Assembly (NCBI RefSeq): GCF_900083545.1 | Contig: NZ_LT559262.1 | Span: 2,964,324 to 3,028,323, forward strand | Length of the DNA: 64,000 nucleotides | Direction: 5' to 3' | DNA from: Alistipes provencensis | GTDB lineage: Bacteria; Bacteroidota; Bacteroidia; Bacteroidales; Rikenellaceae | Notes under the pieces: model-generated | Seen by the model: only the letters and a program-made list of their open reading frames with translations | Told to the model about the DNA's origin: nothing | Database searches by the model: none | Made by a program: the position numbers and the translations under genes | Part shown: positions 1-64,000 of the stretch, piece by piece | Numbering within the stretch: position 1 is the stretch's first letter | Layout of the letters: each line of letters opens with the position of its first letter

Positions 1-82
1 GGGGGGGGGGATTTTTCATAGTAAAAATTACCCTGTTTTGTTTGGCCCTTTAAACAATAATACATACTTTTGTACAGTCAGT

Positions 83-107
83 TATGGTCTCTTACAAAGA
101 GACCATA
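83..107. repeat. Perfect hairpin
   Basis: TATGGTCTCTT and AAGAGACCATA form an inverted repeat around a very short loop. It begins about 10 bases after a TACTTTTG -7-like box (65-72), so a short transcript would start with this stem-loop. No function can be assigned. Confidence 0.5.
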
Positions 108-247
108 TATTCTTGTTGGCAGATTTATTGTTCCCAATTACACTGCGAATGTCGCAAAAATCATTTCAGCCATTCCGTAGCTTGTTTTGCAAGATTCCGA
201 ATCTCAATGCTGAGAGTTTTCAGTTCTCGCGTTCGTTGGTAGTTAAA

Positions 248-338
248 GTGGCGTGACTTGGGAACGCCACATCCGGCCTCGCACAGCGAGGACCTTTGTC
301 GGACAAAACGCAGTTTGTCGGACAAAGGTACACCTCGC
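248..338. repeat. Two adjacent palindromes
   Basis: GTGGCGT/ACGCCAC (248-270) forms one stem. A larger interrupted palindrome spans 286-338: outer arms GCGAGG and CCTCGC, inner arms built on CCTTTGTC and GACAAAGG with the motif TTGTCGGACAAA repeated on both sides. The inner stem is near-perfect, with one mismatch. Such a structure can be a protein-binding or transfer site; I see no adjacent gene that says which. Confidence 0.5.
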
Positions 339-695
339 TACCCTCTGATGAGGGTAAAGACCCGCCGCCGAAAATCCGGATCGAAGATTCTGATAAGTGG
401 CTGGCGGGAGTTCTGGCGCCGGGGAGTTTCCCGATGCAATATTACGATGATTTTCAAAGACTAAAAAGCATCGTTACCGGCCATAGACGGCCCGGGGAGG
501 GCACTTGGAATCAGGAAATAAAAGCCGTATTACCTTGCAACGGAATTGATGCAAATCACTGGTTCAATCAATAGATGGATGGCCATTCATAAAAATAATT
601 CTCTATCCAAAGATTTCCAGATTTCTTGAAATATTGAATTCCAGAAATATTTATTCCAATATGTCCAGAAATATAGATATCAGGATATCTCCGAA

Positions 696-746
696 TAAAA
701 ACAGCAGCAGCGGCAAAGAGCCATCATAGCTCTTTGCCGCTGCTGC
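696..746 (-). terminator. Intrinsic terminator of the element A integrase
   Basis: A perfect 18-bp stem (704-721 with 729-746) and a 7-base loop lie 25 bases after the integrase stop. They are followed on the minus strand by a T-rich run. This is a textbook Rho-independent terminator. Confidence 0.9.
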
Positions 747-770
747 CGATTCAATCGTTCGTTGTTGGTA

Positions 771-1985
771 TTATGCCGTCAGCACCTCCCCGATCTTTCG
801 CATCTCCCGACTGATGTTCGCTTCCGAGATTTTCGCATACCTTCGCGTCATGTTCGTATTCGTATGGCCCAGAATCTTGGCGATGATGTCGATCGGCATG
901 CCGTATTCAATCGCCAGCGTAGCGAACGTATGACGGGCGCAGTGTGTCGTCAAATTTTTCGGGATATTGCATATCCCGGCCAGTTCCTTCAAGTAGGCAT
1001 TCATCTTTGAGTTGGAGGGAACGGGCAATAGTTTGCCCCGGGATTTGCAGGTTTCGTCGGACTCGTATTTTTGCAGAATCCGGACGGCCTGCGGCAGCAA
1101 CGGCACCCTACTCATCACCGACGTTTTTTCTCGGGGCTTGTGAATCCATTGCATTCCCTGCTCGTCCGTGGTGATATGCTCCCGCTGCAAGTGGTCCGCA
1201 TCCGTAAAGGCCAGGCCTGTCAGGGCGCAGAAACAGAATACGTCCCGGATGCGGTCCAATCTGTCGTTGGGCATCGGATTTTTCAATAAGGTATCCAGTT
1301 CCTCTTTCGTCAGCGGAACCTTGACGTTCGTCCGGTCCACCTTCATCTTATAGTACCGGAACGGATTCTTTTCGATCCATTCGTTTCTTATCGCATAAAG
1401 GATAAAGTTTTTCAGACAGCACAACAGGTTGACCGCACCGTTGTTCTTGCAGTTGTGTGCTGTTTGCATAAAGGTATTCAGACCGTCGATATATTCGTAG
1501 CCGATCATATCCAGCGGCAGGTCGTCTTTGCGGTACTGTTGTTTGGTATATTCGGTCAGGTAGCGCAGCAGCCGGTGGTACTTGTTTGCCGTAAGCTGGG
1601 TGATGCGGGTCCCGACCTCCTTCTGCCGTTTGTCGCAGTACTTTGAAAATTCGGACAGGAACATCCGCGAACCGGAGGAGCTGATTAGCCGTTGTTTGAT
1701 CGAAAAGCAGTCCGGAGTTTTATTCTCTTTGAGGAGTTGGTCATAGGCCGCGAGAATATTGGCCCGGTAGCTGGCGATAATGCTGTTGATTCGCTGGTCT
1801 ATCTCGTCTTTGTAAAGCGAGCGTTCGAGACGCTGGTTCCAGCGTTCCGGTTCGATCTGGCACTGGGTGTGGACTTCGGTCGCACGGCCGGAGGTCGTGA
1901 TGCGGGCGTAAATGGGCGCTTTGCCCTTTTTCGTTACTTTGGTCTTCTTGCAGAAGAAAATCACGTTGAATGTCGTTCTGTGCAT
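771..1985 (-). CDS. Tyrosine recombinase (integrase) of element A
   Basis: 404 residues, site-specific tyrosine recombinase of the Bacteroidetes mobile-element type: N-terminal arm-binding domain (about 1-95), SAM-like core-binding domain (about 105-200) and C-terminal catalytic domain (about 215-400). Visible catalytic motifs are HCARHTFAT (His-x-x-Arg), LGHTN and the nucleophile Tyr in TRRYAKI. The place of the first catalytic Arg reads TGLAFTD, so Arg I is Ala, as in the CTnDOT integrase class, which lacks it. The gene ends in TAA, has its own terminator, and lies 250 bases from a broken tRNA-Gly copy with the same geometry as the second integrase and the intact tRNA-Gly. It probably integrates element A at tRNA-Gly(GCC). 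Confidence 0.93.
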   Translation of the reverse strand: MHRTTFNVIFFCKKTKVTKKGKAPIYARITTSGRATEVHTQCQIEPERWNQRLERSLYKDEIDQRINSIIASYRANILAAYDQLLKENKTPDCFSIKQRLISSSGSRMFLSEFSKYCDKRQKEVGTRITQLTANKYHRLLRYLTEYTKQQYRKDDLPLDMIGYEYIDGLNTFMQTAHNCKNNGAVNLLCCLKNFILYAIRNEWIEKNPFRYYKMKVDRTNVKVPLTKEELDTLLKNPMPNDRLDRIRDVFCFCALTGLAFTDADHLQREHITTDEQGMQWIHKPREKTSVMSRVPLLPQAVRILQKYESDETCKSRGKLLPVPSNSKMNAYLKELAGICNIPKNLTTHCARHTFATLAIEYGMPIDIIAKILGHTNTNMTRRYAKISEANISREMRKIGEVLTA

Positions 1986-2163
1986 GGCTGCATGGGTTTG
2001 GAATGGTTAAACGTATGCAGCATAGAAATATTGCAGCGTAAAACAATGCAAAACAGCGCATTATGCGTAATTCGTGACCTGTTTTTGTCCGGGTGAAAAC
2101 AGGTCACGAATTGGGTCGTACAAACCTGCTTTCAAATGCATCTTTTCGCAGGGCCTAAAAACG

Positions 2164-2198
2164 AAAAAACCTTACATATCATTGATACATAAGGTTTT
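2164..2198 (-). terminator. Terminator downstream of tRNA-Gly remnant
   Basis: AAAACCTTA and TAAGGTTTT arms form a hairpin followed on the minus strand by two T runs. It has the same position relative to the broken tRNA-Gly copy as the terminator behind the intact gene at 11780-11821. Confidence 0.75.
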
Positions 2199-2231
2199 CT
2201 GCTTTAATCTGCGCCTTTTTCAAAGGTCTCC

Positions 2232-2286
2232 AGAGCGGAAAACGGGACTCGGACCCGCGACCTCAACCTTGGCAAGGTTGCGCTCT
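2232..2286. repeat. Left attachment-site repeat of element B
   Basis: 55-bp direct repeat, identical to 11826-11880. It is the 3' part of tRNA-Gly(GCC), the standard target of tyrosine recombinases. Together with the integrase next to the other copy it delimits element B. Confidence 0.85.
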
Positions 2287-2339
2287 CAAGCCCCCAAAAC
2301 GCTGCGCGTTTAGGGGTAACCAACTGAGCTATTTTCTTT
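2235..2339 (-). pseudogene. Broken tRNA-Gly(GCC) copy (att remnant)
   Basis: Bases 2232-2286 are identical over 55 bp to 11826-11880, covering the anticodon arm, T arm and 3' acceptor strand of the intact tRNA-Gly(GCC). The D loop is then interrupted by 32 bases (2287-2318). After that the D-arm sequence resumes (2319-2334), but the 5' acceptor strand no longer matches its partner (AAGAAAA instead of GCGGAAA). It cannot fold into a functional tRNA. It is best read as the junction between two elements integrated one after the other at the same tRNA. Confidence 0.85.
2287..2318. repeat. 32-bp hairpin insert in the tRNA-Gly remnant
   Basis: Read on the minus strand, the inserted bases form CCCC-TAAACGC / GCGTTTT-GGGG around a 3-base loop, an 11-bp stem with one mismatch. 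The insert sits in the D loop, exactly where the direct repeat with the intact tRNA ends. It probably marks the element B side of the crossover. Confidence 0.6.
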
Positions 2340-2649
2340 TACGACGATTTTTCCGAATGTGTTTTACCTCGTTTTTCGCATTGGTTAAACGGATGGTTAA
2401 ACATTTGCGTCTGTCTGCTGGTTTGTAAATGGTTGTTAATTAGAGAATTGTTCAATGGGCTAAATAAGTTCTGAACACGTCATTTCTTGTTATTCATCGG
2501 CATAGTGATTTAATGGTTTCCAAATAAAAATTCCCGACCGTTAAGCCGAGAATTTGTGTCTGTCTACTGAAAGTAAAGGAAAAACGCCGCATTTTTTCGG
2601 CCCTCTCTCCTTAACCTTTATAGATACGATGCAATTCAACTCCACTAAA
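2335..2649. other. Intergenic, nothing recognised
   Basis: 315 bases without a convincing gene or RNA. Two loosely similar segments sharing TGTCTGTCT(A/G)CTG occur near 2410 and 2560. Confidence 0.5.
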
Positions 2650-3102
2650 TTATTGGGCAAATTGCATCAGATAATTTTCGCAAAATCCTGCTAACGGGAA
2701 TTTCACCATCTCGTCCCGTCCATCGGGCGTGGTGTATTGAAATAGGATTGTATCGGCTTTTACATGGTAGTCGAACAAACTCACCTGTTCGTCTGTTCCT
2801 TCTATCCGTACTGTATTTGCTGCCATTATGCCGATTATCCCGTCCATGTCTTTCAGTTCGCACTTTCATCCGAATATATAGCGTCGATTTTTGGTAAGTG
2901 TTATTTCGACGGGCTTTGTTATGTCTGCCATATTAGGGGCAAACAAGTAGATAAATGTTTCGGGATATATTCTGTCTTTGGGTTTCTCGACAAGCAGGGC
3001 TATTCCCTCTGTCTGGCTTCATTTGACCGTCTTTTGGATTATCTGCCTATCTTCCCACGTTTCGGCCTTTCATTCGGTTTTCGGTTGTTTGTATCTGTTC
3101 AT
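2650..3102 (-). CDS. Unknown 150-residue protein, open only if TGA is read through
   Basis: From ATG 3100-3102 the minus-strand frame runs 150 codons to TAA 2650-2652. It is interrupted only by three TGA codons, at 3070-3072, 3019-3021 and 2866-2868, with no TAA, TAG or frameshift. The contexts are KTE-x-KAE, TVK-x-SQT and YIFG-x-KCEL; Trp would fit each, especially the last. One ordinary Trp codon (TGG, 3055-3057) is present. Read conventionally, only the C-terminal 65 residues (from ATG 2847) remain. The product resembles no family I can name: a hydrophilic protein with a beta-rich C-terminal half. It may be an inactivated gene; the all-TGA pattern argues for recoding (see findings). Confidence 0.6.
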
Positions 3103-3304
3103 ATTGCGCAAAATATTATGTTATTTTTATCTTTATAAAGATAAGATTATTAGCGTAATAAACAAAATAAGAAAGTGACAAACTCTGCAAAAGGGTCTTA
3201 TAGATTAACCTTTTCACAAAGCCTGTCACTCGGAAAGAAAAGACAAACTTGGACAAATGGCATGAAATCAACCGCTTTGTCCAAGTCTGTAAAGTAAATC
3301 AGAA
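3103..3304. other. Short intergenic, AT-rich
   Basis: About 200 AT-rich bases between the TGA-containing gene and the first lipoprotein gene. It includes a small palindrome, ATCTTTATAAAGAT, near 3129-3142. No gene is seen. Confidence 0.4.
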
Positions 3305-3733
3305 TCAGATGCGCTTATAAGTACGAACCTCTTTCCCGTTGTAACCGTCTTCCTCGTCGATGTCGATAATGTTAAGCGTTGTGGAGTTCATCATTTCGAT
3401 AACTGACTGCTCGGTATAACCGTCGTCTTTATCGTCGTGATAAATTTTCGTAAGTTTATCCCCACTTATTGAGTATGTCCCTTTTGACGTATGCCCTGAA
3501 TTCGGGTATTCCTCCGTCCAAGTTCCATTACTATTAAATGTCAGATAGTGCATCGGTTCGTCGTCTTTGGGAATATCTTTATCTACGACAATCACACCAT
3601 TATCGTAGCCTGTAAGATGCGTGTATTCCCACTTACCAACGATTGAATTTTCTTCATTTTTGTCATCATCAGAACAAGCGAAAAATGAAGTCGTTATAAA
3701 GATAGCAGTTACAAATAAGAGAATCTTTTTCAT
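3305..3733 (-). CDS. Lipocalin-like lipoprotein 1
   Basis: 142 residues. It has a signal peptide with a lipobox ending in FFAC, then an Asp-rich SDDDKNEE linker typical of Bacteroidetes exported lipoproteins. The rest has the lipocalin-like pattern: IVGKWEYT near the start, NSNGTWTEE in the middle and a beta-rich C-terminus. It probably sits in the outer membrane as a small beta-barrel ligand-binding or accessory lipoprotein; ligand unknown. It is the third of three similar genes on the minus strand (4653 to 3305), separated by 36 bases from the second. It terminates with TGA. The paralogues share little beyond fold-level motifs. Confidence 0.8.
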   Translation of the reverse strand: MKKILLFVTAIFITTSFFACSDDDKNEENSIVGKWEYTHLTGYDNGVIVVDKDIPKDDEPMHYLTFNSNGTWTEEYPNSGHTSKGTYSISGDKLTKIYHDDKDDGYTEQSVIEMMNSTTLNIIDIDEEDGYNGKEVRTYKRI

Positions 3734-3769
3734 GGTAGTTTGAATTTATATATGGTGCTATTATCCTTT

Positions 3770-4234
3770 TTATCTATTTATTTTTTTGTAGGTATAGGTA
3801 TCTTCTTCTGTAAATTCGGGGTCGATTCTGCGTTCAAATAATATGAGTTGAGAAGATGTGAGTTTTTTGATTTGAAATTCCTGCATTTCTTCATAATCTC
3901 CATCCTTTTCTACGATTGTCAGTACATTATTAGACATCGTATATGTTCCGTTTTTTGAATTATTGACGCTTTGATTCGTATAGCTTACCCTTTTCATTTT
4001 TCCATGCCCGTCAAAGGTATAAGTCCAATAATAATCGTCATCATCTATTGCAGGATATGAATCAGACCATTCATCTCGTATCCCATCGTTATTGACACTC
4101 CACCCCTCAATGAGGGTGATTTGCCACGTTCCCGCAATTTGATTAGGGTCAATCTTGTTGTCATCATCATCGGAGCAGGCCGAGAACGTAACAGCCGCAA
4201 ACATAACGGCGGCAAGTAAAAGCATCTTTTTCAT
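3770..4234 (-). CDS. Lipocalin-like lipoprotein 2
   Basis: 154 residues with lipobox FSAC followed by SDDDD. The mature part opens with IAGTWQITLIEGW and has the FDGHGKMK turn, again the lipocalin-like layout of small Bacteroidetes lipoproteins. Its start ATG overlaps the stop TGA of the upstream gene (ATGA, 4231-4234), so the two are translationally coupled. Function unknown; presumably envelope-located cargo of element B. Confidence 0.8.
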   Translation of the reverse strand: MKKMLLLAAVMFAAVTFSACSDDDDNKIDPNQIAGTWQITLIEGWSVNNDGIRDEWSDSYPAIDDDDYYWTYTFDGHGKMKRVSYTNQSVNNSKNGTYTMSNNVLTIVEKDGDYEEMQEFQIKKLTSSQLILFERRIDPEFTEEDTYTYKKINR

Positions 4235-4653
4235 CGTTTGCTGAATATTTTAAGTTCGTATTCTTCCCAACCATCACCCTTTTCGTGGTACTCCAATTTA
4301 AGGGTCGATGCCGTCAGTTCCTTAATTGTAAAGGTTTGCGGGTCGCCGTATTGGCTATATCGCACCGTCAGTTTATTATTGGACGACACCGAATAGTCGA
4401 TGCTTTCCGATGAATCCATTTCCTTGTAAGACCCAGTATTATCGGAATTGAACACGAAATAGATTTGCGCATCGTTCATGTCCTCGTTCCACTCGTCTTT
4501 TACACCCTCGTCGATTTCATAACCGACGGAATGTGTGTAACGCCACGTTCCGACAAGTTCATCCAAATTGATTTGCACTTTATCGTCGTCATCGGAACAG
4601 GCGACAAAGGCAGTTGTGGCGAATAGAGCCACCAATAGAAACAACTTTTTCAT
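4231..4653 (-). CDS. Lipocalin-like lipoprotein 3 (first gene of operon)
   Basis: 140 residues with lipobox FVAC followed by SDDDDK. It carries the lipocalin-like signature LVGTWRYTHSVGYE, close in wording to the first paralogue (IVGKWEYTHLTGYD), and FNSDNTGSYKE. It is first in a three-gene operon preceded by an unusually long structured leader (4654-4912) and a -7 box at 4919-4926. It ends with TGA inside the ATGA overlap, which shows that UGA works as a stop in this element. Ligand and role unknown. Confidence 0.8.
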   Translation of the reverse strand: MKKLFLLVALFATTAFVACSDDDDKVQINLDELVGTWRYTHSVGYEIDEGVKDEWNEDMNDAQIYFVFNSDNTGSYKEMDSSESIDYSVSSNNKLTVRYSQYGDPQTFTIKELTASTLKLEYHEKGDGWEEYELKIFSKR

Positions 4654-4678
4654 AATTGAATAAGTTTAGGTTGTCGCC

Positions 4679-4912
4679 CCAGCACCAACACGACGATTAA
4701 TGTTTGGATTTAATTAAACAGAAAGCGTGGTGCTGAAAACTCATTTCATTGTAACAGGTCGTAGGAAACCTCGAAGATAAAATAAGCAACAGCCCCACGC
4801 CTATCCCATATAAGGATATGACGCGGCAAGTCGTCGGCTTACTCCTTCTTCTATCGAATTTCCTACGTTCGTTACAAAGGAATAAACTTACACTTTCCGT
4901 GTTTGTTCGTAT
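4679..4912 (-). ncRNA. Structured leader of the lipoprotein operon (possible third family member)
   Basis: The 260 bases between the -7 box and the first ATG fold, on the minus strand, into a nested long-range helix. TGTAAC and CGTAGGAAA pair with TTTCCTACG and GTTACA (4750-4876), an inner AGTAAGC/GCTTATT helix follows, and the apical stem is CCGCGTC-TATCC / GGATA-GGCGTGG. Downstream, CAGCACCACG and CGTG-TTGGTGCTG form another long hairpin (4679-4737). The order of helices and a CCACG motif able to pair with the apical GCGTGG recall the RNAs at 18139 and 24156, but sequence identity is low. No T-rich terminator is seen here. Confidence 0.4.
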
Positions 4913-4918
4913 GTCCCA

Positions 4919-4926
4919 CAAATGTA
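4919..4926 (-). promoter_or_regulatory. -7 box TACATTTG
   Basis: Matches the Bacteroidetes TAnnTTTG -7 element on the minus strand. It would start a transcript near 4912, giving the lipoprotein operon a 260-base leader. Confidence 0.6.
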
Positions 4927-5005
4927 GGAAACAAAAACGGATTATGCAATTATCGGCATCTTGGGGGCTGTTGCAGTTATAGACGTAGAATTAAAATTGA
5001 TCGGG

Positions 5006-5302
5006 TTAATCTTCTCCGCAAATTTCTTGTATCACGCCATCCATGTAAATCGCCTGCCCGCTTGTCAGCCGTCCCCACCAGCGACACCCTAATTCGTCGA
5101 TGATGATTTCGCCCTGTTCTTTCAGCCGTTCGGCCAGCCACGGAGTAACGAGCCACCATTCCAGCACCTCGTCTCCGTTAAAGGGATAGATGTATTCCTC
5201 GTCGATTTTTCCCGCTTGGATTAACCCCTCGATAACTGTGCTTTGTCCCCATAGGACATGGATGTCCGTAATTCGTTTGGCTCTCTCTTGTGTTTCGTAC
5301 AT
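5006..5302 (-). CDS. Unknown acidic 98-residue protein
   Basis: 98 residues, acidic, with six Trp residues all encoded by TGG, including LEWWLVTPWLAE and CRWWGRL. No signal peptide or membrane segment. I do not recognise the family; the wording resembles small proteins of Bacteroidetes mobile elements. It ends in TAA and is flanked by 350 and 248 bases of non-coding DNA. Its TGG codons contrast with the TGA-bearing genes of the same element. Confidence 0.6.
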   Translation of the reverse strand: MYETQERAKRITDIHVLWGQSTVIEGLIQAGKIDEEYIYPFNGDEVLEWWLVTPWLAERLKEQGEIIIDELGCRWWGRLTSGQAIYMDGVIQEICGED

Positions 5303-5509
5303 AGCGATTAAGGTTTTGTTTATCGCTTATCAGTAGTAATCCAACTCTATATAATATCAATAGTCTTTTATTGTATCGGTGTCCTGAACGCAGATAGGAG
5401 TAGTCTGTTTTATGTGGAATCCGATTAAATGGGATGGATGAAAATTCGGTTTTCCATCTGAAAATGGGGAGGGGTGAAAAAATGGAGAGTGTCGGTATAA
5501 GCACACTAT
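5303..5509. other. Intergenic, nothing recognised
   Basis: AT-rich spacer between two minus-strand genes. No ORF of substance and no clear promoter is seen. Confidence 0.4.
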
Positions 5510-5534
5510 AAAAAAGCGAGGAAAAATCCTCGCT
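5510..5534 (-). terminator. Intrinsic terminator
   Basis: AGCGAGGA/TCCTCGCT stem with an AAAA loop, and on the minus strand a following T5 run. It is 17 bases past the stop of the 5551-5943 gene. Confidence 0.85.
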
Positions 5535-5550
5535 AATATGAATCAATTTA

Positions 5551-5943
5551 TTATTTCTCCAGAAATGAATTTATAAACTTATCTATTCCTTCTGATTGAA
5601 TTATAGCCGCATCATATAAATCTGAAATATATGGACTTGCAGGGAAAGACCAGCGACTATTATATGAAATCGGATCACAAATATCCAATTGAATATTTTC
5701 GCAAATTGTATATTCATCATAATCCGCGTCTGTAAAAAATCTGTAGGAATAGCGGTATAATGAAAAGCTCTTCGTTTGACCACCTACAGTAACTGTAGCC
5801 ATCATTGCGTGCCCAATATTTTCGACATAAAGATTTGTCTGAATATTATCTCTCCTTAATGAGATTGGCTCCCATTCTATCTGTCCTTCTCTAGTAAGAG
5901 ATGTCATTTTCTTTATTGTAGCCTCAAGTGATAGATTTTTCAT
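5551..5943 (-). CDS. Unknown 130-residue protein
   Basis: Start chosen at ATG 5941-5943 (MKNLSLEA); an upstream in-frame TTG at 5964 would overlap the preceding gene. The protein is soluble-looking with alternating beta and polar stretches (LYVENIGHAMMATVTVGG) and no signal peptide. No family recognised. One base separates it from the stop of the upstream membrane-anchored gene, so the pair is an operon with its own terminator. The pair lies within element B and may be cargo; base composition is much AT-richer than the chromosome. Confidence 0.6.
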   Translation of the reverse strand: MKNLSLEATIKKMTSLTREGQIEWEPISLRRDNIQTNLYVENIGHAMMATVTVGGQTKSFSLYRYSYRFFTDADYDEYTICENIQLDICDPISYNSRWSFPASPYISDLYDAAIIQSEGIDKFINSFLEK

Positions 5944-5944
5944 A

Positions 5945-6418
5945 TTATAATTGGCTTTTTTCAAATTTAAGTAAATCAGATAATTGGCATATGTGGCTAT
6001 ATAGATTAATCACATCTTCCTTTGTATATTCTTTAGTGTAAATCCTTTGAAATATTCTCCACAAGGGAGTTTTAGTTCGCTCTAAAACAAAATTACTATA
6101 AATAATCAAATCACAAGATTTAATAAAAAATGAAAGGTCGGAATTGAAGGATTTACATTTTATTTTATCAATTAACACAATTAAGGATTTAATCTGAGAA
6201 ACTTCTTCCTTAACTTGCCCCCAATCCTTTCGGGTGTACGCTTTATATAAAGCATCTTTTAAAGCGGTTATTCTATGTATATAATCATCCATTTGACTAT
6301 TGAGGTACACATGTTTTTTGGCGTCTTGAATAGACGCTTTAACTCTTAAAGATACGATAAGAGTTGCACCACTTATAATCAAACTTAATATTGAACAATA
6401 ATCCGCAAATTCATTCAT
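5945..6418 (-). CDS. Unknown membrane-anchored helical protein
   Basis: 157 residues. One N-terminal membrane helix (SILSLIISGATLIVSLRV, about 9-26) is followed by a long alpha-helical, charged region (about 30-157). Topology therefore suggests a single-pass anchor with a cytoplasmic helical domain. It is the first gene of a two-gene unit with the 130-residue protein just downstream. Not a family I can name. Trp codons are TGG. Small two-gene units with a membrane anchor are common in mobile-element cargo, including defence genes, but nothing here proves that role. Confidence 0.6.
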   Translation of the reverse strand: MNEFADYCSILSLIISGATLIVSLRVKASIQDAKKHVYLNSQMDDYIHRITALKDALYKAYTRKDWGQVKEEVSQIKSLIVLIDKIKCKSFNSDLSFFIKSCDLIIYSNFVLERTKTPLWRIFQRIYTKEYTKEDVINLYSHICQLSDLLKFEKSQL

Positions 6419-6473
6419 ATTGCAAATATATATGAAATATTACAACATTATATTCGTCACTCTCCTAATTGTG

Positions 6474-8261
6474 CTATATTGCAATCTTTTTCCTCGCAAC
6501 GAATTTATCCCGAACGATGGTGTAGCACTCGGTGTTCTTGCCGTCGATGTTCTTGTAGCCTTTCGCCGTATCGAATCATTGGGCAATATCCGTCGCTTTT
6601 GCTCTGCGCTCAACCCCCAAATCGTCGTATATGGTCTGTAACCTCTCTTTAATGATTTTAGAGGGGATCGCCTTTCCGTGGGGGAAATCGGTATTTATCC
6701 GTTTGACGATTTTATATGCGAGTTCGCCCGCCGAACATTTAATCAGTTCGCGCCGTATCTGCGTCTGATTGTATTTGAGTTCCCGCACCCGTTTTGTCCC
6801 CAATATCTCAAAGGCCTGTTTTACCAGCGGGTTCCGCCGCTCGATAAGCGATAATGCGAACACGTCCGTCGAAAAAGGATTCGTGTCGGACGCCTTGAGT
6901 TCGGCGTATCGGTCGAACAACTCCTTAAACGGTATCTTGGCTTTGGCGTTCTTTTCCAACTTGGTCAGTCGGATGTCATGCCGTTCGGCAGTTGTTATCT
7001 TGTTGTCGTTACGCTCGTATTCCGTAATAAGGTTACGGCTGTCGGCGTAAATCTCGGCATAGTTGCGGAAATTCAGCAGTTCCAATTTGATTCGGTTGCG
7101 GTCTATGGTCATTGTATCGGTATTGATGTATTTGTTGTTGGTATAAATTTGGTTGCGCAAATCTTCATCTGCCGTCGCATATCATTTCACGAAGCGTTCG
7201 GCCTTGTCCAATTCTTTTTCCGTTGCGGCTTTGAATTGCGGATAAGTGATGCCCTCGGCGTATCGTACCGTCGAGAAGATGTGCGTTATCTCCTTGTAAC
7301 GTGTATCGCGTATGCGCCCTGCAATCTGCCGTATCGTCGTCGAAACGTCCAGCAGGTGGTGTCGTGCCGTACCGTCGCTTACGACGTATATTTTGCCCTG
7401 CTTGTCGTAAATGTCGCACCCCTCGAAAGCCGTCGAGGTGTAGAAATTGATTTTGCGAACCTCTTTATCTGGAATCCCTATCGAATAATCTCCGCCTAAT
7501 TTCTCGCGGTTTATCTGCTCGGATGTCCCGCTCGTCGAACAGACGATTTTCACCTTGTCGGGTGACAGTCGGGCATGATGCAGCACCCGTCCGATAAAAT
7601 CGACGCTGTTTACAAAGAAATGCAGGTTGCAGGGAATATTGTGCGTTACGGCATTGTGGCAAAGATTTACGACCGATGCTAACGGACTGTTTTCATGCCA
7701 CAACCGCACCTGTATCGGCGGTTCGCTGGGTCAGACTATCCGCGTTGTCGGCAAGGGCTGCAATTCATTCAACAGAAATTCCCGCTCGATGGGTGTCGCG
7801 GACATATAAGTCGCACGGTTGAATTTGGGCATTTCGGCAAGTAATCCCGTAACGGCTCGGTGTCGGAATGAATAGTCGAACAGCAGGCGGTGATATTCGT
7901 CTACCAACAACAGGGCTTTGGCGTATATCTCCGCTCCTGCAACCTCTGCGACGCGCGGAATCGCGTCATAGGTGGCCATGATTTTTCAGCGGTCGTGCGT
8001 TTTCAGATAGTCGGCTATCTCTTGGTTGGTGACACCGCTGTAAACCCCCAGCAGGTCGGCGTGTTCGGGCAGTTTGTTCTTGATAAGGTTTACCGTCGGA
8101 ACGGCAATTAAGGTTGGCACTCGGTTCTCGATGGCAAGTGTCGTTGCGCCGCATCCCGTCTTGCCCTTGTTAAAGATGCAGTTTGCGGGCAATTCGTTAT
8201 TGAGTTCGGCGATTTGCTGGACGTGGAGTGCGTCCGAGGGTGCTGTAATGATTGAGTTCAT
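6474..8261 (-). CDS. SF2 helicase-like protein with four in-frame TGA codons
   Basis: ATG 8259-8261 to TAG 6474-6476, 595 codons in one frame, interrupted only by TGA at 7986-7988, 7731-7733, 7182-7184 and 6576-6578. Helicase motifs lie on both sides of the TGAs: Walker A FNKGKTGCGATTLA (about residues 29-42), DEYH box (LLLVDEYHRLL, about 118), motif III YMSATP (about 149), and a C-terminal helicase region with TTIRQIAGRIRDT (motif VI-like, about 330). The N-terminus MNSIITAPSD and TGCGATT loop resemble a family common on Bacteroidales mobile elements. Contexts are THDR-x-KIMATYD, TRIV-x-PSEPP, RFVK-x-YATAD and DIAQ-x-FDTAK; Trp fits well. Only one TGG occurs (7698-7700). It is either a recoded gene or an inactivated one. 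A role in element replication is inferred from the family. Confidence 0.75.
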
Positions 8262-8823
8262 AAGTAAAGAGTAAGGAAAAAATTACGTCGCAGATTTTTT
8301 GTGCGGGTAACATCTTTATTAGTAAATCTAATTTCCGACACGCTTTTTATGCGGCCGCATTTTTTCGGTGTAGGAATCTGTCTTTATAGGGAATTTGAAT
8401 TTCCGACACAAAAAATATGCGAGCAGGGCACAAAAGCAAGGGACACCGAAAATGCCCCTTACATGACCTTACCCTTACTTGTCGGATGTTCCTCTCTCGT
8501 ATTATAAAGATAGCACCTTTTTTATTGGTAACAAAGGTCGGACAGCAATTAATCCGAACATTTTTATCCTTGCCTTATATGGCATTATAGGAGTGTTGTA
8601 CGGGTGTCGGAGTGCGTTCGACCTGCCGAAAACCTGCGAAAAGTCGCTATTAGCGAAAATCCGCACGCTTCATTGTTCTAAAACGCCTCCCGATGCGTGT
8701 GCAAAAGTCTTATCAAGGGGCTTTTCGCCGCCTTATTGTTCTGTTATTCTCCCGAAACGTGTGTTTCAAGTACTATCAGCAACTTTTACTTGGCGGCGAG
8801 GTGTTATTTACAACCGAAAATGT
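8262..8823. other. 560-bp intergenic with repeated GTCGGA-type motifs
   Basis: This region lies between the divergently oriented helicase and the frameshifted gene. AATTTCCGACAC occurs twice as a direct repeat (8330-8341, 8398-8409). The core TCCGAC/GTCGGA recurs near 8481, 8538 and 8606 in the other orientation. Another repeat is ATGCGGCCGCAT (8349-8360), a perfect palindrome. A plus-strand open frame (8479-8826) has no recognisable content and I do not call it a gene. The region could be an origin or operator; that is inference. Confidence 0.45.
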
Positions 8824-8831
8824 TAAATTTG
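8824..8831 (+). promoter_or_regulatory. -7 box TAAATTTG
   Basis: TAnnTTTG match 20 bases before the ATG at 8852. It probably starts the transcript of the 8852-9648 gene. Confidence 0.6.
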
Positions 8832-8851
8832 GGTACTAAAACCACCTGACG

Positions 8852-9648
8852 ATGAGCACGAAGATAGAATGCGAGGACGGCTCGGTCTATTTCGAACCCG
8901 AACCGAACGAAACCGAGAATCTGGAGTATGTCTATTTGCTCTGCGACGATTATGAGAACGGCAGCCATTATCCGTACCGTTTCTTCGACCGCATGTGCAA
9001 CGGGTTAATCGAAGCCCCTTTCAGCAAGTCGCAGTTTATGGACAACGACGAAATCGTGTCCACTTTGGAGGGGTACGAATTGGATGCGGAGAAATTTTGG
9101 ATGGCGGTACTCTTTATTTATGATTGGGCCGAGAATCAGTTTGTCAAATGCGTCGATATAAAATCCCGTTCGCACGGGATGCTGTTGCGGGAGCTGCTCG
9201 GCAAGTTGGGCGACAATATGGGCGACGTGACGATTCAGATTCGCAAAGGGCGCAAGAACTTGGACGTACACCCGATGATTAAGCGGGATATGATTGACGC
9301 CCTGCACGCCAAATTGGAGGAGTTGAAGCGGAAAGGGGCGGACAACCTCTTTACTGTTCGGAGGACTTCAAGGCAGATTACCCTGTACTGTCCTATAAGA
9401 TGTATTTCGCTACGGAGCGGTTGCGGGAGTTGTTCGCGGCATTGGAACGATGCAGGAGGATAGGGAAACCCAAACGGCGCAAAGGGTCGCTCGTGTCCTA
9501 TAACAAAATGTTGCTGTTCGCCCGTATCGTCTATATGTACCGTTACACGGACAATCCCGCATTTTTGGACAGCGACGACCCGCTGAAAGGAATCCTAAAA
9601 TCTTATAAGGGCAAAATTCCAAAAACATATTCCGCAATTTACTTGTAG
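8852..9648 (+). pseudogene. Unknown gene with one frameshift
   Basis: The frame from ATG 8852 gives an acidic protein (about 165 residues) ending in KRKGADNL. Near 9347-9352 the coding signal moves to the next frame, which continues as YCSEDFKADYPVLSYK and MYFATERLRELF to TAG 9646-9648. Restoring one missing base near 9348 gives about 265 residues. No signal peptide or membrane helix; the C-terminal part is basic. Family unknown. Trp codons are TGG. The frameshift may be a real mutation, a sequencing error or, less likely, programmed. A strong terminator follows directly. Confidence 0.65.
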
Positions 9649-9673
9649 GGGAGCTGAAAAGCTCCCTTTTTTT
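9649..9673 (+). terminator. Intrinsic terminator
   Basis: GGGAGC-TGAAAA-GCTCCC followed by T7, directly after the stop of the frameshifted gene. Confidence 0.92.
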
Positions 9674-9851
9674 ACTCCCTGTCGTTGGTTAGCAGATTTC
9701 TGACCTTTGCAGTGTCGGATGGTGATAACGACTGCAAGACGAACGGGGCGAGTGACAGAAGCCCAAGTCACGGTGAGAGGTGGCGACAGGTACTTTGACG
9801 TATTTGAGAAACAAAGAAAAATCAAACTAATTCATTAAACATTAAATAGAT

Positions 9852-10403
9852 ATGGGAAATAAATATAATAAAACCGCAAAATCAACGTATTATAAATCAT
9901 CTAAAAAAGAACACATGAAAACTGAATATATGATTATTCCTAACCCTAAATATGCATCAGGACAAGAGTGTCTGTCTCTCACATTTTCAGAAGAAATGAT
10001 TCAAGAATATCTGGATAATCTGACAGCCGACCAGTTTATAGGACCTTCAGACTTCGGGAATCGAAAATTCGCTTTTGCGATTGATGACCTCCATCTTGAT
10101 ATGTTGAAAAACTATTCTCCTATTGATTTAGTACTTTATCCTGCGGAATTTCTCGCAAACAAAACCAGACTGGAAACACCATCTGGAGTGCAAATTCCCG
10201 AAAACAAGGTTGCCGAGTATATAGTTATTCTAAATGGCTTTAACACATTTACCTGTGTTACCTATGACAAATTCATTGCCAGCATTTTCTACAAGGCGCA
10301 AAGCCTCGGCGGTGTAGTCAGTGATGAAAACGGTTATATCTTAACGACAAAAGGACATAGAATTAAACAAACTGCGAATCGAATGGCTGGCCAAATTCAA
10401 TAG
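9852..10403 (+). CDS. Unknown 183-residue protein
   Basis: ATG 9852 gives a short basic, Lys/Ser-rich N-terminus (MGNKYNKTAKSTYYKSSKKE). A second ATG (9915) would start at MKTEYMIIPNPKYASG and could be the true start. The body is a mixed alpha/beta soluble protein without membrane segments. I do not recognise it. It is AT-rich compared with neighbours and lies alone between two terminators, convergent with the integrase. It is probably element B cargo. Confidence 0.6.
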   Translation: MGNKYNKTAKSTYYKSSKKEHMKTEYMIIPNPKYASGQECLSLTFSEEMIQEYLDNLTADQFIGPSDFGNRKFAFAIDDLHLDMLKNYSPIDLVLYPAEFLANKTRLETPSGVQIPENKVAEYIVILNGFNTFTCVTYDKFIASIFYKAQSLGGVVSDENGYILTTKGHRIKQTANRMAGQIQ

Positions 10404-10408
10404 AGCCA

Positions 10409-10442
10409 AAGAGGTGGGGACTTGTGCCCCACCTCTTGCTTT
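10409..10442. terminator. Bidirectional terminator
   Basis: AAGAGGTGGGG/CCCCACCTCTT, an 11-bp perfect stem with flanking T-rich sequence. It lies between the convergent 9852-10403 gene and the element B integrase. Confidence 0.9.
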
Positions 10443-11648
10443 TTATAAAAGATTCTGCATCGCCGCGTCGATTTGGCTGTTCTCAAACGAATCGAGGTAG
10501 ATTTGGGTAGTCGATAAATCGGAATGCCCGAGCGATTCGGAAATGATGGCAATGTTTACTCCCGACCGTTTCAAGACCGTTGCAAACGTATGCCGCGCAA
10601 CATAGGTAGTCAGTTCGATTTTCAGCCCCAATAATCGGCTCCACTCGTGCAGGGCCTTGTTCACATGTTTCAGCACCTTGCGCACTCGGTCGTAAATCTG
10701 CTGCTCGGTCTTGTGTATACGGAGGTCGAGTATCGGAAAAATATAATCCTCGTCCGCATGGTCGGATTTGGCGTATTTGCCGATAATCGCTTTCGACTGC
10801 TCCGAGAGGTGGCAGGTCATCTCCTTGCTGGTTTTGTGGCGGGCATAGTAGATTCTTTCCTCTTCCATATCGCAGTAACGCAGGGTGGCGATGTCCTTGA
10901 AATTGATGCCTGCCGAGAGGTAGGAAAACAGGAAAATGTCCCGTGCGAAATCCAGATAGGCCGAACCGTCGGCGGGTATCTCCGCCTGCATCAGTCGTTG
11001 CACCTCCTCCTTGCGGATGGCGCGTTTACGGGTGGCTGTCCACAATCGTCCGATTTTGAATTGCAGAAACGGACTGTGCGGCGTGGTGAAAATCCCCTCG
11101 GCAAGAGCCTTGTTATAGACGGCTTTCAGAACGCTGAATTTCGTGGCTATCGAATTGCTCTTGTTCCCCTTTTTCATTAGGAACAGTTCGAAATCACGCA
11201 GGTAGCCGACCGTAATTTCGTCGAAACGGATATTGGTCGAACGGAATTGTTGCAGGAGTGAGAACGTGACCTTGTGTTTCGATGCCGAGCCGATTTTACC
11301 CACCGATTCCAACTGTGCAATCGTGCGGCGGAAATATTCGGCTATCGTGCAATAAACCCTCCGTCCGTCGGTTTCCAGCACATTGTCCAGCGTTACGGGG
11401 ACCTCCAACGCTTCGAGCCGTTTGACGCGCTTGTCGTATTTCTCGATTTGCTCGTAAATCCGTAGCTGAACGGCGGGATTCTGCGTTTTAAGTGTTTGGG
11501 TGTCGAAATCCCAATCGTCGGCGGGGATATTGATTCCTGTGCTTACATAGCGGCTGCGGCGATTGACGGTAAAACGCAGGTAGATGTTCGTGGTGCGGTT
11601 TTGATTGATGCGGTCTTTTCTGCAAATGGCATTGATGCTGACACTCAT
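10443..11648 (-). CDS. Tyrosine recombinase (integrase) of element B
   Basis: 401 residues: arm-binding domain (about 1-95), SAM-like core-binding domain (about 105-205), catalytic domain (about 215-400). Catalytic motifs visible are YVARHTFAT (His-x-x-Arg region, with the usual His replaced by Tyr-Val at the first place), LGHSD and the nucleophile Tyr in TTQIYLDSF. The Arg I region reads SAGINFKD, so the first catalytic Arg is missing, as in CTnDOT-type integrases. It is adjacent to intact tRNA-Gly with about 180 bases between, the usual placement beside the target tRNA. It is expected to integrate and, with an excision factor I do not see, excise element B. Confidence 0.92.
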   Translation of the reverse strand: MSVSINAICRKDRINQNRTTNIYLRFTVNRRSRYVSTGINIPADDWDFDTQTLKTQNPAVQLRIYEQIEKYDKRVKRLEALEVPVTLDNVLETDGRRVYCTIAEYFRRTIAQLESVGKIGSASKHKVTFSLLQQFRSTNIRFDEITVGYLRDFELFLMKKGNKSNSIATKFSVLKAVYNKALAEGIFTTPHSPFLQFKIGRLWTATRKRAIRKEEVQRLMQAEIPADGSAYLDFARDIFLFSYLSAGINFKDIATLRYCDMEEERIYYARHKTSKEMTCHLSEQSKAIIGKYAKSDHADEDYIFPILDLRIHKTEQQIYDRVRKVLKHVNKALHEWSRLLGLKIELTTYVARHTFATVLKRSGVNIAIISESLGHSDLSTTQIYLDSFENSQIDAAMQNLL

Positions 11649-11779
11649 AATGTTGCGACATTACGCAGACAGGCGCGAGCGATGTTTTACCGCCGTAAAA
11701 CATGGTTAAACAAATGGTAAAACATTCTTCGGAAAACGGCGCGAAAAAGGCATTATGGGGAGTTTTATTTCACACCCGT

Positions 11780-11821
11780 AAAAAGATAAACGAGCGATAA
11801 TTCATTGATTATCACTCGTTT
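11780..11821 (-). terminator. Terminator of tRNA-Gly
   Basis: A 14-bp stem (11788-11801 with 11808-11821, one mismatch) is followed on the minus strand by ATCTTTTT. It lies 8 bases after the 3' end of tRNA-Gly. Confidence 0.85.
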
Positions 11822-11825
11822 ACTA

Positions 11826-11880
11826 AGAGCGGAAAACGGGACTCGGACCCGCGACCTCAACCTTGGCAAGGTTGCGCTCT
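11826..11880. repeat. Right attachment-site repeat of element B
   Basis: 55-bp direct repeat identical to 2232-2286. It spans the 3' portion of the intact tRNA-Gly up to the D arm. Confidence 0.85.
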
Positions 11881-11900
11881 ACCAACTGAGCTATTTCCGC
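11829..11900 (-). tRNA. tRNA-Gly(GCC)
   Basis: 72 nt. Acceptor GCGGAAA/TTTCCGC, D arm GCTC/GAGC, anticodon stem CAACC/GGTTG with loop TTGCCAA (anticodon GCC), T arm GCGGG/CCCGT. CCA is not encoded. Complete and apparently functional, it is reconstituted after element integration, since its 3' part doubles as an att site. Confidence 0.96.
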
Positions 11901-11925
11901 ATGGCATGTTTCGTAATTGCGAATG

Positions 11926-11933
11926 CAAAGGTA
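11926..11933 (-). promoter_or_regulatory. -7 box TACCTTTG of tRNA-Gly
   Basis: TAnnTTTG match on the minus strand, 26 bases before the tRNA 5' end. Confidence 0.65.
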
Positions 11934-12009
11934 GCTAAAAAATCCGAATCTCCAAATTTTTCAATTCTATTTTGCAAATTCTTTACGATATGCCCCTCTA
12001 CCCTTCCTG

Positions 12010-12612
12010 TTATTTGAAGACGCGCAGACGCTCGTCCAACGGTTCGAAACTCTTCTCCTGAGGTTCGCCGGCCGGAAGTCCGAACGGCATCTGGGCGATG
12101 AGCCGCCATTGTCCGGGCAGTTTCCAGTGTTCACGAACCTCGTTGTCGATCAGCGGGTTGTAATGCTGGAGCGAAGCCCCGAACCCGGCATCTTCGAGCA
12201 TCGTCCATACCGCCAACTGATGCATTGCCGAGGTGTGCTCGGACCAGACGGGGAAGTTGTCGGCGTAACGCGGAAACTGTTCCTGAAGCCCTTTTACGAC
12301 TTCCGTATCCTCGAAATAGAGCACCGTGCCGTATCCCGATGCGAAACTGCCGTCGATTTTTTTCTCCGTGGCAGCGAACGCCTTTTCCGGGACGATGGCT
12401 TTCAGCGTTCGCTTTACCAACTCCCAGAATGCTTTGTGGTGTTCGTGCAGCAGCAGCACGAGCCGCGCCGACTGCGAGTTGAATGCCGAGGGGGTGTGTT
12501 TCACGGCGAAACGCACGATCTCCTCGATCTGCACGTCGTCGATCGGGGATTGGGGTGCCAGTTCGTAATAACTGCGGCGGTGGCGCAGGGCCTCTTTCAG
12601 ATTTCTCTCCAT
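12010..12612 (-). CDS. Nitroreductase-family oxidoreductase
   Basis: 200 residues from ATG 12610-12612 (MERNLKEALRHRRSYY). A longer open frame reaches 12813 but its extra residues overlap the promoter region and look non-coding. The HRRSYYEL motif near the N-terminus contacts FMN in this fold, and FNSQSARL (about 50) and the C-terminal region around PFGLPAGEP (about 180) are typical. It is an FMN-dependent NAD(P)H oxidoreductase of the cytoplasm; the physiological acceptor cannot be read from sequence. A single gene with its own -7 box, divergent from the acyl-CoA reductase gene. First chromosomal gene to the right of tRNA-Gly. Confidence 0.88.
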   Translation of the reverse strand: MERNLKEALRHRRSYYELAPQSPIDDVQIEEIVRFAVKHTPSAFNSQSARLVLLLHEHHKAFWELVKRTLKAIVPEKAFAATEKKIDGSFASGYGTVLYFEDTEVVKGLQEQFPRYADNFPVWSEHTSAMHQLAVWTMLEDAGFGASLQHYNPLIDNEVREHWKLPGQWRLIAQMPFGLPAGEPQEKSFEPLDERLRVFK

Positions 12613-12646
12613 GGTCGTACTGTATTTAGTATCGGATGCTTTCTTG

Positions 12647-12654
12647 CAAAAATA
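12647..12654 (-). promoter_or_regulatory. -7 box TATTTTTG (nitroreductase)
   Basis: TAnnTTTG match on the minus strand, about 34 bases before the chosen ATG. It supports that start over the longer frame. Confidence 0.6.
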
Positions 12655-12696
12655 GCACAACTTCCGGAAAAATGTGCAGAATTCGGGGTGAAATAG

Positions 12697-12704
12697 TATC
12701 TTTG
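12697..12704 (+). promoter_or_regulatory. -7 box TATCTTTG (acyl-CoA reductase)
   Basis: Perfect -7 element ending 5 bases before the GTG start at 12710. The transcript would begin at or next to the start codon, that is, be leaderless. Confidence 0.6.
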
Positions 12705-12709
12705 TATTC

Positions 12710-13696
12710 GTGAAAAACGCAATTGATCTCTTTTCCGAACTGGGTGTGCGACTGCGCGGATTCGGCGGCGACGATGTGACGCGGGTCGTTGTGAATGCCG
12801 CTTGCCGTGCCAACGGTTGGTTTACGCCTGCCGAGGTTCGCCGTGCCGTCGGGGCGATCGCCCGGGATATGCTGAACCGCGAAAAGCTCGAAACATGGCT
12901 GGCCGACTACCCTGCCGTTCCGGTTGTTGCGCCGCGCCGCGTATTGGTGGTCATGGCAGGAAATATCCCGCTCGTCGGCTTTTTCGATCTGCTGTGTACG
13001 GTCGTCAGCGGTCACCGATGCCTGATAAAGCCCTCGGCCAAGGATAGCGTCCTGATGGAGTATATCGTTGCATTGCTTCGGGATATCGACGATTCGGCAC
13101 CCGTGGAATTCTACGACGGAGCGTCGCCCGTCGATGCGGTGATTGCCACCGGCAGTGACAATGCCAACCGTTATTTCCGAGCCCGTTACGCCGGAATTCC
13201 CTCGCTGCTGCGCGGAAACCGCCAGTCGGTCGCCGTGCTTTCGGGCGATGAAACACCGGAGCAGTTGGCCGGATTGGCCGACGATATTTGGGCTTATTCC
13301 GGGTTGGGATGCCGCAGTGTGTCGCTGTTGTTCCTGCCCGAAGGATATGAACCAACGCTTCAAATGCCGCCTGTAAACGACAAGTACAAAAATAATTACC
13401 TTCAAGCGCGGGCGTTGTTGGCGATGCAGGGGCATCCGTTCCTCGACCTGGGCACGGCCGTGGCTGTCGAGCAGCGGGCTTTCCCGACGGCTCTGAGCCA
13501 GATTGCCTATACGCATTACAAAACGCCGGACGAGGTTGCCGGATGGCTTGCGATGCACGACGACGAGTTGCAGTGCGTCGTTACCGAATGTCTCCCCCAC
13601 AGCCGCCGCGCCGCATTCGGGTGTGCTCAGTCGCCCGCGTTGACCGATTATCCCGACAATAGGGATGTAATTGCGTGGTTGACGGCTCTGAATTGA
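12710..13696 (+). CDS. Acyl-CoA reductase (LuxC family)
   Basis: 328 residues, GTG start (no ATG near the N-terminus in frame). The aldehyde-dehydrogenase-like fold shows VVMAGNIPLVGFFD (nucleotide-binding loop, about 82), KPSAKDS (about 105), the DNANRYF motif (about 147) and the catalytic-Cys region YSGLGCRSVSLLF (Cys about 204). It reduces acyl-CoA to aldehyde with NAD(P)H, cytoplasmic. In Bacteroidetes this gene commonly stands alone without lux genes, as here. It is likely monocistronic, followed 46 bases later by the next gene with its own promoter. Confidence 0.85.
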   Translation: MKNAIDLFSELGVRLRGFGGDDVTRVVVNAACRANGWFTPAEVRRAVGAIARDMLNREKLETWLADYPAVPVVAPRRVLVVMAGNIPLVGFFDLLCTVVSGHRCLIKPSAKDSVLMEYIVALLRDIDDSAPVEFYDGASPVDAVIATGSDNANRYFRARYAGIPSLLRGNRQSVAVLSGDETPEQLAGLADDIWAYSGLGCRSVSLLFLPEGYEPTLQMPPVNDKYKNNYLQARALLAMQGHPFLDLGTAVAVEQRAFPTALSQIAYTHYKTPDEVAGWLAMHDDELQCVVTECLPHSRRAAFGCAQSPALTDYPDNRDVIAWLTALN

Positions 13697-13706
13697 GAAA
13701 AAGTAT

Positions 13707-13714
13707 TATATTTG
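13707..13714 (+). promoter_or_regulatory. -7 box TATATTTG
   Basis: TAnnTTTG match about 28 bases before the ATG at 13743. Confidence 0.6.
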
Positions 13715-13742
13715 CTATACGGATAAAAAACACATTACTACG

Positions 13743-14255
13743 ATGTCGATGGTTTTCCGATTCCGGATGTTGAGCGATGAGAATGACAATTTCGTGCGCG
13801 ACTATGAAGTGCTGTACGATATGACGTTGCTCGATTTCCACAATTTCATCCTCCAATCGCTCGAATACGAGGATTGCATGGCTTCGTTCTTTACGGCCGA
13901 CGACCGCTGGGAGAAACAGCGCGAATTTACCCTCATGGACATGGATGACGGCGGCGAGAATGCCCCCATGGCGATGGATAAGGTGACTCTGGGCCAAATT
14001 ATCCACGATCGCCGCGACCGCCTGATCTACCTCTTCGACCTGTTCGGCGACCGGGCCTATTTCCTCGAGTTGACCGGAGCCTACGAAGCGGCCAAGGACG
14101 GCGCATATCCGCGCGAAATCTATGCGCAGGCCGAGGCCCCGGATCAGTACGACCCTTCGAAAAACCGCGTGGAGGGCGAAGGCTCGATCTTCAGCGAGGT
14201 GATGAGCGATTTCAACGATTTCGAAGGTGACGACAGCTACGACGATACCTACTAA
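13743..14255 (+). CDS. pRiA4b ORF-3-like protein
   Basis: 170 residues with the hallmark order of the plasmid pRiA4b ORF-3-like family: RMLSDENDNFVRDYEV strand, LLDFHNFILQSLEYED helix, FFTADDRWEKQREFTLMD, then LGQIIHDRRDRLIYLFDLFGDRAYFLEL. The C-terminus is very acidic (EGDDSYDDTY). Molecular function is unknown for the family. It overlaps the start of miaA by 29 bases, so the two are probably translationally coupled. Confidence 0.8.
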   Translation: MSMVFRFRMLSDENDNFVRDYEVLYDMTLLDFHNFILQSLEYEDCMASFFTADDRWEKQREFTLMDMDDGGENAPMAMDKVTLGQIIHDRRDRLIYLFDLFGDRAYFLELTGAYEAAKDGAYPREIYAQAEAPDQYDPSKNRVEGEGSIFSEVMSDFNDFEGDDSYDDTY

Positions 14256-15144
14256 ACGGTTGCTGGTCGTCGTCGGTCCGACGGGCTCGGGTAAGACAGA
14301 CCTCAGCGTCCGTCTGGCGCTCCATTATGCGGCTCCGATCCTTTCGACCGACTCGCGTCAGGTCTACCGGGGTATGCCGATCGGCACGGCTCAACCTTCC
14401 GCGGATCAACTTCAAGCAGTTGAACATCATTTTATTGCTTCGCATGACCTCAAGGATAACTTGAACTGTGGCGAATACGAGGTGCAGGCTCTTGCGAGGC
14501 TCGAAAAACTCTTTGCCGTGCGTGATTATGTGGTTGCAGTCGGCGGATCGGGGCTTTATGTCCGGGCGCTGTGCGAGGGCATGGACGATCTGCCGCAGGC
14601 CGATGGAGTCCTGCGGCAGGAGATGGACCGCCGGCTGGCGGAGGAGGGGCTTGGGGCGCTTGCCGAGAAGCTCCGGGAGCTGGACCCGGAGTATTACCGG
14701 ATCGTCGATCTCAATAATCCGGCGCGTGTCATGCGGGCACTGGAGGTCTGCTTCCAAACCGGTATGCCCTATTCCCGACAACGCACCGGAGAACGGCGTG
14801 AACGACCGTTCGAGATCATCAAAATCGGCATAGACCTGCCGCGCGAAGTGCTTTACGACCGCATCAACCGCCGGGTGGATCAGATGTTGGCCGACGGGCT
14901 GGAAGCCGAGGCCCGGGCGCTGTATCCCTACCGGGAGCTGAATGCGCTCCAGACAGTCGGCTACCGCGAGTTTTTCGACTATTTCGACGGACGTATCGGC
15001 TATGACGAGGCTGTGGAACTGATAAAGCGCAATTCGCGGCGTTATGCTAAGCGGCAGCTCACATGGTTCCGCCGCGATCCGGAGATACGGTGGTTTGCCC
15101 CCGACGACGATGCGGCGATCATCGCTTATGTCGATTCGAAATAG
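14227..15144 (+). CDS. miaA: tRNA dimethylallyltransferase
   Basis: 305 residues from a GTG at 14227 inside the upstream gene. The P-loop VVGPTGSGKTDL begins at about residue 13, and STDSRQVYRGMPIGTAQP (substrate tRNA/DMAPP region, about 38) and the GGSGLYVRAL motif (about 104) are all present. The enzyme transfers dimethylallyl from DMAPP to N6 of A37 in tRNAs reading codons that start with U. Length is normal for the family. It is followed by tRNA-Leu(TAA), itself a likely MiaA substrate. Confidence 0.96.
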   Translation: MTTATTIPTKRLLVVVGPTGSGKTDLSVRLALHYAAPILSTDSRQVYRGMPIGTAQPSADQLQAVEHHFIASHDLKDNLNCGEYEVQALARLEKLFAVRDYVVAVGGSGLYVRALCEGMDDLPQADGVLRQEMDRRLAEEGLGALAEKLRELDPEYYRIVDLNNPARVMRALEVCFQTGMPYSRQRTGERRERPFEIIKIGIDLPREVLYDRINRRVDQMLADGLEAEARALYPYRELNALQTVGYREFFDYFDGRIGYDEAVELIKRNSRRYAKRQLTWFRRDPEIRWFAPDDDAAIIAYVDSK

Positions 15145-15214
15145 GGAAAACGGTCGATTTTGACCTGCCGCAGCGTTATGTTGCGGATGTTTTGGCAAAT
15201 CCCAAATATTTTCG

Positions 15215-15222
15215 TACTTTTG
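15215..15222 (+). promoter_or_regulatory. -7 box TACTTTTG of tRNA-Leu
   Basis: TAnnTTTG match 26 bases before the tRNA 5' end, the same spacing as at tRNA-Gly. Confidence 0.65.
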
Positions 15223-15247
15223 CGCTCGTCTTTCGCCGAAAGACTGC

Positions 15248-15333
15248 GCCCGGATGGTGGAATCGGTAGACACGCCGGACTTAAAATCCTGTGGCCAGTA
15301 ATGGCCGTGCCGGTTCGATCCCGGCTCCGGGTA
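15248..15333 (+). tRNA. tRNA-Leu(TAA)
   Basis: 86 nt with a long variable arm typical of class II tRNAs. Acceptor GCCCGGA/TCCGGGT, anticodon loop CTTAAAA (anticodon TAA), T arm GCCGG-TTCGATC-CCGGC. CCA is not encoded. Its 3' end is the integration target of element C. Confidence 0.96.
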
Positions 15334-15334
15334 C
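15322..15334. repeat. Left attachment repeat of element C
   Basis: CGGCTCCGGGTAC, the 3' end of tRNA-Leu, repeated exactly at 23377-23389. Confidence 0.8.
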
Positions 15335-15337
15335 TTT

Positions 15338-15380
15338 TTAAAACGCTAATAATCTTATAGTTAGATTGTTGGCGTTTTTC
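15338..15380 (+). terminator. Terminator now following tRNA-Leu
   Basis: A 15-bp stem (15341-15355 with 15363-15377, two G-U pairs) followed by T5, supplied by element C. Confidence 0.85.
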
Positions 15381-15414
15381 TTTTGGGATTTTTGTCAACG
15401 AAATGTCAATCTAA

Positions 15415-15451
15415 TAAAAAGCCTCTCGAAATTCTATGCTTTCAAGAGGCT
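15415..15451 (-). terminator. Intrinsic terminator facing tRNA-Leu
   Basis: AGCCTCT/AGAGGCT stem with a T-rich tail on the minus strand. It shields the tRNA gene from element C transcription. Confidence 0.65.
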
Positions 15452-15604
15452 CTCTGTTGGGCTAATTTACTTGGATTTCCCTCCCCTTCTCCCATAGGCG
15501 GGGGGGGTAAAACGGCTCTCAAGGTGTTTATTTTGAAGTCTGATATTGCAATTTTTTTTGAATGAGGTTTTAGGGTTCCAAAATTCATCCTATCGTAATA
15601 TTTG

Positions 15605-15640
15605 CAAAAACCACCTCACAAACTTTTGCGAGGTGGTTTC
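15605..15640 (-). terminator. Terminator of the element C cargo operon
   Basis: AAACCACCTC/GAGGTGGTTT stem with a T-run on the minus strand, about 22 bases after the stop of the propeller lipoprotein gene. Confidence 0.85.
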
Positions 15641-15661
15641 AGTTAGAGATAAGGATGGCTT

Positions 15662-16678
15662 TTATGGCATTGCTACGATTCCTTTTGTATCTGCTGTGAT
15701 CCTATTACCGGATTCGTCTTTTATTTGAATGGGGTCTGTCCATGTCGTACCGTCAAGAGAGGTCGTTATGAAACTGCCTGCATCATAGGTTGAACCTATC
15801 GTTGCAAACGTATTCTTACTAAAAATAATGCTTTGCCATTTAATAGGCCATGATGAAAAAGAATTATTGGTATATTTAATTGGAGCGGTCCACATTTTAC
15901 CATCCGTGGAGGTCGTTATGTAGCTATATGAACTTGTTGCGCCAACAACGACGAATTTTCCATTCCCGTATGTAATGGCCTTTGATACGTCAAGTTCGTT
16001 GTAATTATTGGTCTTGATCCAATTAATTCCATCAGGTGATATCCCAATGACACCCCCGCCTCCAACAGCAGTGAATTGATCATTGCCATATGTAATAGCG
16101 AGCATATTATGACTTGAATCAAACCAATTAGGGGTGGTCCATGTTTTTCCGTCGGAGGATGTGGTAATACGTCCAGAACTACCGACCGCGACATATTTAC
16201 CATTACCATATGTAATATCATTCAGAGATTTTGTATCTAATCGCTGTGGTGTAGCCCATGTCGTACCATTGGTCGATATGGAAACATAGCCTGCGCCCAT
16301 ATATGTACTATAACCGACCGTTACGAAAATTCCGTTACCGTATGTGACAGCATTCCAGTAGTTGCCTTGTGGTATTGCCACTCGTATGGGCATCGTCCAT
16401 GTTTTTCCATCGGTAGATGAAGTTATATATCCATTTGTTCCAACGGCCACATATGTCCCATCACCATAAGCGATAGCGTTCCATGAATTTGTTCCAATTA
16501 TGGCCGTAATTTCATCGGATATACTGATCTTTAGCAAATCTTCTGTTGGCGGTATTTTCGTTGGCCTTTCTGGTTGTTCCGGCTCATCAGGAGGTACGGG
16601 AATAGTCTCAATATCATCCTTATCACAAGCAATAAGCAGGCTTGCCAGCAACATCAAGCAAACGAGTTTAGCATTCAT
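15662..16678 (-). CDS. Propeller-repeat lipoprotein (cargo)
   Basis: 338 residues. Signal peptide with lipobox LIAC, then a Pro/Glu-rich linker (about 25-50) and six tandem repeats of about 45 residues (about 60-335). Each repeat has the form ITYGNGKYVAVG...ITTSSDGKTWTTP, with the Asp-box-like SxDGxTW turn. Six such units predict a six-bladed beta-propeller anchored to the outer membrane and possibly surface-exposed through the acidic start (DKDD). Similar repeats occur in phage tail-associated and adhesin-like proteins. Ligand unknown. Last gene of the element C cargo row; its AT-rich composition differs from the chromosome. Confidence 0.8.
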   Translation of the reverse strand: MNAKLVCLMLLASLLIACDKDDIETIPVPPDEPEQPERPTKIPPTEDLLKISISDEITAIIGTNSWNAIAYGDGTYVAVGTNGYITSSTDGKTWTMPIRVAIPQGNYWNAVTYGNGIFVTVGYSTYMGAGYVSISTNGTTWATPQRLDTKSLNDITYGNGKYVAVGSSGRITTSSDGKTWTTPNWFDSSHNMLAITYGNDQFTAVGGGGVIGISPDGINWIKTNNYNELDVSKAITYGNGKFVVVGATSSYSYITTSTDGKMWTAPIKYTNNSFSSWPIKWQSIIFSKNTFATIGSTYDAGSFITTSLDGTTWTDPIQIKDESGNRITADTKGIVAMP

Positions 16679-16746
16679 TTTGATTCAAATTTTTAATCTC
16701 TTTATAGGGTTCAAGCCTTTTGATGCTTGTATTCTGGAATTATCTT

Positions 16747-17259
16747 TTAGAATTGATATCCCAGCTTGATGGATACGGCATTGACATTGATACTCACGCC
16801 AGATTCCGAAATTTGCTGTACGTTGTAGCCAAGGCTCACGAGAAATGCACTCTTTTTGGTTGTTTTGAATGCGCATCCGACAGCCGGAGTACATAGCAGA
16901 CCGGAAAGGCCGCTTACACCTTCGGTCAGTCCGACGGAGGCGCCGATATCAAAAGAAAAGAATGGACTTACTTTCTCCATGACAGGTAGATAGCCTTTCA
17001 AGTTCAGAAAAATTGGTAGAACCAGTTCTCCTTTGTCGTACATTTGATGGTAGTAGTCGAAGCCGAGCCCGAGCCCCGTTGAAAAATATTTGCCAACTCG
17101 GATGCCGTTTACCCAATGAAGGTTTACTCGGTTCTGGGAGAGCAATCCAGTACCAATTGAATACCCTGCATCTACTTCGCCTTGATACCGAATTGGGGCT
17201 TGTGCATTTACAAGAGTTGCTGATAGGATTGCGACAAGGAGTAAAATTACTTTTTTCAT
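16747..17259 (-). CDS. Outer-membrane beta-barrel protein
   Basis: 170 residues with a cleavable signal peptide (cut near VNAQ-A) and a mature part of alternating amphipathic strands, ending in the outer-membrane signature IKLGYQF. It matches the small porin-like or PorT/OmpW-like barrels of Bacteroidetes in length. NLKGYLPVMEKVSPFFSFDIGASVGL is the usual central hairpin, shortened to KGYLPVMEK and FFSFDIGASVGL as recognisable pieces. It probably works with the neighbouring lipoproteins at the cell surface; function unknown. Confidence 0.78.
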   Translation of the reverse strand: MKKVILLLVAILSATLVNAQAPIRYQGEVDAGYSIGTGLLSQNRVNLHWVNGIRVGKYFSTGLGLGFDYYHQMYDKGELVLPIFLNLKGYLPVMEKVSPFFSFDIGASVGLTEGVSGLSGLLCTPAVGCAFKTTKKSAFLVSLGYNVQQISESGVSINVNAVSIKLGYQF

Positions 17260-17344
17260 AGTTTTAACTTGTTTAGATTTAATTCGGAAGAATGCTATTT
17301 AAGAACTAAAGTTGCCTCGCTTTTTCTATGTGGTTTAACATTCT

Positions 17345-17734
17345 TTAATTAATTCTTTTTGTGAATTTTGCTTGTTGCATATCGCGAATACCATCACCTA
17401 ACCACCAAAAAATAAACATTTCATCGTTAGATAGTCTATCGACTCTTATAGTACAAGAATTGCAATGTATGTACTCCCCATCCAAGCTATATTTTTCTAC
17501 ATGGTAGAAATAAGCATGTCCAGAACTATTAAATGTTCCGTTACTGTTGAATGTGAGAGTAATATCCATTTTATAATTTTGGTTTTTACCCCCATCGTAA
17601 TAACTATCGGTGTACCATGTTCCATACAGTAAATTTGCATCATATTCAAATTTTTTAGGATCAAACTCATCCTTTTTAGAACAGGAAGTAAAAGATAAAG
17701 TAATGATTGAGAGAAATAAGAGTAGCTTTTTCAT
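17345..17734 (-). CDS. Lipocalin-like lipoprotein (element C cargo)
   Basis: 129 residues. Lipobox FTSC followed by SKKDEFD. The mature part has LLYGTWYTDSYYD, FNSNGTFNSSGHAYF and a CNSCTIRV segment, the small lipocalin-like layout also seen in the three lipoproteins of element B. It lies downstream of the zinc-ribbon membrane gene on the same strand. Function unknown; its recurrence as cargo in two elements is notable. Confidence 0.72.
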   Translation of the reverse strand: MKKLLLFLSIITLSFTSCSKKDEFDPKKFEYDANLLYGTWYTDSYYDGGKNQNYKMDITLTFNSNGTFNSSGHAYFYHVEKYSLDGEYIHCNSCTIRVDRLSNDEMFIFWWLGDGIRDMQQAKFTKRIN

Positions 17735-17782
17735 ACATGTAAATTATTAAGTTAAACAATGATACCCACCTTTTTAGAGGGC

Positions 17783-18100
17783 TTATTTTGTTAGGTTTTT
17801 TAGAGATATGGAGATATCACTCAAAAGGCGCAAGACACACCAAATTGTGAAGCCCCAAAGTAGGCATCCCAATCCTATTGCTACTATACTCCATTCTTCG
17901 TGGGTACAAGCAAGAACAAGGGAACATAGTGTTGTAGTAATACTTAACCCAAGAATAATATTGGCGATCAAACGAGATGTCTTCTCGACGTAGGTTTCAT
18001 TTTGAGATTTGTTATTCATTGTTTTTCCACAGAGTGTGCAATGATTGTTGTCAGGTAGATTTTCGGCTCCACAATAGGGGCATAACTCTGAATTTTCCAT
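17783..18100 (-). CDS. Zinc-ribbon two-helix membrane protein
   Basis: 105 residues. N-terminal zinc ribbon with two CxxC knuckles (CPYCG at 8-12, CTLCG at about 22-26), a short linker, then two membrane helices (about 43-66 and 72-93) and a C-terminal amphipathic tail LLSDISISLKNL. The tail is clearly related to the C-terminus of the 23472-24002 protein (VFCNISLNIKDI), with a Trp-containing second helix in both. The gene begins 38 bases after the terminator of a structured RNA, as its relative does near another RNA copy. Function unknown; a two-part RNA plus membrane-protein unit is inferred. Confidence 0.7.
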   Translation of the reverse strand: MENSELCPYCGAENLPDNNHCTLCGKTMNNKSQNETYVEKTSRLIANIILGLSITTTLCSLVLACTHEEWSIVAIGLGCLLWGFTIWCVLRLLSDISISLKNLTK

Positions 18101-18138
18101 AATAACATAACTTTAGGTTGAACAATTAATAGTCTATT

Positions 18139-18400
18139 GAAAAAGGCGATACTGTTGTCAGCACCGCCTTTCAGGGAAAAATTCAAATGAAAACGTGGAC
18201 TAAACCCTTATTTGCTTTTAGAGGTCTTCGACTACCTTGCGATCAAATAACGAGTAAAGCCCACGCTGTAAACGTGGGCACTGGCTCTACTCTTGATCGC
18301 TTTGGAAATTGTCGAAGTTTCTAAAAGCAAGTGTAAAAAGCTGGTGCTTAACTAATATGTGTGTATTTTATTCTGTTTTGCCGTTTGTCGTGTTTTGGTT
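18139..18400 (-). ncRNA. Structured RNA, copy 1
   Basis: On the minus strand a nested helix stack is seen: TTGCTTTTAG/CTAAAAGCAA (18321-18330 with 18212-18221), TTCGAC/GTCGAA (18311-18316 with 18227-18232), GCGATCAA/TTGATCGC (18293-18300 with 18239-18246), and the apical hairpin GCCCACG/CGTGGGC (18273-18279 with 18259-18265). A conserved single-stranded TTTAGTCCACG follows, then a GGCG-CTG hairpin with a T5 tail (18139-18170), a terminator. Copy 2 at 24156-24466 keeps every helix with different bases. TATCTTTG at 18406-18413 would start a transcript near 18400. No open frame inside. Confidence 0.82.
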
Positions 18401-18405
18401 TTCCG

Positions 18406-18413
18406 CAAAGATA
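18406..18413 (-). promoter_or_regulatory. -7 box TATCTTTG of structured RNA copy 1
   Basis: Perfect TAnnTTTG on the minus strand, upstream of the conserved structured region. Nothing else lies between it and the RNA. Confidence 0.65.
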
Positions 18414-18445
18414 GCGATTTTTTCAAATTCCCAATCCTTGTCGCT

Positions 18446-18766
18446 TTAATAATGTAAACACGAGTTCCTTACGGGGAAGCATGTCCCGAGGTAATACTCC
18501 GCGAAAAGTTTGGTATATACCTTCACTTCCCTGCTGTTGAACCACCTGTTAGCGACCACGGGCGCAGACTGCGGGGATAATCTGGAGTTCGGGAATGCAG
18601 TGAGGTAAGCCTCCACTTGGCTCCACCCTGCCAAGACGTATAGGGTTATGGCCGTTCTGGTGGGTCGGTCTATCAGGTCTCGTCGAAGCATAAACGGGGT
18701 CTTGGGTCTGATGTCGCAGGCTCCGTTTTCCGATTCGCAGTTATTATAAACAACACGTCGTTTCAT
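18446..18766 (-). CDS. Small protein resembling a terminase small subunit
   Basis: 106 residues from ATG 18764-18766, which overlaps the stop of the upstream primase-like gene (ATGA). A longer frame to 18976 lies inside that gene and is a shadow. The central part AITLYVLAGWSQVEAYLTAFPNS followed by VVANRWFNSREVKVY has the helix pattern of small-terminase DNA-binding domains (key residues: Q, EAY, AFP, WFNS, V-Y). In a satellite such a protein would redirect packaging; this is inference from pattern and position, and other HTH families are possible. Confidence 0.5.
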   Translation of the reverse strand: MKRRVVYNNCESENGACDIRPKTPFMLRRDLIDRPTRTAITLYVLAGWSQVEAYLTAFPNSRLSPQSAPVVANRWFNSREVKVYTKLFAEYYLGTCFPVRNSCLHY

Positions 18767-19659
18767 AAGTTCTGTTTGAATGTTAATCCGTACTCTTTGC
18801 AAATTTTGAAGAATGTAGCGAGGGTTATTCCCGTTCCCCGGCTTCGCAGGCATGCCGAATATTGCCTGTCGCACTCTGCGGGCTTGTAGGATGGCGCAAA
18901 TTGACTGATGGCATGGAATATCCCCCGTCCCTGCTCCCCGAGTCCGTCGGCAATGGCAAAAGCCAGATTTCGCCATGTCTCATATCCTCCCGTGATGTCG
19001 ATTCCTTGTCGGCATATCTGCTCCGTGAGCTGTTTGGTACGTTTTGCGGCCTCTTCGTCGTCCGGATGATACAAGGGCCCTATTCGGGGTTTAGGGGGCG
19101 TGTATAGCCCGGAATAGGGCTTTGCCCGCATGTTGACGTGTGGAGCTTCGTCCCAAGTGCATCCCCTGAGCCTGCATACGTCGCGGCAACATCCGTCTAT
19201 GACGATTCCGAGCTTCTGGAATACACCTTTTAGGGCGTCGAAGTGCTGTTCATGCTTTTCCGGGCTGGAGATCGGGATCAGGCAAAACAATCCGTTCCTT
19301 CGCCCGCTGGCACTCAGGGAGCAATAAGCGATGTTCTGCATCCGGGCAAGACGTTGTTTCAACTCTTCGAAGTCGGTGATCTCCGGATTCTCTTTCGCGT
19401 CGATGTCTATGCAGATCAATCCGCTGTGTCGAATCAGCCCGTCTTTTTTGCGGTAAGAGAATAAGCCGCTGGGAGTGATGCCGGGCAATGACCGTTTGAT
19501 CCGATCCCTCTCGGCCTTCTCGGTGAAGGTTCGAAGCCGCTCGATGTCGGCTCGGTGTGTATCGCTGTGCAACCATTCCCAAAGATTGATTTCCTGCGGA
19601 TTCCTCGGGCTGGTGCAGTTTTCGAATAAACTCACGGGTACGTCGAGTATATTTTTCAT
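18763..19659 (-). CDS. Primase-like protein (BT4734/VirE N-terminal domain plus PriCT-type domain)
   Basis: 298 residues. N-terminal region (about 1-200) with the BT4734/VirE-N layout: FSYRKKDGLIRHSGLICIDIDA (the IDID acidic motif about 87), YCSLSASGRRNGLFCLIPI (about 111) and CRDVCRLRGCTWDEAP (about 162). The C-terminal region (about 225-295) is PriCT-like: GYETWRNLAFAIADGLGEQGR, FHAISQF, CDRQYSACL. These domains occur in replication proteins of Bacteroidetes mobile elements and probably prime element DNA synthesis. It is coupled by ATGA to the next gene and follows the DUF3987 gene across a repeat-rich gap that may be the origin. Confidence 0.82.
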   Translation of the reverse strand: MKNILDVPVSLFENCTSPRNPQEINLWEWLHSDTHRADIERLRTFTEKAERDRIKRSLPGITPSGLFSYRKKDGLIRHSGLICIDIDAKENPEITDFEELKQRLARMQNIAYCSLSASGRRNGLFCLIPISSPEKHEQHFDALKGVFQKLGIVIDGCCRDVCRLRGCTWDEAPHVNMRAKPYSGLYTPPKPRIGPLYHPDDEEAAKRTKQLTEQICRQGIDITGGYETWRNLAFAIADGLGEQGRGIFHAISQFAPSYKPAECDRQYSACLRSRGTGITLATFFKICKEYGLTFKQNL

Positions 19660-19676
19660 AACGTCTTCGTTTTAAT

Positions 19677-19743
19677 GGTTGTAGGTTGTATTGCGGATTG
19701 TGCCTTTATTTATAAGGGAGAACGTCGCTTACAACCTACAACC
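19677..19743. repeat. Iteron-bearing palindrome, candidate replication origin of element C
   Basis: A perfect 14-bp inverted repeat (19677-19690 with 19730-19743), each arm made of two tandem GGTTGTA heptamers, encloses 39 bases. It lies between the DUF3987 and primase-like genes. Tandem iterons beside replication genes are typical of origins bound by element initiators. A further GTAGGTTGTAC occurs at about 21008-21018 inside the DUF3987 gene. Confidence 0.55.
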
Positions 19744-19752
19744 TACCTTTTT

Positions 19753-21201
19753 CTATTTCAGAAGTTTGCTTATCGCTTGCTGTGTTGTTCCGAGAGCTTC
19801 GGCCAATTTGGTTTGGCTCTTGATTGTGTATCGTTTGGACAACTGTTTTAGAAGGTCTGCGTTGGATAACCCTTGCCCGTTGTCTCCTTCGGCTATCAGG
19901 CGATACACCTTTTCTCCGGTTGCGATGAAATACTCGGCCAACTGGACGGCATATTTTGCGACACGCCCGTTTATTTCCAAAGGGAGGGGTTCAAGTATAT
20001 GCCACGCAACAGCGATTGCGATTGCCAGCCTGTTGACATGAATCATCATCTTACTGTAAACGGCCTTCAAATGGTCTATTTCCGTCCCGTTTTGGAGGTT
20101 GACGGTCCGTTCTTCAAAAGCGCGTAAGACGGCTCTTGCGTCCTCGGTAATCGGTATTTTTCCGAGTGACTTCTCTTTGGTACGGTTGACTATCCGTTGG
20201 ATAAATTCGGCATATTCTTGCTTGGTTTCATCCGGAACCCCGTCTTCTCTTGATAAGGCTTTCTTCATGTTGTCCGGCCATACAAAAAGGACCCGCGGTG
20301 CAAATCCGTTATCCCGTACTGACTTGTCCCGAAGCCATTCCATGAGTACCGGAGGTTGAACAGAGCCTAATATTGCTAAAAACGGTTCTGGAATATGTGT
20401 CGGATCGCTTGTCTTGCGATTGATCATAACGGGTCTACCGTCGAATAGCGACAAATAGTGTTGAAGGGAGCCTGTTCCAGTGTATCGGTTTAAGTCGTTG
20501 AACCAGCCCTTTACCTCGTCTCTAAATAATACAAGGCCGTCCGGATTATTGTGTAGGGCCTGAAACAGAGACTCCGGGGTGACATCGGTAATAAGTCGCT
20601 GTTTATAGATCGGTTTGGGAGGTGGCTCCTGCTTTTGCTTTTTGGCCTGCTGTTGGTACTTCTTCTGCCACTCCTGAACTGCGGCTTCCCATTCGGTGTA
20701 AGATTCCGTGTCGTTTTCCTGAATTGGAGTGTAGGCGGCAGTCATCGGATCTGATTTACCGATCCCGCTCGGGGCTACAAGAATCATCCATAATGTGGGA
20801 TAGTTCTTGTATCTCTCATGCGTGTAGGCCCCTTTCCCTATTGCTCCTCCGATTGCATGGATGATCGAAGCGGCTATAAATTCCGGCGGTATACTATAGG
20901 CTTGTGTGTAGTCTTGGATGTAACTTTGCAGGAACTCCGGGAGCCCCCGGATCGGGAACGTCGACAGAGCGTTCGGGTCGGGGTTGATGTCGTTGAGATC
21001 ATCCGGGATGGTAGGTTGTACCCTTGTCGGCTCCGCCTCTTCGGACGAAGCGGAATAAGGGGGAGTTTGTTCGGCCTTTGCCGGAAGGGCCGGAACTGCT
21101 TCTTCCTCCGGGCTGTCCGGGGCAAACAGTTCGATGTTGATTGGCAGATCGGTAGAGGGGATTCTCCGATTTTCAGAAGGGTCGTCGATGAACTTATTCA
21201 T
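19753..21201 (-). CDS. DUF3987 protein (replicative ATPase/helicase-like)
   Basis: 482 residues. A disordered Pro/Glu-rich N-terminus (about 1-75) precedes the DUF3987 core (about 80-430). The core has Walker A VAPSGIGKSDP (about 142), Walker B-like LVLFRDEVKGWF (about 222) and an LGSVQPPVL sensor-like segment (about 284). The C-terminus carries a helix-turn-helix (SQTKLAEALGTTQQAISKLL, 461-480). DUF3987 proteins accompany primase-like proteins on phages, plasmids and islands and likely load or act as the replicative helicase. The start overlaps the stop of the upstream HTH gene by 8 bases. Confidence 0.85.
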   Translation of the reverse strand: MNKFIDDPSENRRIPSTDLPINIELFAPDSPEEEAVPALPAKAEQTPPYSASSEEAEPTRVQPTIPDDLNDINPDPNALSTFPIRGLPEFLQSYIQDYTQAYSIPPEFIAASIIHAIGGAIGKGAYTHERYKNYPTLWMILVAPSGIGKSDPMTAAYTPIQENDTESYTEWEAAVQEWQKKYQQQAKKQKQEPPPKPIYKQRLITDVTPESLFQALHNNPDGLVLFRDEVKGWFNDLNRYTGTGSLQHYLSLFDGRPVMINRKTSDPTHIPEPFLAILGSVQPPVLMEWLRDKSVRDNGFAPRVLFVWPDNMKKALSREDGVPDETKQEYAEFIQRIVNRTKEKSLGKIPITEDARAVLRAFEERTVNLQNGTEIDHLKAVYSKMMIHVNRLAIAIAVAWHILEPLPLEINGRVAKYAVQLAEYFIATGEKVYRLIAEGDNGQGLSNADLLKQLSKRYTIKSQTKLAEALGTTQQAISKLLK

Positions 21202-21505
21202 TGTTGTGTTCTTCGTTGTTTAAGATTTGATTAATTTCCGATAGTTTGTAGCGAGGTCTACCCCCGATGTAGACTGGGAGTAAATACCTCTCTTTCTTCC
21301 ATCGCCAGAGGGTTGAGCGGTCGACGTCTAATTTCTTGGAGGTCTCATTGATAGAGAGGTATCTCTCCTCGGTCTCTGCGCGGATCGTGGCCTCCATCTG
21401 TTCTTTGGCCTCTTTGATGATCACAAGTGCGAAATTCTTGAGGTCTGCGGCGCTGACTGATAGTGTTAACTTTGCTTCGGAAGTTAGTATTTCATTAATA
21501 TTCAT
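21194..21505 (-). CDS. Small HTH protein (excisionase/AlpA-like)
   Basis: 103 residues. An N-terminal helical region (about 1-45) with KEAKEQMEATIRAETEE is followed by a MerR-like winged helix: YLSINETSKKLDVDRSTLWRWKKERYLLPVYIGGRPRY, with key parts NETSKKLDV, STLWRWKK and GGRPRYK. Proteins of this kind act as excisionases or activators of island integrase genes. It is the first gene of the replication operon of element C, close to the integrase but separately transcribed. Start ATG 21503-21505. Confidence 0.82.
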   Translation of the reverse strand: MNINEILTSEAKLTLSVSAADLKNFALVIIKEAKEQMEATIRAETEERYLSINETSKKLDVDRSTLWRWKKERYLLPVYIGGRPRYKLSEINQILNNEEHNNE

Positions 21506-21684
21506 TGTTTTGGGTTTTTAGTTTTGTCTTTCCTCGGGATTGTTACCTTGGCCCCGGATGTTTGACATTGCAAAGATGGAGGCTATGCGACCTTTTTCCA
21601 TGCATGATGCTGAAAAAATGATTTATTATGTTGTAAATCAGTTTGTTATAAATACTTGCTAAGGGAAAATACCCCCCCCCTAAG
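21506..21684. other. Spacer upstream of the HTH gene
   Basis: Contains a CATCTTTG sequence on the minus strand near 21571-21578, one mismatch from the -7 box. A C9 run lies at about 21672-21680. No gene seen. Confidence 0.4.
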
Positions 21685-21716
21685 CAAAAAAAGAGAGGCG
21701 AAAGCTCGCCTCTCTT
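21685..21716 (-). terminator. Terminator of the element C integrase
   Basis: A perfect 11-bp stem (21691-21701 with 21706-21716) with a T7 tail on the minus strand, about 120 bases past the integrase stop. Confidence 0.9.
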
Positions 21717-21836
21717 GGAGTTGATCTTGTGTATGTATCAGGGGTTAAAGCCGCTTTTGAGGTAAAGGAGATTACGCTTTGGGGAGTGTGATTCCTAAAA
21801 ATCGGTTATGAACAAAATACCAACATCTTTGTTGCA

Positions 21837-23168
21837 TTATTCCAGCATTTTAACGAGGTCAGTTTTCATCTGTTCGTCAATCTTCCTATACCTTGAAAAG
21901 GCTTTGCTTCCTTCTTTGTGTCCGGATAGTGCTCCGACTAAATTAGGGTCTTTCACTTGCTTATAAAGATTGCCGACGAAGGTTCTTCGGGCGAGGTGTG
22001 AAGAAGCTATCTCGTTTAATGGTTTCACTTCTTGCTCTCGGGTTGATGGATTGACTATCGTAACCTTGCGTGTTAGCCCGGCGGCTAAGAACATCCGTTT
22101 GATAGCTTGGTTGTATTTCTGCTCGGAGATGAACGGAAGCAGTCCCGGTCCTTGATGATCTGTGTAACGATTGAGTATTTGTTTTGCAATCATGTTAAGC
22201 GGTACTCGGACCGTGAGAGGCCGTCCCTCCTTCGTTTTTCGTGGAATATACTCAATAGCCCCTTCGATTACATTCTCGTTAGTCATTTTCAGAAGGTCCC
22301 CGACGCGGCATCCGATCTGACACTGGAATACGAAAATATCCCGTTGGATGGCAAGTTGCGGATGCCGGGATAGATTGGTGTGGTATAACTTGGTGTATTC
22401 GTCTCGGGATAGGTAATAAGGTGTCCCATATACGCACTCTTGTACCTTGAAAAGTTTGAATGGATTGTTCGAGGTCCGTTCCGCATCCACGGCCCAGCGA
22501 AAAAATGTCCTCAACTTGGTAAAAATGTCGTTGAGTGTGTTCTGCCCTCGTGGCTGAGGGGTTCGGCTCTCCGGAACGGCCTCGTATATGACTTTGAATC
22601 GTTCGTCTTGGCATAGCTGATGCTCTGACTTGAGGAACTGCTCAAGGTCTTGCAGGGTGTCTACTTTTACGTTATCCAGTGTTAGATGAAATCGTTCGCC
22701 GTGGATTTGCTGTGTGTATAATTCGTATCGTTGCAGAGCTCTCCGGACTACACGATAGTTCTTTTTTCGGACCTCTGATAGTTTGTGCTTTTCGAGAAAT
22801 TCATCGAAGGTTTCGAAAAACGTCTGTGAGGAACGTTCGTACTTCTCCGGATGGTGGAATTTGTCGATGATCTGTTCGATCCACGCTTTATTTACGGTTG
22901 CTTTATCCGCGAGTGTGAAGGCTTCGATGATCAGGTTTTTGAGTTCATCCAACTTCTTTTGGAGTATTACAAGGTCCTTCTGTTCTTGTCTGTCCAATCG
23001 TGGGATGATGGGCTCTTCCTTTGCGGAATCCCAGCGGTTAGGGGCGATGTATAGGCCGCTCTTAACTCTGAAAATAAAGTCTCGTCCGCCGACGAATCGG
23101 AATAACAGCGGAGATTTTCGGGTGATCTTGTCTTGTTTGGAAGATAACGTAATTGTGATCCGTGCCAT
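21837..23168 (-). CDS. Tyrosine recombinase (integrase) of element C
   Basis: 443 residues. Arm-binding domain (about 1-110), SAM-like domain (about 115-235), catalytic domain (about 245-440). The catalytic set is complete: Arg I in IGCRVGDLLKM, Lys in PRKTKEGRP, HLARRTF, SGHKEGSKAFSRYRKI with the nucleophile Tyr. It differs from the two tRNA-Gly integrases, which lack Arg I. It lies 210 bases from the right att repeat and has its own -7 box, with an inverted repeat just upstream that may be an operator. It should insert element C at tRNA-Leu(TAA). Confidence 0.93.
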   Translation of the reverse strand: MARITITLSSKQDKITRKSPLLFRFVGGRDFIFRVKSGLYIAPNRWDSAKEEPIIPRLDRQEQKDLVILQKKLDELKNLIIEAFTLADKATVNKAWIEQIIDKFHHPEKYERSSQTFFETFDEFLEKHKLSEVRKKNYRVVRRALQRYELYTQQIHGERFHLTLDNVKVDTLQDLEQFLKSEHQLCQDERFKVIYEAVPESRTPQPRGQNTLNDIFTKLRTFFRWAVDAERTSNNPFKLFKVQECVYGTPYYLSRDEYTKLYHTNLSRHPQLAIQRDIFVFQCQIGCRVGDLLKMTNENVIEGAIEYIPRKTKEGRPLTVRVPLNMIAKQILNRYTDHQGPGLLPFISEQKYNQAIKRMFLAAGLTRKVTIVNPSTREQEVKPLNEIASSHLARRTFVGNLYKQVKDPNLVGALSGHKEGSKAFSRYRKIDEQMKTDLVKMLE

Positions 23169-23190
23169 AAGCGATTGATTTAACTAATGG

Positions 23191-23198
23191 CAAAGTTA
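23191..23198 (-). promoter_or_regulatory. -7 box TAACTTTG (integrase)
   Basis: TAnnTTTG on the minus strand about 23 bases before the ATG. An inverted repeat GTTGACAA/TTGTCAAC (23207-23234) sits just upstream and could be a regulator site over the -33 region. Confidence 0.6.
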
Positions 23199-23376
23199 GT
23201 GAAATGGTTGACAAAAATGAATATTATTGTCAACATAATTTCAACTTAATACAATTTGAGGCAATATAATGCAATAACTTTCTTTGATTTAATATGTTGT
23301 AAATTAGGAAAATAAATTAATTTACCTATGAAAAAAGGATAGGTTCAGAATAGATACTTATTGCATATTTCAAACA

Positions 23377-23389
23377 CGGCTCCGGGTAC
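23377..23389. repeat. Right attachment repeat of element C
   Basis: CGGCTCCGGGTAC, identical to the tRNA-Leu 3' end at 15322-15334. Confidence 0.8.
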
Positions 23390-23391
23390 GG

Positions 23392-23432
23392 AAAACACCA
23401 CTTAATCAGTTGATTAAGTGGTGTTTTGCTTT
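23392..23432. terminator. Displaced native terminator of tRNA-Leu
   Basis: A 17-bp perfect stem (23392-23408 with 23411-23427) with T-rich flanks on both strands, starting 3 bases after the right att repeat. Before element C arrived it would have stood directly behind tRNA-Leu. It also serves the 23472 gene on the minus strand. Confidence 0.85.
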
Positions 23433-23471
23433 TGTTGGGGTGTAAATAGAACAACTACTGCAATGATTTTT

Positions 23472-24002
23472 TCATTTGTCGTTAAGTGTTTCCTTAATAT
23501 CCTTTATATTAAGTGAAATATTACAAAATACGCGTAATAAAGCCCAAATAACCAATGTAGATACAAGAATGGCGATTGCGCTTAATATGGCTGTAAATCC
23601 CGTTATCGTATCGTAATCACTTATCAACATTATTCCGAATATGAGGACAGTAACGGTAATAATAACCCCGCAAACCATAACGAGTGTTGCAATAGTTCTC
23701 AACGCAGATTCTGACGCATTGGATTGAGTAGATGTTTCGTACTGAATCTTAACTCCTTTATGTTTGGGTGCTTCGTTTGATACACTCGTTTCATTTTTTA
23801 TGATTTCTTTCAGGATTTCCAAAATTTGTTCGTTGGGTAATTCTTTAGAATCCCCATTATTAACTACTCTTTTTCTAATCTCTAGCCAAGCCTGTTCTAC
23901 GGCTTCTTCTTGATAATCACCTTTGGGCGAGGATACAATTTCTACGAGTTTTTCGTTTGTGTTCTTCGCAATTACATCTTCAAATTTGTTTTTCATCTTC
24001 AT
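23472..24002 (-). CDS. Two-helix membrane protein related to 17783-18100
   Basis: 176 residues. A cytoplasmic acidic N-terminal part (about 1-95) has a coiled, charged helix (QILEILKEIIKNE), followed by two membrane helices (about 101-123 and 133-156) and the tail LLRVFCNISLNIKDIKETL. The helices and tail match the C-terminal half of the zinc-ribbon protein in element C. The N-terminus differs: no CxxC, instead a globular region with AVEQAWLEIRKRVV. It lies 150 bases downstream of structured RNA copy 2. Outside element C but also AT-rich, so likely acquired. Function unknown. Confidence 0.68.
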   Translation of the reverse strand: MKMKNKFEDVIAKNTNEKLVEIVSSPKGDYQEEAVEQAWLEIRKRVVNNGDSKELPNEQILEILKEIIKNETSVSNEAPKHKGVKIQYETSTQSNASESALRTIATLVMVCGVIITVTVLIFGIMLISDYDTITGFTAILSAIAILVSTLVIWALLRVFCNISLNIKDIKETLNDK

Positions 24003-24155
24003 TTTGTTTTAGTTTCACTTTTCAATGACCAAGTTTGGGGCGCAGATAATATTGTGTTTTTATAAAAGTGTTCAACGTATGTAGTGTAATCCGATGCGTT
24101 GATAGCATTACGTTTTAATGTACGTTTCCGGGGTGACTAAAGCCTATAAAACGCA

Positions 24156-24466
24156 AAACGGCGAGCTGTTTTCAGCATCGCCATTCATTAGTTACGTTTA
24201 CGAAAACGTGGACTAAACTATTATCTGCTTCCCTCGGTCTTGGCCAACCTCGCACAACAAATAAATAAGTAAAGCCCACGCAAACGTGGGCATTAACGTA
24301 ATTTTCATTGTGCTTCAAATAAACGGCCAAGTTTAGGGAAGCGAAAAAAAGCTAATGCTTAATATCGTTATTTTTTATTTACGTTTCTGTTTTGTCAAAA
24401 ATTGGTGTTAGTTAAAACGGTTTTGTTTTATCATAAATTTATCTCAAAAGACTAATTTAGGCTTAT
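24156..24466 (-). ncRNA. Structured RNA, copy 2
   Basis: Same architecture as copy 1 with compensatory changes. GCTTCCCT/AGGGAAGC (24335-24342 with 24227-24234), TTGGCC/GGCCAA (24325-24330 with 24240-24245), GCACAA/TTGTGC (24308-24313 with 24252-24257), and the apical GCCCACG/CGTGGGC (24285-24291 with 24274-24280), which is conserved. TTTAGTCCACG follows, then the GGCGA-CTG-CAG-TCGCC hairpin and a T-rich stretch (24156-24182). Conserved unpaired words are TTTACT beside the apical stem, AAGC-A near the 5' end and TAGTCCACGTTTTC. The likely transcript starts near 24467. Confidence 0.82.
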
Positions 24467-24473
24467 AATGAGA

Positions 24474-24481
24474 CAAAGTTA
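24474..24481 (-). promoter_or_regulatory. -7 box TAACTTTG of structured RNA copy 2
   Basis: TAnnTTTG match on the minus strand about 110 bases above the conserved part. Supports an independent transcript. Confidence 0.5.
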
Positions 24482-24612
24482 TAAAACTTTTAGCGAAAAA
24501 CAAGGTCTGTCAATTCCCAATTGTTGAGCTGAAAATCGTGCGGGATAATCGGCAATGTCAAATCCTGCTTATCGGTCCTGTTCGGCGGCTTGTTGCGCAG
24601 GGGGCGATCATT

Positions 24613-25188
24613 TTACTGTCGAACATGGATGCCTCGGATCGGTTTGGCCGGGACTCCGCCGACGATGGTGTCGGCCGGGACATCGCGCGTTACCACCGCC
24701 CCTGCTGCAACGACGGCATTGTCACCGATGGTTACTCCTTGGAGGATCGTGGCGTTCGACCCGACCCAGACATTCCGGCCGAGTGTGATCGGCGCCGGGT
24801 GGGTCGTCTTGCGGTCTTCGGGCGCAAGGCCGTGGTTGAGCGTGGCGAAGACGACGTTGTGCCCGATCTGGCAGTCGTCGCCGATGGTTATGCCACCGTG
24901 GTCCTGAAAATGGCAGCAGGCGTTGATGAATACCCTGCTGCCGATATGGATGTTTTTGCCGAAATCGGTGTAGAACGGCGGGAAGACGCGCAGCGAGGGA
25001 GCGACCTCGCGGCCGAACAGCCGGGAGAGCAGGGCCCGCACCTCGCCGGGCGTGTGGTAAGCGCCGTTCAGCTCGAACGTGACACGCCGGGCCTCGTCGC
25101 TCATTTCGTTCATGAACCGGTGGATATCGGGCGTGTCGAGCGGGCCGCGCGTCTTCACATATTCCAGAAATTCGGGGAGTGTCATCAT
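24613..25188 (-). CDS. Hexapeptide-repeat O-acetyltransferase (LacA/Maa type)
   Basis: 191 residues with a left-handed beta-helix of hexapeptide repeats (IGSRVFINACCHFQDHGG, ITIGDDCQIGHNV, LGRNVWVGSNATILQGVTIGDNAVVAAGAVVTRDVP) and the short N-terminal helical domain of the maltose/galactoside acetyltransferase family. The catalytic His lies in NHGL (about 118). It transfers acetyl from acetyl-CoA to a sugar or small hydroxylated acceptor in the cytoplasm. It is 5 bases downstream of the hydrolase gene, so in the same operon. Confidence 0.88.
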   Translation of the reverse strand: MMTLPEFLEYVKTRGPLDTPDIHRFMNEMSDEARRVTFELNGAYHTPGEVRALLSRLFGREVAPSLRVFPPFYTDFGKNIHIGSRVFINACCHFQDHGGITIGDDCQIGHNVVFATLNHGLAPEDRKTTHPAPITLGRNVWVGSNATILQGVTIGDNAVVAAGAVVTRDVPADTIVGGVPAKPIRGIHVRQ

Positions 25189-25193
25189 GTTTC

Positions 25194-26252
25194 TTATTTC
25201 AGATACTCCCGGAAGAAGCGTTCGATCTTGTCGAACGGGATCAACGTCAGGTTGTCGTACAGGTCCACATGGCTGGCGCCGGGGATAATCAGCAGCTCCT
25301 TGTTGTCGCCTTTCAGTTTCCGGAAGGCATCTTCGCTGAAATAGCGCGAATGGGCCTTCTCGCCGTGGATCACCAGCACAGCACTGCGAATTTCGTCGCT
25401 GTAGGTCAGGATGGGCGTGTTGATGTACGACAGGTCCGAGGTTTTGTTCCAGCCGTTGTTCGAATTGAGCGAACGGGGATGATAGCCGCGCGGGGTCTTG
25501 TAGTAGGCGTGGTAATCCTTCACGAACTGCGGGGCGTCGTCGGGCAGCGGGTCTACTACCCCGCCGGCAAGCGCATAAGTGCCGTTTTTCGCATCTTCCG
25601 TGCGCTGGGCGTTGAGCTGCCGGCGGAGTTCATAACGCGCGTCGGCATCCATCGAATCGAAGTAGCCGTTGGCCTTGACGCGGTGCATATCGTACATCGT
25701 CGCCGTTACCGTCGCCTTGATGCGGGTGTCGATGGCTGCGGCGTTGAGCGCCAAGCCTCCCCATCCGCAGATGCCGAGGATGCCGATGCGCTCGGGGTCC
25801 ACGTTGTCGCGCGTCGAGAGGAAATCGACGGCGGCGCTGAAATCCTCGGTGTTGATGTCGGGCGAAGCGACGTAACGGGGTTCGCCGCCGCTCTCGCCGG
25901 TGTAGGAGGGGTCGAAGGCGATGGCGAGGAAACCCCGTTCGGCCAACGTCTGGGCGTAGAGGCCCGACGCCTGCTCCTTCACGGCGCCGAACGGGCCGCT
26001 GACGGCGACGGCAGGCAGTTTCCCGGCGGCATCTTTGGGCGTGTAGAGGTCGGCTGCGAGCGTAATGCCGTAGCGGTTGCGGAAAGTCACTTTCGTGTGG
26101 TTCACTCGGTCGCTTTGCGGGAACACCTTGTCCCACTCCCGGGTCAGATTCGGATTTTCTTTCATGGTCGTATCGGAATGATTGTTGTGTCCAAAGCCGG
26201 AAAGCAGGCATGCCGCAATCAGGGCCGCTGCCAAGATCAGGATTCGTCTCAT
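25194..26252 (-). CDS. Alpha/beta-hydrolase lipoprotein
   Basis: 352 residues from ATG 26250-26252; an upstream in-frame ATG at 26297 would precede the signal peptide and is unlikely. Signal peptide with lipobox IAAC. The alpha/beta-hydrolase fold shows the nucleophile region GILGICGWGGLA, where the elbow carries Cys (GICGWGG) instead of the usual Ser, as in dienelactone-hydrolase-like enzymes. The catalytic His is near GASHVDLYD at the C-terminus, and an Asp/Glu is likely near VIHGEKAHS. Substrate not predictable. Probably periplasmic or outer-membrane anchored. Confidence 0.8.
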   Translation of the reverse strand: MRRILILAAALIAACLLSGFGHNNHSDTTMKENPNLTREWDKVFPQSDRVNHTKVTFRNRYGITLAADLYTPKDAAGKLPAVAVSGPFGAVKEQASGLYAQTLAERGFLAIAFDPSYTGESGGEPRYVASPDINTEDFSAAVDFLSTRDNVDPERIGILGICGWGGLALNAAAIDTRIKATVTATMYDMHRVKANGYFDSMDADARYELRRQLNAQRTEDAKNGTYALAGGVVDPLPDDAPQFVKDYHAYYKTPRGYHPRSLNSNNGWNKTSDLSYINTPILTYSDEIRSAVLVIHGEKAHSRYFSEDAFRKLKGDNKELLIIPGASHVDLYDNLTLIPFDKIERFFREYLK

Positions 26253-26414
26253 ATTGCATTCGTATTGGTTTACGATGCAAAAGTAGGGAACAATCACCGT
26301 CCGGACTTTACCAATATCATGGATATGCCTACCAAGATTACTGATTCCGGCTGAAAAAGCGGGCGGGATGCCGTCGATTCGACTGTATTCCGTCTGTAAC
26401 GGCTTGCGCCGTAT

Positions 26415-28496
26415 TTATTTCCGCCTGCCCCACTTGGGTTTGATGCCGATGAAGAACTCGACGTTCATGCGCGGCATGGGGCGCGCGAGTATCGAGAGGT
26501 ACTCCTCATTGAAGAGGTTGTTGACGGTTCCTTTGAGCGAGAGGTCGGCCCAGCGGAATGCGAATCCCTTTTCGAGCGAGAGGTTGCTCATCAGGTAGGG
26601 AGTCAGGGAGCCCGTGAGGGTAATGTCGTTGCTCGACATGGTGTAGCGCTGGCTGTAATAGCAGAACTGGTACAGCAGCCCCCAGCTTTTGTAGGTCAGC
26701 CGTCCGGTCGCCGTGGCCGAGAATTCCGGTTCGTAGGGCAGTTGCTTGCCGACGGACTGGTCGGCCGGGGACATCGGTTCGCCCTCGTTGATCGACGGCG
26801 CCCATGAAAAAGTGCCGTTCAGACCCAGTTTCAGCTCCTTTGCCAGCACTACGGCGAGGTCGGCCTGCGCCTCCACGCCGTAGGCATGGACCTTTTTGAT
26901 GTTTACGGGCGAGAAGAATCCCTTGGCCGTCGGCAGCCACAGAATCCAGTCGTCGATATGCTGGTCGTACCACGACGCCGAGCCCGACAGCGTATAGATT
27001 CCCTCTTTCCCCACGGCGAACGACAGCCCGGCTTCGTACTGGAATCCGCTCTCGTTCTTCAGGTCGGTATTTCCGCCCGGCAGGAAATAGAGGTCGTTGA
27101 GCGTCGGGAAACGGTAGTTGCGCGACACGGAGGCTTTGGCCACGATGTTGCCGCGCTTCGACAGCAGGTAATCGGCGAGGAATGCCGGGACCGTGGCCCA
27201 CTTGGTTCCGTACATTTGTTCCCGCACGACGACCGACATGCCGATCCGCTCCGTGGGCCGCCACTTGGCCGACACCGAGCCGTCGAGTTCGATGCGGCCT
27301 TTGTCATAGCCGACGATGCCTTTGCCGCCCTGCTGGAGGATGATGTTCTTATCCACGCTCTTCACGAAATGCTGGTGCGCCGAGAAGCTGGCCGAGAAAA
27401 ACCATTTTTCGCCGACGGAATATTCTCCGTCCACCTGCCCGTAGAATGTGTCGATCTTGCTCCGTGAACGGGTCATGGTGTTCATTATGCCGTTGCCGGG
27501 GTCCCGGCGATAGTCGTAGGCCATCCATGTATGGATATACCCCGCTTTCGCCGCGACTTTCCAGTCGTTCCGGTAGTGGTCCCACGAGAGGACGCTGCGC
27601 AGGGTGTGTTCGCGCTGGCGGTTCTCGACCTGCGTGTCGTCGGCATAGTCGGTCGTCAGCAGGGCCAGCTCCCGGTTGGAATTGATATACCAAGCGTTCA
27701 GTCCGAAGCGGTCGCCGCGCCCGGTGTTGTAGTAGACCTCCTGCAAGACATGCACGTCGTCGAAAGCGCCGCTCTTGTTGCGCTCGGTGGGATAATACGA
27801 CCCGATGATGTTCATGTCGTCGTCGTAGATGTTTATCTTCTTGTCCCGGTTGCGGTACTTGTAGTCGTTGGCCGAAGATTGGTAGACGGCGCGTGTCGAT
27901 ACCTGCCAGTGCTCGTCGCCCCATGTCAGGCGCAGGAATTCGTCGAAAGTCCTGTACATGCCGATCCCTTGGATGTATTGCAGCCCGAATCCGTCGGCTG
28001 CGGCCGGTGCGGTCGAGAGCTTCACCAGTCCGCCCAGTCCGCCGCCCGTCTCATTCACCGACGAGGTGCCGTGCAGCAGCGAAGCGTCGTCGATGAAATA
28101 GGACGGGATCATCGAGAAGTCGGTCATGCCCAGCATCGGGTTGTTGATGCGCATGCCGTTCCACGTCACCTGCGTATGCGAGGGGCCCGTGCCGCGGAAC
28201 GACACGGTCGAAAGCGTTGCGCGGCCGTACTGCTTGACGAAGATCGACGAGTTGAACGTCAGCACGTCGGCGATCGACAGGGCGATGTTCTCTTTGAGGA
28301 CGACCGAGTCGAATTTCGTCTCCTGCATGCCGATACTTTTCATCGGCCGCCGGCCCCAGACCGGGACTTCGCGGATAGCCACGACGCCCTTTTCGCGCCA
28401 CGATGCCGCTCCGGTCTCCTTGGCGGATTGGTCTGACTGCGCCCGCAGCAGTGCCGGAAGCAACAGGAATGCGAACAATATGACTTTGTTTTTCAT
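26415..28496 (-). CDS. TonB-dependent outer-membrane receptor, BtuB-like
   Basis: 693 residues with a signal peptide (cut near LRAQ), no carboxypeptidase-like N-terminal domain, a plug (about 55-190: TLSTVSFRGTGPSHTQVTWNGMRINNP) and a 22-strand barrel ending in FIGIKPKW. Size and the plug/barrel layout fit BtuB-type rather than SusC-type receptors. It lies 9 bases after a BtuG-like lipoprotein gene, the known partner of BtuB in Bacteroidetes, so corrinoid import is the best guess. Energy comes from TonB-ExbBD, not in this window. Confidence 0.8.
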   Translation of the reverse strand: MKNKVILFAFLLLPALLRAQSDQSAKETGAASWREKGVVAIREVPVWGRRPMKSIGMQETKFDSVVLKENIALSIADVLTFNSSIFVKQYGRATLSTVSFRGTGPSHTQVTWNGMRINNPMLGMTDFSMIPSYFIDDASLLHGTSSVNETGGGLGGLVKLSTAPAAADGFGLQYIQGIGMYRTFDEFLRLTWGDEHWQVSTRAVYQSSANDYKYRNRDKKINIYDDDMNIIGSYYPTERNKSGAFDDVHVLQEVYYNTGRGDRFGLNAWYINSNRELALLTTDYADDTQVENRQREHTLRSVLSWDHYRNDWKVAAKAGYIHTWMAYDYRRDPGNGIMNTMTRSRSKIDTFYGQVDGEYSVGEKWFFSASFSAHQHFVKSVDKNIILQQGGKGIVGYDKGRIELDGSVSAKWRPTERIGMSVVVREQMYGTKWATVPAFLADYLLSKRGNIVAKASVSRNYRFPTLNDLYFLPGGNTDLKNESGFQYEAGLSFAVGKEGIYTLSGSASWYDQHIDDWILWLPTAKGFFSPVNIKKVHAYGVEAQADLAVVLAKELKLGLNGTFSWAPSINEGEPMSPADQSVGKQLPYEPEFSATATGRLTYKSWGLLYQFCYYSQRYTMSSNDITLTGSLTPYLMSNLSLEKGFAFRWADLSLKGTVNNLFNEEYLSILARPMPRMNVEFFIGIKPKWGRRK

Positions 28497-28505
28497 CTCG
28501 TTCCG

Positions 28506-29573
28506 TTATTTCCAGCAGAATGCGCCGGGCGTGACGCCCACATAAAATTCATCGACCGGTTCGCCGTTGGCCCTATAGCGGTAGATGATCCCCTGCTGCT
28601 GGTAGTCGATGGCGTCCGCGACGTAGACATCCCCGTTGCGGGGATTGACCGTCAGTCCGTAGTATTTCGTGTTGCGGTATTTCAGGAACGGGCGCGCCGG
28701 AATGCGGTCGGCATCGACATCCATCGCCCAGATGTCGTCGTTGATCCAGAAAAGTTTGTCGCCCGTACCGTTGATCTGCACCTCCGAAGGGCTGTCGCCC
28801 AGCTTGAATTTGAACTGCTTTTCGATCTCGAACTTCGCCGCGTCGATGCAGTAGAGCGACGGGGCTTCGTAACCGTAGGGACTCCCCTCGTAGCCGCCGT
28901 CGGTGATGGTCCACAACTTGTAGTTCTTATCCATCACCAGCGACGTGGGCTGGATACCCACGACCAGTTCATCGACCACCCGGTCGGTTTCGGTGTCGAT
29001 TTTCAGGATGCGGTTCTGGTACGACCAGCAGTTCACGAAGACGTATTTGCCATACTGCACCATCTGCTCCGTGGAGCCCGATTCCATCGTCATGTTCGGA
29101 CACTCGATGTAGCCCGTTATTTCGTACCGCTTGGGGTTGACGATGAAGATACGGTTGTCCCAGATCTGCGTGACATAAGCCTTCTCGTCCGAAACGAAAT
29201 GGATGTAGCGCGGAGAGGAGAGGTTGGTGATGCGTCCCACCTCCCTGAACGTGTTGATGTCGATGGCGAAGATGACGTGCGAATTGTTCACCACGATCCA
29301 GCCCACGCCGTCGCGGATGGTCATCGACTGCGCCACGTCGCCCAGCTTCATGGCGTTGGCCCGGTAGAAAACCTCGTTTTCCACCTGCTTCGTTTCGGGG
29401 TCGTAGTACGACAGCGTCGCATTTCCGTACTGGAACATGCCCTCGTTGGTGATGAACAACCCCGTGCCCGATGCCGAGAACTCCTCCGTCTTGCCGTAGT
29501 CCCACTTCATGCAGCCCCCGAGAGCGGTCAGGCAGAGGGCTGCGGGGAGTATATAGCGTAAAATCCGTTTCAT
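28506..29573 (-). CDS. BtuG-like surface beta-propeller lipoprotein (DUF5074-type)
   Basis: 355 residues. Signal peptide with lipobox LGGC; the mature part is a YncE-like propeller with repeats such as SGTGLFITNEGMFQYGNATLSYYD, INTFREVGRITNLSSPRYIHFV, RILKIDTETDRVVDELVVGIQPTSLVMD and YGLTVNPRNGDVYVADA. In Bacteroides, BtuG proteins of this kind bind cobalamin at the cell surface and hand it to BtuB. Here it directly precedes a BtuB-like receptor. The -7 box ends only 5 bases before its ATG, so it may also be made from a leaderless transcript. Confidence 0.75.
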   Translation of the reverse strand: MKRILRYILPAALCLTALGGCMKWDYGKTEEFSASGTGLFITNEGMFQYGNATLSYYDPETKQVENEVFYRANAMKLGDVAQSMTIRDGVGWIVVNNSHVIFAIDINTFREVGRITNLSSPRYIHFVSDEKAYVTQIWDNRIFIVNPKRYEITGYIECPNMTMESGSTEQMVQYGKYVFVNCWSYQNRILKIDTETDRVVDELVVGIQPTSLVMDKNYKLWTITDGGYEGSPYGYEAPSLYCIDAAKFEIEKQFKFKLGDSPSEVQINGTGDKLFWINDDIWAMDVDADRIPARPFLKYRNTKYYGLTVNPRNGDVYVADAIDYQQQGIIYRYRANGEPVDEFYVGVTPGAFCWK

Positions 29574-29578
29574 GGATG

Positions 29579-29586
29579 CAAAGATA
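29579..29586 (-). promoter_or_regulatory. -7 box TATCTTTG (BtuG-like gene)
   Basis: TAnnTTTG match ending 5 bases before ATG 29571-29573, in the 14-base gap after the DUF2284 gene. Confidence 0.5.
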
Positions 29587-29587
29587 G

Positions 29588-30160
29588 CTATTCGTTCCAT
29601 ATAACGTTTTCCGCATTGTGGAAAAAGCCGCAGACAAGGGTCAGGTACTCGGGGATATGGCCGTCGCGGCTCCACTTCAGGTCGATGCCGAACAGTTCGG
29701 AGGTCGTGCGGCCGATGTCGAACCCGCACGCTTCGAGCGAGGGTCGGACCTTGTCGGGGTGACGGCAGGGCTTTCCCGAGGGGCGCGTGCAACTCCCTTC
29801 GGGGCAGTAGAGACATGTCCCGACGTAGGCGAACGAGCGGCCGCCGTAGAGACGTTCCATTTCGAGCAGGCGCTCTTCGAGCCGCAGCCGCTCGGGGTGG
29901 ATCAGCCGCTTCGACTCCGAAAGGGGAATGTCGCGCTCTTCGGGAACGATCTTTGTAGCGACGAGCAGTGCCGAGGCGTATCCCGAGAGGTACTCCCCCA
30001 CGTCGAACCCGAACGGCGGGCATCCCCAGCTGTTCCCGTAATTGGGGCAGGCGCGGCAGTAGCCGCCGATTCGCCCGGCGTCGCGGAACCGGGCGATGTA
30101 TTCGGCAGCCGGGAGTTCGGCGGTAAAGTCCCGGGCGGTGTATCGGAGTGAAAATTCCAT
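29588..30160 (-). CDS. DUF2284 metal-binding protein
   Basis: 190 residues from ATG 30158-30160; a longer frame upstream overlaps the promoter. Cys-rich: CRACPNYGNSWGCPPFGFD (about 36-54) and CLYCPEGSCTRPSGKPCRHP (about 118-137) are the DUF2284 signature and probably bind a metal or Fe-S cluster. Cytoplasmic. It is the first gene of a unit with the BtuG-like and BtuB-like genes, so a role in corrinoid or metal handling is inferred. The -7 box TATTTTTG (30165-30172) ends 5 bases before the ATG. Confidence 0.85.
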   Translation of the reverse strand: MEFSLRYTARDFTAELPAAEYIARFRDAGRIGGYCRACPNYGNSWGCPPFGFDVGEYLSGYASALLVATKIVPEERDIPLSESKRLIHPERLRLEERLLEMERLYGGRSFAYVGTCLYCPEGSCTRPSGKPCRHPDKVRPSLEACGFDIGRTTSELFGIDLKWSRDGHIPEYLTLVCGFFHNAENVIWNE

Positions 30161-30164
30161 GCGG

Positions 30165-30172
30165 CAAAAATA
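30165..30172 (-). promoter_or_regulatory. -7 box TATTTTTG (DUF2284 gene)
   Basis: TAnnTTTG match on the minus strand directly before the start codon, another apparently leaderless arrangement. No cobalamin riboswitch is visible upstream. Confidence 0.5.
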
Positions 30173-30246
30173 GTCGTTTAATCGCTCTGTGACCCCGTTT
30201 TCGGAAAATAATGCGGATTTCCGGACAGTTTTTCGGAATAAACCGC

Positions 30247-30254
30247 TATATTTG
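30247..30254 (+). promoter_or_regulatory. -7 box TATATTTG
   Basis: TAnnTTTG match on the plus strand. It would give the 30341-30706 gene a leader of about 80 bases. Confidence 0.55.
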
Positions 30255-30340
30255 TCCCGAAGCCACTCCCCGTCCGCAGGGACGAACGGAGTCGGCAGGA
30301 GGCTTTTGATGATGACGGACCGAACCAAAACGCAGCGCTT

Positions 30341-30706
30341 ATGAATATTGTATTATATGGTGTCCCGGCGGAAACCGCCCGGCAGATTGCAAGGAAATAC
30401 GACCTGAACCTGGTCAACACCCCCGATAAATTCAACCCGGCCGGATCGCTGGTCGTCGTTCCCCCGATGACCGCCCCGCGCCAGTTGCTGACCTTCTACA
30501 ATGCCATGCTGCATCACGAAGACGCGGTCGATGCCGTAATCATCTGCGGTCTGGAGACCTGCGACGCGGCCAGCACCGTTCAGTACTGCACGCCTCCGGG
30601 CAAATTCTTCTCCCTGAGCGGTGAACTCGAAGCCGAAGAGTTGGAATCGGAACTCGTCCTGATCCTCGACTCGCTGTTCGCCGAGGGCAACCGGATCAAT
30701 CTTTAG
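30341..30706 (+). CDS. Unknown 121-residue protein
   Basis: Soluble, mixed alpha/beta: MNIVLYGVPAETARQIARKYDLNLV is a strand-loop-helix start (IVLYGVP, AETARQIA), followed by VVVPPM, a FYNAMLHHEDAVDAVIICGLETC segment and an acidic C-terminal helix (ELEAEELESELVLIL). I do not recognise a family. Own promoter; convergent with nrdG across a strong hairpin. Confidence 0.6.
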   Translation: MNIVLYGVPAETARQIARKYDLNLVNTPDKFNPAGSLVVVPPMTAPRQLLTFYNAMLHHEDAVDAVIICGLETCDAASTVQYCTPPGKFFSLSGELEAEELESELVLILDSLFAEGNRINL

Positions 30707-30737
30707 ACATACGCCGGCCGTCGGGCCGCTTATTATA

Positions 30738-30768
30738 CCTCCGGGCGCAAAATTTGCGGACCCGGAGG
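30738..30768. terminator. Hairpin between convergent genes
   Basis: CCTCCGGG/CCCGGAGG outer stem with an inner GCAAA/TTTGC extension. No long T-run, so it is a weak terminator or an RNA 3' end structure. Confidence 0.5.
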
Positions 30769-30846
30769 TAAATCGTTGTATGGCAGACAACTCTTTTACT
30801 AATCTCTGATTCTCCGGGTTCCGCAAATCGTGTGTGCCGGCATGGG

Positions 30847-31317
30847 TTACGGCTTGTGCCGGAACCGTTCCGTGATATCCTCCATGCCGCCGTCCGGCCC
30901 GACCTTGTAGAGCCGCTGGTTGGTCGTCGGCGCCGTCAGCGGGCCCCGTTCCTCGACCCAGCCGCCCAGTTTGATGTAGTCGAATGCCGCCGTGTCGATG
31001 CCTTCCGGCAATTCGTCGCGGCCCGAATACCACCCCGTGTGCAGGATCGGGAAGGTTTTGCGCACGACCCCGGCCAGCGCCGCGATTTCGTGCGGCGCAG
31101 CGTCGCCGCCCATGAAGCAGACGCAGGTCACCGAGCGGCCGTAGCGGTCGAGCAGGCCGTGCAGCTCCGTCTCGTCGAGTTCCCGCCCGGCATCGGCGGT
31201 CAGATGGGGGCTGTGGCACCCCGGGCATCGGTTCGGACAGTTGGTGATGTTGATCGCCAGCGTCGTCTCGCCCGGAATCTCCGCGAATACGACGTCGAAA
31301 TTATGATACCGGACCAT
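30847..31317 (-). CDS. nrdG: Anaerobic ribonucleotide reductase activating protein
   Basis: 156 residues. The radical-SAM motif CPNRCPGC (CxxxCxxC, about 28-35) binds the 4Fe-4S cluster; the GGDAAP motif (about 70) is the SAM-binding glycine-rich turn. It generates the glycyl radical on NrdD. It starts immediately after the nrdD stop, so the two form an operon. Confidence 0.95.
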   Translation of the reverse strand: MVRYHNFDVVFAEIPGETTLAINITNCPNRCPGCHSPHLTADAGRELDETELHGLLDRYGRSVTCVCFMGGDAAPHEIAALAGVVRKTFPILHTGWYSGRDELPEGIDTAAFDYIKLGGWVEERGPLTAPTTNQRLYKVGPDGGMEDITERFRHKP

Positions 31318-33411
31318 CTACTTCGCTTGGGCGTAAAAGCGCCGCGACGCCTCCTGCTGGCGTGCCGCCGAGAAGTTCGAGACCCGTTTCATGTATCCGA
31401 TCACGCGCGTCAGGTAGTCCAGATCGTCCGAATGGCACTCGGGACACTCCTTCAGGTAGCGTTTGTCGATGTGGCCGCACTTGTTGCATACCGTGTTGGG
31501 GATATTGAACGTGAAGTAGTTGCATCCTTCGGTCGCAGCCACGCGCAGCAGGTGGCGGTACTGCTCCTGCGAGAGGTGGTCTTCGAGGTTCATGTGCAGC
31601 GCCGAGCCGCCCGTGAGGTGGTCGATATACCTGCGGCCGTGGAGACGGAACTTGTCGATGACGTTCAGCGACTCGTCCTCCACGATGTAGAAATAGGAGT
31701 TGTAGCAGTCGCGCGGCACGACATAGCCGTCTTCGCGGTCCCATTTGGCATGTTTCACGCCGACGTTCTCCGCCGGGATCATCTCGCAGTTGAACATCAG
31801 CTCCTTCGTTCGGTATTTCTTGTTGTAGCGCTCGATCAGTCCCAGCAGCTCCTGCACGAACGTCGCGTAGTCGTCGTTGTCGTTGATCGGAATGCCCAGA
31901 AACTCCGCGGCCTCGACCAGTCCGTTGACGCCGATGGTGAGGTACTGGCGCGAAAGATTGATGTAACCCGCGTCGAACAGCGGCAGCATGCCCTTGGCCT
32001 GCAAATCCTTGAGGTTCTCGTTGTAGGCCGTCTGCACCTTGTGGACCAGATCCACCACCTCTTCCAGATATTTCAGGTAGTGCATGCCGTTTTTCACGGC
32101 GTACTGGATGCAGCGGTTCAGGTTGATCGTCAGCACACTCTTCGAACCGGTCGAGACGCCGCCGGCCCCCAGCGTGTAGCTGAAGCCGTTGTCCTGAATC
32201 TCGTTCCGCAGGCGGCAGCACGACGACAGCGAATCGGCGTTGTCGCTGATATAGGTGAAGAACGAGTGGCCCGCGGCGTACATTTCGGCCGTGATGTCGC
32301 CCCACTCCCTGTCCATCACGTCGCCGTCCTTGGTGAGCAGCGCCATCGTCTCCACGGGGAAGGTCAGCACGGTTTTCGTCCGCTCCTTGTTGAACCACGT
32401 CATGAAGCGCTTCTGCAACCACGACAGCGAATCCCAGTGGGGCTTCGAACCGTCCGGGAAGAGGAATTCCCCGAAGAGCGACTCGAAATAGTAGCGGTCG
32501 TAGTAGGCGACGTTCCAGAACACGGCCTGAAAGTTGCGCGCACCGGTCGGCTGGTTGATCGAGTAGACGATCTGCTCGAAGCAGTCGGTAATCATCTTGT
32601 CGATCGTGCGGTGCTTGTTCGAGAGGTCGACGACCTTGTCGGCGTGCTTGTAGTAATCCTCGCCGTACTCCTGCTCGATGAAGTAGTTCATGTACATCAG
32701 GAACTCCGGCGTGGCGCAGGCCCCCGAGAGCATCGACGACACGATGAAGACCATGTTGACGAACCCGCCGCAGAACGATTTGAGGTTCGTCGGGCGCGTC
32801 GAGTTGCCGCCGACCGACAGCGTGCCGTTCAGCAGCCACGGATACATCGTGATCGAGGCGCAGTAGTTGGCCATCGAAGTCTCGTCGTTCTTGTAGATGA
32901 AGTGGTCTTTCAGCAGACGCAGGTACTTGTCCGCCAGCTCCTTGCCGTACATCTCCTTAATCCGGTCGGTCAGCAGGCGGCGGTTCAGGCGGATGAAGTT
33001 CTGTTTGGGCAGCTCGCCGATCAGCGTGGCGATGTTCTTGTTCTCGACGTTGGCGTTGGCGTCGTACTTCGAACCCGTGGCGGGGTTCTTGGCGTCGCAG
33101 TAGTTGATGAGGAATTCGAGTTTTTCGCGGTCCTCGCGGTCTTCGGTGTGTTTCTGGCGGTAGAGCATGTAGCTCTTGGCCACGGCGAAATAACGCTCGG
33201 CCATCAGGGCCACCTCCACTTGATTCTGAATCTCCTCGACCGACATGCCGTCGGCCACATGCACGCGGCTCAGTACCGACGTGAGGTCGTCGTCCGTGGC
33301 GTAGCCGCCGACCGAAAGGAACGCCTTGCTGATGGCGCGTTTGATCTTCTCGACCGAGAAGGGCGCACGTTTGCCGTCGCGCTTGATGATGTAAAGTTCT
33401 GAAATACCCAT
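31318..33411 (-). CDS. nrdD: Anaerobic (class III) ribonucleoside-triphosphate reductase
   Basis: 697 residues. ATP-cone allosteric domain (about 1-95: IIKRDGKRAPFSVEKIKRAI), catalytic ten-stranded barrel, C-terminal zinc site CNKCGH...CPECH (about 641-658), and the glycyl-radical loop RVIGYMKRV with the radical Gly near residue 671. It reduces NTPs to dNTPs under anaerobiosis using formate. The operon with nrdG lies under a cobalamin riboswitch. That fits a switch to this B12-independent enzyme when a B12-dependent reductase would lack cofactor; the latter is not in the window. Confidence 0.96.
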   Translation of the reverse strand: MGISELYIIKRDGKRAPFSVEKIKRAISKAFLSVGGYATDDDLTSVLSRVHVADGMSVEEIQNQVEVALMAERYFAVAKSYMLYRQKHTEDREDREKLEFLINYCDAKNPATGSKYDANANVENKNIATLIGELPKQNFIRLNRRLLTDRIKEMYGKELADKYLRLLKDHFIYKNDETSMANYCASITMYPWLLNGTLSVGGNSTRPTNLKSFCGGFVNMVFIVSSMLSGACATPEFLMYMNYFIEQEYGEDYYKHADKVVDLSNKHRTIDKMITDCFEQIVYSINQPTGARNFQAVFWNVAYYDRYYFESLFGEFLFPDGSKPHWDSLSWLQKRFMTWFNKERTKTVLTFPVETMALLTKDGDVMDREWGDITAEMYAAGHSFFTYISDNADSLSSCCRLRNEIQDNGFSYTLGAGGVSTGSKSVLTINLNRCIQYAVKNGMHYLKYLEEVVDLVHKVQTAYNENLKDLQAKGMLPLFDAGYINLSRQYLTIGVNGLVEAAEFLGIPINDNDDYATFVQELLGLIERYNKKYRTKELMFNCEMIPAENVGVKHAKWDREDGYVVPRDCYNSYFYIVEDESLNVIDKFRLHGRRYIDHLTGGSALHMNLEDHLSQEQYRHLLRVAATEGCNYFTFNIPNTVCNKCGHIDKRYLKECPECHSDDLDYLTRVIGYMKRVSNFSAARQQEASRRFYAQAK

Positions 33412-33569
33412 ATTCTTCTGAAATCTGTTATGTGTTCTGCATGTATGCGGAAAAGTGTCCCGGTCCTCTCCGCGCGTTGCGGACAGGCCCGTTCGGTCTC
33501 CCTCGATGTTGCTTTGTAATAATCTTGTTCGGGTATCGCCCTATATCCCGAAGGCTGGTACCTATCCCG

Positions 33570-33739
33570 GCAAGGCAGGTCTTCTGACTCGCTCCGCCCG
33601 CACGCCTTCCCGTCCTCGCGGACAGTGGCCCTAAGAGAGTGCGGACCTTTACGGAGCTTACAGCTACGGGAATAGTCCCTGATTTTCACAGGAGTTCCCT
33701 TTTGATCCCATGCCGGCTGCGGCCGGCGGAGAACCTTGC
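33570..33739 (-). promoter_or_regulatory. Cobalamin riboswitch upstream of nrdDG
   Basis: Read on the minus strand: P1 GCAAGG/CCTTGC closes the element. The conserved core TGTGAAAATCAGGGAC, GTAGCTGTAAGC and the GCCACTG...GGGAAGGC and GAGTCAGAAGACCTGCC boxes of AdoCbl riboswitches are all recognisable. It sits between a -7 box at 33747-33754 and nrdD, about 160 bases before the start codon. B12 binding normally lowers expression. Confidence 0.92.
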
Positions 33740-33746
33740 ACGGAAA

Positions 33747-33754
33747 CAAATGTA
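33747..33754 (-). promoter_or_regulatory. -7 box TACATTTG (riboswitch-nrdDG)
   Basis: TAnnTTTG match 8 bases before the riboswitch P1 arm. Confidence 0.65.
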
Positions 33755-33943
33755 GACATAGTTCCCCGACGGGCAAACGGGCCCCTCTTTTTTTCTTCAA
33801 CAAATTGTGAACAAAAAACGCGGACCTGCGCCGCAGCCGCTTCCGGACGGGATTCGGAGCATTCCCGGCCGACGGCTTCCGCCGAAAACGAAAACCGCCC
33901 GCAGACCTTGCGATCCGCGGGCGGTTCCGTTGTCCGGACTCCC
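33755..33943. other. Spacer between riboswitch promoter and nuclease gene
   Basis: GC-rich and without an open frame of note. An inverted repeat CCGCCCGC/GCGGGCGG (33895-33926) after the nuclease gene is a plausible terminator hairpin without a T-run. Confidence 0.4.
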
Positions 33944-34714
33944 CTATCGGTAAATCTCGTTCAGCAGGCGCGCCAGACGGTGGCCGCCGCGCAGGAACTG
34001 CTTCTCGATGACGGGCGTGTATTTGAAAATGTAGTCGTATTCGATCTTCGTGCCCTCGGGACTCGACGCATAGATCTCCTTGCAGATGTCGTGCGTCTCC
34101 TTCACCCAGTCGGCGGGCTCTCCGGCCGTGATTTCGACGATCTCCTCGTCGCTCAGCCGGTCGATCTGCTCTTTCCACTCGGTGTAGCTCCAGTTGCGCA
34201 CGGCTTCGGGCAGGTTCGTGTCCCAGACCGAATGCAGGTTGGTCTCGCGGTCGAAGAACCGCACCGGGCGCAGGTTGCCGCCCAAATCGCTCAGGCGTCC
34301 CAGATGCATCGGGCAGTGCATGTCTCCCACTAAGTGAACCAGCATCTTGAGGTTCAGCGTCTCCTCGTCGGGAGTGAGTTTCCCCGATTTGAGCTTTTCG
34401 GTGATTTTGGTTACCGCCTTCAGCACGTCGCCCTTGGGATTCTTGGGCATGGTCTCGATCGTCTTGCCCTCGTCCACATTGAGGTAGTGCCATGTTTTCG
34501 AATAGGCATACTCGGGCCAGTAGCTGGCGAAGTCGAGCCAATTCGCGAAATAGACGGGTGAATAGCCTCCCAGCGCTTTATGGACCTTTTCGGCCGCTTC
34601 GGGCGTCAGGTGGCATTCGGCGATGTAGGCCGTTACGTCGTGCCCTTTCTGTCCCCACGCGAACGCACCGCGGGCGAAGAGGAGACACAAGCCTACGAGC
34701 AGGTAGTTTTTCAT
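33944..34714 (-). CDS. S1/P1-family nuclease
   Basis: 256 residues. Signal peptide cut before Trp (GAFA-WGQKGH); the mature N-terminal Trp and the following His belong to the tri-zinc site. Further zinc ligands are seen in TWHYLNVDE, HLVGDMHCPMHLG and NLHSVWD. It hydrolyses single-stranded nucleic acids and 3' nucleotides in the periplasm or outside, presumably for nutrient salvage. Length is typical. Confidence 0.92.
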   Translation of the reverse strand: MKNYLLVGLCLLFARGAFAWGQKGHDVTAYIAECHLTPEAAEKVHKALGGYSPVYFANWLDFASYWPEYAYSKTWHYLNVDEGKTIETMPKNPKGDVLKAVTKITEKLKSGKLTPDEETLNLKMLVHLVGDMHCPMHLGRLSDLGGNLRPVRFFDRETNLHSVWDTNLPEAVRNWSYTEWKEQIDRLSDEEIVEITAGEPADWVKETHDICKEIYASSPEGTKIEYDYIFKYTPVIEKQFLRGGHRLARLLNEIYR

Positions 34715-34752
34715 GGATATGACGGGTTTGCAGTTTGTGCGTTACTCCATTA

Positions 34753-36399
34753 TCAGTGGTTCATCGTGGCGAGGAACTCCTCGTTGGAATCCGTCAGGCT
34801 CATCTGCTTTTGCAGGAACTCCATAGCCTCCACGGGGGTCATGTCCGAGAGGTATTTGCGCAGCACCCATGTACGGTTCATCACGTCGCGCGGCAGCAGC
34901 AGGTCTTCGCGGCGGGTTCCCGAGGCGATGACATCCACGGCCGGATAGACGCGCTTGTTGGCCAGCTTGCGGTCGAGCTGCAATTCCATGTTGCCCGTAC
35001 CCTTGAACTCCTCGAAGATCACTTCGTCCATCTTCGAACCGGTGTCGATCAGCGCCGTGGCGATGATCGTCAGCGAACCCTTCTCCTCCGTGTTGCGGGC
35101 CGCGCCGAAGAAACGCTTGGGCTTGTGCAGGGCGTTGGCGTCGACACCTCCCGAGAGCACCTTGCCCGAGGCGGGCTGCACCGAGTTGTAGGCGCGTGCC
35201 AGACGGGTGATCGAGTCGAGGAAGATCACTACGTCGTGACCGCTCTCGACCATGCGCTTGGCCTTGTCGAGCACCATCTCGGCCACTTTCACATGGCGCG
35301 AAGCCTGCTCGTCGAACGTCGAGGCCACGACCTCGGCCTTCACGTTGCGGGCCATTTCGGTCACCTCCTCGGGGCGCTCGTCGATCAGCAGGACGATCAT
35401 GTAAACTTCGGGATGGTTGTCGGCAATGGCGTTGGCGATCGACTGCAGAAGCATCGTCTTACCCGTTTTGGGCTGCGCCACGATCAGTGCGCGCTGGCCT
35501 TTGCCGATGGGCGAGAAGAGGTCCACGACACGGGTGGACATGTTGTTGTGGCCGTTGCCCGTCAGACAGAATTTCTCGCTGGGGAACAGCGGCGTCATGT
35601 ATTCGAACTGGACGCGGTCGCGGATGTATTCGGGTTTGAGTCCGTTGATCTCGTTCACGCGCACCAGCGGGAAATATTTCTCGCCCTCCTTCGGGGGACG
35701 GATCGCGCCGTTGACCGTGTCGCCGGGCTTGAGGCCGAAGAGTTTGATCTGCGACGGGGAGACGTAGATGTCGTCGGGGGAATTGAGGTAGTTGTAGTCG
35801 GCCGAGCGGAGGAATCCGTAGCCGTCGGGCATGATCTCCAGTACGCCCTCGCCCTCGATCTCGCCGGCAAAGTCGTCTTTGGTGATGACCTCCTCGACGA
35901 TGCGGGGAGCAGGTTCCTCCGCCGGAGTTTCGGCTGCCGGCTGGGGGGCCGCCTCCTGCACTTGCGCCTGTACTTGCACCTTGGGCTTGCGGCCGCGGCG
36001 TTTGGGCTCGCTGGCTGCGGGCTGTGCCTCCTGTACGGCCTGCGGCGCCTGTTCCTCGGCCGGGGCTGCCGCTTCGGACTCCTTTGCGGAGATTGTCTCC
36101 ATCGGGAGTTCGGGTTCCGTTTCGACCTCGGGCAGCGGCGCCGGAGCGGCCGTTTCGGTCTTCGTCAGCCGCGGACGGCGTCCGCGTGGGGCTTTCTCCC
36201 GAACCGCTGCGCGGGGAGCCTCCTCTTCCTTCTTCTCCTGTTTCGGTTCTGCGGGAGCGGCCTTCTCCGGGGGAGTGTTTCCGGCTATTTTCGCTATCAG
36301 TTCGCGCTTCTTGATTATGATGTTCTTGATGCCCAACGCCTTAGCGATTTCACGCAATTCGGCAAGGCTTTTTCCTTCCAGCGCTTTCAGATCCTGCAT
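34753..36399 (-). CDS. rho: Transcription termination factor Rho
   Basis: 548 residues from ATG 36397-36399 ([15 protein letters not shown]). A longer frame would start inside the promoter. N-terminal Rho-N helix (about 1-45), a long Ala/Glu/Pro-rich insertion typical of Bacteroidetes (about 50-175), the RNA-binding cold-shock-like domain (about 180-265), and the RecA-type ATPase with P-loop [12 protein letters not shown] (about 315) and [13 protein letters not shown] (about 345). A homohexameric RNA translocase that ends transcription. The leader holds a terminator-like hairpin (36427-36448). Confidence 0.97.
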
Positions 36400-36426
36400 A
36401 TTGTTGTGTTGTTCAATGTGATTTTC

Positions 36427-36448
36427 AAAAACCGGACGGTCGCCCGGT
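36427..36448 (-). terminator. Terminator-like hairpin in the rho leader
   Basis: On the minus strand ACCGG-CCGGT with a T5 tail, between the -7 box and the rho ATG. Could attenuate rho expression. Confidence 0.45.
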
Positions 36449-36465
36449 TCGTTCGAATTCGCTTG

Positions 36466-36473
36466 CAAAGATA
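36466..36473 (-). promoter_or_regulatory. -7 box TATCTTTG (rho)
   Basis: Perfect TAnnTTTG match on the minus strand, about 67 bases before the rho start. Its position excludes the longer N-terminal reading. Confidence 0.7.
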
Positions 36474-36677
36474 GTGCATAATTTTGAAATTCAAAATAAA
36501 AAAGCGCATCCCGTCATACCCGGCGGGCGAAATTACCTATATGCGGGGTGAAACGCCCGTCGAAATACCTATTAATGGCGATTGTACGGGGGCGGATTTT
36601 GTACGACCTTTGCCTCAGAAACAATGAGAATCAGATTTCAGCCATTGCATTGTTTGTATTGTTAATGTTTGTGTGTG

Positions 36678-36709
36678 AAAAACCCTTCCGTCGCGACGGA
36701 AGGGTTTTT
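36678..36709. terminator. Terminator of the AraC regulator gene
   Basis: AAAACCCTTCCGTC/GACGGAAGGGTTTT perfect stem with T-runs on both strands, 5 bases after the AraC stop. Confidence 0.92.
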
Positions 36710-36713
36710 GGTT

Positions 36714-37610
36714 TCAGTTGGCCGTGCGGTATTCGTTGGGCGAACACCCCACCACCTTCTTGAACAGGCGCGTGAAGTGCTGCGGGTAGCGGAATCCCAG
36801 CGAATAGGCCACCTCGCTGATCGAACGTGTGGTGTCGAAAATGCGCTCCTTGGCGATGTCGATGACCTTCAGTTGGATGTATTCCTGAGCCGATTTTCCG
36901 GTCTCCTTCTTCACCAGATCGCCGAAATAGTTGGCCGAAAGGTGCAGTTGTTCGGCGCACCAGCGTACCGTCGGCACCCCCTCCTGCTCGGGCCGGTCTC
37001 CCTGAAAATAGTCCCCCAACAAGCGTTCGAATCCAGTCAGCACGTCGCGGTTGACGTCGACGCGCGTGATGAACTGCCGCTCGTAGAAGCGCGTGCAGTA
37101 GTTGAGCAGCAGCTCGATGTTCGAGACGATCAGCGTGCGGCTGTGGTTGTCGATCGAGTGGTTCAGCTCCGACTGGATGTTGTGCAGGCAGTCCACCACC
37201 ACGTTGCGCTCCTGCTCCGAGAGGTGCAGGGCCTCGCTTACCTCGTAGGAGAAGAACGAGTAGCTGCCGATATTGCGCCCGAGCGACGTTCCGCGCAGCA
37301 GGTCGGGGTGGAACAGCAGGGCCCAGCCTTTGGGCTGGTAGGTCTGTCCGTTGCTCTCGTAGCCGATGACCTGCCCCGGGGCGAGGAACACGAGCGTTCC
37401 CTCCTGATAGTCGTAGTAATTGCGTCCGTAGCGCAGGTCGCCGCATTTTACCTCTTTGAGGAATACGGTGTAAAAGCCGTAGACCTGCCGTTCGAAGCGG
37501 GCGGGGCCGCATTTCGAAAAGTCGATGACGCTCACCAGCGGATGCAGCGTCTCGACGCCGCGCGATTCGTTGAATTGGAAGATGTTGTCGTATTTTACCG
37601 GGCTGTTCAT
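36714..37610 (-). CDS. AraC-family transcriptional regulator
   Basis: 298 residues from ATG 37608-37610 (MNSPVKYDN). N-terminal cupin-like sensing domain (about 1-170; LVFLAPGQVIGYES) and C-terminal double HTH (about 195-295; EQLHLSANYFGDLVKKETGKSAQEY and EVAYSLGFRYPQHFTRLFKKVVGCSPNEYR, shown by LHLSANYF, VAYSLGF and FTRLFKK). It is divergent from a flavodoxin gene with a 165-base shared region, so it probably regulates that gene. Inducer unknown. Confidence 0.9.
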   Translation of the reverse strand: MNSPVKYDNIFQFNESRGVETLHPLVSVIDFSKCGPARFERQVYGFYTVFLKEVKCGDLRYGRNYYDYQEGTLVFLAPGQVIGYESNGQTYQPKGWALLFHPDLLRGTSLGRNIGSYSFFSYEVSEALHLSEQERNVVVDCLHNIQSELNHSIDNHSRTLIVSNIELLLNYCTRFYERQFITRVDVNRDVLTGFERLLGDYFQGDRPEQEGVPTVRWCAEQLHLSANYFGDLVKKETGKSAQEYIQLKVIDIAKERIFDTTRSISEVAYSLGFRYPQHFTRLFKKVVGCSPNEYRTAN

Positions 37611-37736
37611 ATCCGTTCGTGTTGTTTGACACAAAGATAACACATTTTTCGGAGCCGGCTACAGCACTGCCGCCGAATCGGTAATTATGGTACGACGACC
37701 CGTAATCCGGGTAGGCCCGGCAGCCGTTCCGTGCCT

Positions 37737-37744
37737 TACTTTTG
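37737..37744 (+). promoter_or_regulatory. -7 box TACTTTTG (flavodoxin gene)
   Basis: TAnnTTTG match about 32 bases before the ATG, in the intergenic region shared with the AraC gene. Confidence 0.65.
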
Positions 37745-37775
37745 CAGTGTGGAAATCCCTAAATTTCGGATAACG

Positions 37776-38336
37776 ATGAAAACAAAACTGATTTTAGCAA
37801 CGATGGCAACGATTTTCGCATCGGGCGCCGGTGTGCAGGCGCAGCCCGCTCCCGCCAAAAAAGTGCTGGTGGCTTATTATTCCCACAGCGGCAATACCCG
37901 CGAGGTGGCCCGCCAGATCGCCGGAGCTTCGGGCGGCGAGCTCTTTGAGATCGTTCCCGCGACGCCCTACCCTTCGGACTACCAGTCGGTGGTCGATCAG
38001 GCGAAAAAAGAAATTAGCGCCGGGGTGCGTCCCGCGCTGAAAAGCCGGGTCGAAGATATGTCGCAGTACGATGTGATCTTCATCGGTTCGCCCTGCTGGT
38101 GGGCTACCGTGGCTCCTCCCGTGGCGACGTTCCTCACCTCTTATGACCTTGCCGGAAAGACCGTTGTGCCGTTCATGACCCATGAAGGCAGCCGCATGGG
38201 CCGCAGCGAAGCGGACATCCGCAAGCTCTGTCCCGAATCGCAGGTCCCCGACGGGCTTCCCGTCCGCGGCGGTGCGGCGGGCAGTTCGAAGGATACCGTC
38301 GAAAAATGGGTTAGGTCGCTCGGATTGGCCGAATGA
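37776..38336 (+). CDS. Exported flavodoxin-like protein
   Basis: 186 residues from ATG 37776 (MKTKLILATMATIF). It has a signal peptide ending near VQAQP; the FMN-phosphate loop AYYSHSGNTREVA follows (about 31-43) and GSPCWWATVAPPV (about 99) is the isoalloxazine-side loop. It belongs to the flavodoxin_4 group often found under AraC control. The signal peptide suggests periplasmic or membrane-associated redox work. Terminator hairpin directly after. Confidence 0.88.
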   Translation: MKTKLILATMATIFASGAGVQAQPAPAKKVLVAYYSHSGNTREVARQIAGASGGELFEIVPATPYPSDYQSVVDQAKKEISAGVRPALKSRVEDMSQYDVIFIGSPCWWATVAPPVATFLTSYDLAGKTVVPFMTHEGSRMGRSEADIRKLCPESQVPDGLPVRGGAAGSSKDTVEKWVRSLGLAE

Positions 38337-38341
38337 CGAAA

Positions 38342-38371
38342 AAAGGCTTCGATTGTCGAAGCCTTTTTTTA
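38342..38371. terminator. Bidirectional terminator
   Basis: AAAAGGCTTCGA-TTG-TCGAAGCCTTTT followed by more T. It separates the convergent flavodoxin and glpF genes. Confidence 0.93.
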
Positions 38372-38372
38372 T

Positions 38373-39116
38373 TTATCCGCAAATGTAGATGCAGCCATAG
38401 ATAAGTCCGGCCGCGAGCGCTCCCGCGAGGGGCCCTGCGACGGGTACCCAACTGTAATCCCAGCCGCTCGGGCCTTTGTCCCGGATCGGCAGCACGGCAT
38501 GCGCCAGCCGCGGCGGCAGGTCGCGGGCGGGGTTGATCGCATAGCCCGTCGTGCCGCCCAGCGACATGCCGATGGCCATGATGAGCATCGTCACCGGGAA
38601 ACTCCCCAGACTGCCCATCCCGATTTCGGGCGTGTTTTGCTCGTTGCCGATCGCGAGGATGACGAATACCAGCAGGAACGTGCCGACCACCTCGCAGAAG
38701 AAATTGCGGGGCTTGTTCATGATCGCGGGCATCGTGCAGAAGACTCCCAGTTTCGTTTCGGGTTCGTCCGTGGCGTCGAAATGGTCCTTATAATAGAGGT
38801 AGACGAGCACGGCGCCGCAGAATCCGCCCAGCAGTTGTGCGGCGATGTATCCCGGGACATACGCCCACGGGAACGACCCCGCGACGGCCAGTCCGACCGA
38901 GACCGCGGGATTGAGGTGGGCGCCCGACCACGGTCCGGCGATCAGCACGCCGCACATTACGGCGAGTCCCCATGCCATCGTGATTACGACCCAGCCGCCG
39001 CCGTAACCCTTCGAACGTTTGAGGACGGTCGAGGCCACTACCCCGTCGCCCAGCAGTACGAGCACCAGCGTTCCGATGAACTCGAACAGGCATTTGGTAA
39101 ACAATGTCGTCTCCAT
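38373..39116 (-). CDS. glpF: Glycerol uptake facilitator (aquaglyceroporin)
   Basis: 247 residues, six membrane helices and two half-helices with NPA motifs: NPAVSVGLA (about 67) and NPARDLPPRL (about 198). The Asp after the second NPA is the glycerol-facilitator signature. The inner-membrane channel lets glycerol in; the kinase gene just upstream (12 bases) traps it as glycerol-3-phosphate. Confidence 0.94.
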   Translation of the reverse strand: METTLFTKCLFEFIGTLVLVLLGDGVVASTVLKRSKGYGGGWVVITMAWGLAVMCGVLIAGPWSGAHLNPAVSVGLAVAGSFPWAYVPGYIAAQLLGGFCGAVLVYLYYKDHFDATDEPETKLGVFCTMPAIMNKPRNFFCEVVGTFLLVFVILAIGNEQNTPEIGMGSLGSFPVTMLIMAIGMSLGGTTGYAINPARDLPPRLAHAVLPIRDKGPSGWDYSWVPVAGPLAGALAAGLIYGCIYICG

Positions 39117-39128
39117 ATCCGTCCCTGT

Positions 39129-40622
39129 TTAATCCGTTTTACCGCGCAGCACCCGCCGCACGGCGTCTTCCCAGCCGGTGATGGCCTTGTCGATCTGCGT
39201 GCGTTCCTCCGTGGGTTCGAAAATGTGCTCCGCCTGCCATTGCTCCTCGATCTCGGCGATGCTGCCCCAATACCCCACGGCAAGTCCGGCCAGATAGGCG
39301 GCTCCCAGCGCCGTGGTCTCCGTCACGCGGGGGCGGATGACCTTTTTGCCGAGCAGGTCCGACTGGAACTGCATCAGCAGGTTGTTGCGTGCCGCACCGC
39401 CGTCGACTTTCAGTTCCAGCAGCGTGATGCCTGCGTCGCGCTGCATGGCGCCCACGATGTCGAGTGTCTGGTAGGCAATGCCCTCCAGCGCCGCACGGGC
39501 GATGTGGGCCGCCGTCGTGCCGCGGCTGATGCCGCTGATGGCTCCCCGGGCGTATTGGTCCCAGTGCGGGGCCGCGAGCCCCGTCAGCGCGGGAACGAAA
39601 TAGACGCCGTTGGTGTCGGGCACCGAGGCGGCCAGCGCCTCGACCTCCGACGAGGAGCGGATGATGCCGAGCCCGTCGCGGAGCCACTGCACCACCGAAC
39701 CCCCGACGAAGATGCTCCCTTCGAGGGCGTAGTTGACTTTGTCGCCGATCTTCCACGCCACGGTCGTCAGCAGGTTGTTCTTCGAGGCGATGGGCTTCTC
39801 GCCGCTGTTCATCAGCAGGAAACAGCCCGTACCGTAGGTGTTTTTGACCGATCCCGGTTCGACGCACATCTGTCCGAACAGTGCCGCCTGCTGGTCGCCG
39901 GCGATACCCGCGATGGGGACCTTGTGGGCGAAAATCGTGGTTTTCGTCGCTCCGTAAACCTCGCTCGACGACTTCACCTCGGGCATCATCGACGCCGGGA
40001 TGTCGAACAGTTTCAACAGCTCCTCGTCCCATTGCAGGGTGTGGATGTTGAACAGCATCGTGCGCGAGGCGTTGCTCACGTCCGTCACATGGACCTCGCC
40101 GCGCGTCAGCCGCCAGATCAGCCACGAATCGACCGTTCCGAACATCAGCTTGCCCTTCTCGGCGCGGGCCCGGGCCCCCGGGACGTTGTCCAGTATCCAT
40201 TTGATCTTCGTGGCGCTGAAATAGGCGTCGATGATGAGGCCCGTCCGTTCGCGGATATATTCCGTCTGGCCCTCGGCTTTCAGGCGGTCGCAGTACTCCG
40301 AGGTGCGGCGGTCCTGCCAGACGATGGCGTTGTAGACCGGTTCTTCGGTCTCGCAGTCCCACACGATGGTGGTTTCGCGCTGGTTGGTGATGCCTATTGC
40401 GGCGATGTTCAGTCCGTTGATGTCGATGGCCGAGATCGCCTCGGCGATCACCGAAGCCTGCGACGACCAGATCTCGTGGGGATTGTGCTCCACCCACCCC
40501 GGTTTGGGAAAATACTGGGGAAACTCCCGCTGGGCCATCGAGCAGATCTGCCCTTTGCGGTCGAAGACGATCGCCCGCGAACTGCTCGTTCCCTGATCCA
40601 ATGACAAAATGTACTGTTCCAT
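39129..40622 (-). CDS. glpK: Glycerol kinase
   Basis: 497 residues from ATG 40620-40622 ([21 protein letters not shown]). FGGY-family phosphotransfer motifs include [10 protein letters not shown] (phosphate 1), [20 protein letters not shown] and [13 protein letters not shown] near the C-terminus. It phosphorylates glycerol to sn-glycerol-3-phosphate. Operon with glpF. Confidence 0.97.
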
Positions 40623-40750
40623 ATCTTTCGGTTTTTGTGATTGCCGCAAAATTCCTGCCCGGCGAACCCCGGCAGGCCATCGTTCACAAATCTACCAAAA
40701 AAATCCGTATTTCGAATCAAAACTGAAAAGTTTTTTTTCGAAACTTTGCG

Positions 40751-40788
40751 AAAAACGCCCGGAACGATCCTTGTCGCTCCGGGCGTTT
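40751..40788 (-). terminator. Terminator of the zinc-ribbon membrane gene
   Basis: CGCCCGGA/TCCGGGCG stem with a T5 tail on the minus strand, 21 bases after the stop. Confidence 0.88.
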
Positions 40789-40808
40789 ACGGCCTGATTC
40801 GGATGGCT

Positions 40809-41306
40809 CTATTTCAACGTTTCGAGCTTGGCCTGTATGGCTGCTGCCTGCTTCTGCTTGCGTTGGTAAACCACTGCGGAATAGAGGCAGAAAATCATGG
40901 CAAGCAGCGATATCCAGCCGATCAGGCCGCCGCCGATGCTCAGGAACGTGAGGACAAATCCGATAATGATGTTGGTCATCGGATTTTTCTCGACCCGGAA
41001 TCCGAGGAATGCCAAGGCCCCTGCGATAAGTGCGTAGACAATGCCTACGCTGAGCCAGAGCAGGTCTCCATGTGCGCCCAGAATGAGTCTCAACGCGCTG
41101 ATGGCGGTCAGAACGGCTACGACGTACATGACGTACTTCGCTTTGCCGACCAACTCCAGCGAATCGTCCGCCTCGGTCTTCATTCCGACCAACTTCCGAT
41201 ACAGGAACTGGCGCTGTGTTTCCGTGTCTCCGGTAATAGGATAACCGCATTGGGGACAGGATGCGGCATTCTGAGCAACTTCATACTCGCAACAAGTACA
41301 TTTCAT
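40809..41306 (-). CDS. Zinc-ribbon membrane protein
   Basis: 165 residues. N-terminal zinc ribbon with CTCCEYEV and CPQCGYP (two CxxC), a linker helix (about 30-55), then four membrane helices (about 57-150) and a basic Gln/Lys-rich tail. Cytoplasmic zinc knuckle with a small membrane domain. Function unknown; unlike 17783-18100 it has no structured RNA upstream. Followed by its own terminator. Confidence 0.72.
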   Translation of the reverse strand: MKCTCCEYEVAQNAASCPQCGYPITGDTETQRQFLYRKLVGMKTEADDSLELVGKAKYVMYVVAVLTAISALRLILGAHGDLLWLSVGIVYALIAGALAFLGFRVEKNPMTNIIIGFVLTFLSIGGGLIGWISLLAMIFCLYSAVVYQRKQKQAAAIQAKLETLK

Positions 41307-41333
41307 AGGGGTAAGTTTTGGTGGTTGGTATTT

Positions 41334-41552
41334 TTAAGATGGTAAAATGCCCAGTTCTATCAATATTTCAATCAAAGCAAGAGCAGACAATACAATTCCG
41401 CCCCATAATGCACTTCGGTGATTGACCTTGCTCACTTCGTTATCCTCATCCTCATCATTTAAAGGGAATTTTACAGATAAGACGATGAGTCCAATACTCA
41501 TTAATAACAAAACATACCACATAATGGATCTGCTTAATCGTATCTTAAACAA
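41334..41552 (-). CDS. Small two-helix membrane protein
   Basis: 72 residues with two membrane helices (about 8-27 and 47-68) around an acidic loop (PLNDEDEDNEVSKVN). AT-richer than neighbours. Not recognised. It lies 27 bases upstream of the zinc-ribbon membrane gene, probably the same transcript. Confidence 0.6.
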   Translation of the reverse strand: MFKIRLSRSIMWYVLLLMSIGLIVLSVKFPLNDEDEDNEVSKVNHRSALWGGIVLSALALIEILIELGILPS

Positions 41553-41660
41553 ATCTAATGATAAATAATCGCAAATGCAACTATTTAAACGATTAAATAC
41601 TGTATTTATTGTCGATTTGTTTTGTTGCTACCGTTGTTGCGGCAATCGGATTACCAAGGC

Positions 41661-41697
41661 AAAAGGGCTGCCTGCACACCGCAGACAGCCCTTTTTT
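41661..41697. terminator. Terminator of the efflux operon
   Basis: AAAAGGGCTG/CAGCCCTTTT stem with T-runs, 16 bases past the stop of the outer-membrane factor gene. Confidence 0.9.
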
Positions 41698-41712
41698 CGA
41701 CAGATCGTGCCG

Positions 41713-42891
41713 TTACAGCATCACCGACTGCAACTCGGTCAGCGCCAGCTCGTAATCCCGTTCGGCCGCCAGCGCTTCGTCGACCGTCGTGTAGTAGAGC
41801 CCCAGCTCGACGATGTAGTCCAGCAGCGAAATCTCCCCGGCGTCGAGCGCCCTGCGCAGCAACTGCGTGTTGTCCAGCTCGGCCAGCGCCTTGCGATACT
41901 CCCCGGCCGTGCGCTGCAGGCCGAGCGTGCGGTCGTACTGGTTGCGCAGACGCTCGTAGAACTGCACCGTGGCGTCTTTCTGTTGCAGTTCGGCGGCCAC
42001 GACGGCCGCCTTGGCCTGCTTCACGCGGTTGCGGTTCGACCACAGGGGCACGGAGAGTCCCAGCGTGATGCCTCGGAAATTGCTCTCGGGAACCAGCTCG
42101 CTCATGTAGCCCGCCGAAATCTGCGGCAGTCCCGAAAGTTTCCCCAACTTCATTTCGCGCCGTTTCAGCTCGACATTCTGCCGGGCATAGGCCAGCGCCG
42201 GATTTGCGGCGGCGGCTTCGTCGTACCACGCTTCGAAATCCTGCGGCAGCACGGGCTGTGCGTAAACGGCCTGATCGAATGCGATGGGTTCCCCGCCGTT
42301 GAGACGCTGCAACTCGGAGAGCAGGTTGGCGCGCTCCACCTCGTTGCGGCGCAGTTCCCCCTGCGCGGCCGAGAGGCTCAGCCGGGCTTTGTTGACCTCC
42401 AGCCGGTTGGCGTTGCCGTCGGCCAATTGGCGGTCGTAGAAATCGGCCACGGCCTGCGCGTGGGCCAACCGTTGTTCCAGCTCGGCTTTGAGCGCGTTGT
42501 AATAGATCAGTTGGATGCACGCCTGCTTGGCTTCGAGCAGGACGGCCATGCGTCCGGCACGGTACTCGACATCGAGCAGTCCGTTCTGCGCATCGGCCAC
42601 GCGGCGGCGCGAACCGGCGATGGTGGCGATGTCGAAACTCTGCGAAACCCCGAAATCCTTGCGGTTGCCGATGGACGACGGGTCGCCCCAGAGGTAGTCG
42701 AACGAAACCTCGGGATCGGGCAGCGTGATGCCGGTCTTGTTTTGCAGTTTGTCGGCCTCGGTCTGCTTGCGCAGGGCTTCGAGCGTCGTGTTGTTGCGCT
42801 CGATCTGCTGCAATACGGCGTCGATCGGCTGCTGTGCCGCCACGGGCCCGGTCAGAGCCAGTACGGCGATCAGTATGATGTACTTTTTCAT
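41713..42891 (-). CDS. Outer-membrane efflux protein (TolC/CusC family)
   Basis: 392 residues from ATG 42889-42891 (MKKYIILIAVLALTGPVAAQ). The open frame extends far upstream only as a shadow of the RND gene. Signal peptide, then long coiled-coil helices with two internal repeats of the outer-membrane factor family (about 30-200 and 215-390). It forms the trimeric exit duct for the CusBA-type pump encoded upstream, 2 bases away. Confidence 0.9.
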   Translation of the reverse strand: MKKYIILIAVLALTGPVAAQQPIDAVLQQIERNNTTLEALRKQTEADKLQNKTGITLPDPEVSFDYLWGDPSSIGNRKDFGVSQSFDIATIAGSRRRVADAQNGLLDVEYRAGRMAVLLEAKQACIQLIYYNALKAELEQRLAHAQAVADFYDRQLADGNANRLEVNKARLSLSAAQGELRRNEVERANLLSELQRLNGGEPIAFDQAVYAQPVLPQDFEAWYDEAAAANPALAYARQNVELKRREMKLGKLSGLPQISAGYMSELVPESNFRGITLGLSVPLWSNRNRVKQAKAAVVAAELQQKDATVQFYERLRNQYDRTLGLQRTAGEYRKALAELDNTQLLRRALDAGEISLLDYIVELGLYYTTVDEALAAERDYELALTELQSVML

Positions 42892-42893
42892 GG

Positions 42894-45800
42894 TTATTCT
42901 TCGATTAATACGGTTTTTGCCGACGCGCTTCCCGGCGTTTCGGGTCCTTTCCGGCTCGTCAGCATGTACATGGTCGGGATGATGAAGCCGTTCAGGAGCG
43001 TCGAGGTCAGCAGTCCGCCCAGCATCACCTTCGCCATGGGGCTTTGGATCTCGTTGCCGGGCAGTTCGCCGCCCAGAGCCAGCGGAATCAAAGCGAGTGC
43101 CGAAGTGAGCGCCGTCATCAGGATCGGGTTCAGCCGGTCGAGCGAACCGTGCAGTACGGCCTCGCGGAGCGGAAGCCCCTCGCGGCGCAGTTCGTTGTAA
43201 CGGTCGATCAGCAGCATGCCGTTGCGCGTGGCGATTCCGAACAGCGAGATGAAGCCGATGATGGCGGGGATGCTGACGATGCCGTCGGTGAAGAACAGCG
43301 CGAAGACGCCTCCGATCAGCGCCAGCGGCAGGTTCAGCAGCACGACGGCCGACTGCGTCAGGTCGCGGAACTGGGCGAACAGCAGCAGGAAGATCACGGC
43401 GATGGACATGATCGAGGTGATGAGCAGCGTCCGCGATGCGGCCTGCGCGCTTTCGAACTGCCCGCCGTATTCGATGCGGTAACCCTCCGGGAGCGTGATC
43501 TTCTCGCCGACGATGCGGCGGATGTCGTCCACGACGCCCTGCAGGTCGCGTCCCGCGACGTTGGCCGAAATGACGATCTTGCGCGATACGTTCTCGCGGT
43601 TGATCGTGTTGGGACCCGCCGCCGAACGTATCTCGGCGATCTCCGAGAACGGAATCTTGGCCCCTGCGGCATCCACCGTCAGGTTGCGGATGTCGTCCAT
43701 CGTGCGGCGGCTCGCGTCGTCGACCTTCACCGTCAGGTCGAACGAGCGGTTGCCCTCGTAAACCTGCGACACGGTGGCCCCGGCCAGATAGACGTCGACC
43801 ATTTCGGCGAACTGGGCGGGTGTCACGCCGTATTTGGCCAGCATTTCGCGGCGCGGCACGATCTGTAACTGCGGCCGTTCGATCTGCTGTTCGACATTGA
43901 GGTCGGCGATACCCTCCACGCCCCCGATCGCGGCCTTGATGCTGTTGCCGATCGAGAACATGCGGTTCAGGTCCGTGCCGAAGAGCTTGATGGCGATGTT
44001 GGCCTGCGTGCCGGAGAGCATGGCGTCGATGCGGTGCGAGATAGGCTGCCCGATCTCGACATTCACGCCCGGCAGGGTCTTGAGCTTGGCGCGGATTTCG
44101 GCCAGCACCTCGTCTTTCGAACGCTTGCCCAGTTCGAACGGCGCCTCGATCTCCGAGGTGTTCACCCCCAAGGCGTGTTCGTCCAGCTCGGCACGGCCCG
44201 TCTTGCGGGCCACGGTCTGGATTTCGGGAACCGAGAGCAGCAGCTCCTCGGTGCGGCGTCCGATGGCGTCGGACTCCTCGAGCGAAATGCCCGGCAGCGT
44301 GCTGACGTTGATGGTGAACGAACCCTCGTTGAAGGCCGGCAGGAAGCTGCGTCCCAGCGAGAAGAACAGCCCCAAAGCTATGACTAACAGCACGCCCAGC
44401 GACCCCAGCACGAGGCGTTTTCGGTGCAAAGTCCACTCCAGCGCCGCCCGGTACCACCGCTGGAGGTGGCGCACGACGAACGGATCGCGGTCCAGCCGCT
44501 CGCGGCGGTCGCGGCCCAGCAGGTAGCTGCACAGCACGGGGGTCAGCGTCAGCGCCACGAGCGTCGAGGCGAACAGCGCCGTGATGAAGGCGATGCCCAG
44601 CGGCCGCAGCATGCGTCCCTCCATGCCCGTGAGGAAAAAGAGCGGCACGAAGCTGACGACGATGATGAACGTCGAATTGAGAATCGGCATGCGCACCTCG
44701 CGCGAAGCGTTGAAGACCACCTGCAATGTCGGGCGCCGTTCGGATTCGGGCAGGCGGCGGTTTTCGCGCAGACGTTTGTAGACGTTCTCCACGTCGACGA
44801 TGGCGTCGTCGACCAGCGACCCGATGGCGATGGCCATACCGCCGATGCTCATGGTGTTGATCGTCAGGCCCATGAATTTCAGTGTCAGGATCGACACGAG
44901 CAGCGACAGCGGGATGGTGACCAGCGAAATGAGCGTCGTGCGGACGTTCATCAGGAAGAGGAACAGCACGATGACGACGAACACGCCGCCCTCGTAGAGC
45001 GATTTGCGGATGTTGTCGATCGAGCTGTCGATGAACCGCTGCTGGCGGAAGATGTCCGTGGCGATGCGGACGTCGGCCGGCAGCGAGGGCTGCAGGTCGG
45101 CGACCGCGGCGTCGAGTTTCTCCGTCAGGTCGAGCGTCGAGGTGGCGGGCTGCTTGGTGACGGTCATCAGCACGGCATCCTCGGCCCGGTGCGATGCCGT
45201 GCCGAGTTTCGGCGCCTTGGCTCCGACCTTGATCTCGGCGATGTCGCCCAGTGTCACGGGGACATTGCCCACACGCTTGACGACGGTTTTGCCCAACTCC
45301 CCGACCCGGTCGGTCGAGAGGATGCCGCGGATGATGTATTCGTTGCCGTATTCATAGAGGATGCCGCCCGTGGCGTTGGTGTTCATTTCGTTCGCGGCGG
45401 CCATCACCTCGTCGAGCCCGACGCCGTAGTGGCGCATCTTGTCGGGCGAGAGCAGGATCTGATACTCCTTGATGTCGCCGCCCAGCACCGTGACCTGCGC
45501 CACGCCGCCCATCGACAGCAGCCGCGGACGAATGGTCCAGTCGGCCAGCGTGCGCAGGTCCTGCATCGAGGTCGAATCGGCCGTGAGGCCGAGGATCATC
45601 ACTTCGCCCAGAATCGACGACTGCGGTCCGAGCGTGGGATTGCCCGCCGTTGCCGGGAGCGACTCCCCCACTACGGCCAGCTTTTCGGAGACGATCTGCC
45701 GGGCGCGGTAAATGTCCGTGCCCCAGTCGAACTCTACCCAGACGACCGAGAATCCGGTCGTCGAGGAGGAACGCACGCGCCGCACGTCGGTGGCGCCGTT

Positions 45801-46019
45801 CACGGCCGTCTCGACCGGGAAGGTCACCAGCCGCTCGACCTCCTCGGGGGCCATGCCTTTGGCTTCGGTCATCACCACGACGGTTGGGGCGTTCAGGTCG
45901 GGAAACACGTCCACCTCCATGCGGGCCGTGGTGTAGATGCCGCCCACCAACAGCAGGACGGCCCCGACGAGGACGAACAGTCGGTTCGTCAGCGAGAATT
46001 TTATGATTTTGTTCAGCAT
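42894..46019 (-). CDS. Heavy-metal efflux RND pump (CusA/CzcA family)
   Basis: 1041 residues, 12 membrane helices with two large periplasmic loops. HME-RND signatures are visible: NAPTVVVMTEAKGMAPEEVERLV at the N-terminus (key words PEEVER, VTFPVE), GSLVDDAIVDVENVYKRL in TM4, and GIATRNGMLLIDRYN in the second half. Proton-driven export of Cu/Ag or Co/Zn/Cd; the ion cannot be fixed by eye. Middle gene of a complete tripartite operon (membrane fusion protein, pump, outer-membrane factor). Confidence 0.94.
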   Translation of the reverse strand: MLNKIIKFSLTNRLFVLVGAVLLLVGGIYTTARMEVDVFPDLNAPTVVVMTEAKGMAPEEVERLVTFPVETAVNGATDVRRVRSSSTTGFSVVWVEFDWGTDIYRARQIVSEKLAVVGESLPATAGNPTLGPQSSILGEVMILGLTADSTSMQDLRTLADWTIRPRLLSMGGVAQVTVLGGDIKEYQILLSPDKMRHYGVGLDEVMAAANEMNTNATGGILYEYGNEYIIRGILSTDRVGELGKTVVKRVGNVPVTLGDIAEIKVGAKAPKLGTASHRAEDAVLMTVTKQPATSTLDLTEKLDAAVADLQPSLPADVRIATDIFRQQRFIDSSIDNIRKSLYEGGVFVVIVLFLFLMNVRTTLISLVTIPLSLLVSILTLKFMGLTINTMSIGGMAIAIGSLVDDAIVDVENVYKRLRENRRLPESERRPTLQVVFNASREVRMPILNSTFIIVVSFVPLFFLTGMEGRMLRPLGIAFITALFASTLVALTLTPVLCSYLLGRDRRERLDRDPFVVRHLQRWYRAALEWTLHRKRLVLGSLGVLLVIALGLFFSLGRSFLPAFNEGSFTINVSTLPGISLEESDAIGRRTEELLLSVPEIQTVARKTGRAELDEHALGVNTSEIEAPFELGKRSKDEVLAEIRAKLKTLPGVNVEIGQPISHRIDAMLSGTQANIAIKLFGTDLNRMFSIGNSIKAAIGGVEGIADLNVEQQIERPQLQIVPRREMLAKYGVTPAQFAEMVDVYLAGATVSQVYEGNRSFDLTVKVDDASRRTMDDIRNLTVDAAGAKIPFSEIAEIRSAAGPNTINRENVSRKIVISANVAGRDLQGVVDDIRRIVGEKITLPEGYRIEYGGQFESAQAASRTLLITSIMSIAVIFLLLFAQFRDLTQSAVVLLNLPLALIGGVFALFFTDGIVSIPAIIGFISLFGIATRNGMLLIDRYNELRREGLPLREAVLHGSLDRLNPILMTALTSALALIPLALGGELPGNEIQSPMAKVMLGGLLTSTLLNGFIIPTMYMLTSRKGPETPGSASAKTVLIEE

Positions 46020-46031
46020 GGCGGTCCGGTT

Positions 46032-47180
46032 TTAATGGTTGTGCGTATGGCCCGGAATGGCTCCCGACACCGACGCCAGCTTCACCTGATAGGCGCCGCG
46101 GGTCACGACCTCGTCGCCCGCCTTGAGACCCGAGAGTATCTCCGTGCGCAGGCCGTCGTCGGCGCCGATGCGCACCTCCTGCTTTTTGTAACCTTCCTCG
46201 TCGAGTTTCACATAGACGAAATAGATGCCCTGCTCCTCGGTGAGCGCCGTCGTGGGCACGGAGATCACCCCGTCGCGGCCCCTTTCCAGCAGCCATATTT
46301 CGGCAAAGGAACCGGCGATGAAGTTGCCCGTGTTGCTGAACTCGAAGACTACGGGCAGATAGAACGACTCCCCGTCGGGCGTGCGGCCGTAGGATACGAG
46401 GCGGCCGCTGAGTTCGCCCAGACTGTAAACCTTTTCCTCATATGAGGGGCGGAAGTTGGCCGAGCGGACCCCTGCCAGCCGGTTGAAGTAACTCTCCGGG
46501 ACTTCGGCCCGGAGCTGGAGCTTCCGGTTCTGCGACACGACGGCAATGGGCTGTCCGACGGTGACATACTCGCCGTTGGCGACCAGCAGTTGTTTGAGAT
46601 GGCCGCCGATCGGCGAGTTTACCGACAGGCCTTTTGCCCCCGTCTGCCCGGCATAGGCGTCGTAGGCGGTTTTGGCGTTCTCATAATTGAGCCGTGCCTG
46701 CTCGAAGTTCTTCTCCGAGATGATCTTGTCCTTCACGAGCGACTGCGCCCGTTCGAACTCCTTCTTGGCGGTCTCGTAGGCGACGCGGGCCCTGACGACG
46801 GGATCGCCGTCGGCCAGTTGCCGGGCCGAGATCGAGGCGAACGACTGCCCCTGCGCCAGACGCATGCCGGGAGCGACATCGCCCGACGCGAATGTCAGGA
46901 CGCCGCCGGTCGGGGCCACGACGGTCTGCTCGTCGCCCGATGCCGGCATGATCTGGCCGCTCGTGCGGATGACGCCCGAGAAACTGCCCGGTGCGATGGT
47001 TTCGGTTTCGAGCCCGGCGGCTTCGGCCTGCTCGGGCGAGAAATGTATCTCTCCGGGAGCGTGCCCTTCGGCATGTTCTTCGGCTTCGTGATCGTGGTCG
47101 TCGGTTTTACTGCCCGATGCGCAGGCCCCGGCCAAGAGCGTCAGTGCGACGACGGCCGGCAGCATGAAAAAACGTTTCAT
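46032..47180 (-). CDS. Efflux periplasmic adaptor lipoprotein (CusB family)
   Basis: 382 residues. Lipobox LAGAC, then a His/Asp/Glu-rich segment (DDHDHEAEEHAEGHAPGEIHF, about 26-46, with key parts DHDHEAEEH and EGH) likely to bind the metal. Barrel-sandwich (biotinyl-lipoyl-like) halves at about 75-110 and 180-215 flank a helical hairpin; beta-barrel and membrane-proximal domains follow. The C-terminus ends in GHTHNH. It links pump and outer-membrane duct. Confidence 0.93.
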   Translation of the reverse strand: MKRFFMLPAVVALTLLAGACASGSKTDDHDHEAEEHAEGHAPGEIHFSPEQAEAAGLETETIAPGSFSGVIRTSGQIMPASGDEQTVVAPTGGVLTFASGDVAPGMRLAQGQSFASISARQLADGDPVVRARVAYETAKKEFERAQSLVKDKIISEKNFEQARLNYENAKTAYDAYAGQTGAKGLSVNSPIGGHLKQLLVANGEYVTVGQPIAVVSQNRKLQLRAEVPESYFNRLAGVRSANFRPSYEEKVYSLGELSGRLVSYGRTPDGESFYLPVVFEFSNTGNFIAGSFAEIWLLERGRDGVISVPTTALTEEQGIYFVYVKLDEEGYKKQEVRIGADDGLRTEILSGLKAGDEVVTRGAYQVKLASVSGAIPGHTHNH

Positions 47181-47291
47181 AACGAATCTGCATATGGGGT
47201 TGACAGCCGCTTGTGCGGCCTCAACCTGTTTGAAAATAGAGAATCAGGGGATGCTTTGCGGTCCGGCGGGACCGTCGGAATGCGGAATTCG

Positions 47292-47666
47292 TCAGGCGAC
47301 GGGCGGCGCCCGCAACGGATTGTCGCGGGTGAGCAGTACGAGCGGAACCCGCACAGCAAAGGGAGCATAAAGCCGTTCGGACGGCGCAGTGTCGTCGGTC
47401 GGAACGACCGGCAACGTAGTGACGGGGATTGCGATCAGTTGCTGCCAGACGGTTTGCTGCGCGGCTTTCTCGGCCAGCGCCGCCCGGGTATTGAGCGGAC
47501 AGGAGGCTTCGTCGGAGGCATTGCCCGGTGTCTCTCCGGTGCCCTGCTCCCGCTCGGCCGCTGCGAAACAGATGTGGTCGTCGTGATGGTGATGAGGCGT
47601 GACGGAGGTCGTCAGCAGCATGAATACCGCTGTTATCAGGAATAATATGGACCAGTTCCGTCTCAT
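47292..47666 (-). CDS. Small exported His-rich protein at the head of the efflux operon
   Basis: 124 residues with an N-terminal signal or membrane helix (WSILFLITAVFMLLTTSV) immediately followed by TPHHHHDDHICF, a likely metal-binding run. A similar small protein often precedes cusB-like genes in Bacteroidetes. It probably senses or buffers the metal in the periplasm; that is inference. Own -7 box at 47693-47700. Confidence 0.75.
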   Translation of the reverse strand: MRRNWSILFLITAVFMLLTTSVTPHHHHDDHICFAAAEREQGTGETPGNASDEASCPLNTRAALAEKAAQQTVWQQLIAIPVTTLPVVPTDDTAPSERLYAPFAVRVPLVLLTRDNPLRAPPVA

Positions 47667-47692
47667 TTTGTTCGTATAACGCTGTAAAGTTA

Positions 47693-47700
47693 CAAAAATA
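47693..47700 (-). promoter_or_regulatory. -7 box TATTTTTG (efflux operon)
   Basis: TAnnTTTG match about 27 bases before the first ATG of the operon. Confidence 0.65.
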
Positions 47701-47722
47701 TATTTCCCGGCGGAATAAAATG

Positions 47723-47759
47723 AAGGGGAGGGAGCTGTTTTTCAGCTTTCCCTCCCCTC
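47723..47759 (-). terminator. Terminator of the polysaccharide locus
   Basis: AGGGGAGGGA-GCTG / CAGC-TTTCCCTCCCCT hairpin, 22 bases after the stop of the last locus gene, with a T-rich tail on the minus strand. Confidence 0.8.
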
Positions 47760-47780
47760 TGTTCGGAAGATTTTACTCGC

Positions 47781-50390
47781 CTATTCGAGGCCGCACCATT
47801 TCAGGAACGCCTCCTTGCTGACCGAGGCGCAGCCCGTCGAGGAGTGTCCTCCGGCGAAATAGGGTTCGTCGCGGTCGGGCACGCTGCCCTCGCAGCCCCA
47901 GCCCTCGTAATACATGTAGAGCATTCCGTCGAGTTCGAAGACCTCGCCGAACCAGATGCCGCCCTGATCCCAGCGTCCGGCAGGACCGCGTTCGAAGAAC
48001 GGCCGGGTGTTCTGCACCTTCGTCCAGTTGAGCAGGTCATCGGAATAAGCGACATGGAAACGGTCGGGGAAGTCGAAATGACGGTCGCTGCCCTGATAGA
48101 CCATAAACCATTTGTCAACGCCTTCGAGCCGGAATATACGCGATCCGTTGACCGACTTGAGGTCGAAATTCCCGGGTCCTCCGCCCGGCAGCAGCACCGT
48201 ATGTATATCGGCCCCGGCCAGCGTTTCGGGGTTGCTCGTCACGGCACAGTCGATCTTCATCAGTCCGTTGTCATAGCCGTAACCGTAATAGATGTAGTAT
48301 TTTCCGCCGTGGTAGACTGCCTCGCTGCACCCCACTCCGTCGCGGAGCATCTTGCCGGCCGAGAAACTGAAGCCTCCGTCCGTGGATTTGCGGCAGGCCA
48401 GCGAGCCCTGTTTGTTGTCGAGTGTGCCGCGCACGGCCTGATAGAAGAACCACACGTCGCCGTTCGCTCCCACGCAGGGGGCGCAGTCGAGCAGGTGCAG
48501 TTCGTCGCACGTCCCGGGCTCGCCGTGGGCGATCACCGGATTGGAGGGATATTCGGTCCACGGGCCCGCCGGTTTGAAATCGTTCACCTCCTGCGTGAAC
48601 AGGCCGATCTGGTCGTGGTAGAATCCGTAGGGGTTGTAGCCGCTGCCGCGGATGTACATGCGCCACTTGCCGTCCGGTGATTCCGCGGGGGTCAGGATGG
48701 CTGCATTGGCGATATGCTCGCAGCGCCATTGGGGCATGTCGTTCCCATAGGTCAGCACGGGGCCGTCGCCGACGCGCTGCATCAGCGTTCCGGCCTTGTT
48801 GTCCGGACCCTTGATGTCGTCGAAATACCAGTCCTCGCCCGATCCGGTCTCCCCGGCGTCGAACAGCAGGATGATTTGGGTGTACTTGCCGTCGGGCAGG
48901 TTGCGGGCCGAGAAATCGAACGTCAGTTCGGTCCACTCGTTGGCATTCGGCACCACGACATTGGTGATTTCCTGCGGGGTGGCGCCGTTACCTTCGAGTT
49001 TGAAGTAAACCTTGCCGTTGGCCTTGGGCGACCAGACCTTCATCGTGAAGACCGCGCTGCTGCTGAACACCATCGGGTCGGAGATCGGATTGCTCCACAA
49101 CAGCTCCCACTGATGGCCGCCGGAGACCACATGGCCTACATGGGCGCTCGTGTTGATGCCCGTCTTGTGGGGATTTTCGATCACCTCGAAACTCATCGGC
49201 AGGTCCGAATCGTTGATGTTGAACTGCATGTTCACGTCTTCGAAATTGCAGAAATCGATCATCTGCGCCGGCTGGGGCTCGGCTTTCTTCTCGCCCTTGG
49301 GACCGGTCACATCGTCGAAATACCACGTCTCGCCCGGAGCCGCGACTCCGGCGTCGAACAGCAGCAGGATGCGGTCGTAGGTGTAGTCGGGCAGGTTCAT
49401 CGACGCGAAATCATAGGTGTAGGTCACCCACTTGCCGGCTTCGGCCGAAGTCACCGAGGTGATCTCCTTGGCCTCGGCACCCGCCGAACTTTCGAGTTTG
49501 AGGTAGATCGACGCCCCGGCTTTCGGCGCATAGACCTTCACCGAAAATTCCGCGCCGTATTTGCTGAATGCGAAGGGATTTTCGAGGGTCTTGCTGTAAA
49601 GCAGCTCCCACTGCGCGCTGCCCGTGACGACACGTCCCACATGGCCGCTGTCGTTGCCGTCGGTCACCGGATTGGGGACGATTTCGTATTTCATGTCTTC
49701 GCTGCCGGCGATCTGGAATTCGAGGTCCGAGGTCTCGAAATCGCTGTAATTCTCCTGTCCCTCGCCGGGCGTCGGGCCGGGACCGGGATCGGCACCCTCT
49801 CCCTTCATCTGGAAGATGTCGTCGAAGAGCCATTTCTCGCCCGAACCGGTCTCTCCGGCGTCGAACAGCAGCACGATCTTGTTGTACTTGCCGTCGGGCA
49901 GGCTGCGGTCAGTGAAATCATAGGTCAGCGTTTCCCAGCGGTTGGCCGAGACCGATACCACATCGGTAATTTCCTGTGCATTGACGCCGTTGCCCTCGAG
50001 CTTGAAGAATATCTTGCCGCCGACCTTGGGCGAGCAGACCTTCATGGTGAATTTGGCTCCGTCTTTCGTGAAGTCGAACGGTGCGGCCAGCTCTTCGCTG
50101 TAAATAAGCTCCCACTGGCCGCCTCCGGAGATCACCTGACCGTAATGGTCGCTCGTATTGCCGCCCTGCTTGTCGGGGTTCTCGACGACGCTGTATTCGA
50201 GCGCGTCGTTGGTCTTGAATCCGAGGTCCGAGGTCTCGAAGTCGCATACGACGACATACTCCTCGCCGGGGTCGGGACCCGGCCCGGGTTCTATGGGTTC
50301 ATACCGCACCAGTGGTTCGTCGTTGCCGCAGGCGCTCATGGCCAGCGTCACGGACGAGAGGAGCATAAAACTGTATTTAAGAATGTTCAT
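47781..50390 (-). CDS. Surface glycan-binding/glycosidase-like lipoprotein with triple domain repeat
   Basis: 869 residues. Lipobox MSAC and a Pro/Gly/Asp linker (about 30-45). Three tandem beta-sandwich domains follow (about 46-200, 212-370, 378-535), each with the pattern DFETSDLGF...GQWELIYS...KIFFKLEGNG...LTYDF...ILLFDAGETGSGEKWLFDD, separated by Pro/Gly linkers. The C-terminal domain (about 545-869) has a five-bladed-propeller look of the GH43/GH32 clan (RMYIRGSGYNPYGFYHDQ, DELHLLDCAPCVG, YYIYYGYGYDNGL, WDQGGIWFGEVFELDG). Probably a cell-surface binder or arabinosidase-like enzyme of the SusCD locus; catalytic acids cannot be fixed by eye. Confidence 0.78.
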   Translation of the reverse strand: MNILKYSFMLLSSVTLAMSACGNDEPLVRYEPIEPGPGPDPGEEYVVVCDFETSDLGFKTNDALEYSVVENPDKQGGNTSDHYGQVISGGGQWELIYSEELAAPFDFTKDGAKFTMKVCSPKVGGKIFFKLEGNGVNAQEITDVVSVSANRWETLTYDFTDRSLPDGKYNKIVLLFDAGETGSGEKWLFDDIFQMKGEGADPGPGPTPGEGQENYSDFETSDLEFQIAGSEDMKYEIVPNPVTDGNDSGHVGRVVTGSAQWELLYSKTLENPFAFSKYGAEFSVKVYAPKAGASIYLKLESSAGAEAKEITSVTSAEAGKWVTYTYDFASMNLPDYTYDRILLLFDAGVAAPGETWYFDDVTGPKGEKKAEPQPAQMIDFCNFEDVNMQFNINDSDLPMSFEVIENPHKTGINTSAHVGHVVSGGHQWELLWSNPISDPMVFSSSAVFTMKVWSPKANGKVYFKLEGNGATPQEITNVVVPNANEWTELTFDFSARNLPDGKYTQIILLFDAGETGSGEDWYFDDIKGPDNKAGTLMQRVGDGPVLTYGNDMPQWRCEHIANAAILTPAESPDGKWRMYIRGSGYNPYGFYHDQIGLFTQEVNDFKPAGPWTEYPSNPVIAHGEPGTCDELHLLDCAPCVGANGDVWFFYQAVRGTLDNKQGSLACRKSTDGGFSFSAGKMLRDGVGCSEAVYHGGKYYIYYGYGYDNGLMKIDCAVTSNPETLAGADIHTVLLPGGGPGNFDLKSVNGSRIFRLEGVDKWFMVYQGSDRHFDFPDRFHVAYSDDLLNWTKVQNTRPFFERGPAGRWDQGGIWFGEVFELDGMLYMYYEGWGCEGSVPDRDEPYFAGGHSSTGCASVSKEAFLKWCGLE

Positions 50391-50407
50391 GGTGGTTGAT
50401 TTTTAGG

Positions 50408-52018
50408 TTACAATCTCGGATATCCTTCGTTCTGCCGGAGTTTGTCGTTGGCGAGCAGCTCGTCGCGCGGGATCGGGAAGACGTTCAGGTGGGCGTCTTC
50501 GCCCGTGCCCTCGTGCTGGAACCACTTTTTGGTCGTGAAGACCCCGAAGCGGATCAACTGCTGGCGGCGGTGTCCCTCCTGACAGAACTCCCAAGCATAT
50601 TCCTGCAGGAAACGCTCGTCGTCCAACTGCGACGCCTGCAGCATCTTGGCCGACGTGAAGTCCGCGAAGGCGCGGCGGCGCACGTCGTTTATCAGCCCTG
50701 CGATGGTTCCGTCGGCCGTCTTGCCGTTCTGGCGCCACAGGGCCTCGGCCTTCATGAAGAGCACGTCGGCATAGCGGAAGATGACGAAATCGTTGCTCAG
50801 CAGGTTCTTGGCCTTCTTCTTGATCTCGTATTTGCTCATCCGCACACCGGCGCCCTCGCCCGTCATCGATTCGGGTTTGCCGGGGTTGTAGATCGGGATG
50901 TTGCGCGTGTAGACCAGCGGCAGGCCCTGATCTTTCGGGTCTTTGGGATCACACATGATCGGCGAACCCGGTACGCCGGTCAGCTCGCCCGTGTTGTCGT
51001 AGAGCGGACCCTCGGCCCACGAATCCTCGAAACGGGTGTCGGCCGGATCGTAGCTGTTCGCCAGATCGGGCGTGGCGCAGCAGCCGCCCCAGAAGAAGGT
51101 CTCGGTGTCGTGGTGGTAGCGGTAATTCCAGTGGTGGGTCCAGAGATGGATGCGGAACGGCAGCGCCGCGTCGTAAATCTCGTCGTTGCAGCCCGCGAGG
51201 ATGATCTCGGGCGAATTCTGGTTCTCGGTGACGAATATCTGCTTGTAGTCGCTGTCGAGCGAATACTTTTTCGAATCGATGATCTCGTCGCAGAGATCCA
51301 CGACCTCCTGCCAGTAGCTCTCGCCCACCCATACCTCGGCATTGAGGTAGACTTTGGCCAGCAGCATCGTGGCGGCATAGTAGTCCCAGCGTCCGTAACC
51401 CTTCTCGGTCAGCAGGCCGCGGTTGTCCTTGATCTCCTTTACCACGAACTCGAAAATATCCTTGCGCGGAGCGGTCTCCGGGAGCCAGCCTTTCGGAACG
51501 TCGTATTTGGTCACCAAGGGCACGTTGCCGTACATGTCGCAGAGCACATAATACCAGAAGGCGCGCGCCACATGCAGTTCGGCCATCAGTTTCTCCTTGC
51601 TTTCGGGCTTGATATCGGCGCTCCCGAACTCGTACATCAGGCGGTTGCAGGTGTTGATGGCCGCGTAGGCCTTGCGCCAGTTACCCAGCACATGGGCGTC
51701 GTCGATCTTCCATGTGTGGTTGTTCAGACGCTGGTAGATGCCGCCGTCGTACCACGAACCGCCGCGGCTCGGGGTCACCCAGCCGTCGCCGGTCTCCTCG
51801 TTGGTGTAGAGCCAGCAGCCCTCGGTATGGACGTTGTCGCCGGCATAGAGCGTCCTCAGGTCGGAGTATACCGAGCCCAGCGCCGCGGGAATGTCCTCTT
51901 CGGTGAAGTTGTCGAAGTAATCGTCGGCGGTAAGCTGGTCGTAGACGCGCTCGTCGAGATTGGTGCAGGCTGCCTGCACGAGAGCCGCCGCCGTCAGTAT
52001 GTAAATCAGTTTTTTCAT
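50408..52018 (-). CDS. SusD/RagB-family nutrient-binding lipoprotein
   Basis: 536 residues. Lipobox QAAC followed by TNLDERVYDQLT, the usual SusD start; TPR-like helical scaffold (about 30-350; RAFWYYVLCDMYGNVPLVT is a family hallmark, seen as RAFWYYVL and GNVPLV) and the C-terminal FYGEGHR-like end (EFCQEGHRRQQLIRFG, NPRDELLAN-type finish). It covers the SusC barrel outside the cell and captures the glycan. 12 bases after SusC. Confidence 0.95.
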   Translation of the reverse strand: MKKLIYILTAAALVQAACTNLDERVYDQLTADDYFDNFTEEDIPAALGSVYSDLRTLYAGDNVHTEGCWLYTNEETGDGWVTPSRGGSWYDGGIYQRLNNHTWKIDDAHVLGNWRKAYAAINTCNRLMYEFGSADIKPESKEKLMAELHVARAFWYYVLCDMYGNVPLVTKYDVPKGWLPETAPRKDIFEFVVKEIKDNRGLLTEKGYGRWDYYAATMLLAKVYLNAEVWVGESYWQEVVDLCDEIIDSKKYSLDSDYKQIFVTENQNSPEIILAGCNDEIYDAALPFRIHLWTHHWNYRYHHDTETFFWGGCCATPDLANSYDPADTRFEDSWAEGPLYDNTGELTGVPGSPIMCDPKDPKDQGLPLVYTRNIPIYNPGKPESMTGEGAGVRMSKYEIKKKAKNLLSNDFVIFRYADVLFMKAEALWRQNGKTADGTIAGLINDVRRRAFADFTSAKMLQASQLDDERFLQEYAWEFCQEGHRRQQLIRFGVFTTKKWFQHEGTGEDAHLNVFPIPRDELLANDKLRQNEGYPRL

Positions 52019-52030
52019 CGTTGCAGCAAT

Positions 52031-54946
52031 TTAAAATCCCAGTTTGACACCGAAAGTGAAGGTCCGCGTGGTCGGATACCCCGCGACGTAATCGACGCCC
52101 GGCGTCAGGCCGTTGAAATTGATCTCGGGATCGACGCCCTGATAGCGGGTGAAGGTGTAGAGGTTCAGTCCCGAGGCGTAGAGGCGCAGCGTGCGGATCG
52201 GGTTTTTGGGGTTCTTGAAGCGGAACGTGTAGCCGAGGGTGATGTTGTCGATCTTCACGAAGTCGCCGTCCTCGACATAATAGCTCACATAGGCCGGGGC
52301 CGTGGCCACATAGTGGTTGTACTTGTTGCGCAGGATCGACCGCGGGAAGTTGTGGTCGGCGCCGCGTGCGAAGTTCTCCCACAGCATCCGGTACTGGTTG
52401 AGAATCTGGAAGTCGAACGAGCCGCGCAGGGTGACCGAGAGGTCGAAATTCTTCACCTGCAGGTTGGCCGTCAGCGCCGCGTGCATCGTCGGGATGCCGT
52501 TGCCGATCACCTGCCGGCTGGCGTTGTCGCCGTACTCGCCGCCCTCGACGATCCACGAACCGTTCTCGTTCATGCCGATGCTCTTCCAGCCGTAGAAGTC
52601 GCCGATGCGGCCGCCTTCGCGCACGATGTGCGTGCTCTTCTGCACGGGCGCTCCGGTGGAGCCCAGTTCGAGAAAGTCGCGCTGGTACATTTCGTTCGAA
52701 AGGCGTTTCATCTTGTTGGTGTTGTACGAGAAGTTGCCCGTTAAGTCGAAGCGGACGTTCTTCGTGCGGACGATGCCGCCGCTGAGCATCACCTCGACGC
52801 CCGTATTGCTCACCTTGCCGACGTTGGCCAGCGTGGTCGACGCGAGGTTGGGCGGCACGGGGACGTTGTACTCGTAGAGCAGTCCGTCGGTGGTGCGGTT
52901 GTAGAAATCGACCGAACCCGACAGGCGGTAATCGAACAGCACGAAGTCGAGGCCGGCGCTGAACTCGTGTTTCTCCTCCCATTTCAGGTTGGGGTTGGCG
53001 TTCATGTGCGGGGCTATCGTGTAGACGTACTTGCCGTCGATCAGCACGGGCGACCCGAACGAATATTTCAGGTGCGAAAGATAGGGCGACGAGGGTTCGC
53101 TGCCCGTCACGCCGTAGCCGACGCGGAGTTTCAGTTCGTCGACCCAGCGCACGTCCTTCATGAATTTCTCCTTCGAGATGCGCCATGCGCCCGATGCGGC
53201 GTAAAAGAGGCCCCACTTGTGGTTGGCGCCGAATTTCGAGGAGCCCTCGTAGCGGAGGCTCGCCGAGAGGAGATAGCGGTCGTCGTAGCCGTAGTTGGCG
53301 CGCCCGAAGAACGAGATCAGGCGGCTCATGTTCTTGAACCCTCCCATCGAGGCGAACCCGTCCTTGAGAGCCATGCCCGTTCCGATGATGTTCTCGCCGA
53401 GAATGTCGGTCGGAAAGTCGTAATTGTACATGTTGAATCCGTCGGTCAGGTAGTCGTTGTAGCTGTAACCGGCGAGCACCGAGAAGTCGTGCTTGTTCCA
53501 GCGCTCGGTATACTGGCCGTAGAGTTCGAGGGTCTTGGTCTGGTTCATGCTGCTCTGGCGCCACGCCTGCCCCTTGTAGTTGGTGTCGAACTTGCGGGAG
53601 GCATAGCTGCCGTCGATATTGCCGAAATAGCGGTAGCCGCCGATCATCGTGAACGTCAGGGGTTCGATCGGGGTGTAGGTCACCTTGCCCGAAGCCTGTA
53701 TCTCGTTCCAGCGGGTGGTGTTATTGTACTCGTTGATGAGCTTCACCGGGTTGGTCGAATCGACGAAGATCGAGTAATCGCCCGTCGGACCGTAGATCGG
53801 CTCGGTGGGATTGGTCACCAGCGTGGCGAACAGCACCTCGTCGGTCGATACCGTGTGGCCCACGGTGAATACGTCGTTGATGTTGGCGCTGAGGGTCATC
53901 TTGTCGTTGAAGAGCGATCGGTTGAACCCGAATTTGAGGTTTGTCCGCTCCTGCCCCGTGTTGCGGATGATGCCGTCGCGCGAACGGTAGTCGACGCTGG
54001 CGTAATAGTTCGACTTGGCGTTGCCGCTCTTGAGCGCCAGATGGTGCGTGTGCGAGAATGCCGACCGGAACACCTCGTCCGACCAGTCCGTCGAAGCGCC
54101 CTTGTCGGTCGGCGTGAAGAACCCGTTGGTGGTCTTGCCGAGGTTGCGGTATTCGTCGGCCGAGAAGACGTCGATCTGGTTGGAGATGGTTTCCACCGAC
54201 GCGTAGCCGTGGTAGTCGATCGAGAATTTGTCGCCGGCCTCGGCTCCCTTCTTGGTCGTGATCAGAATCACGCCGTTCGTGCCGCGCGTACCGTATATGG
54301 CAGCGGCGGAACCGTCCTTGAGGATGTCGATCGACTCGATGTCGTCGACCGAGATGTTCGACAGACTGCCGCCCGAGATGCCGTCGATGACGATCAGCGG
54401 CTCTTGGCTGCCCGTCAGCGTCGAGACGCCGCGCAGCATCACCTGCACCCCGCTGTTGTTGGGGTCGCCCGAGGTCGTGTTGACGGCCAGACCCGCCACG
54501 CGGCCCTGCAATAATTGCAGCGGGGAGGTCACGGCGCCCTGCACGAACTCGTCGCTCTTGACCGAAGCCACCGAACTGGTCAGCGTACTTCGCTTGACGG
54601 TGCCGTAGCCGACCACCACTACGTCGTCCATGGCGATCTCGGCGTTGTTCAGCGTGACGGACAACTGGGTCTGTCCGGCCGGGACGCTGCGTTCTGCGGA
54701 TTCATACCCGATGTAGGAGAATACCAGCACCGCGGGGCTTTTCTGCAGACGGAGCGAATAACTTCCGTCGACGGCGGTCGATACGCCGTTTGTCGTGCCC
54801 TGTTCGATGACGGTGACGCCCGGCAGCGGCTGCCCGTCGGTCCCCGACACGACGCCTGTCACGGTTTGTCCCTGAGCTGCGGCCGAAAGCGCGAAGCCTG
54901 CGAACAAAACGCACAGGAACATCCTGAAAGCTGTAAAGTTGTTCAT
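52031..54946 (-). CDS. SusC/RagA-family TonB-linked outer-membrane transporter
   Basis: 971 residues from ATG 54944-54946 (MNNFTAFRMFL). Signal peptide cut near SAAAQ; N-terminal carboxypeptidase-D regulatory-like domain (about 28-105; VSGTDGQPLPGVTVIEQGT), TonB box/plug (about 108-230; MDDVVVVGYGTVKRSTLT, IDGISGGSLSNISVDDIES) and barrel ending in FTFGVKLGF. It imports oligosaccharides with the SusD lid. Expression is probably under the adjacent hybrid regulator. Confidence 0.95.
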   Translation of the reverse strand: MNNFTAFRMFLCVLFAGFALSAAAQGQTVTGVVSGTDGQPLPGVTVIEQGTTNGVSTAVDGSYSLRLQKSPAVLVFSYIGYESAERSVPAGQTQLSVTLNNAEIAMDDVVVVGYGTVKRSTLTSSVASVKSDEFVQGAVTSPLQLLQGRVAGLAVNTTSGDPNNSGVQVMLRGVSTLTGSQEPLIVIDGISGGSLSNISVDDIESIDILKDGSAAAIYGTRGTNGVILITTKKGAEAGDKFSIDYHGYASVETISNQIDVFSADEYRNLGKTTNGFFTPTDKGASTDWSDEVFRSAFSHTHHLALKSGNAKSNYYASVDYRSRDGIIRNTGQERTNLKFGFNRSLFNDKMTLSANINDVFTVGHTVSTDEVLFATLVTNPTEPIYGPTGDYSIFVDSTNPVKLINEYNNTTRWNEIQASGKVTYTPIEPLTFTMIGGYRYFGNIDGSYASRKFDTNYKGQAWRQSSMNQTKTLELYGQYTERWNKHDFSVLAGYSYNDYLTDGFNMYNYDFPTDILGENIIGTGMALKDGFASMGGFKNMSRLISFFGRANYGYDDRYLLSASLRYEGSSKFGANHKWGLFYAASGAWRISKEKFMKDVRWVDELKLRVGYGVTGSEPSSPYLSHLKYSFGSPVLIDGKYVYTIAPHMNANPNLKWEEKHEFSAGLDFVLFDYRLSGSVDFYNRTTDGLLYEYNVPVPPNLASTTLANVGKVSNTGVEVMLSGGIVRTKNVRFDLTGNFSYNTNKMKRLSNEMYQRDFLELGSTGAPVQKSTHIVREGGRIGDFYGWKSIGMNENGSWIVEGGEYGDNASRQVIGNGIPTMHAALTANLQVKNFDLSVTLRGSFDFQILNQYRMLWENFARGADHNFPRSILRNKYNHYVATAPAYVSYYVEDGDFVKIDNITLGYTFRFKNPKNPIRTLRLYASGLNLYTFTRYQGVDPEINFNGLTPGVDYVAGYPTTRTFTFGVKLGF

Positions 54947-55059
54947 ATACAAAATAGGTTAAAGTTTCAACACAAAATTAAGGGTTAGCAGCTCCGCGGA
55001 ACAGGATTATTCCGTCAAAAACATGGACAAAACATGGATTCAGCGCCTTCGGAGAGCGA

Positions 55060-58000
55060 TTACACCTTTTCGGGAGCATCCTGTTCGCGCCATTGCTTGG
55101 GAGAGACCCCGAAGCATTTGCGGAAGGCGCGGCTGAAGTAGGAGGAGTCGGAAAATCCGACGTCGAACGTGATCTCGGAAACGGTCCGCGAGGTTTCGCG
55201 CAGCAGGCGTGCGGCGTATTTGAGGCGGATGTTCTGGATGAACTCGTTGGCCGACTGTCCGGCGGTGACCTTCAGTTTGCGGTAGAGCGTCGACTGGCTC
55301 ATGTTGAGCCCTGCGCATAGGTCGTCGACGCTGAATTCCGAGTCGGACAACCGGTCGAACACCAGCGCCACGGCCCGTTTGAGCCATTGCTCGTCGGAAT
55401 CGGAGTGCGTGATGTCGACGTTCGAGAGGTCGATGTCTATCTTGTAGGCCTCGCGCGCTTTCCATGCATTGTATATGAGGTTGCGGATACGCAGGGCCAG
55501 CAACGAGAATTCGAACGGCTTGACCACATAGGCGTCGGCCCCGGCCTTGTAACCGCGTTCGCGGTAGTTGTTCTCCGACAGCACGGTCGTCAGGATGACG
55601 CGGATATGGCTGGTCTCGATGTTGCCCTTCACGGCCTTGCACAGTTCGAAGCCGTTCATGCCTTCGCCCAGCATCACGTCCGTGACGAGGATGTCGATCC
55701 GTTTCGACCCGATCACCTCCAGCGCCTGTTCCGCATTGGCGACACCCTCCATGCAGAACCTTCCGCGGAGCGCCTCGACGACCATGTTGCGCATGTCGGC
55801 GGCATCGTCGACGACCAGCACGACGGTCTGGCGCTCCATTTCGAGATAGGCCGGGTCGTCTGTTTCGGTCTCGATCTCGGGGGTCAGCCGCGACTCGTCG
55901 AATATCTCGGGATTGTAGCGGGCGATGTCCACGGGATGGACCTCGCTGACCCCGGCACGCACGGGGAGCCAGAAGGTGAAGCGCGTGTACTCGTTCTCGC
56001 GGGACTCGACGCCGATGGCGCCGTCGTGCAGTTCGACGAGCGATTTCACATACGAGAGCCCCACTCCCGAGGAGTAGCGGTCGTAGGTGTGCCCCGTGAA
56101 GAAACGTTCGAAGATATGCGGCAGTTTGTCGGGTGCGATACCGGGGCCCGAGTTGGTGACGGTGGTGTATACCCTGCCGTCGCGCTCTGCCGCACCGATC
56201 TCGACATGGCCGCCGACGGGCGTGTATTTGCAGGCGTTCGACAGCAGGTTGCTGAGCATCTTCTCCAGTTTGTCGATGTCGGCCCACATGATCAGCCCCT
56301 CATCGAACTCCTGCAGTTCGACGCGGATATTCTTGCTTTCGAAAAGCCATGCATAGCGTCCGAGCGCCGACTCGACGAACGGCCGGTAGTAGAAGGGTTG
56401 AATACGCAGCTTGAGGTGTTCCAGTTCGCGGAAAGCGAGCAGTTCGTTGATGAGCCCCAGCAGTTTTTCGGCGTTGCGCTTGATGATGTTGAAATACTTT
56501 TCGCGCAGCGAGGCCGGGACGTTGCCCTCGAGGAAGCTGTTGATGGGACCGATGATGAGCGACAGCGGCGTCTTGAACTCGTGCGAGATGTTGACGAAGA
56601 AGCGCAGTTTCAGCTCGTTCATCTCCTTGTCCTTCTCGCGGGCGAGCCGTTCCAGCTCGAACGCGTGCCGCGTGCGGGCGTTGTTCATCAGCAGCCAGAG
56701 CAGGTAGCCCGCCACCGACAGGGCCAGCGTCAGGTACGAAAGCTTGGCCGCGAGGCTCCGCCACCAAGGCGGACGGATGAATATGGCCAGCGAACGGCTG
56801 TTGTCCGAGGGCGTGCCGTCGGGTGCGAGCGTACAGACCGTCAGTCGGTAGCGGCCGAACCCGAGACCCGTGAAATCGATGCGGTGCTGCGTGCCGAGCC
56901 TATGCCAGCCGTCGTCCATGCCCTCCAGCCGGTAGGCGTAATTCAGAGCGTTGTTGTCAAAGACGTTGCATGTGAAATCGACGCCCCACGAAAGCCGGTT
57001 GCTGCGCAGCACCAGCTCCCCGACCGAATTGAGGTCTTCGGGCAGCGCACTCCCCTTCTCCGCCCTTACGGGCTGTTTCTCGTTGTAGACATAGAGGTTG
57101 CCGAAACGTATCGGATGCTCCCCGACGGGCGTTCCTTCACGGGCCGGGTCGATGGCCACGATGCCGTCGGTGCTGCCGAACCAGAGTTTGCCGCCGATGC
57201 GGGCGCAGGCGTTGTAGTTGAACCGGTTGACCGGCAGCCCGTCCGCGATGGTGTAGTTTGTGAAGCGCGTCAGCCCGGCGTCGCACTTGTAGATGCCCGA
57301 GTTGGACGAGAACCAGACGTTGCCGAATCCGTCCTGCAGGATGCCGTAAACCGTGTTGTCGGGCAGCCCCTCGGTCGTGGTCCAGCGGCGGACCGCGAGG
57401 TCGTCGATCCCGATGGCCGTCAGCCCCTCTTTTTCGGCGCCCGCGAGGATGCGGCCGTCGGAGAGTTCGCAGAGCGTGACGTATTTGCGGGCTCCCGTCT
57501 CAATGCGCACGGGCTCGTAATTGCGCGAACGGTCGAGTTTGAAAATTCCCTCGCCGTAACAGGCCAGCCAGATGTTGCCTTTGTAATCTTCGAGGATGTC
57601 CCACACGAAGACCCACGACGGTACCGGCGCGAAGCGTTCGAAACGCTCCGAGGCATAGTCGTAGCGGAACAGCCCGTCGTAAAAGGTCCCCGCCCAGAGA
57701 TTGTCGGTGCCGTCCTGCAACAGGCTGTAAACGCTGTTCGAGGGGGTTGCCGGGGTTGCTCTGCGCAGGTTGAACACTCCGTCGCCCGGCCTCATGCGGT
57801 TCAGTCCGCCGTAAAAGTTTCCGACCCAGAGGTTTTTGCGGTCGTCGATGCAGACGGCGTGTACGTTGTCGTTGTTCAGGCCGCTGTTGCGGCTGTTGTA
57901 ATTGCGGAAATGCGACGTGGCGGTGTCGTAGACGAACAGTCCCCGGTTCTCGGTACCGATGTAGATGCGCTCGCCGACCGAGGTGATGGAGCTGACGGCG

Positions 58001-59082
58001 CACCCTTTCAACTCGTTGCGCCCCGACGCCGACACAAGGTCGGCGAACATGCCGTAACGGTCGTTCATCACATTGACGCCGCCGAAGAACGTCCCGACCC
58101 ACATCGCGCCGTCGCGATCGCGGCAGAGGCTGTACACCGCATTGTCGTTCAGTCCCCACATGTCGTTCTCGCGGCTGTAAAGGAATTCCGTTTCCCCGTC
58201 CGCGAAGATCGTGATTCCCTTTTCCGTCCCAGCCCACATCTTTCCGTCGCTGTCCGTGCCCAGAGCGCGGACGATGTCGTTGCTCAACGTGCCGTCCCGT
58301 TCGCTGTAGTGTTCCGTCGCGCCGGCTGCGTCGACCCGGAAAAGCCCCGAGCCTTCGGTGGCGGCCCACAGCCGCTGCCGGTCGTCTTCGGCCAGCGCCT
58401 TGACCGCGTGGTGTGACCCTGCGAGCGGAATGCGGACGCATTCACCGCCCTCCATGCGCCACAGGTTGCCCCCGTTGTCGCCGAACCAGACCGAACCGTC
58501 GCGCCGGCAGATTACGGCCGTAATTGCCGGAAAACCCTCCGACGGAGGCGGAACGACCGTGCAGATGCTCCGCGTCGGGTCAATCCGGTTCAGGCCGTTA
58601 CCCGTACCGACCCACAGCGCGCCGTCCGTCGTCCCGTCCATGCAGAGCACATCGTCGGACGAGAGCCGGCAGGGGCTCTCCTCGCTGGAAGCGTAACGCG
58701 TGTAAGTGTTGTAACGGCGGTCGTGGCGATAGAGGCCGTCGTCGGTTCCGAACCAGAGGTCGCCTGCGGCATCCTCTTCGACGAAGGTCACGTTGGCGGC
58801 CGTGCCGTTGCTGCGGTTGCTGAACGCATACTCCTCGAATTCATAACCGTCGTAACGGTAGGTGCCGTACATGGTCGAGAACCAGAGATAGCCGCGGCTG
58901 TCTTGGTCGATGTTCCATATCCATGTGTACTTCAATCCGTTCTGGTTCGTGATATGCCGGAACCGGTAGCGGGAGTCGATTCCGTCCGCCGAGGCACGGA
59001 CAGTAGAGAGGCCGAATCCCGCCGGCATCAGCAGGGATGCCAGCAGGATTGCCAAGAATCGGTATGACGGACGTAATCGCAT
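55060..59082 (-). CDS. Hybrid two-component system regulator (HTCS)
   Basis: 1340 residues in one chain. Signal peptide; two seven-bladed propellers of Reg_prop repeats (about 35-690; NQNGLKYTWIWNIDQDSRGYLWFST is the first, key words DSRGYLWFST); Y_Y_Y domain (about 700-775); membrane helix (about 785-805). HisKA with the phospho-His in NISHEFKTPL (about 840), HATPase (NLLSNACKYTP, ERFFTGHTYDRYSSGVGLSYVK), receiver with the phospho-Asp in ILVTDVMLGEG (about 1120) and C-terminal AraC HTH (LCAGLNMSQSTLYRKLK, ITFDVGFSDSSYFSRAF). It senses an oligosaccharide in the periplasm and activates the locus. All key residues are present. Confidence 0.96.
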   Translation of the reverse strand: MRLRPSYRFLAILLASLLMPAGFGLSTVRASADGIDSRYRFRHITNQNGLKYTWIWNIDQDSRGYLWFSTMYGTYRYDGYEFEEYAFSNRSNGTAANVTFVEEDAAGDLWFGTDDGLYRHDRRYNTYTRYASSEESPCRLSSDDVLCMDGTTDGALWVGTGNGLNRIDPTRSICTVVPPPSEGFPAITAVICRRDGSVWFGDNGGNLWRMEGGECVRIPLAGSHHAVKALAEDDRQRLWAATEGSGLFRVDAAGATEHYSERDGTLSNDIVRALGTDSDGKMWAGTEKGITIFADGETEFLYSRENDMWGLNDNAVYSLCRDRDGAMWVGTFFGGVNVMNDRYGMFADLVSASGRNELKGCAVSSITSVGERIYIGTENRGLFVYDTATSHFRNYNSRNSGLNNDNVHAVCIDDRKNLWVGNFYGGLNRMRPGDGVFNLRRATPATPSNSVYSLLQDGTDNLWAGTFYDGLFRYDYASERFERFAPVPSWVFVWDILEDYKGNIWLACYGEGIFKLDRSRNYEPVRIETGARKYVTLCELSDGRILAGAEKEGLTAIGIDDLAVRRWTTTEGLPDNTVYGILQDGFGNVWFSSNSGIYKCDAGLTRFTNYTIADGLPVNRFNYNACARIGGKLWFGSTDGIVAIDPAREGTPVGEHPIRFGNLYVYNEKQPVRAEKGSALPEDLNSVGELVLRSNRLSWGVDFTCNVFDNNALNYAYRLEGMDDGWHRLGTQHRIDFTGLGFGRYRLTVCTLAPDGTPSDNSRSLAIFIRPPWWRSLAAKLSYLTLALSVAGYLLWLLMNNARTRHAFELERLAREKDKEMNELKLRFFVNISHEFKTPLSLIIGPINSFLEGNVPASLREKYFNIIKRNAEKLLGLINELLAFRELEHLKLRIQPFYYRPFVESALGRYAWLFESKNIRVELQEFDEGLIMWADIDKLEKMLSNLLSNACKYTPVGGHVEIGAAERDGRVYTTVTNSGPGIAPDKLPHIFERFFTGHTYDRYSSGVGLSYVKSLVELHDGAIGVESRENEYTRFTFWLPVRAGVSEVHPVDIARYNPEIFDESRLTPEIETETDDPAYLEMERQTVVLVVDDAADMRNMVVEALRGRFCMEGVANAEQALEVIGSKRIDILVTDVMLGEGMNGFELCKAVKGNIETSHIRVILTTVLSENNYRERGYKAGADAYVVKPFEFSLLALRIRNLIYNAWKAREAYKIDIDLSNVDITHSDSDEQWLKRAVALVFDRLSDSEFSVDDLCAGLNMSQSTLYRKLKVTAGQSANEFIQNIRLKYAARLLRETSRTVSEITFDVGFSDSSYFSRAFRKCFGVSPKQWREQDAPEKV

Positions 59083-59098
59083 GGATCGTTTTCAGTCG

Positions 59099-61153
59099 TT
59101 ATTCGGCCGAGTGCTGCCCCGTCATCGGGAACTCGGTCACGCGCAGGGTCGTGCAGCCGTAGGGGATCAGTTCGATCCCGGCCTCCTCCGCCGTGCCGAG
59201 ACCGTACATGATGCTGTAAGGCAGCGGTCCCGCCATCTGGTTGTATTCTTTCCACGAGGGAACGCGCACGGCCCGGGTGCGTATCGTGACCGGTGCGGCC
59301 TCTTCGCTCCACGGACGCACCGCCGCGGCTTTGACCGGATCGACGCTCACCGTGTAATGTTCCTCCAATTTGTCTTCCGGACACTGTATCAGGGCGTAGT
59401 TCCAAGGCGTGGACGACGTGTGTTCGTAATGCCACTCCCCCTGATAGGCCGGATCGCCGTCGTTATCGACTTTCCGGCACTCGGTTTCCATCTTCAGGGC
59501 ATATACCAGCGGTCCCCGTTCGACGGTCCGGGCGTTCTCTTTCCACATCGTGAGCCGCACGCGCGGCGAGAACCGCAGTTCGAGTTCGTCGCCCGCACTC
59601 CACTCGCGTCCGATGGTCGCCAGACGGTCCTCCCCGACGGAGAATGCCACGACTTCACCGTTGAGCCGAATCTCCGTACTCTCGCTCCACGAAGGGATAC
59701 GCACCGTAAAGGGGAACTGCGCCGGGCGCGCCATCTCTTCGATGCGGAACGCCACGGTCTCTTCGAACGGATAGTTCGTTCGCTCGGCGATGCGGACATC
59801 GACGCCGTCGGCTACCTTCATCCGCACCTCCGAGGGGGCGTACTGCGTGACGGCCACCCCGTTTGCGGGCGTCGCATACCAGAGGTTCTGCGTGAATTTG
59901 GGCCAGCCCTGATGCATGTTCGACGTACAGCAGGGGTAACCGGTCAGGATACCGAAACAGCAGTCGAGGCCGTCGTGGTTGACATCGAAATTCCGTATTC
60001 CGGGCGTCAGCTTCACCTGATTGACCTGCTGGAAATACTGGCGGGTGACGAACTCGTCGTCCACCTGCGCCGGCAGTGCGTTGTAGGCGATCTTCTCCAG
60101 CAGTTCGGCGAATTTCGGGTCGCCCGTGATGCGGTACATCGTCTCCAGCGAGAACATGTATTCCACGATGGTGCACAGTTCCACGCCCTGTGTCGGGTCG
60201 GTGCCGTGGATGGCTTCGTCGCCGCTGAACATGCCCGTCGGATAACCGTGGTAACGGTGCAGGTCGTCCAGCGCGCAATCCAGCGCATCGAGGTACTTTT
60301 GCTGCGGATCGGCCTGCCAGTAAACGACCGGGGTCTTGATGCCCTGCGCGAGGTTCACCGCATGGATCGTCCCCACGCGCGTCAGCTTGTCGCCTGCGAG
60401 AAACATCTCCGTGTAGGGCTCCGTTTGGGCATAGAGTTTGCGTCCCAGCTCCAATAACGTATCGTCGCCCGTAATATTATAGAGCCAGTATGCGGCCATC
60501 ATGTTGTCGCCGCCGCGGAAACGCGCCCAGAAGCTCCAGTTGTCCAGCGGATACTGGTCGAGATGGGCCAACTGATAATGGAAATAGCGGGTCATGAAAT
60601 CGATGACGCGTTCGTCGCCCGTGGCCGAATGGTACTGCATCAGCACTTTGAGCATCACCATTTTGGGCCACCAGTCGCGGCAGTTGTCGCGTTGCAGCCC
60701 GGGCTCGAATTCGTAATCGGTCACCGGTCCGAAATAGCCGTCCTCCTGCTGGCTGGCGAGCGTCCATTCGACCCACGGACGGGTTTTGGCGATCAGCGCC
60801 GAATCCTGCAGGATATAGGCCAGCGGCAGCAGTCCGTCTATCCAGTACGGACCGCGTTCCCACTGGTCGCCGTCGCCGCCCAGCCAGCCGTTGCGCGGCC
60901 CCATCACCAGCGGATAGAGTTCGTCGAGATGTCCCGTCGCTCCGTCGCGCTGTGCCGCCAGCATTTCGCGCAGCCACCCCGAAGGCGAGATGCTGCCGAG
61001 CGGCAGTTCCACGAAAGCCTGCGGCTGAAGGGGGGCGCGGCTTCCCCCGTAATTGACATTTTGCGGAGTCCCGGCCCCGGTCCCGCATGAAACGAGCGTT
61101 GCGGCCAGCATCCCGGCGGCCGTCCATAATCCGATAGTTCGTTTTAATTCCAT
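59099..61153 (-). CDS. GH127-like (DUF1680) glycoside hydrolase, lipoprotein
   Basis: 684 residues from ATG 61151-61153 (MELKRTIGLWTAAG). Lipobox LVSC. (alpha/alpha)6-barrel core with WIDGLLPLAYILQD, VELCTIVEYMFSLE (general acid/zinc-ligand Glu region, about 322) and the Cys cluster LDCCFGILTGYPCCTSNMHQGWP (about 399-421), whose Cys residues hold zinc and supply the nucleophile in GH127. Beta-L-arabinofuranosidase activity is the known activity of the family. Transcribed just before the HTCS gene (16-base gap). Confidence 0.88.
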   Translation of the reverse strand: MELKRTIGLWTAAGMLAATLVSCGTGAGTPQNVNYGGSRAPLQPQAFVELPLGSISPSGWLREMLAAQRDGATGHLDELYPLVMGPRNGWLGGDGDQWERGPYWIDGLLPLAYILQDSALIAKTRPWVEWTLASQQEDGYFGPVTDYEFEPGLQRDNCRDWWPKMVMLKVLMQYHSATGDERVIDFMTRYFHYQLAHLDQYPLDNWSFWARFRGGDNMMAAYWLYNITGDDTLLELGRKLYAQTEPYTEMFLAGDKLTRVGTIHAVNLAQGIKTPVVYWQADPQQKYLDALDCALDDLHRYHGYPTGMFSGDEAIHGTDPTQGVELCTIVEYMFSLETMYRITGDPKFAELLEKIAYNALPAQVDDEFVTRQYFQQVNQVKLTPGIRNFDVNHDGLDCCFGILTGYPCCTSNMHQGWPKFTQNLWYATPANGVAVTQYAPSEVRMKVADGVDVRIAERTNYPFEETVAFRIEEMARPAQFPFTVRIPSWSESTEIRLNGEVVAFSVGEDRLATIGREWSAGDELELRFSPRVRLTMWKENARTVERGPLVYALKMETECRKVDNDGDPAYQGEWHYEHTSSTPWNYALIQCPEDKLEEHYTVSVDPVKAAAVRPWSEEAAPVTIRTRAVRVPSWKEYNQMAGPLPYSIMYGLGTAEEAGIELIPYGCTTLRVTEFPMTGQHSAE

Positions 61154-61167
61154 GAGTAGTTTTGTTG

Positions 61168-61175
61168 CAAAATTA
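61168..61175 (-). promoter_or_regulatory. -7 box TAATTTTG (GH127-HTCS)
   Basis: TAnnTTTG match on the minus strand about 15 bases before the GH127 start. Confidence 0.55.
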
Positions 61176-61355
61176 ATTCGAAACAAAAATAAACCATCCC
61201 GGGAGATTCTATCGGAACCATCCTGTCAAAACACCGGACAAATCGTTCATCTGCGCCTCCGGTGCTTCTGCGGTGGGTATAAATACCCGGGGATGCGGAA
61301 ATATACGATAATTTTTTCTATCTTTATTCGGTCGAACAACTTAAAAAACGCGCTT

Positions 61356-62012
61356 ATGAAATTCTTTATCGACACAGCCAATCTGGAACAGATCCGCCGC
61401 GCCCATTCGCTGGGCGTTCTCGACGGCGTGACGACCAATCCGTCGCTGATGGCCAAGGAGAACGTCCGGGGCGAGGAGGCCTGCTTCCGCCGTTACATCG
61501 AAATCTGCCGCATCGTGGACGGCGACGTCAGCGCCGAGGTGATCTCGACGGATTTCGACGGCATGGTCCGCGAGGGTGAACGCCTTGCCGGACTGCATCC
61601 CAATATCGTCGTGAAACTCCCCTGCACCGCCGACGGAATCCGCGCCGTGAACTACTTCGCCGGGAAGAACATCCGCACCAACTGTACGCTGGTCTTCTCC
61701 GTCGGGCAGGCCCTGCTGGCCGCGAAAGCTGGGGCCACCTATGTTTCGCCTTTCGTCGGGCGTCTGGACGACATTTCCGAGGACGGCGTGGCGCTCGTGG
61801 CCCATATCGTGCGTGTCTACCGTTATTACGGTTATAGGACTCAGGTGCTCGCCGCGTCGATCCGCCATACGCAGCACATCATCCAATGTCTCGACGCCGG
61901 TGCCGACGTGGCGACCTGCCCGCTGGCGGCCATCGAAGGATTGCTCAACCATCCGCTGACGGATCAGGGACTGGCGAAGTTCCTCGCCGACCATGCCAAA
62001 GTAAACCGATAA
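61356..62012 (+). CDS. Fructose-6-phosphate aldolase/transaldolase-family enzyme
   Basis: 218 residues from ATG 61356 (MKFFIDTANLEQIRRAH); an upstream in-frame ATG is in non-coding sequence. The FSA/TalC small-transaldolase fold shows IDTANL (Asp 6), GVTTNPSL (about 27), the Schiff-base Lys in IVVKLPCTADG (about 85) and ASIRHTQHI (about 165). Makes or breaks aldol bonds of ketose phosphates in the cytoplasm. It overlaps the dehydrogenase gene by one base, so sugar or polyol catabolism is likely. Confidence 0.92.
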   Translation: MKFFIDTANLEQIRRAHSLGVLDGVTTNPSLMAKENVRGEEACFRRYIEICRIVDGDVSAEVISTDFDGMVREGERLAGLHPNIVVKLPCTADGIRAVNYFAGKNIRTNCTLVFSVGQALLAAKAGATYVSPFVGRLDDISEDGVALVAHIVRVYRYYGYRTQVLAASIRHTQHIIQCLDAGADVATCPLAAIEGLLNHPLTDQGLAKFLADHAKVNR

Positions 62013-63061
62013 TGCAAGCCTATACTTATATTGAACGCGGACGCTTCGAATTCCGCGAGAAACCGAAACCCGAACTGCTGGACCCGCGTGACGCCATCGT
62101 GCGGGTCACGCTCGGAAGCATCTGCACCAGCGATCTGCACATCAAGCACGGCAGCGTTCCCCGCGCCGTGCCGGGCATCACCGTCGGCCACGAAATGGTC
62201 GGCGTCGTGGAGCAGGTCGGGGCGGATGTCGCCACGGTCAGGCCCGGCGACCGTGTCACGGTCAACGTCGAGACCTTCTGCGGCGAATGTTTCTTCTGCC
62301 GGCACGGATATGTGAACAACTGCACCGATCCGAATGGCGGTTGGGCCTTGGGCTGCCGCATCGACGGCGGGCAGGCGGAGTATGTCCGCGTCCCCTATGC
62401 CGATCAGGGACTCTGCCGCATTCCCGATACCGTGAGCGACGAACAGGCTTTGTTCGTGGGCGACGTGCTGGCTACGGGTTTCTGGGCCGCCCGCATCTCG
62501 GAGATCGGTGAGGAGGATACGGTGCTCATCATCGGGGCCGGGCCTACGGGCATCTGCACCCTGCTTTGCGTGCTGTTGAAACGTCCGAAGCGCATCATTG
62601 TCTGTGAAAAGTCCCCCGAGCGCATCCGTTTCGTCCGGGAGCATTATCCCGACGTGCTGGTCTGCGAGCCGGAGATGTGCCGGGATTTCGTACTCCGCAA
62701 CAGCGATCATGGAGGCGCCGATGTGGTGCTGGAGGTGGCCGGAGCGGCGGATACGTTTCGGCTGGCTTGGGAGTGTGCCCGCCCCAATGCCGTCGTCACG
62801 GTCGTGGCGCTCTATGACCGGCCGCAGACGCTTCCCCTGCCGGACATGTACGGCAAGAACCTGACCTTCAAAACGGGAGGCGTGGACGGCTGCGACTGCG
62901 CCGAAATCCTGCGCCTGATCGAAACAGGGCTGATAGACACTACCCCGCTTATCACGCACCGCTTTCCGCTGAGCCGTATCGACGAAGCCTACCGCCTCTT
63001 TGAAGGTAAATCGGACGGTGTTATCAAGATCGCCGTCGAGTTGCGTCAGGCTCGGATATAG
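62012..63061 (+). CDS. Zinc-dependent alcohol/polyol dehydrogenase (MDR family)
   Basis: 349 residues. Catalytic zinc ligands Cys in GSICTSDLH (about 37) and His-Glu in VGHEMVG (about 58); structural zinc cysteines CGECFFCRHGYVNNC (about 90-104). The Rossmann NAD(P) fold is VLIIGAGPTGICTLL (about 170). Resembles sorbitol/threonine dehydrogenase-like enzymes. Start codon overlaps the stop of the aldolase gene (TAATG). Substrate is probably a polyol or sugar feeding the aldolase. Confidence 0.92.
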   Translation: MQAYTYIERGRFEFREKPKPELLDPRDAIVRVTLGSICTSDLHIKHGSVPRAVPGITVGHEMVGVVEQVGADVATVRPGDRVTVNVETFCGECFFCRHGYVNNCTDPNGGWALGCRIDGGQAEYVRVPYADQGLCRIPDTVSDEQALFVGDVLATGFWAARISEIGEEDTVLIIGAGPTGICTLLCVLLKRPKRIIVCEKSPERIRFVREHYPDVLVCEPEMCRDFVLRNSDHGGADVVLEVAGAADTFRLAWECARPNAVVTVVALYDRPQTLPLPDMYGKNLTFKTGGVDGCDCAEILRLIETGLIDTTPLITHRFPLSRIDEAYRLFEGKSDGVIKIAVELRQARI

Positions 63062-63266
63062 GCTCCGTTTTAAGTAGTGAGATATGAAAATTGTAATTTT
63101 AATAAAAGTCAAATTTTCATAATCAATATTGGCCGACGGTTAAGTTTTTCGTTGGTAATTCACTGCATTAAACATCGATTAATCATTGAATATTTTGCTT
63201 GTCAGATAGAAATGCATACTTTTGTAAATCATCTGATGATATGATGAATAAAAGAGAGGTAGATAT
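63062..63266. other. AT-rich intergenic before the regulator
   Basis: About 200 bases, AT-rich. A TACTTTTG -7 box lies at about 63217-63224, roughly 43 bases before the regulator ATG. Confidence 0.55.
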
Positions 63267-63917
63267 ATGATTATACAGAAGAAGTCTTTGGCCGATATGG
63301 TAGCCGAGCAGTTGAAACAACAGGTTGCGGAAGGAGTTTATACAATCGGGGATAAACTTCCGACCGAACCGGAGTTGATGAAAACGTTCAAAGTCGGACG
63401 ATCGAGTATCCGTGAAGCGGTAAAATTGTTGGTAAACATGGGTGTTGTCCAAGTCCGGCAAGGGGCGGGAACATTTGTCGCCGAAGCACCCGATGATAAT
63501 AGAGGCAGCATAAATATGAGTATCGCCGACCGGACGGAACTCGATGAGGTGAGGAAAATTTTGGATATTGCAATCGTGGAGAAAGCCGTGGCAAGAAGAA
63601 CGGGAAAAGATATAGAACGAATGCAGTCCTCCCTTGAAGCAAGAAAGGCAAACGCGAAAAACGACCGGTTGAAAGAATGCATCGAAGCCGACCTGAATTT
63701 CCACATCGCCATTGCCGATGCCACTCACAACCGAATATTGGCAGACATTTACCGTTCCGCTTCCCTGCATCTGCTTTCGGAGTTCAACCGTATTTACGAT
63801 GGTCCGGATTGCTTCGTAAATTCACAATCTTCTCACGAGAAGTTGTTGAGATACATCATTGCAGGCGATTTGAAGAACGCCCGGAAGATGGCAGTCAAGA
63901 TTGTGGAAGAACCATAG
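63267..63917 (+). CDS. FadR/GntR-family transcriptional regulator
   Basis: 216 residues. N-terminal winged HTH (about 8-72; KSLADMVAEQLKQQVAEG, GDKLPTEPELMKTFKVGRSSIREAVKLL, shown by KLPTEPELM and SSIREAVKLL) and a C-terminal FCD domain (about 90-210) with metal-ligand Asp/His residues (DLNFHIAIADATHN, SSHEKLL). FadR-type regulators respond to sugar acids or organic acids. It may control the sugar genes on either side. Confidence 0.9.
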   Translation: MIIQKKSLADMVAEQLKQQVAEGVYTIGDKLPTEPELMKTFKVGRSSIREAVKLLVNMGVVQVRQGAGTFVAEAPDDNRGSINMSIADRTELDEVRKILDIAIVEKAVARRTGKDIERMQSSLEARKANAKNDRLKECIEADLNFHIAIADATHNRILADIYRSASLHLLSEFNRIYDGPDCFVNSQSSHEKLLRYIIAGDLKNARKMAVKIVEEP

Positions 63918-63945
63918 GACGAACAACAGAAATTATAGAAACCCA

Positions 63946-64000
63946 ATGATGAAGAATACAGAAAACAGCCACGAGAAAGTGGTTGTTCTTTTTGAAGTAA
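63946..64000 (+). CDS. Start of a gene cut by the window edge
   Basis: Two successive ATG codons (63946, 63949) begin a frame MMKNTENSHEKVVVLFEV that is open to the window end, 29 bases after the regulator stop. Too short to identify; probably co-transcribed with the regulator. Confidence 0.5.
   Translation, partial: MMKNTENSHEKVVVLFEV

Follow-up and report, generated by a model that had tools for sequence, protein, structure and literature searches.

A helicase gene with conserved in-frame UGA codons in a tRNA-integrating element of Alistipes provencensis, and its possible decoding by helper phages

The locus studied here raises the question of whether a helicase gene crossed by four in-frame TGA codons can be functional beside genes that use UGA as stop, and, if so, what reads it. 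The gene lies in a 64,000-nucleotide stretch of the A. provencensis genome (the window), and the features discussed below are listed in Table 1.

The reading frame, its predicted fold and its relatives

The helicase frame ran on the minus strand from ATG at 8259-8261 to TAG at 6474-6476 and was interrupted by TGA alone; no TAA, TAG or frameshift occurred in it. The initial annotation had described a frame of 595 codons with four TGA codons and a single TGG, and re-reading the sequence bore out both the coordinates and the count. The helicase motifs it had named were also recovered, as Walker A, DExH, motif III and motif VI-like stretches together with a two-domain fold. The AlphaFold2 model had a mean pLDDT of 84, and structure comparison gave the fold of an SF2 helicase with a Z of about 18 over residues 3-426. 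The best solved match in Foldseek was the origin-binding protein of HSV-1 (herpesvirus), and many of the viral matches were replication origin-binding proteins; the VIA match covered mainly residues 3-465, with other SF2 helicases ranked first. By sequence, no family in Pfam, PHROGs or NCBIfam scored above the cut-off for the element helicases (a Pfam match to DEAD, with an E of 0.0016, was below the cut-off), and a PDB sequence search returned chance-level matches only. The window helicase shares the SF2 core of UL9-like origin-binding and other SF2 helicases, with a sequence similarity that can barely be detected, and the likeness is one of predicted fold. The SF2 fold and the matches to origin-binding proteins make replication the likeliest role, and from the modelled fold and the gene's context the helicase is likely a replication factor of the element that carries it.

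A second copy of the helicase (L002) was found in the A. provencensis genome; it was 65% identical to the window copy and also held four TGA codons. Two of these shared columns with TGAs of the window gene, the remaining window TGAs were TGG in L002, and the other TGAs of L002 stood opposite non-Trp residues or in the equivalent N-terminal column. Distant homologues free of TGA were present in the same genome. When 268 genomes of the host family were searched, all close full-length relatives, at 39-65% identity, had in-frame TGA, and each TAA or TAG within the matches was the gene's own terminator. Genome and virus scans placed TGA-bearing members in Alistipes, Cryptobacteroides and rumen lineages; the helicases of Maribellus and Paludibacter had a single in-frame TGA, and those of Dysgonomonas, Seramator, Parabacteroides and Tannerella had none. 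In a tree of 40 helicase genes, 31 were TGA-bearing and the presence of TGA switched at least four times; the TGA-bearing genes were concentrated in certain host lineages, and some family copies were frameshifted. A metagenomic strain (L111), 94.8% identical to the window gene over 1350 nt, matched it in the codon positions of the first three TGAs and had neither TAA nor TAG, with a dN of about 0.016 and a dS of about 0.20 between the two. As judged from these sequences, UGA coding extends beyond one gene to an entire family carried on integrative elements across Bacteroidales.

Tryptophan at the UGA codons

In an alignment of 13 members, W177 and W562 were the two invariant Trp columns (TGA in 13/13 and 12/13 members, respectively), and no TAA or TAG occurred in frame. 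Across the TGA-holding columns, the other residues were Trp at a mean frequency of 0.42, compared with 0.0035 in random columns (1000 draws, maximum Trp frequency 0.024), although some start-proximal TGAs fell in non-Trp columns. Trp had been considered plausible at each of the four window codons when the gene was first annotated, and all four columns held TGG in at least one relative. Two of the checks proposed at that time, a homologue alignment and dN/dS between relatives, came out in favour of the reading: the relatives had Trp at the TGA columns, and dN/dS was low. TAA or TAG in close relatives, named then as an argument against it, was not found in frame in any of them. In five relatives (L005, L006, L007, L008 and L010), a TGA was observed 3-5 codons past the presumed start, where relatives have residues other than Trp; it is possibly an early lock, or the start is wrong.

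For the helicase family as a whole, dN/dS was 0.05-0.15; the long segments between and after the TGAs gave about 0.03-0.2, the short last segment gave less than 0.3 where an estimate could be made, and dS was near saturation. An alternative raised in the initial annotation was a dead gene accumulating biased TGG-to-TGA mutations, and the frameshifts in some family members fit a decaying pseudogene. Against this, dN/dS downstream of the TGAs was still about 0.1 although dS approached saturation, and relatives at 39-65% identity kept TGA in the same Trp positions and had no TAA or TAG, which rules out decay for the family and leaves it an extremely improbable account of the window gene. The ends of the genes were consistent with UGA as a sense codon: TGA-bearing helicases with a readable end terminated at the homologous C-terminus, and only in TAA or TAG, and the TGA-free relatives L077 and L078 terminated in TGA. 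From the Trp columns, dN/dS and the terminators, the UGA codons of the helicase are predicted to be tryptophan codons.

TGA made up 47 of the 60 TGR codons, whereas about half of the Lys, Glu and Gln codons ended in A. Similarly, one third base was shared by at least 12 of the 13 members in both invariant Trp columns but in only 4 of the 25 conserved Lys, Glu and Gln columns. In a sample that is small and related by descent, this hints that UGA itself may be kept at the invariant Trp columns rather than just tolerated.

The integrative element and decoding in its host

The helicase gene was found inside an integrative element of about 9.6 kb whose tyrosine integrase adjoins a tRNA-Gly. The element layout was tRNA, integrase, c4 and c6 on the opposite strand, helicase, c2 and variable cargo, and most loci with complete flanks had exact tRNA-derived repeats of 45-76 bp lying about 8-15 kb apart. 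The c6 gene looks frameshifted in the window, since it is one ORF in other elements.

Table 1. Coordinates of the helicase gene, its in-frame TGA codons and the surrounding element in the window
Feature	Position	Strand	Remarks
UGA-coded SF2-type helicase gene (predicted)	6474..8261	-	595 codons; TGA at codons 92, 177, 360, 562; terminator TAG
In-frame TGA, codon 92	7986..7988	-	TGG in second copy L002
In-frame TGA, codon 177	7731..7733	-	Trp invariant; 13/13 close members have TGA, TGA-free relatives TGG
In-frame TGA, codon 360	7182..7184	-	TGG in second copy L002
In-frame TGA, codon 562	6576..6578	-	Invariant Trp column; TGA in 12/13 close members
Tyrosine integrase of the element	10443..11648	-	Standard code, no in-frame TGA
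tRNA-Gly(GCC), integration target	11827..11900	-	att repeat copy at 11826-11880
Second copy of the 55-bp att repeat (3' part of tRNA-Gly), opposite element end	2232..2286	-	9594 bp away
Conserved element gene c6, N-terminal piece	8852..9463	+	Standard code
c6, second piece, different frame	9400..9648	+	
Element gene without assigned function, 183 aa	9852..10403	+	Standard code
Small conserved gene c2, downstream of helicase	5006..5302	-	98 aa, standard code; in 20-21 loci
Cargo: three tandem lipocalin-like lipoprotein genes	3305..4653	-	2 of 3 terminate in TGA

The element genes c2, c4, c6 and c9 together contained 185 TGG and no TGA codons, and 10 of 34 integrases ended in TGA, indicating that the helicase is the one UGA-coded gene of these elements. 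Ten integrase matches did contain TGA; their alignments had started before the integrase's own start codon, or the match was one partial copy. One further in-frame TGA was scored in cluster c20 of locus L086. Outside the element, a second integrase with its flank (window 771-2192) was nearly the same as L068 1-603, at two tRNA-Gly loci of this genome. In the second UGA-helicase element, L067 4135-6089 held an AAA-type ATPase gene with a further gene behind it, a defence-like pair by eye.

The host had RF2, and its set of 47 tRNAs was standard, including one Trp(CCA) and no UGA-reading tRNA with anticodon UCA. In the host part of the window, 7 of 34 large, crudely called ORFs terminated in TGA. 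Host-wide reassignment of UGA was rejected on these grounds (RF2 present, no UCA tRNA, 7/34 host ORFs ending in TGA). The tRNA with anticodon UCA suggested by the initial annotation was thus found in neither the host nor the element, so its UGA codons would have to be read with outside help or in some other way.

A suppressor tRNA of the elements' own, too divergent for detection, would also account for the gene. Suppressors beyond detection have been noted in the literature (PMC7886860, PMC12386605), and in the recoded phage L113 a poorly folding tRNA not listed by ARAGORN lies at 8341-8411 (with a matching part in L114), 125 bp past the helicase gene; in our reading its loop may be read as UCA. 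However, Infernal at E up to 5 found only the tRNA-Gly and the att remnant in the window element, no full tRNA beyond target or remnant tRNAs stood out at the gathering score in eight further loci, and the other element genes showed no adaptation to sense UGA, which makes an undetected suppressor very unlikely. Of the first interpretation, the part that stands is UGA as Trp in a selected gene beside genes with UGA as stop, a reading supported by the Trp columns, dN/dS and the restriction to one gene; the part that does not is a simple, self-contained recoding, as no tRNA(UCA) was found in the element and in-frame TGA occurred in the helicase only.

In its small size, its integrase and its att repeats at a tRNA, the element resembles a phage satellite. 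The known induction of phage satellites such as P4 and the PICIs runs through protein or transcription signals, not through the genetic code. Like them, the window element is about 10 kb long, has its tyrosine integrase beside a tRNA and carries variable cargo and a gene that is likely for replication; it differs in that the trigger proposed below is the genetic code, and the likeness is drawn from the genes alone. No terminase, portal or other late or virion gene was recognised with Pfam on ten window proteins and PHROGs on part of them, a screen limited by the several element genes that matched nothing in either.

UGA-recoded phages and a putative code gate

In these bacteria, UGA suppression is known to come from recoded phages. 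Viral helicase relatives were found mostly in genomes whose coding density rose when TGA was taken as sense. Phage L125 had a tRNA(UCA) and TGA in its large genes. In phages L119 and L123, TGA was largely confined to one gene block, with the helicase near the block. L113/L114 and a Gaoshiqia prophage (L108), all UGA-recoded phages, had TGA in terminase, portal and helicase and none in the serine integrase; in L108, from Gaoshiqia sediminis, the terminase had 8 TGA and 0 TGG, and the serine integrase 0 TGA and 4 TGG. A viral contig, L112, carried a tRNA with anticodon CUA at 1904-1975 near a helicase relative, and its density rose with TAG as sense.

Suppressor tRNAs for UGA and UAG, mostly in the service of late genes, have been described in crAss-like phages, and UGA-reading ones in phages of Bacteroidetes (PMC7886860, PMC12386605). 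Code 4 phages of Bacteroidota, crAss-like ones included, resemble the window element in that UGA stands for Trp where relatives carry TGG and that a subset of genes is recoded, and the helicase family is found in such phages. The window element differs from them in that one gene only is recoded, in an element of the 8-15 kb type with no suppressor tRNA detected. Alternatively coded prophages in standard-code hosts are noted in PMC10746230, which cites its reference 23 for them. Such prophages resemble the window element in having an integrase without TGA and lytic or replication genes with TGA (L108, L114); they possess whole recoded late modules, whereas in the window element no late gene was recognised.

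A prophage of Proteiniphilum acetatigenes DSM 18083 (L107/L117) was recoded in most of its genes and had a TGA-free helicase. Most of its late genes held 1-2 in-frame TGAs in a standard-code host, and a UCA tRNA was absent from the phage and from the 48 host tRNAs, suggesting that UGA may be read by another route. The host itself might read UGA as Trp conditionally, under stress or infection, through lowered RF2 or an altered tRNA-Trp and with no phage suppressor; besides this prophage, the clustering of TGA-bearing copies in particular host lineages is consistent with such reading. It would, however, have to be very efficient to pass 3-5 serial UGAs. RF2 is present, in the other element genes TGA is avoided within the frame and serves as terminator, and distant homologues in the same genome are TGA-free. 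We consider conditional reading by the host unlikely.

The reading that we prefer is that the window gene is a functional SF2-type helicase of a tRNA-integrating element, with UGA as Trp, and that it is code-gated with a helper phage as the likeliest decoder; we hold this combined reading to be somewhat better than an even bet. The integration genes and the cargo, being in standard code, would be expressible at any time. The UGA-coded helicase would be silent in the resting host, which cannot read UGA, and the element would integrate and persist silently until UGA suppression arrived from outside and the helicase was made. The likeliest source of suppression would be a UGA-recoded phage bringing a UGA-reading tRNA, with which the element would then replicate and spread as a code-gated satellite. 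The helper phage is a candidate explanation, the most likely one for the decoder; from the evidence above we infer the replication role, the phage-supplied suppressor and the satellite life cycle. Because the rest of the element is readable by the host and the helicase alone is UGA-coded, such a gate is the simplest account, and the split in L108 and L114, with integration in standard code and lytic genes using UGA, shows that temperate phages already make use of this logic. The search brought up no helper phage of this host: among terminase relatives in 21 Rikenellaceae genomes none had in-frame TGA, so no recoded helper prophage was found there, and no CRISPR link to a helper was obtained, the A. 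provencensis genome having no Cas1.

The same gate could instead serve defence, the helicase being switched on by UGA-suppressing phages and harming or aborting them. The sequence evidence is the same for both uses, the gate would sense recoded phages directly, and some elements have defence-like cargo by eye. Nevertheless, the helicase belongs to the core, next to the integrase, and not to the variable cargo, and it is also carried by phages, which fits replication better; a defence effector therefore seems quite unlikely.

No account of code-gated elements turned up in literature searches. The novelty lies in a putative one-gene code gate carried by an element in which no suppressor was detected. 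UGA recoding has been known from phages; in this case it shows up as a conserved lock on a single gene of a small element in a standard-code host, and what decodes it apparently lies elsewhere. Whether a class of chromosomal mobile elements uses the genetic code as a sensor, with a key gene that holds conserved UGA-Trp codons, is translated only in the presence of a UGA-suppressing phage and leads to helper-dependent replication or to phage-triggered defence with no protein sensor involved, we regard as evenly balanced. A code gate would account for the annotation of such genes as broken, or for their being missed. If the reading is true, satellites and defence genes of recoded gut phages would be findable through conserved in-frame stops, and the genetic code would be a signal between mobile elements.
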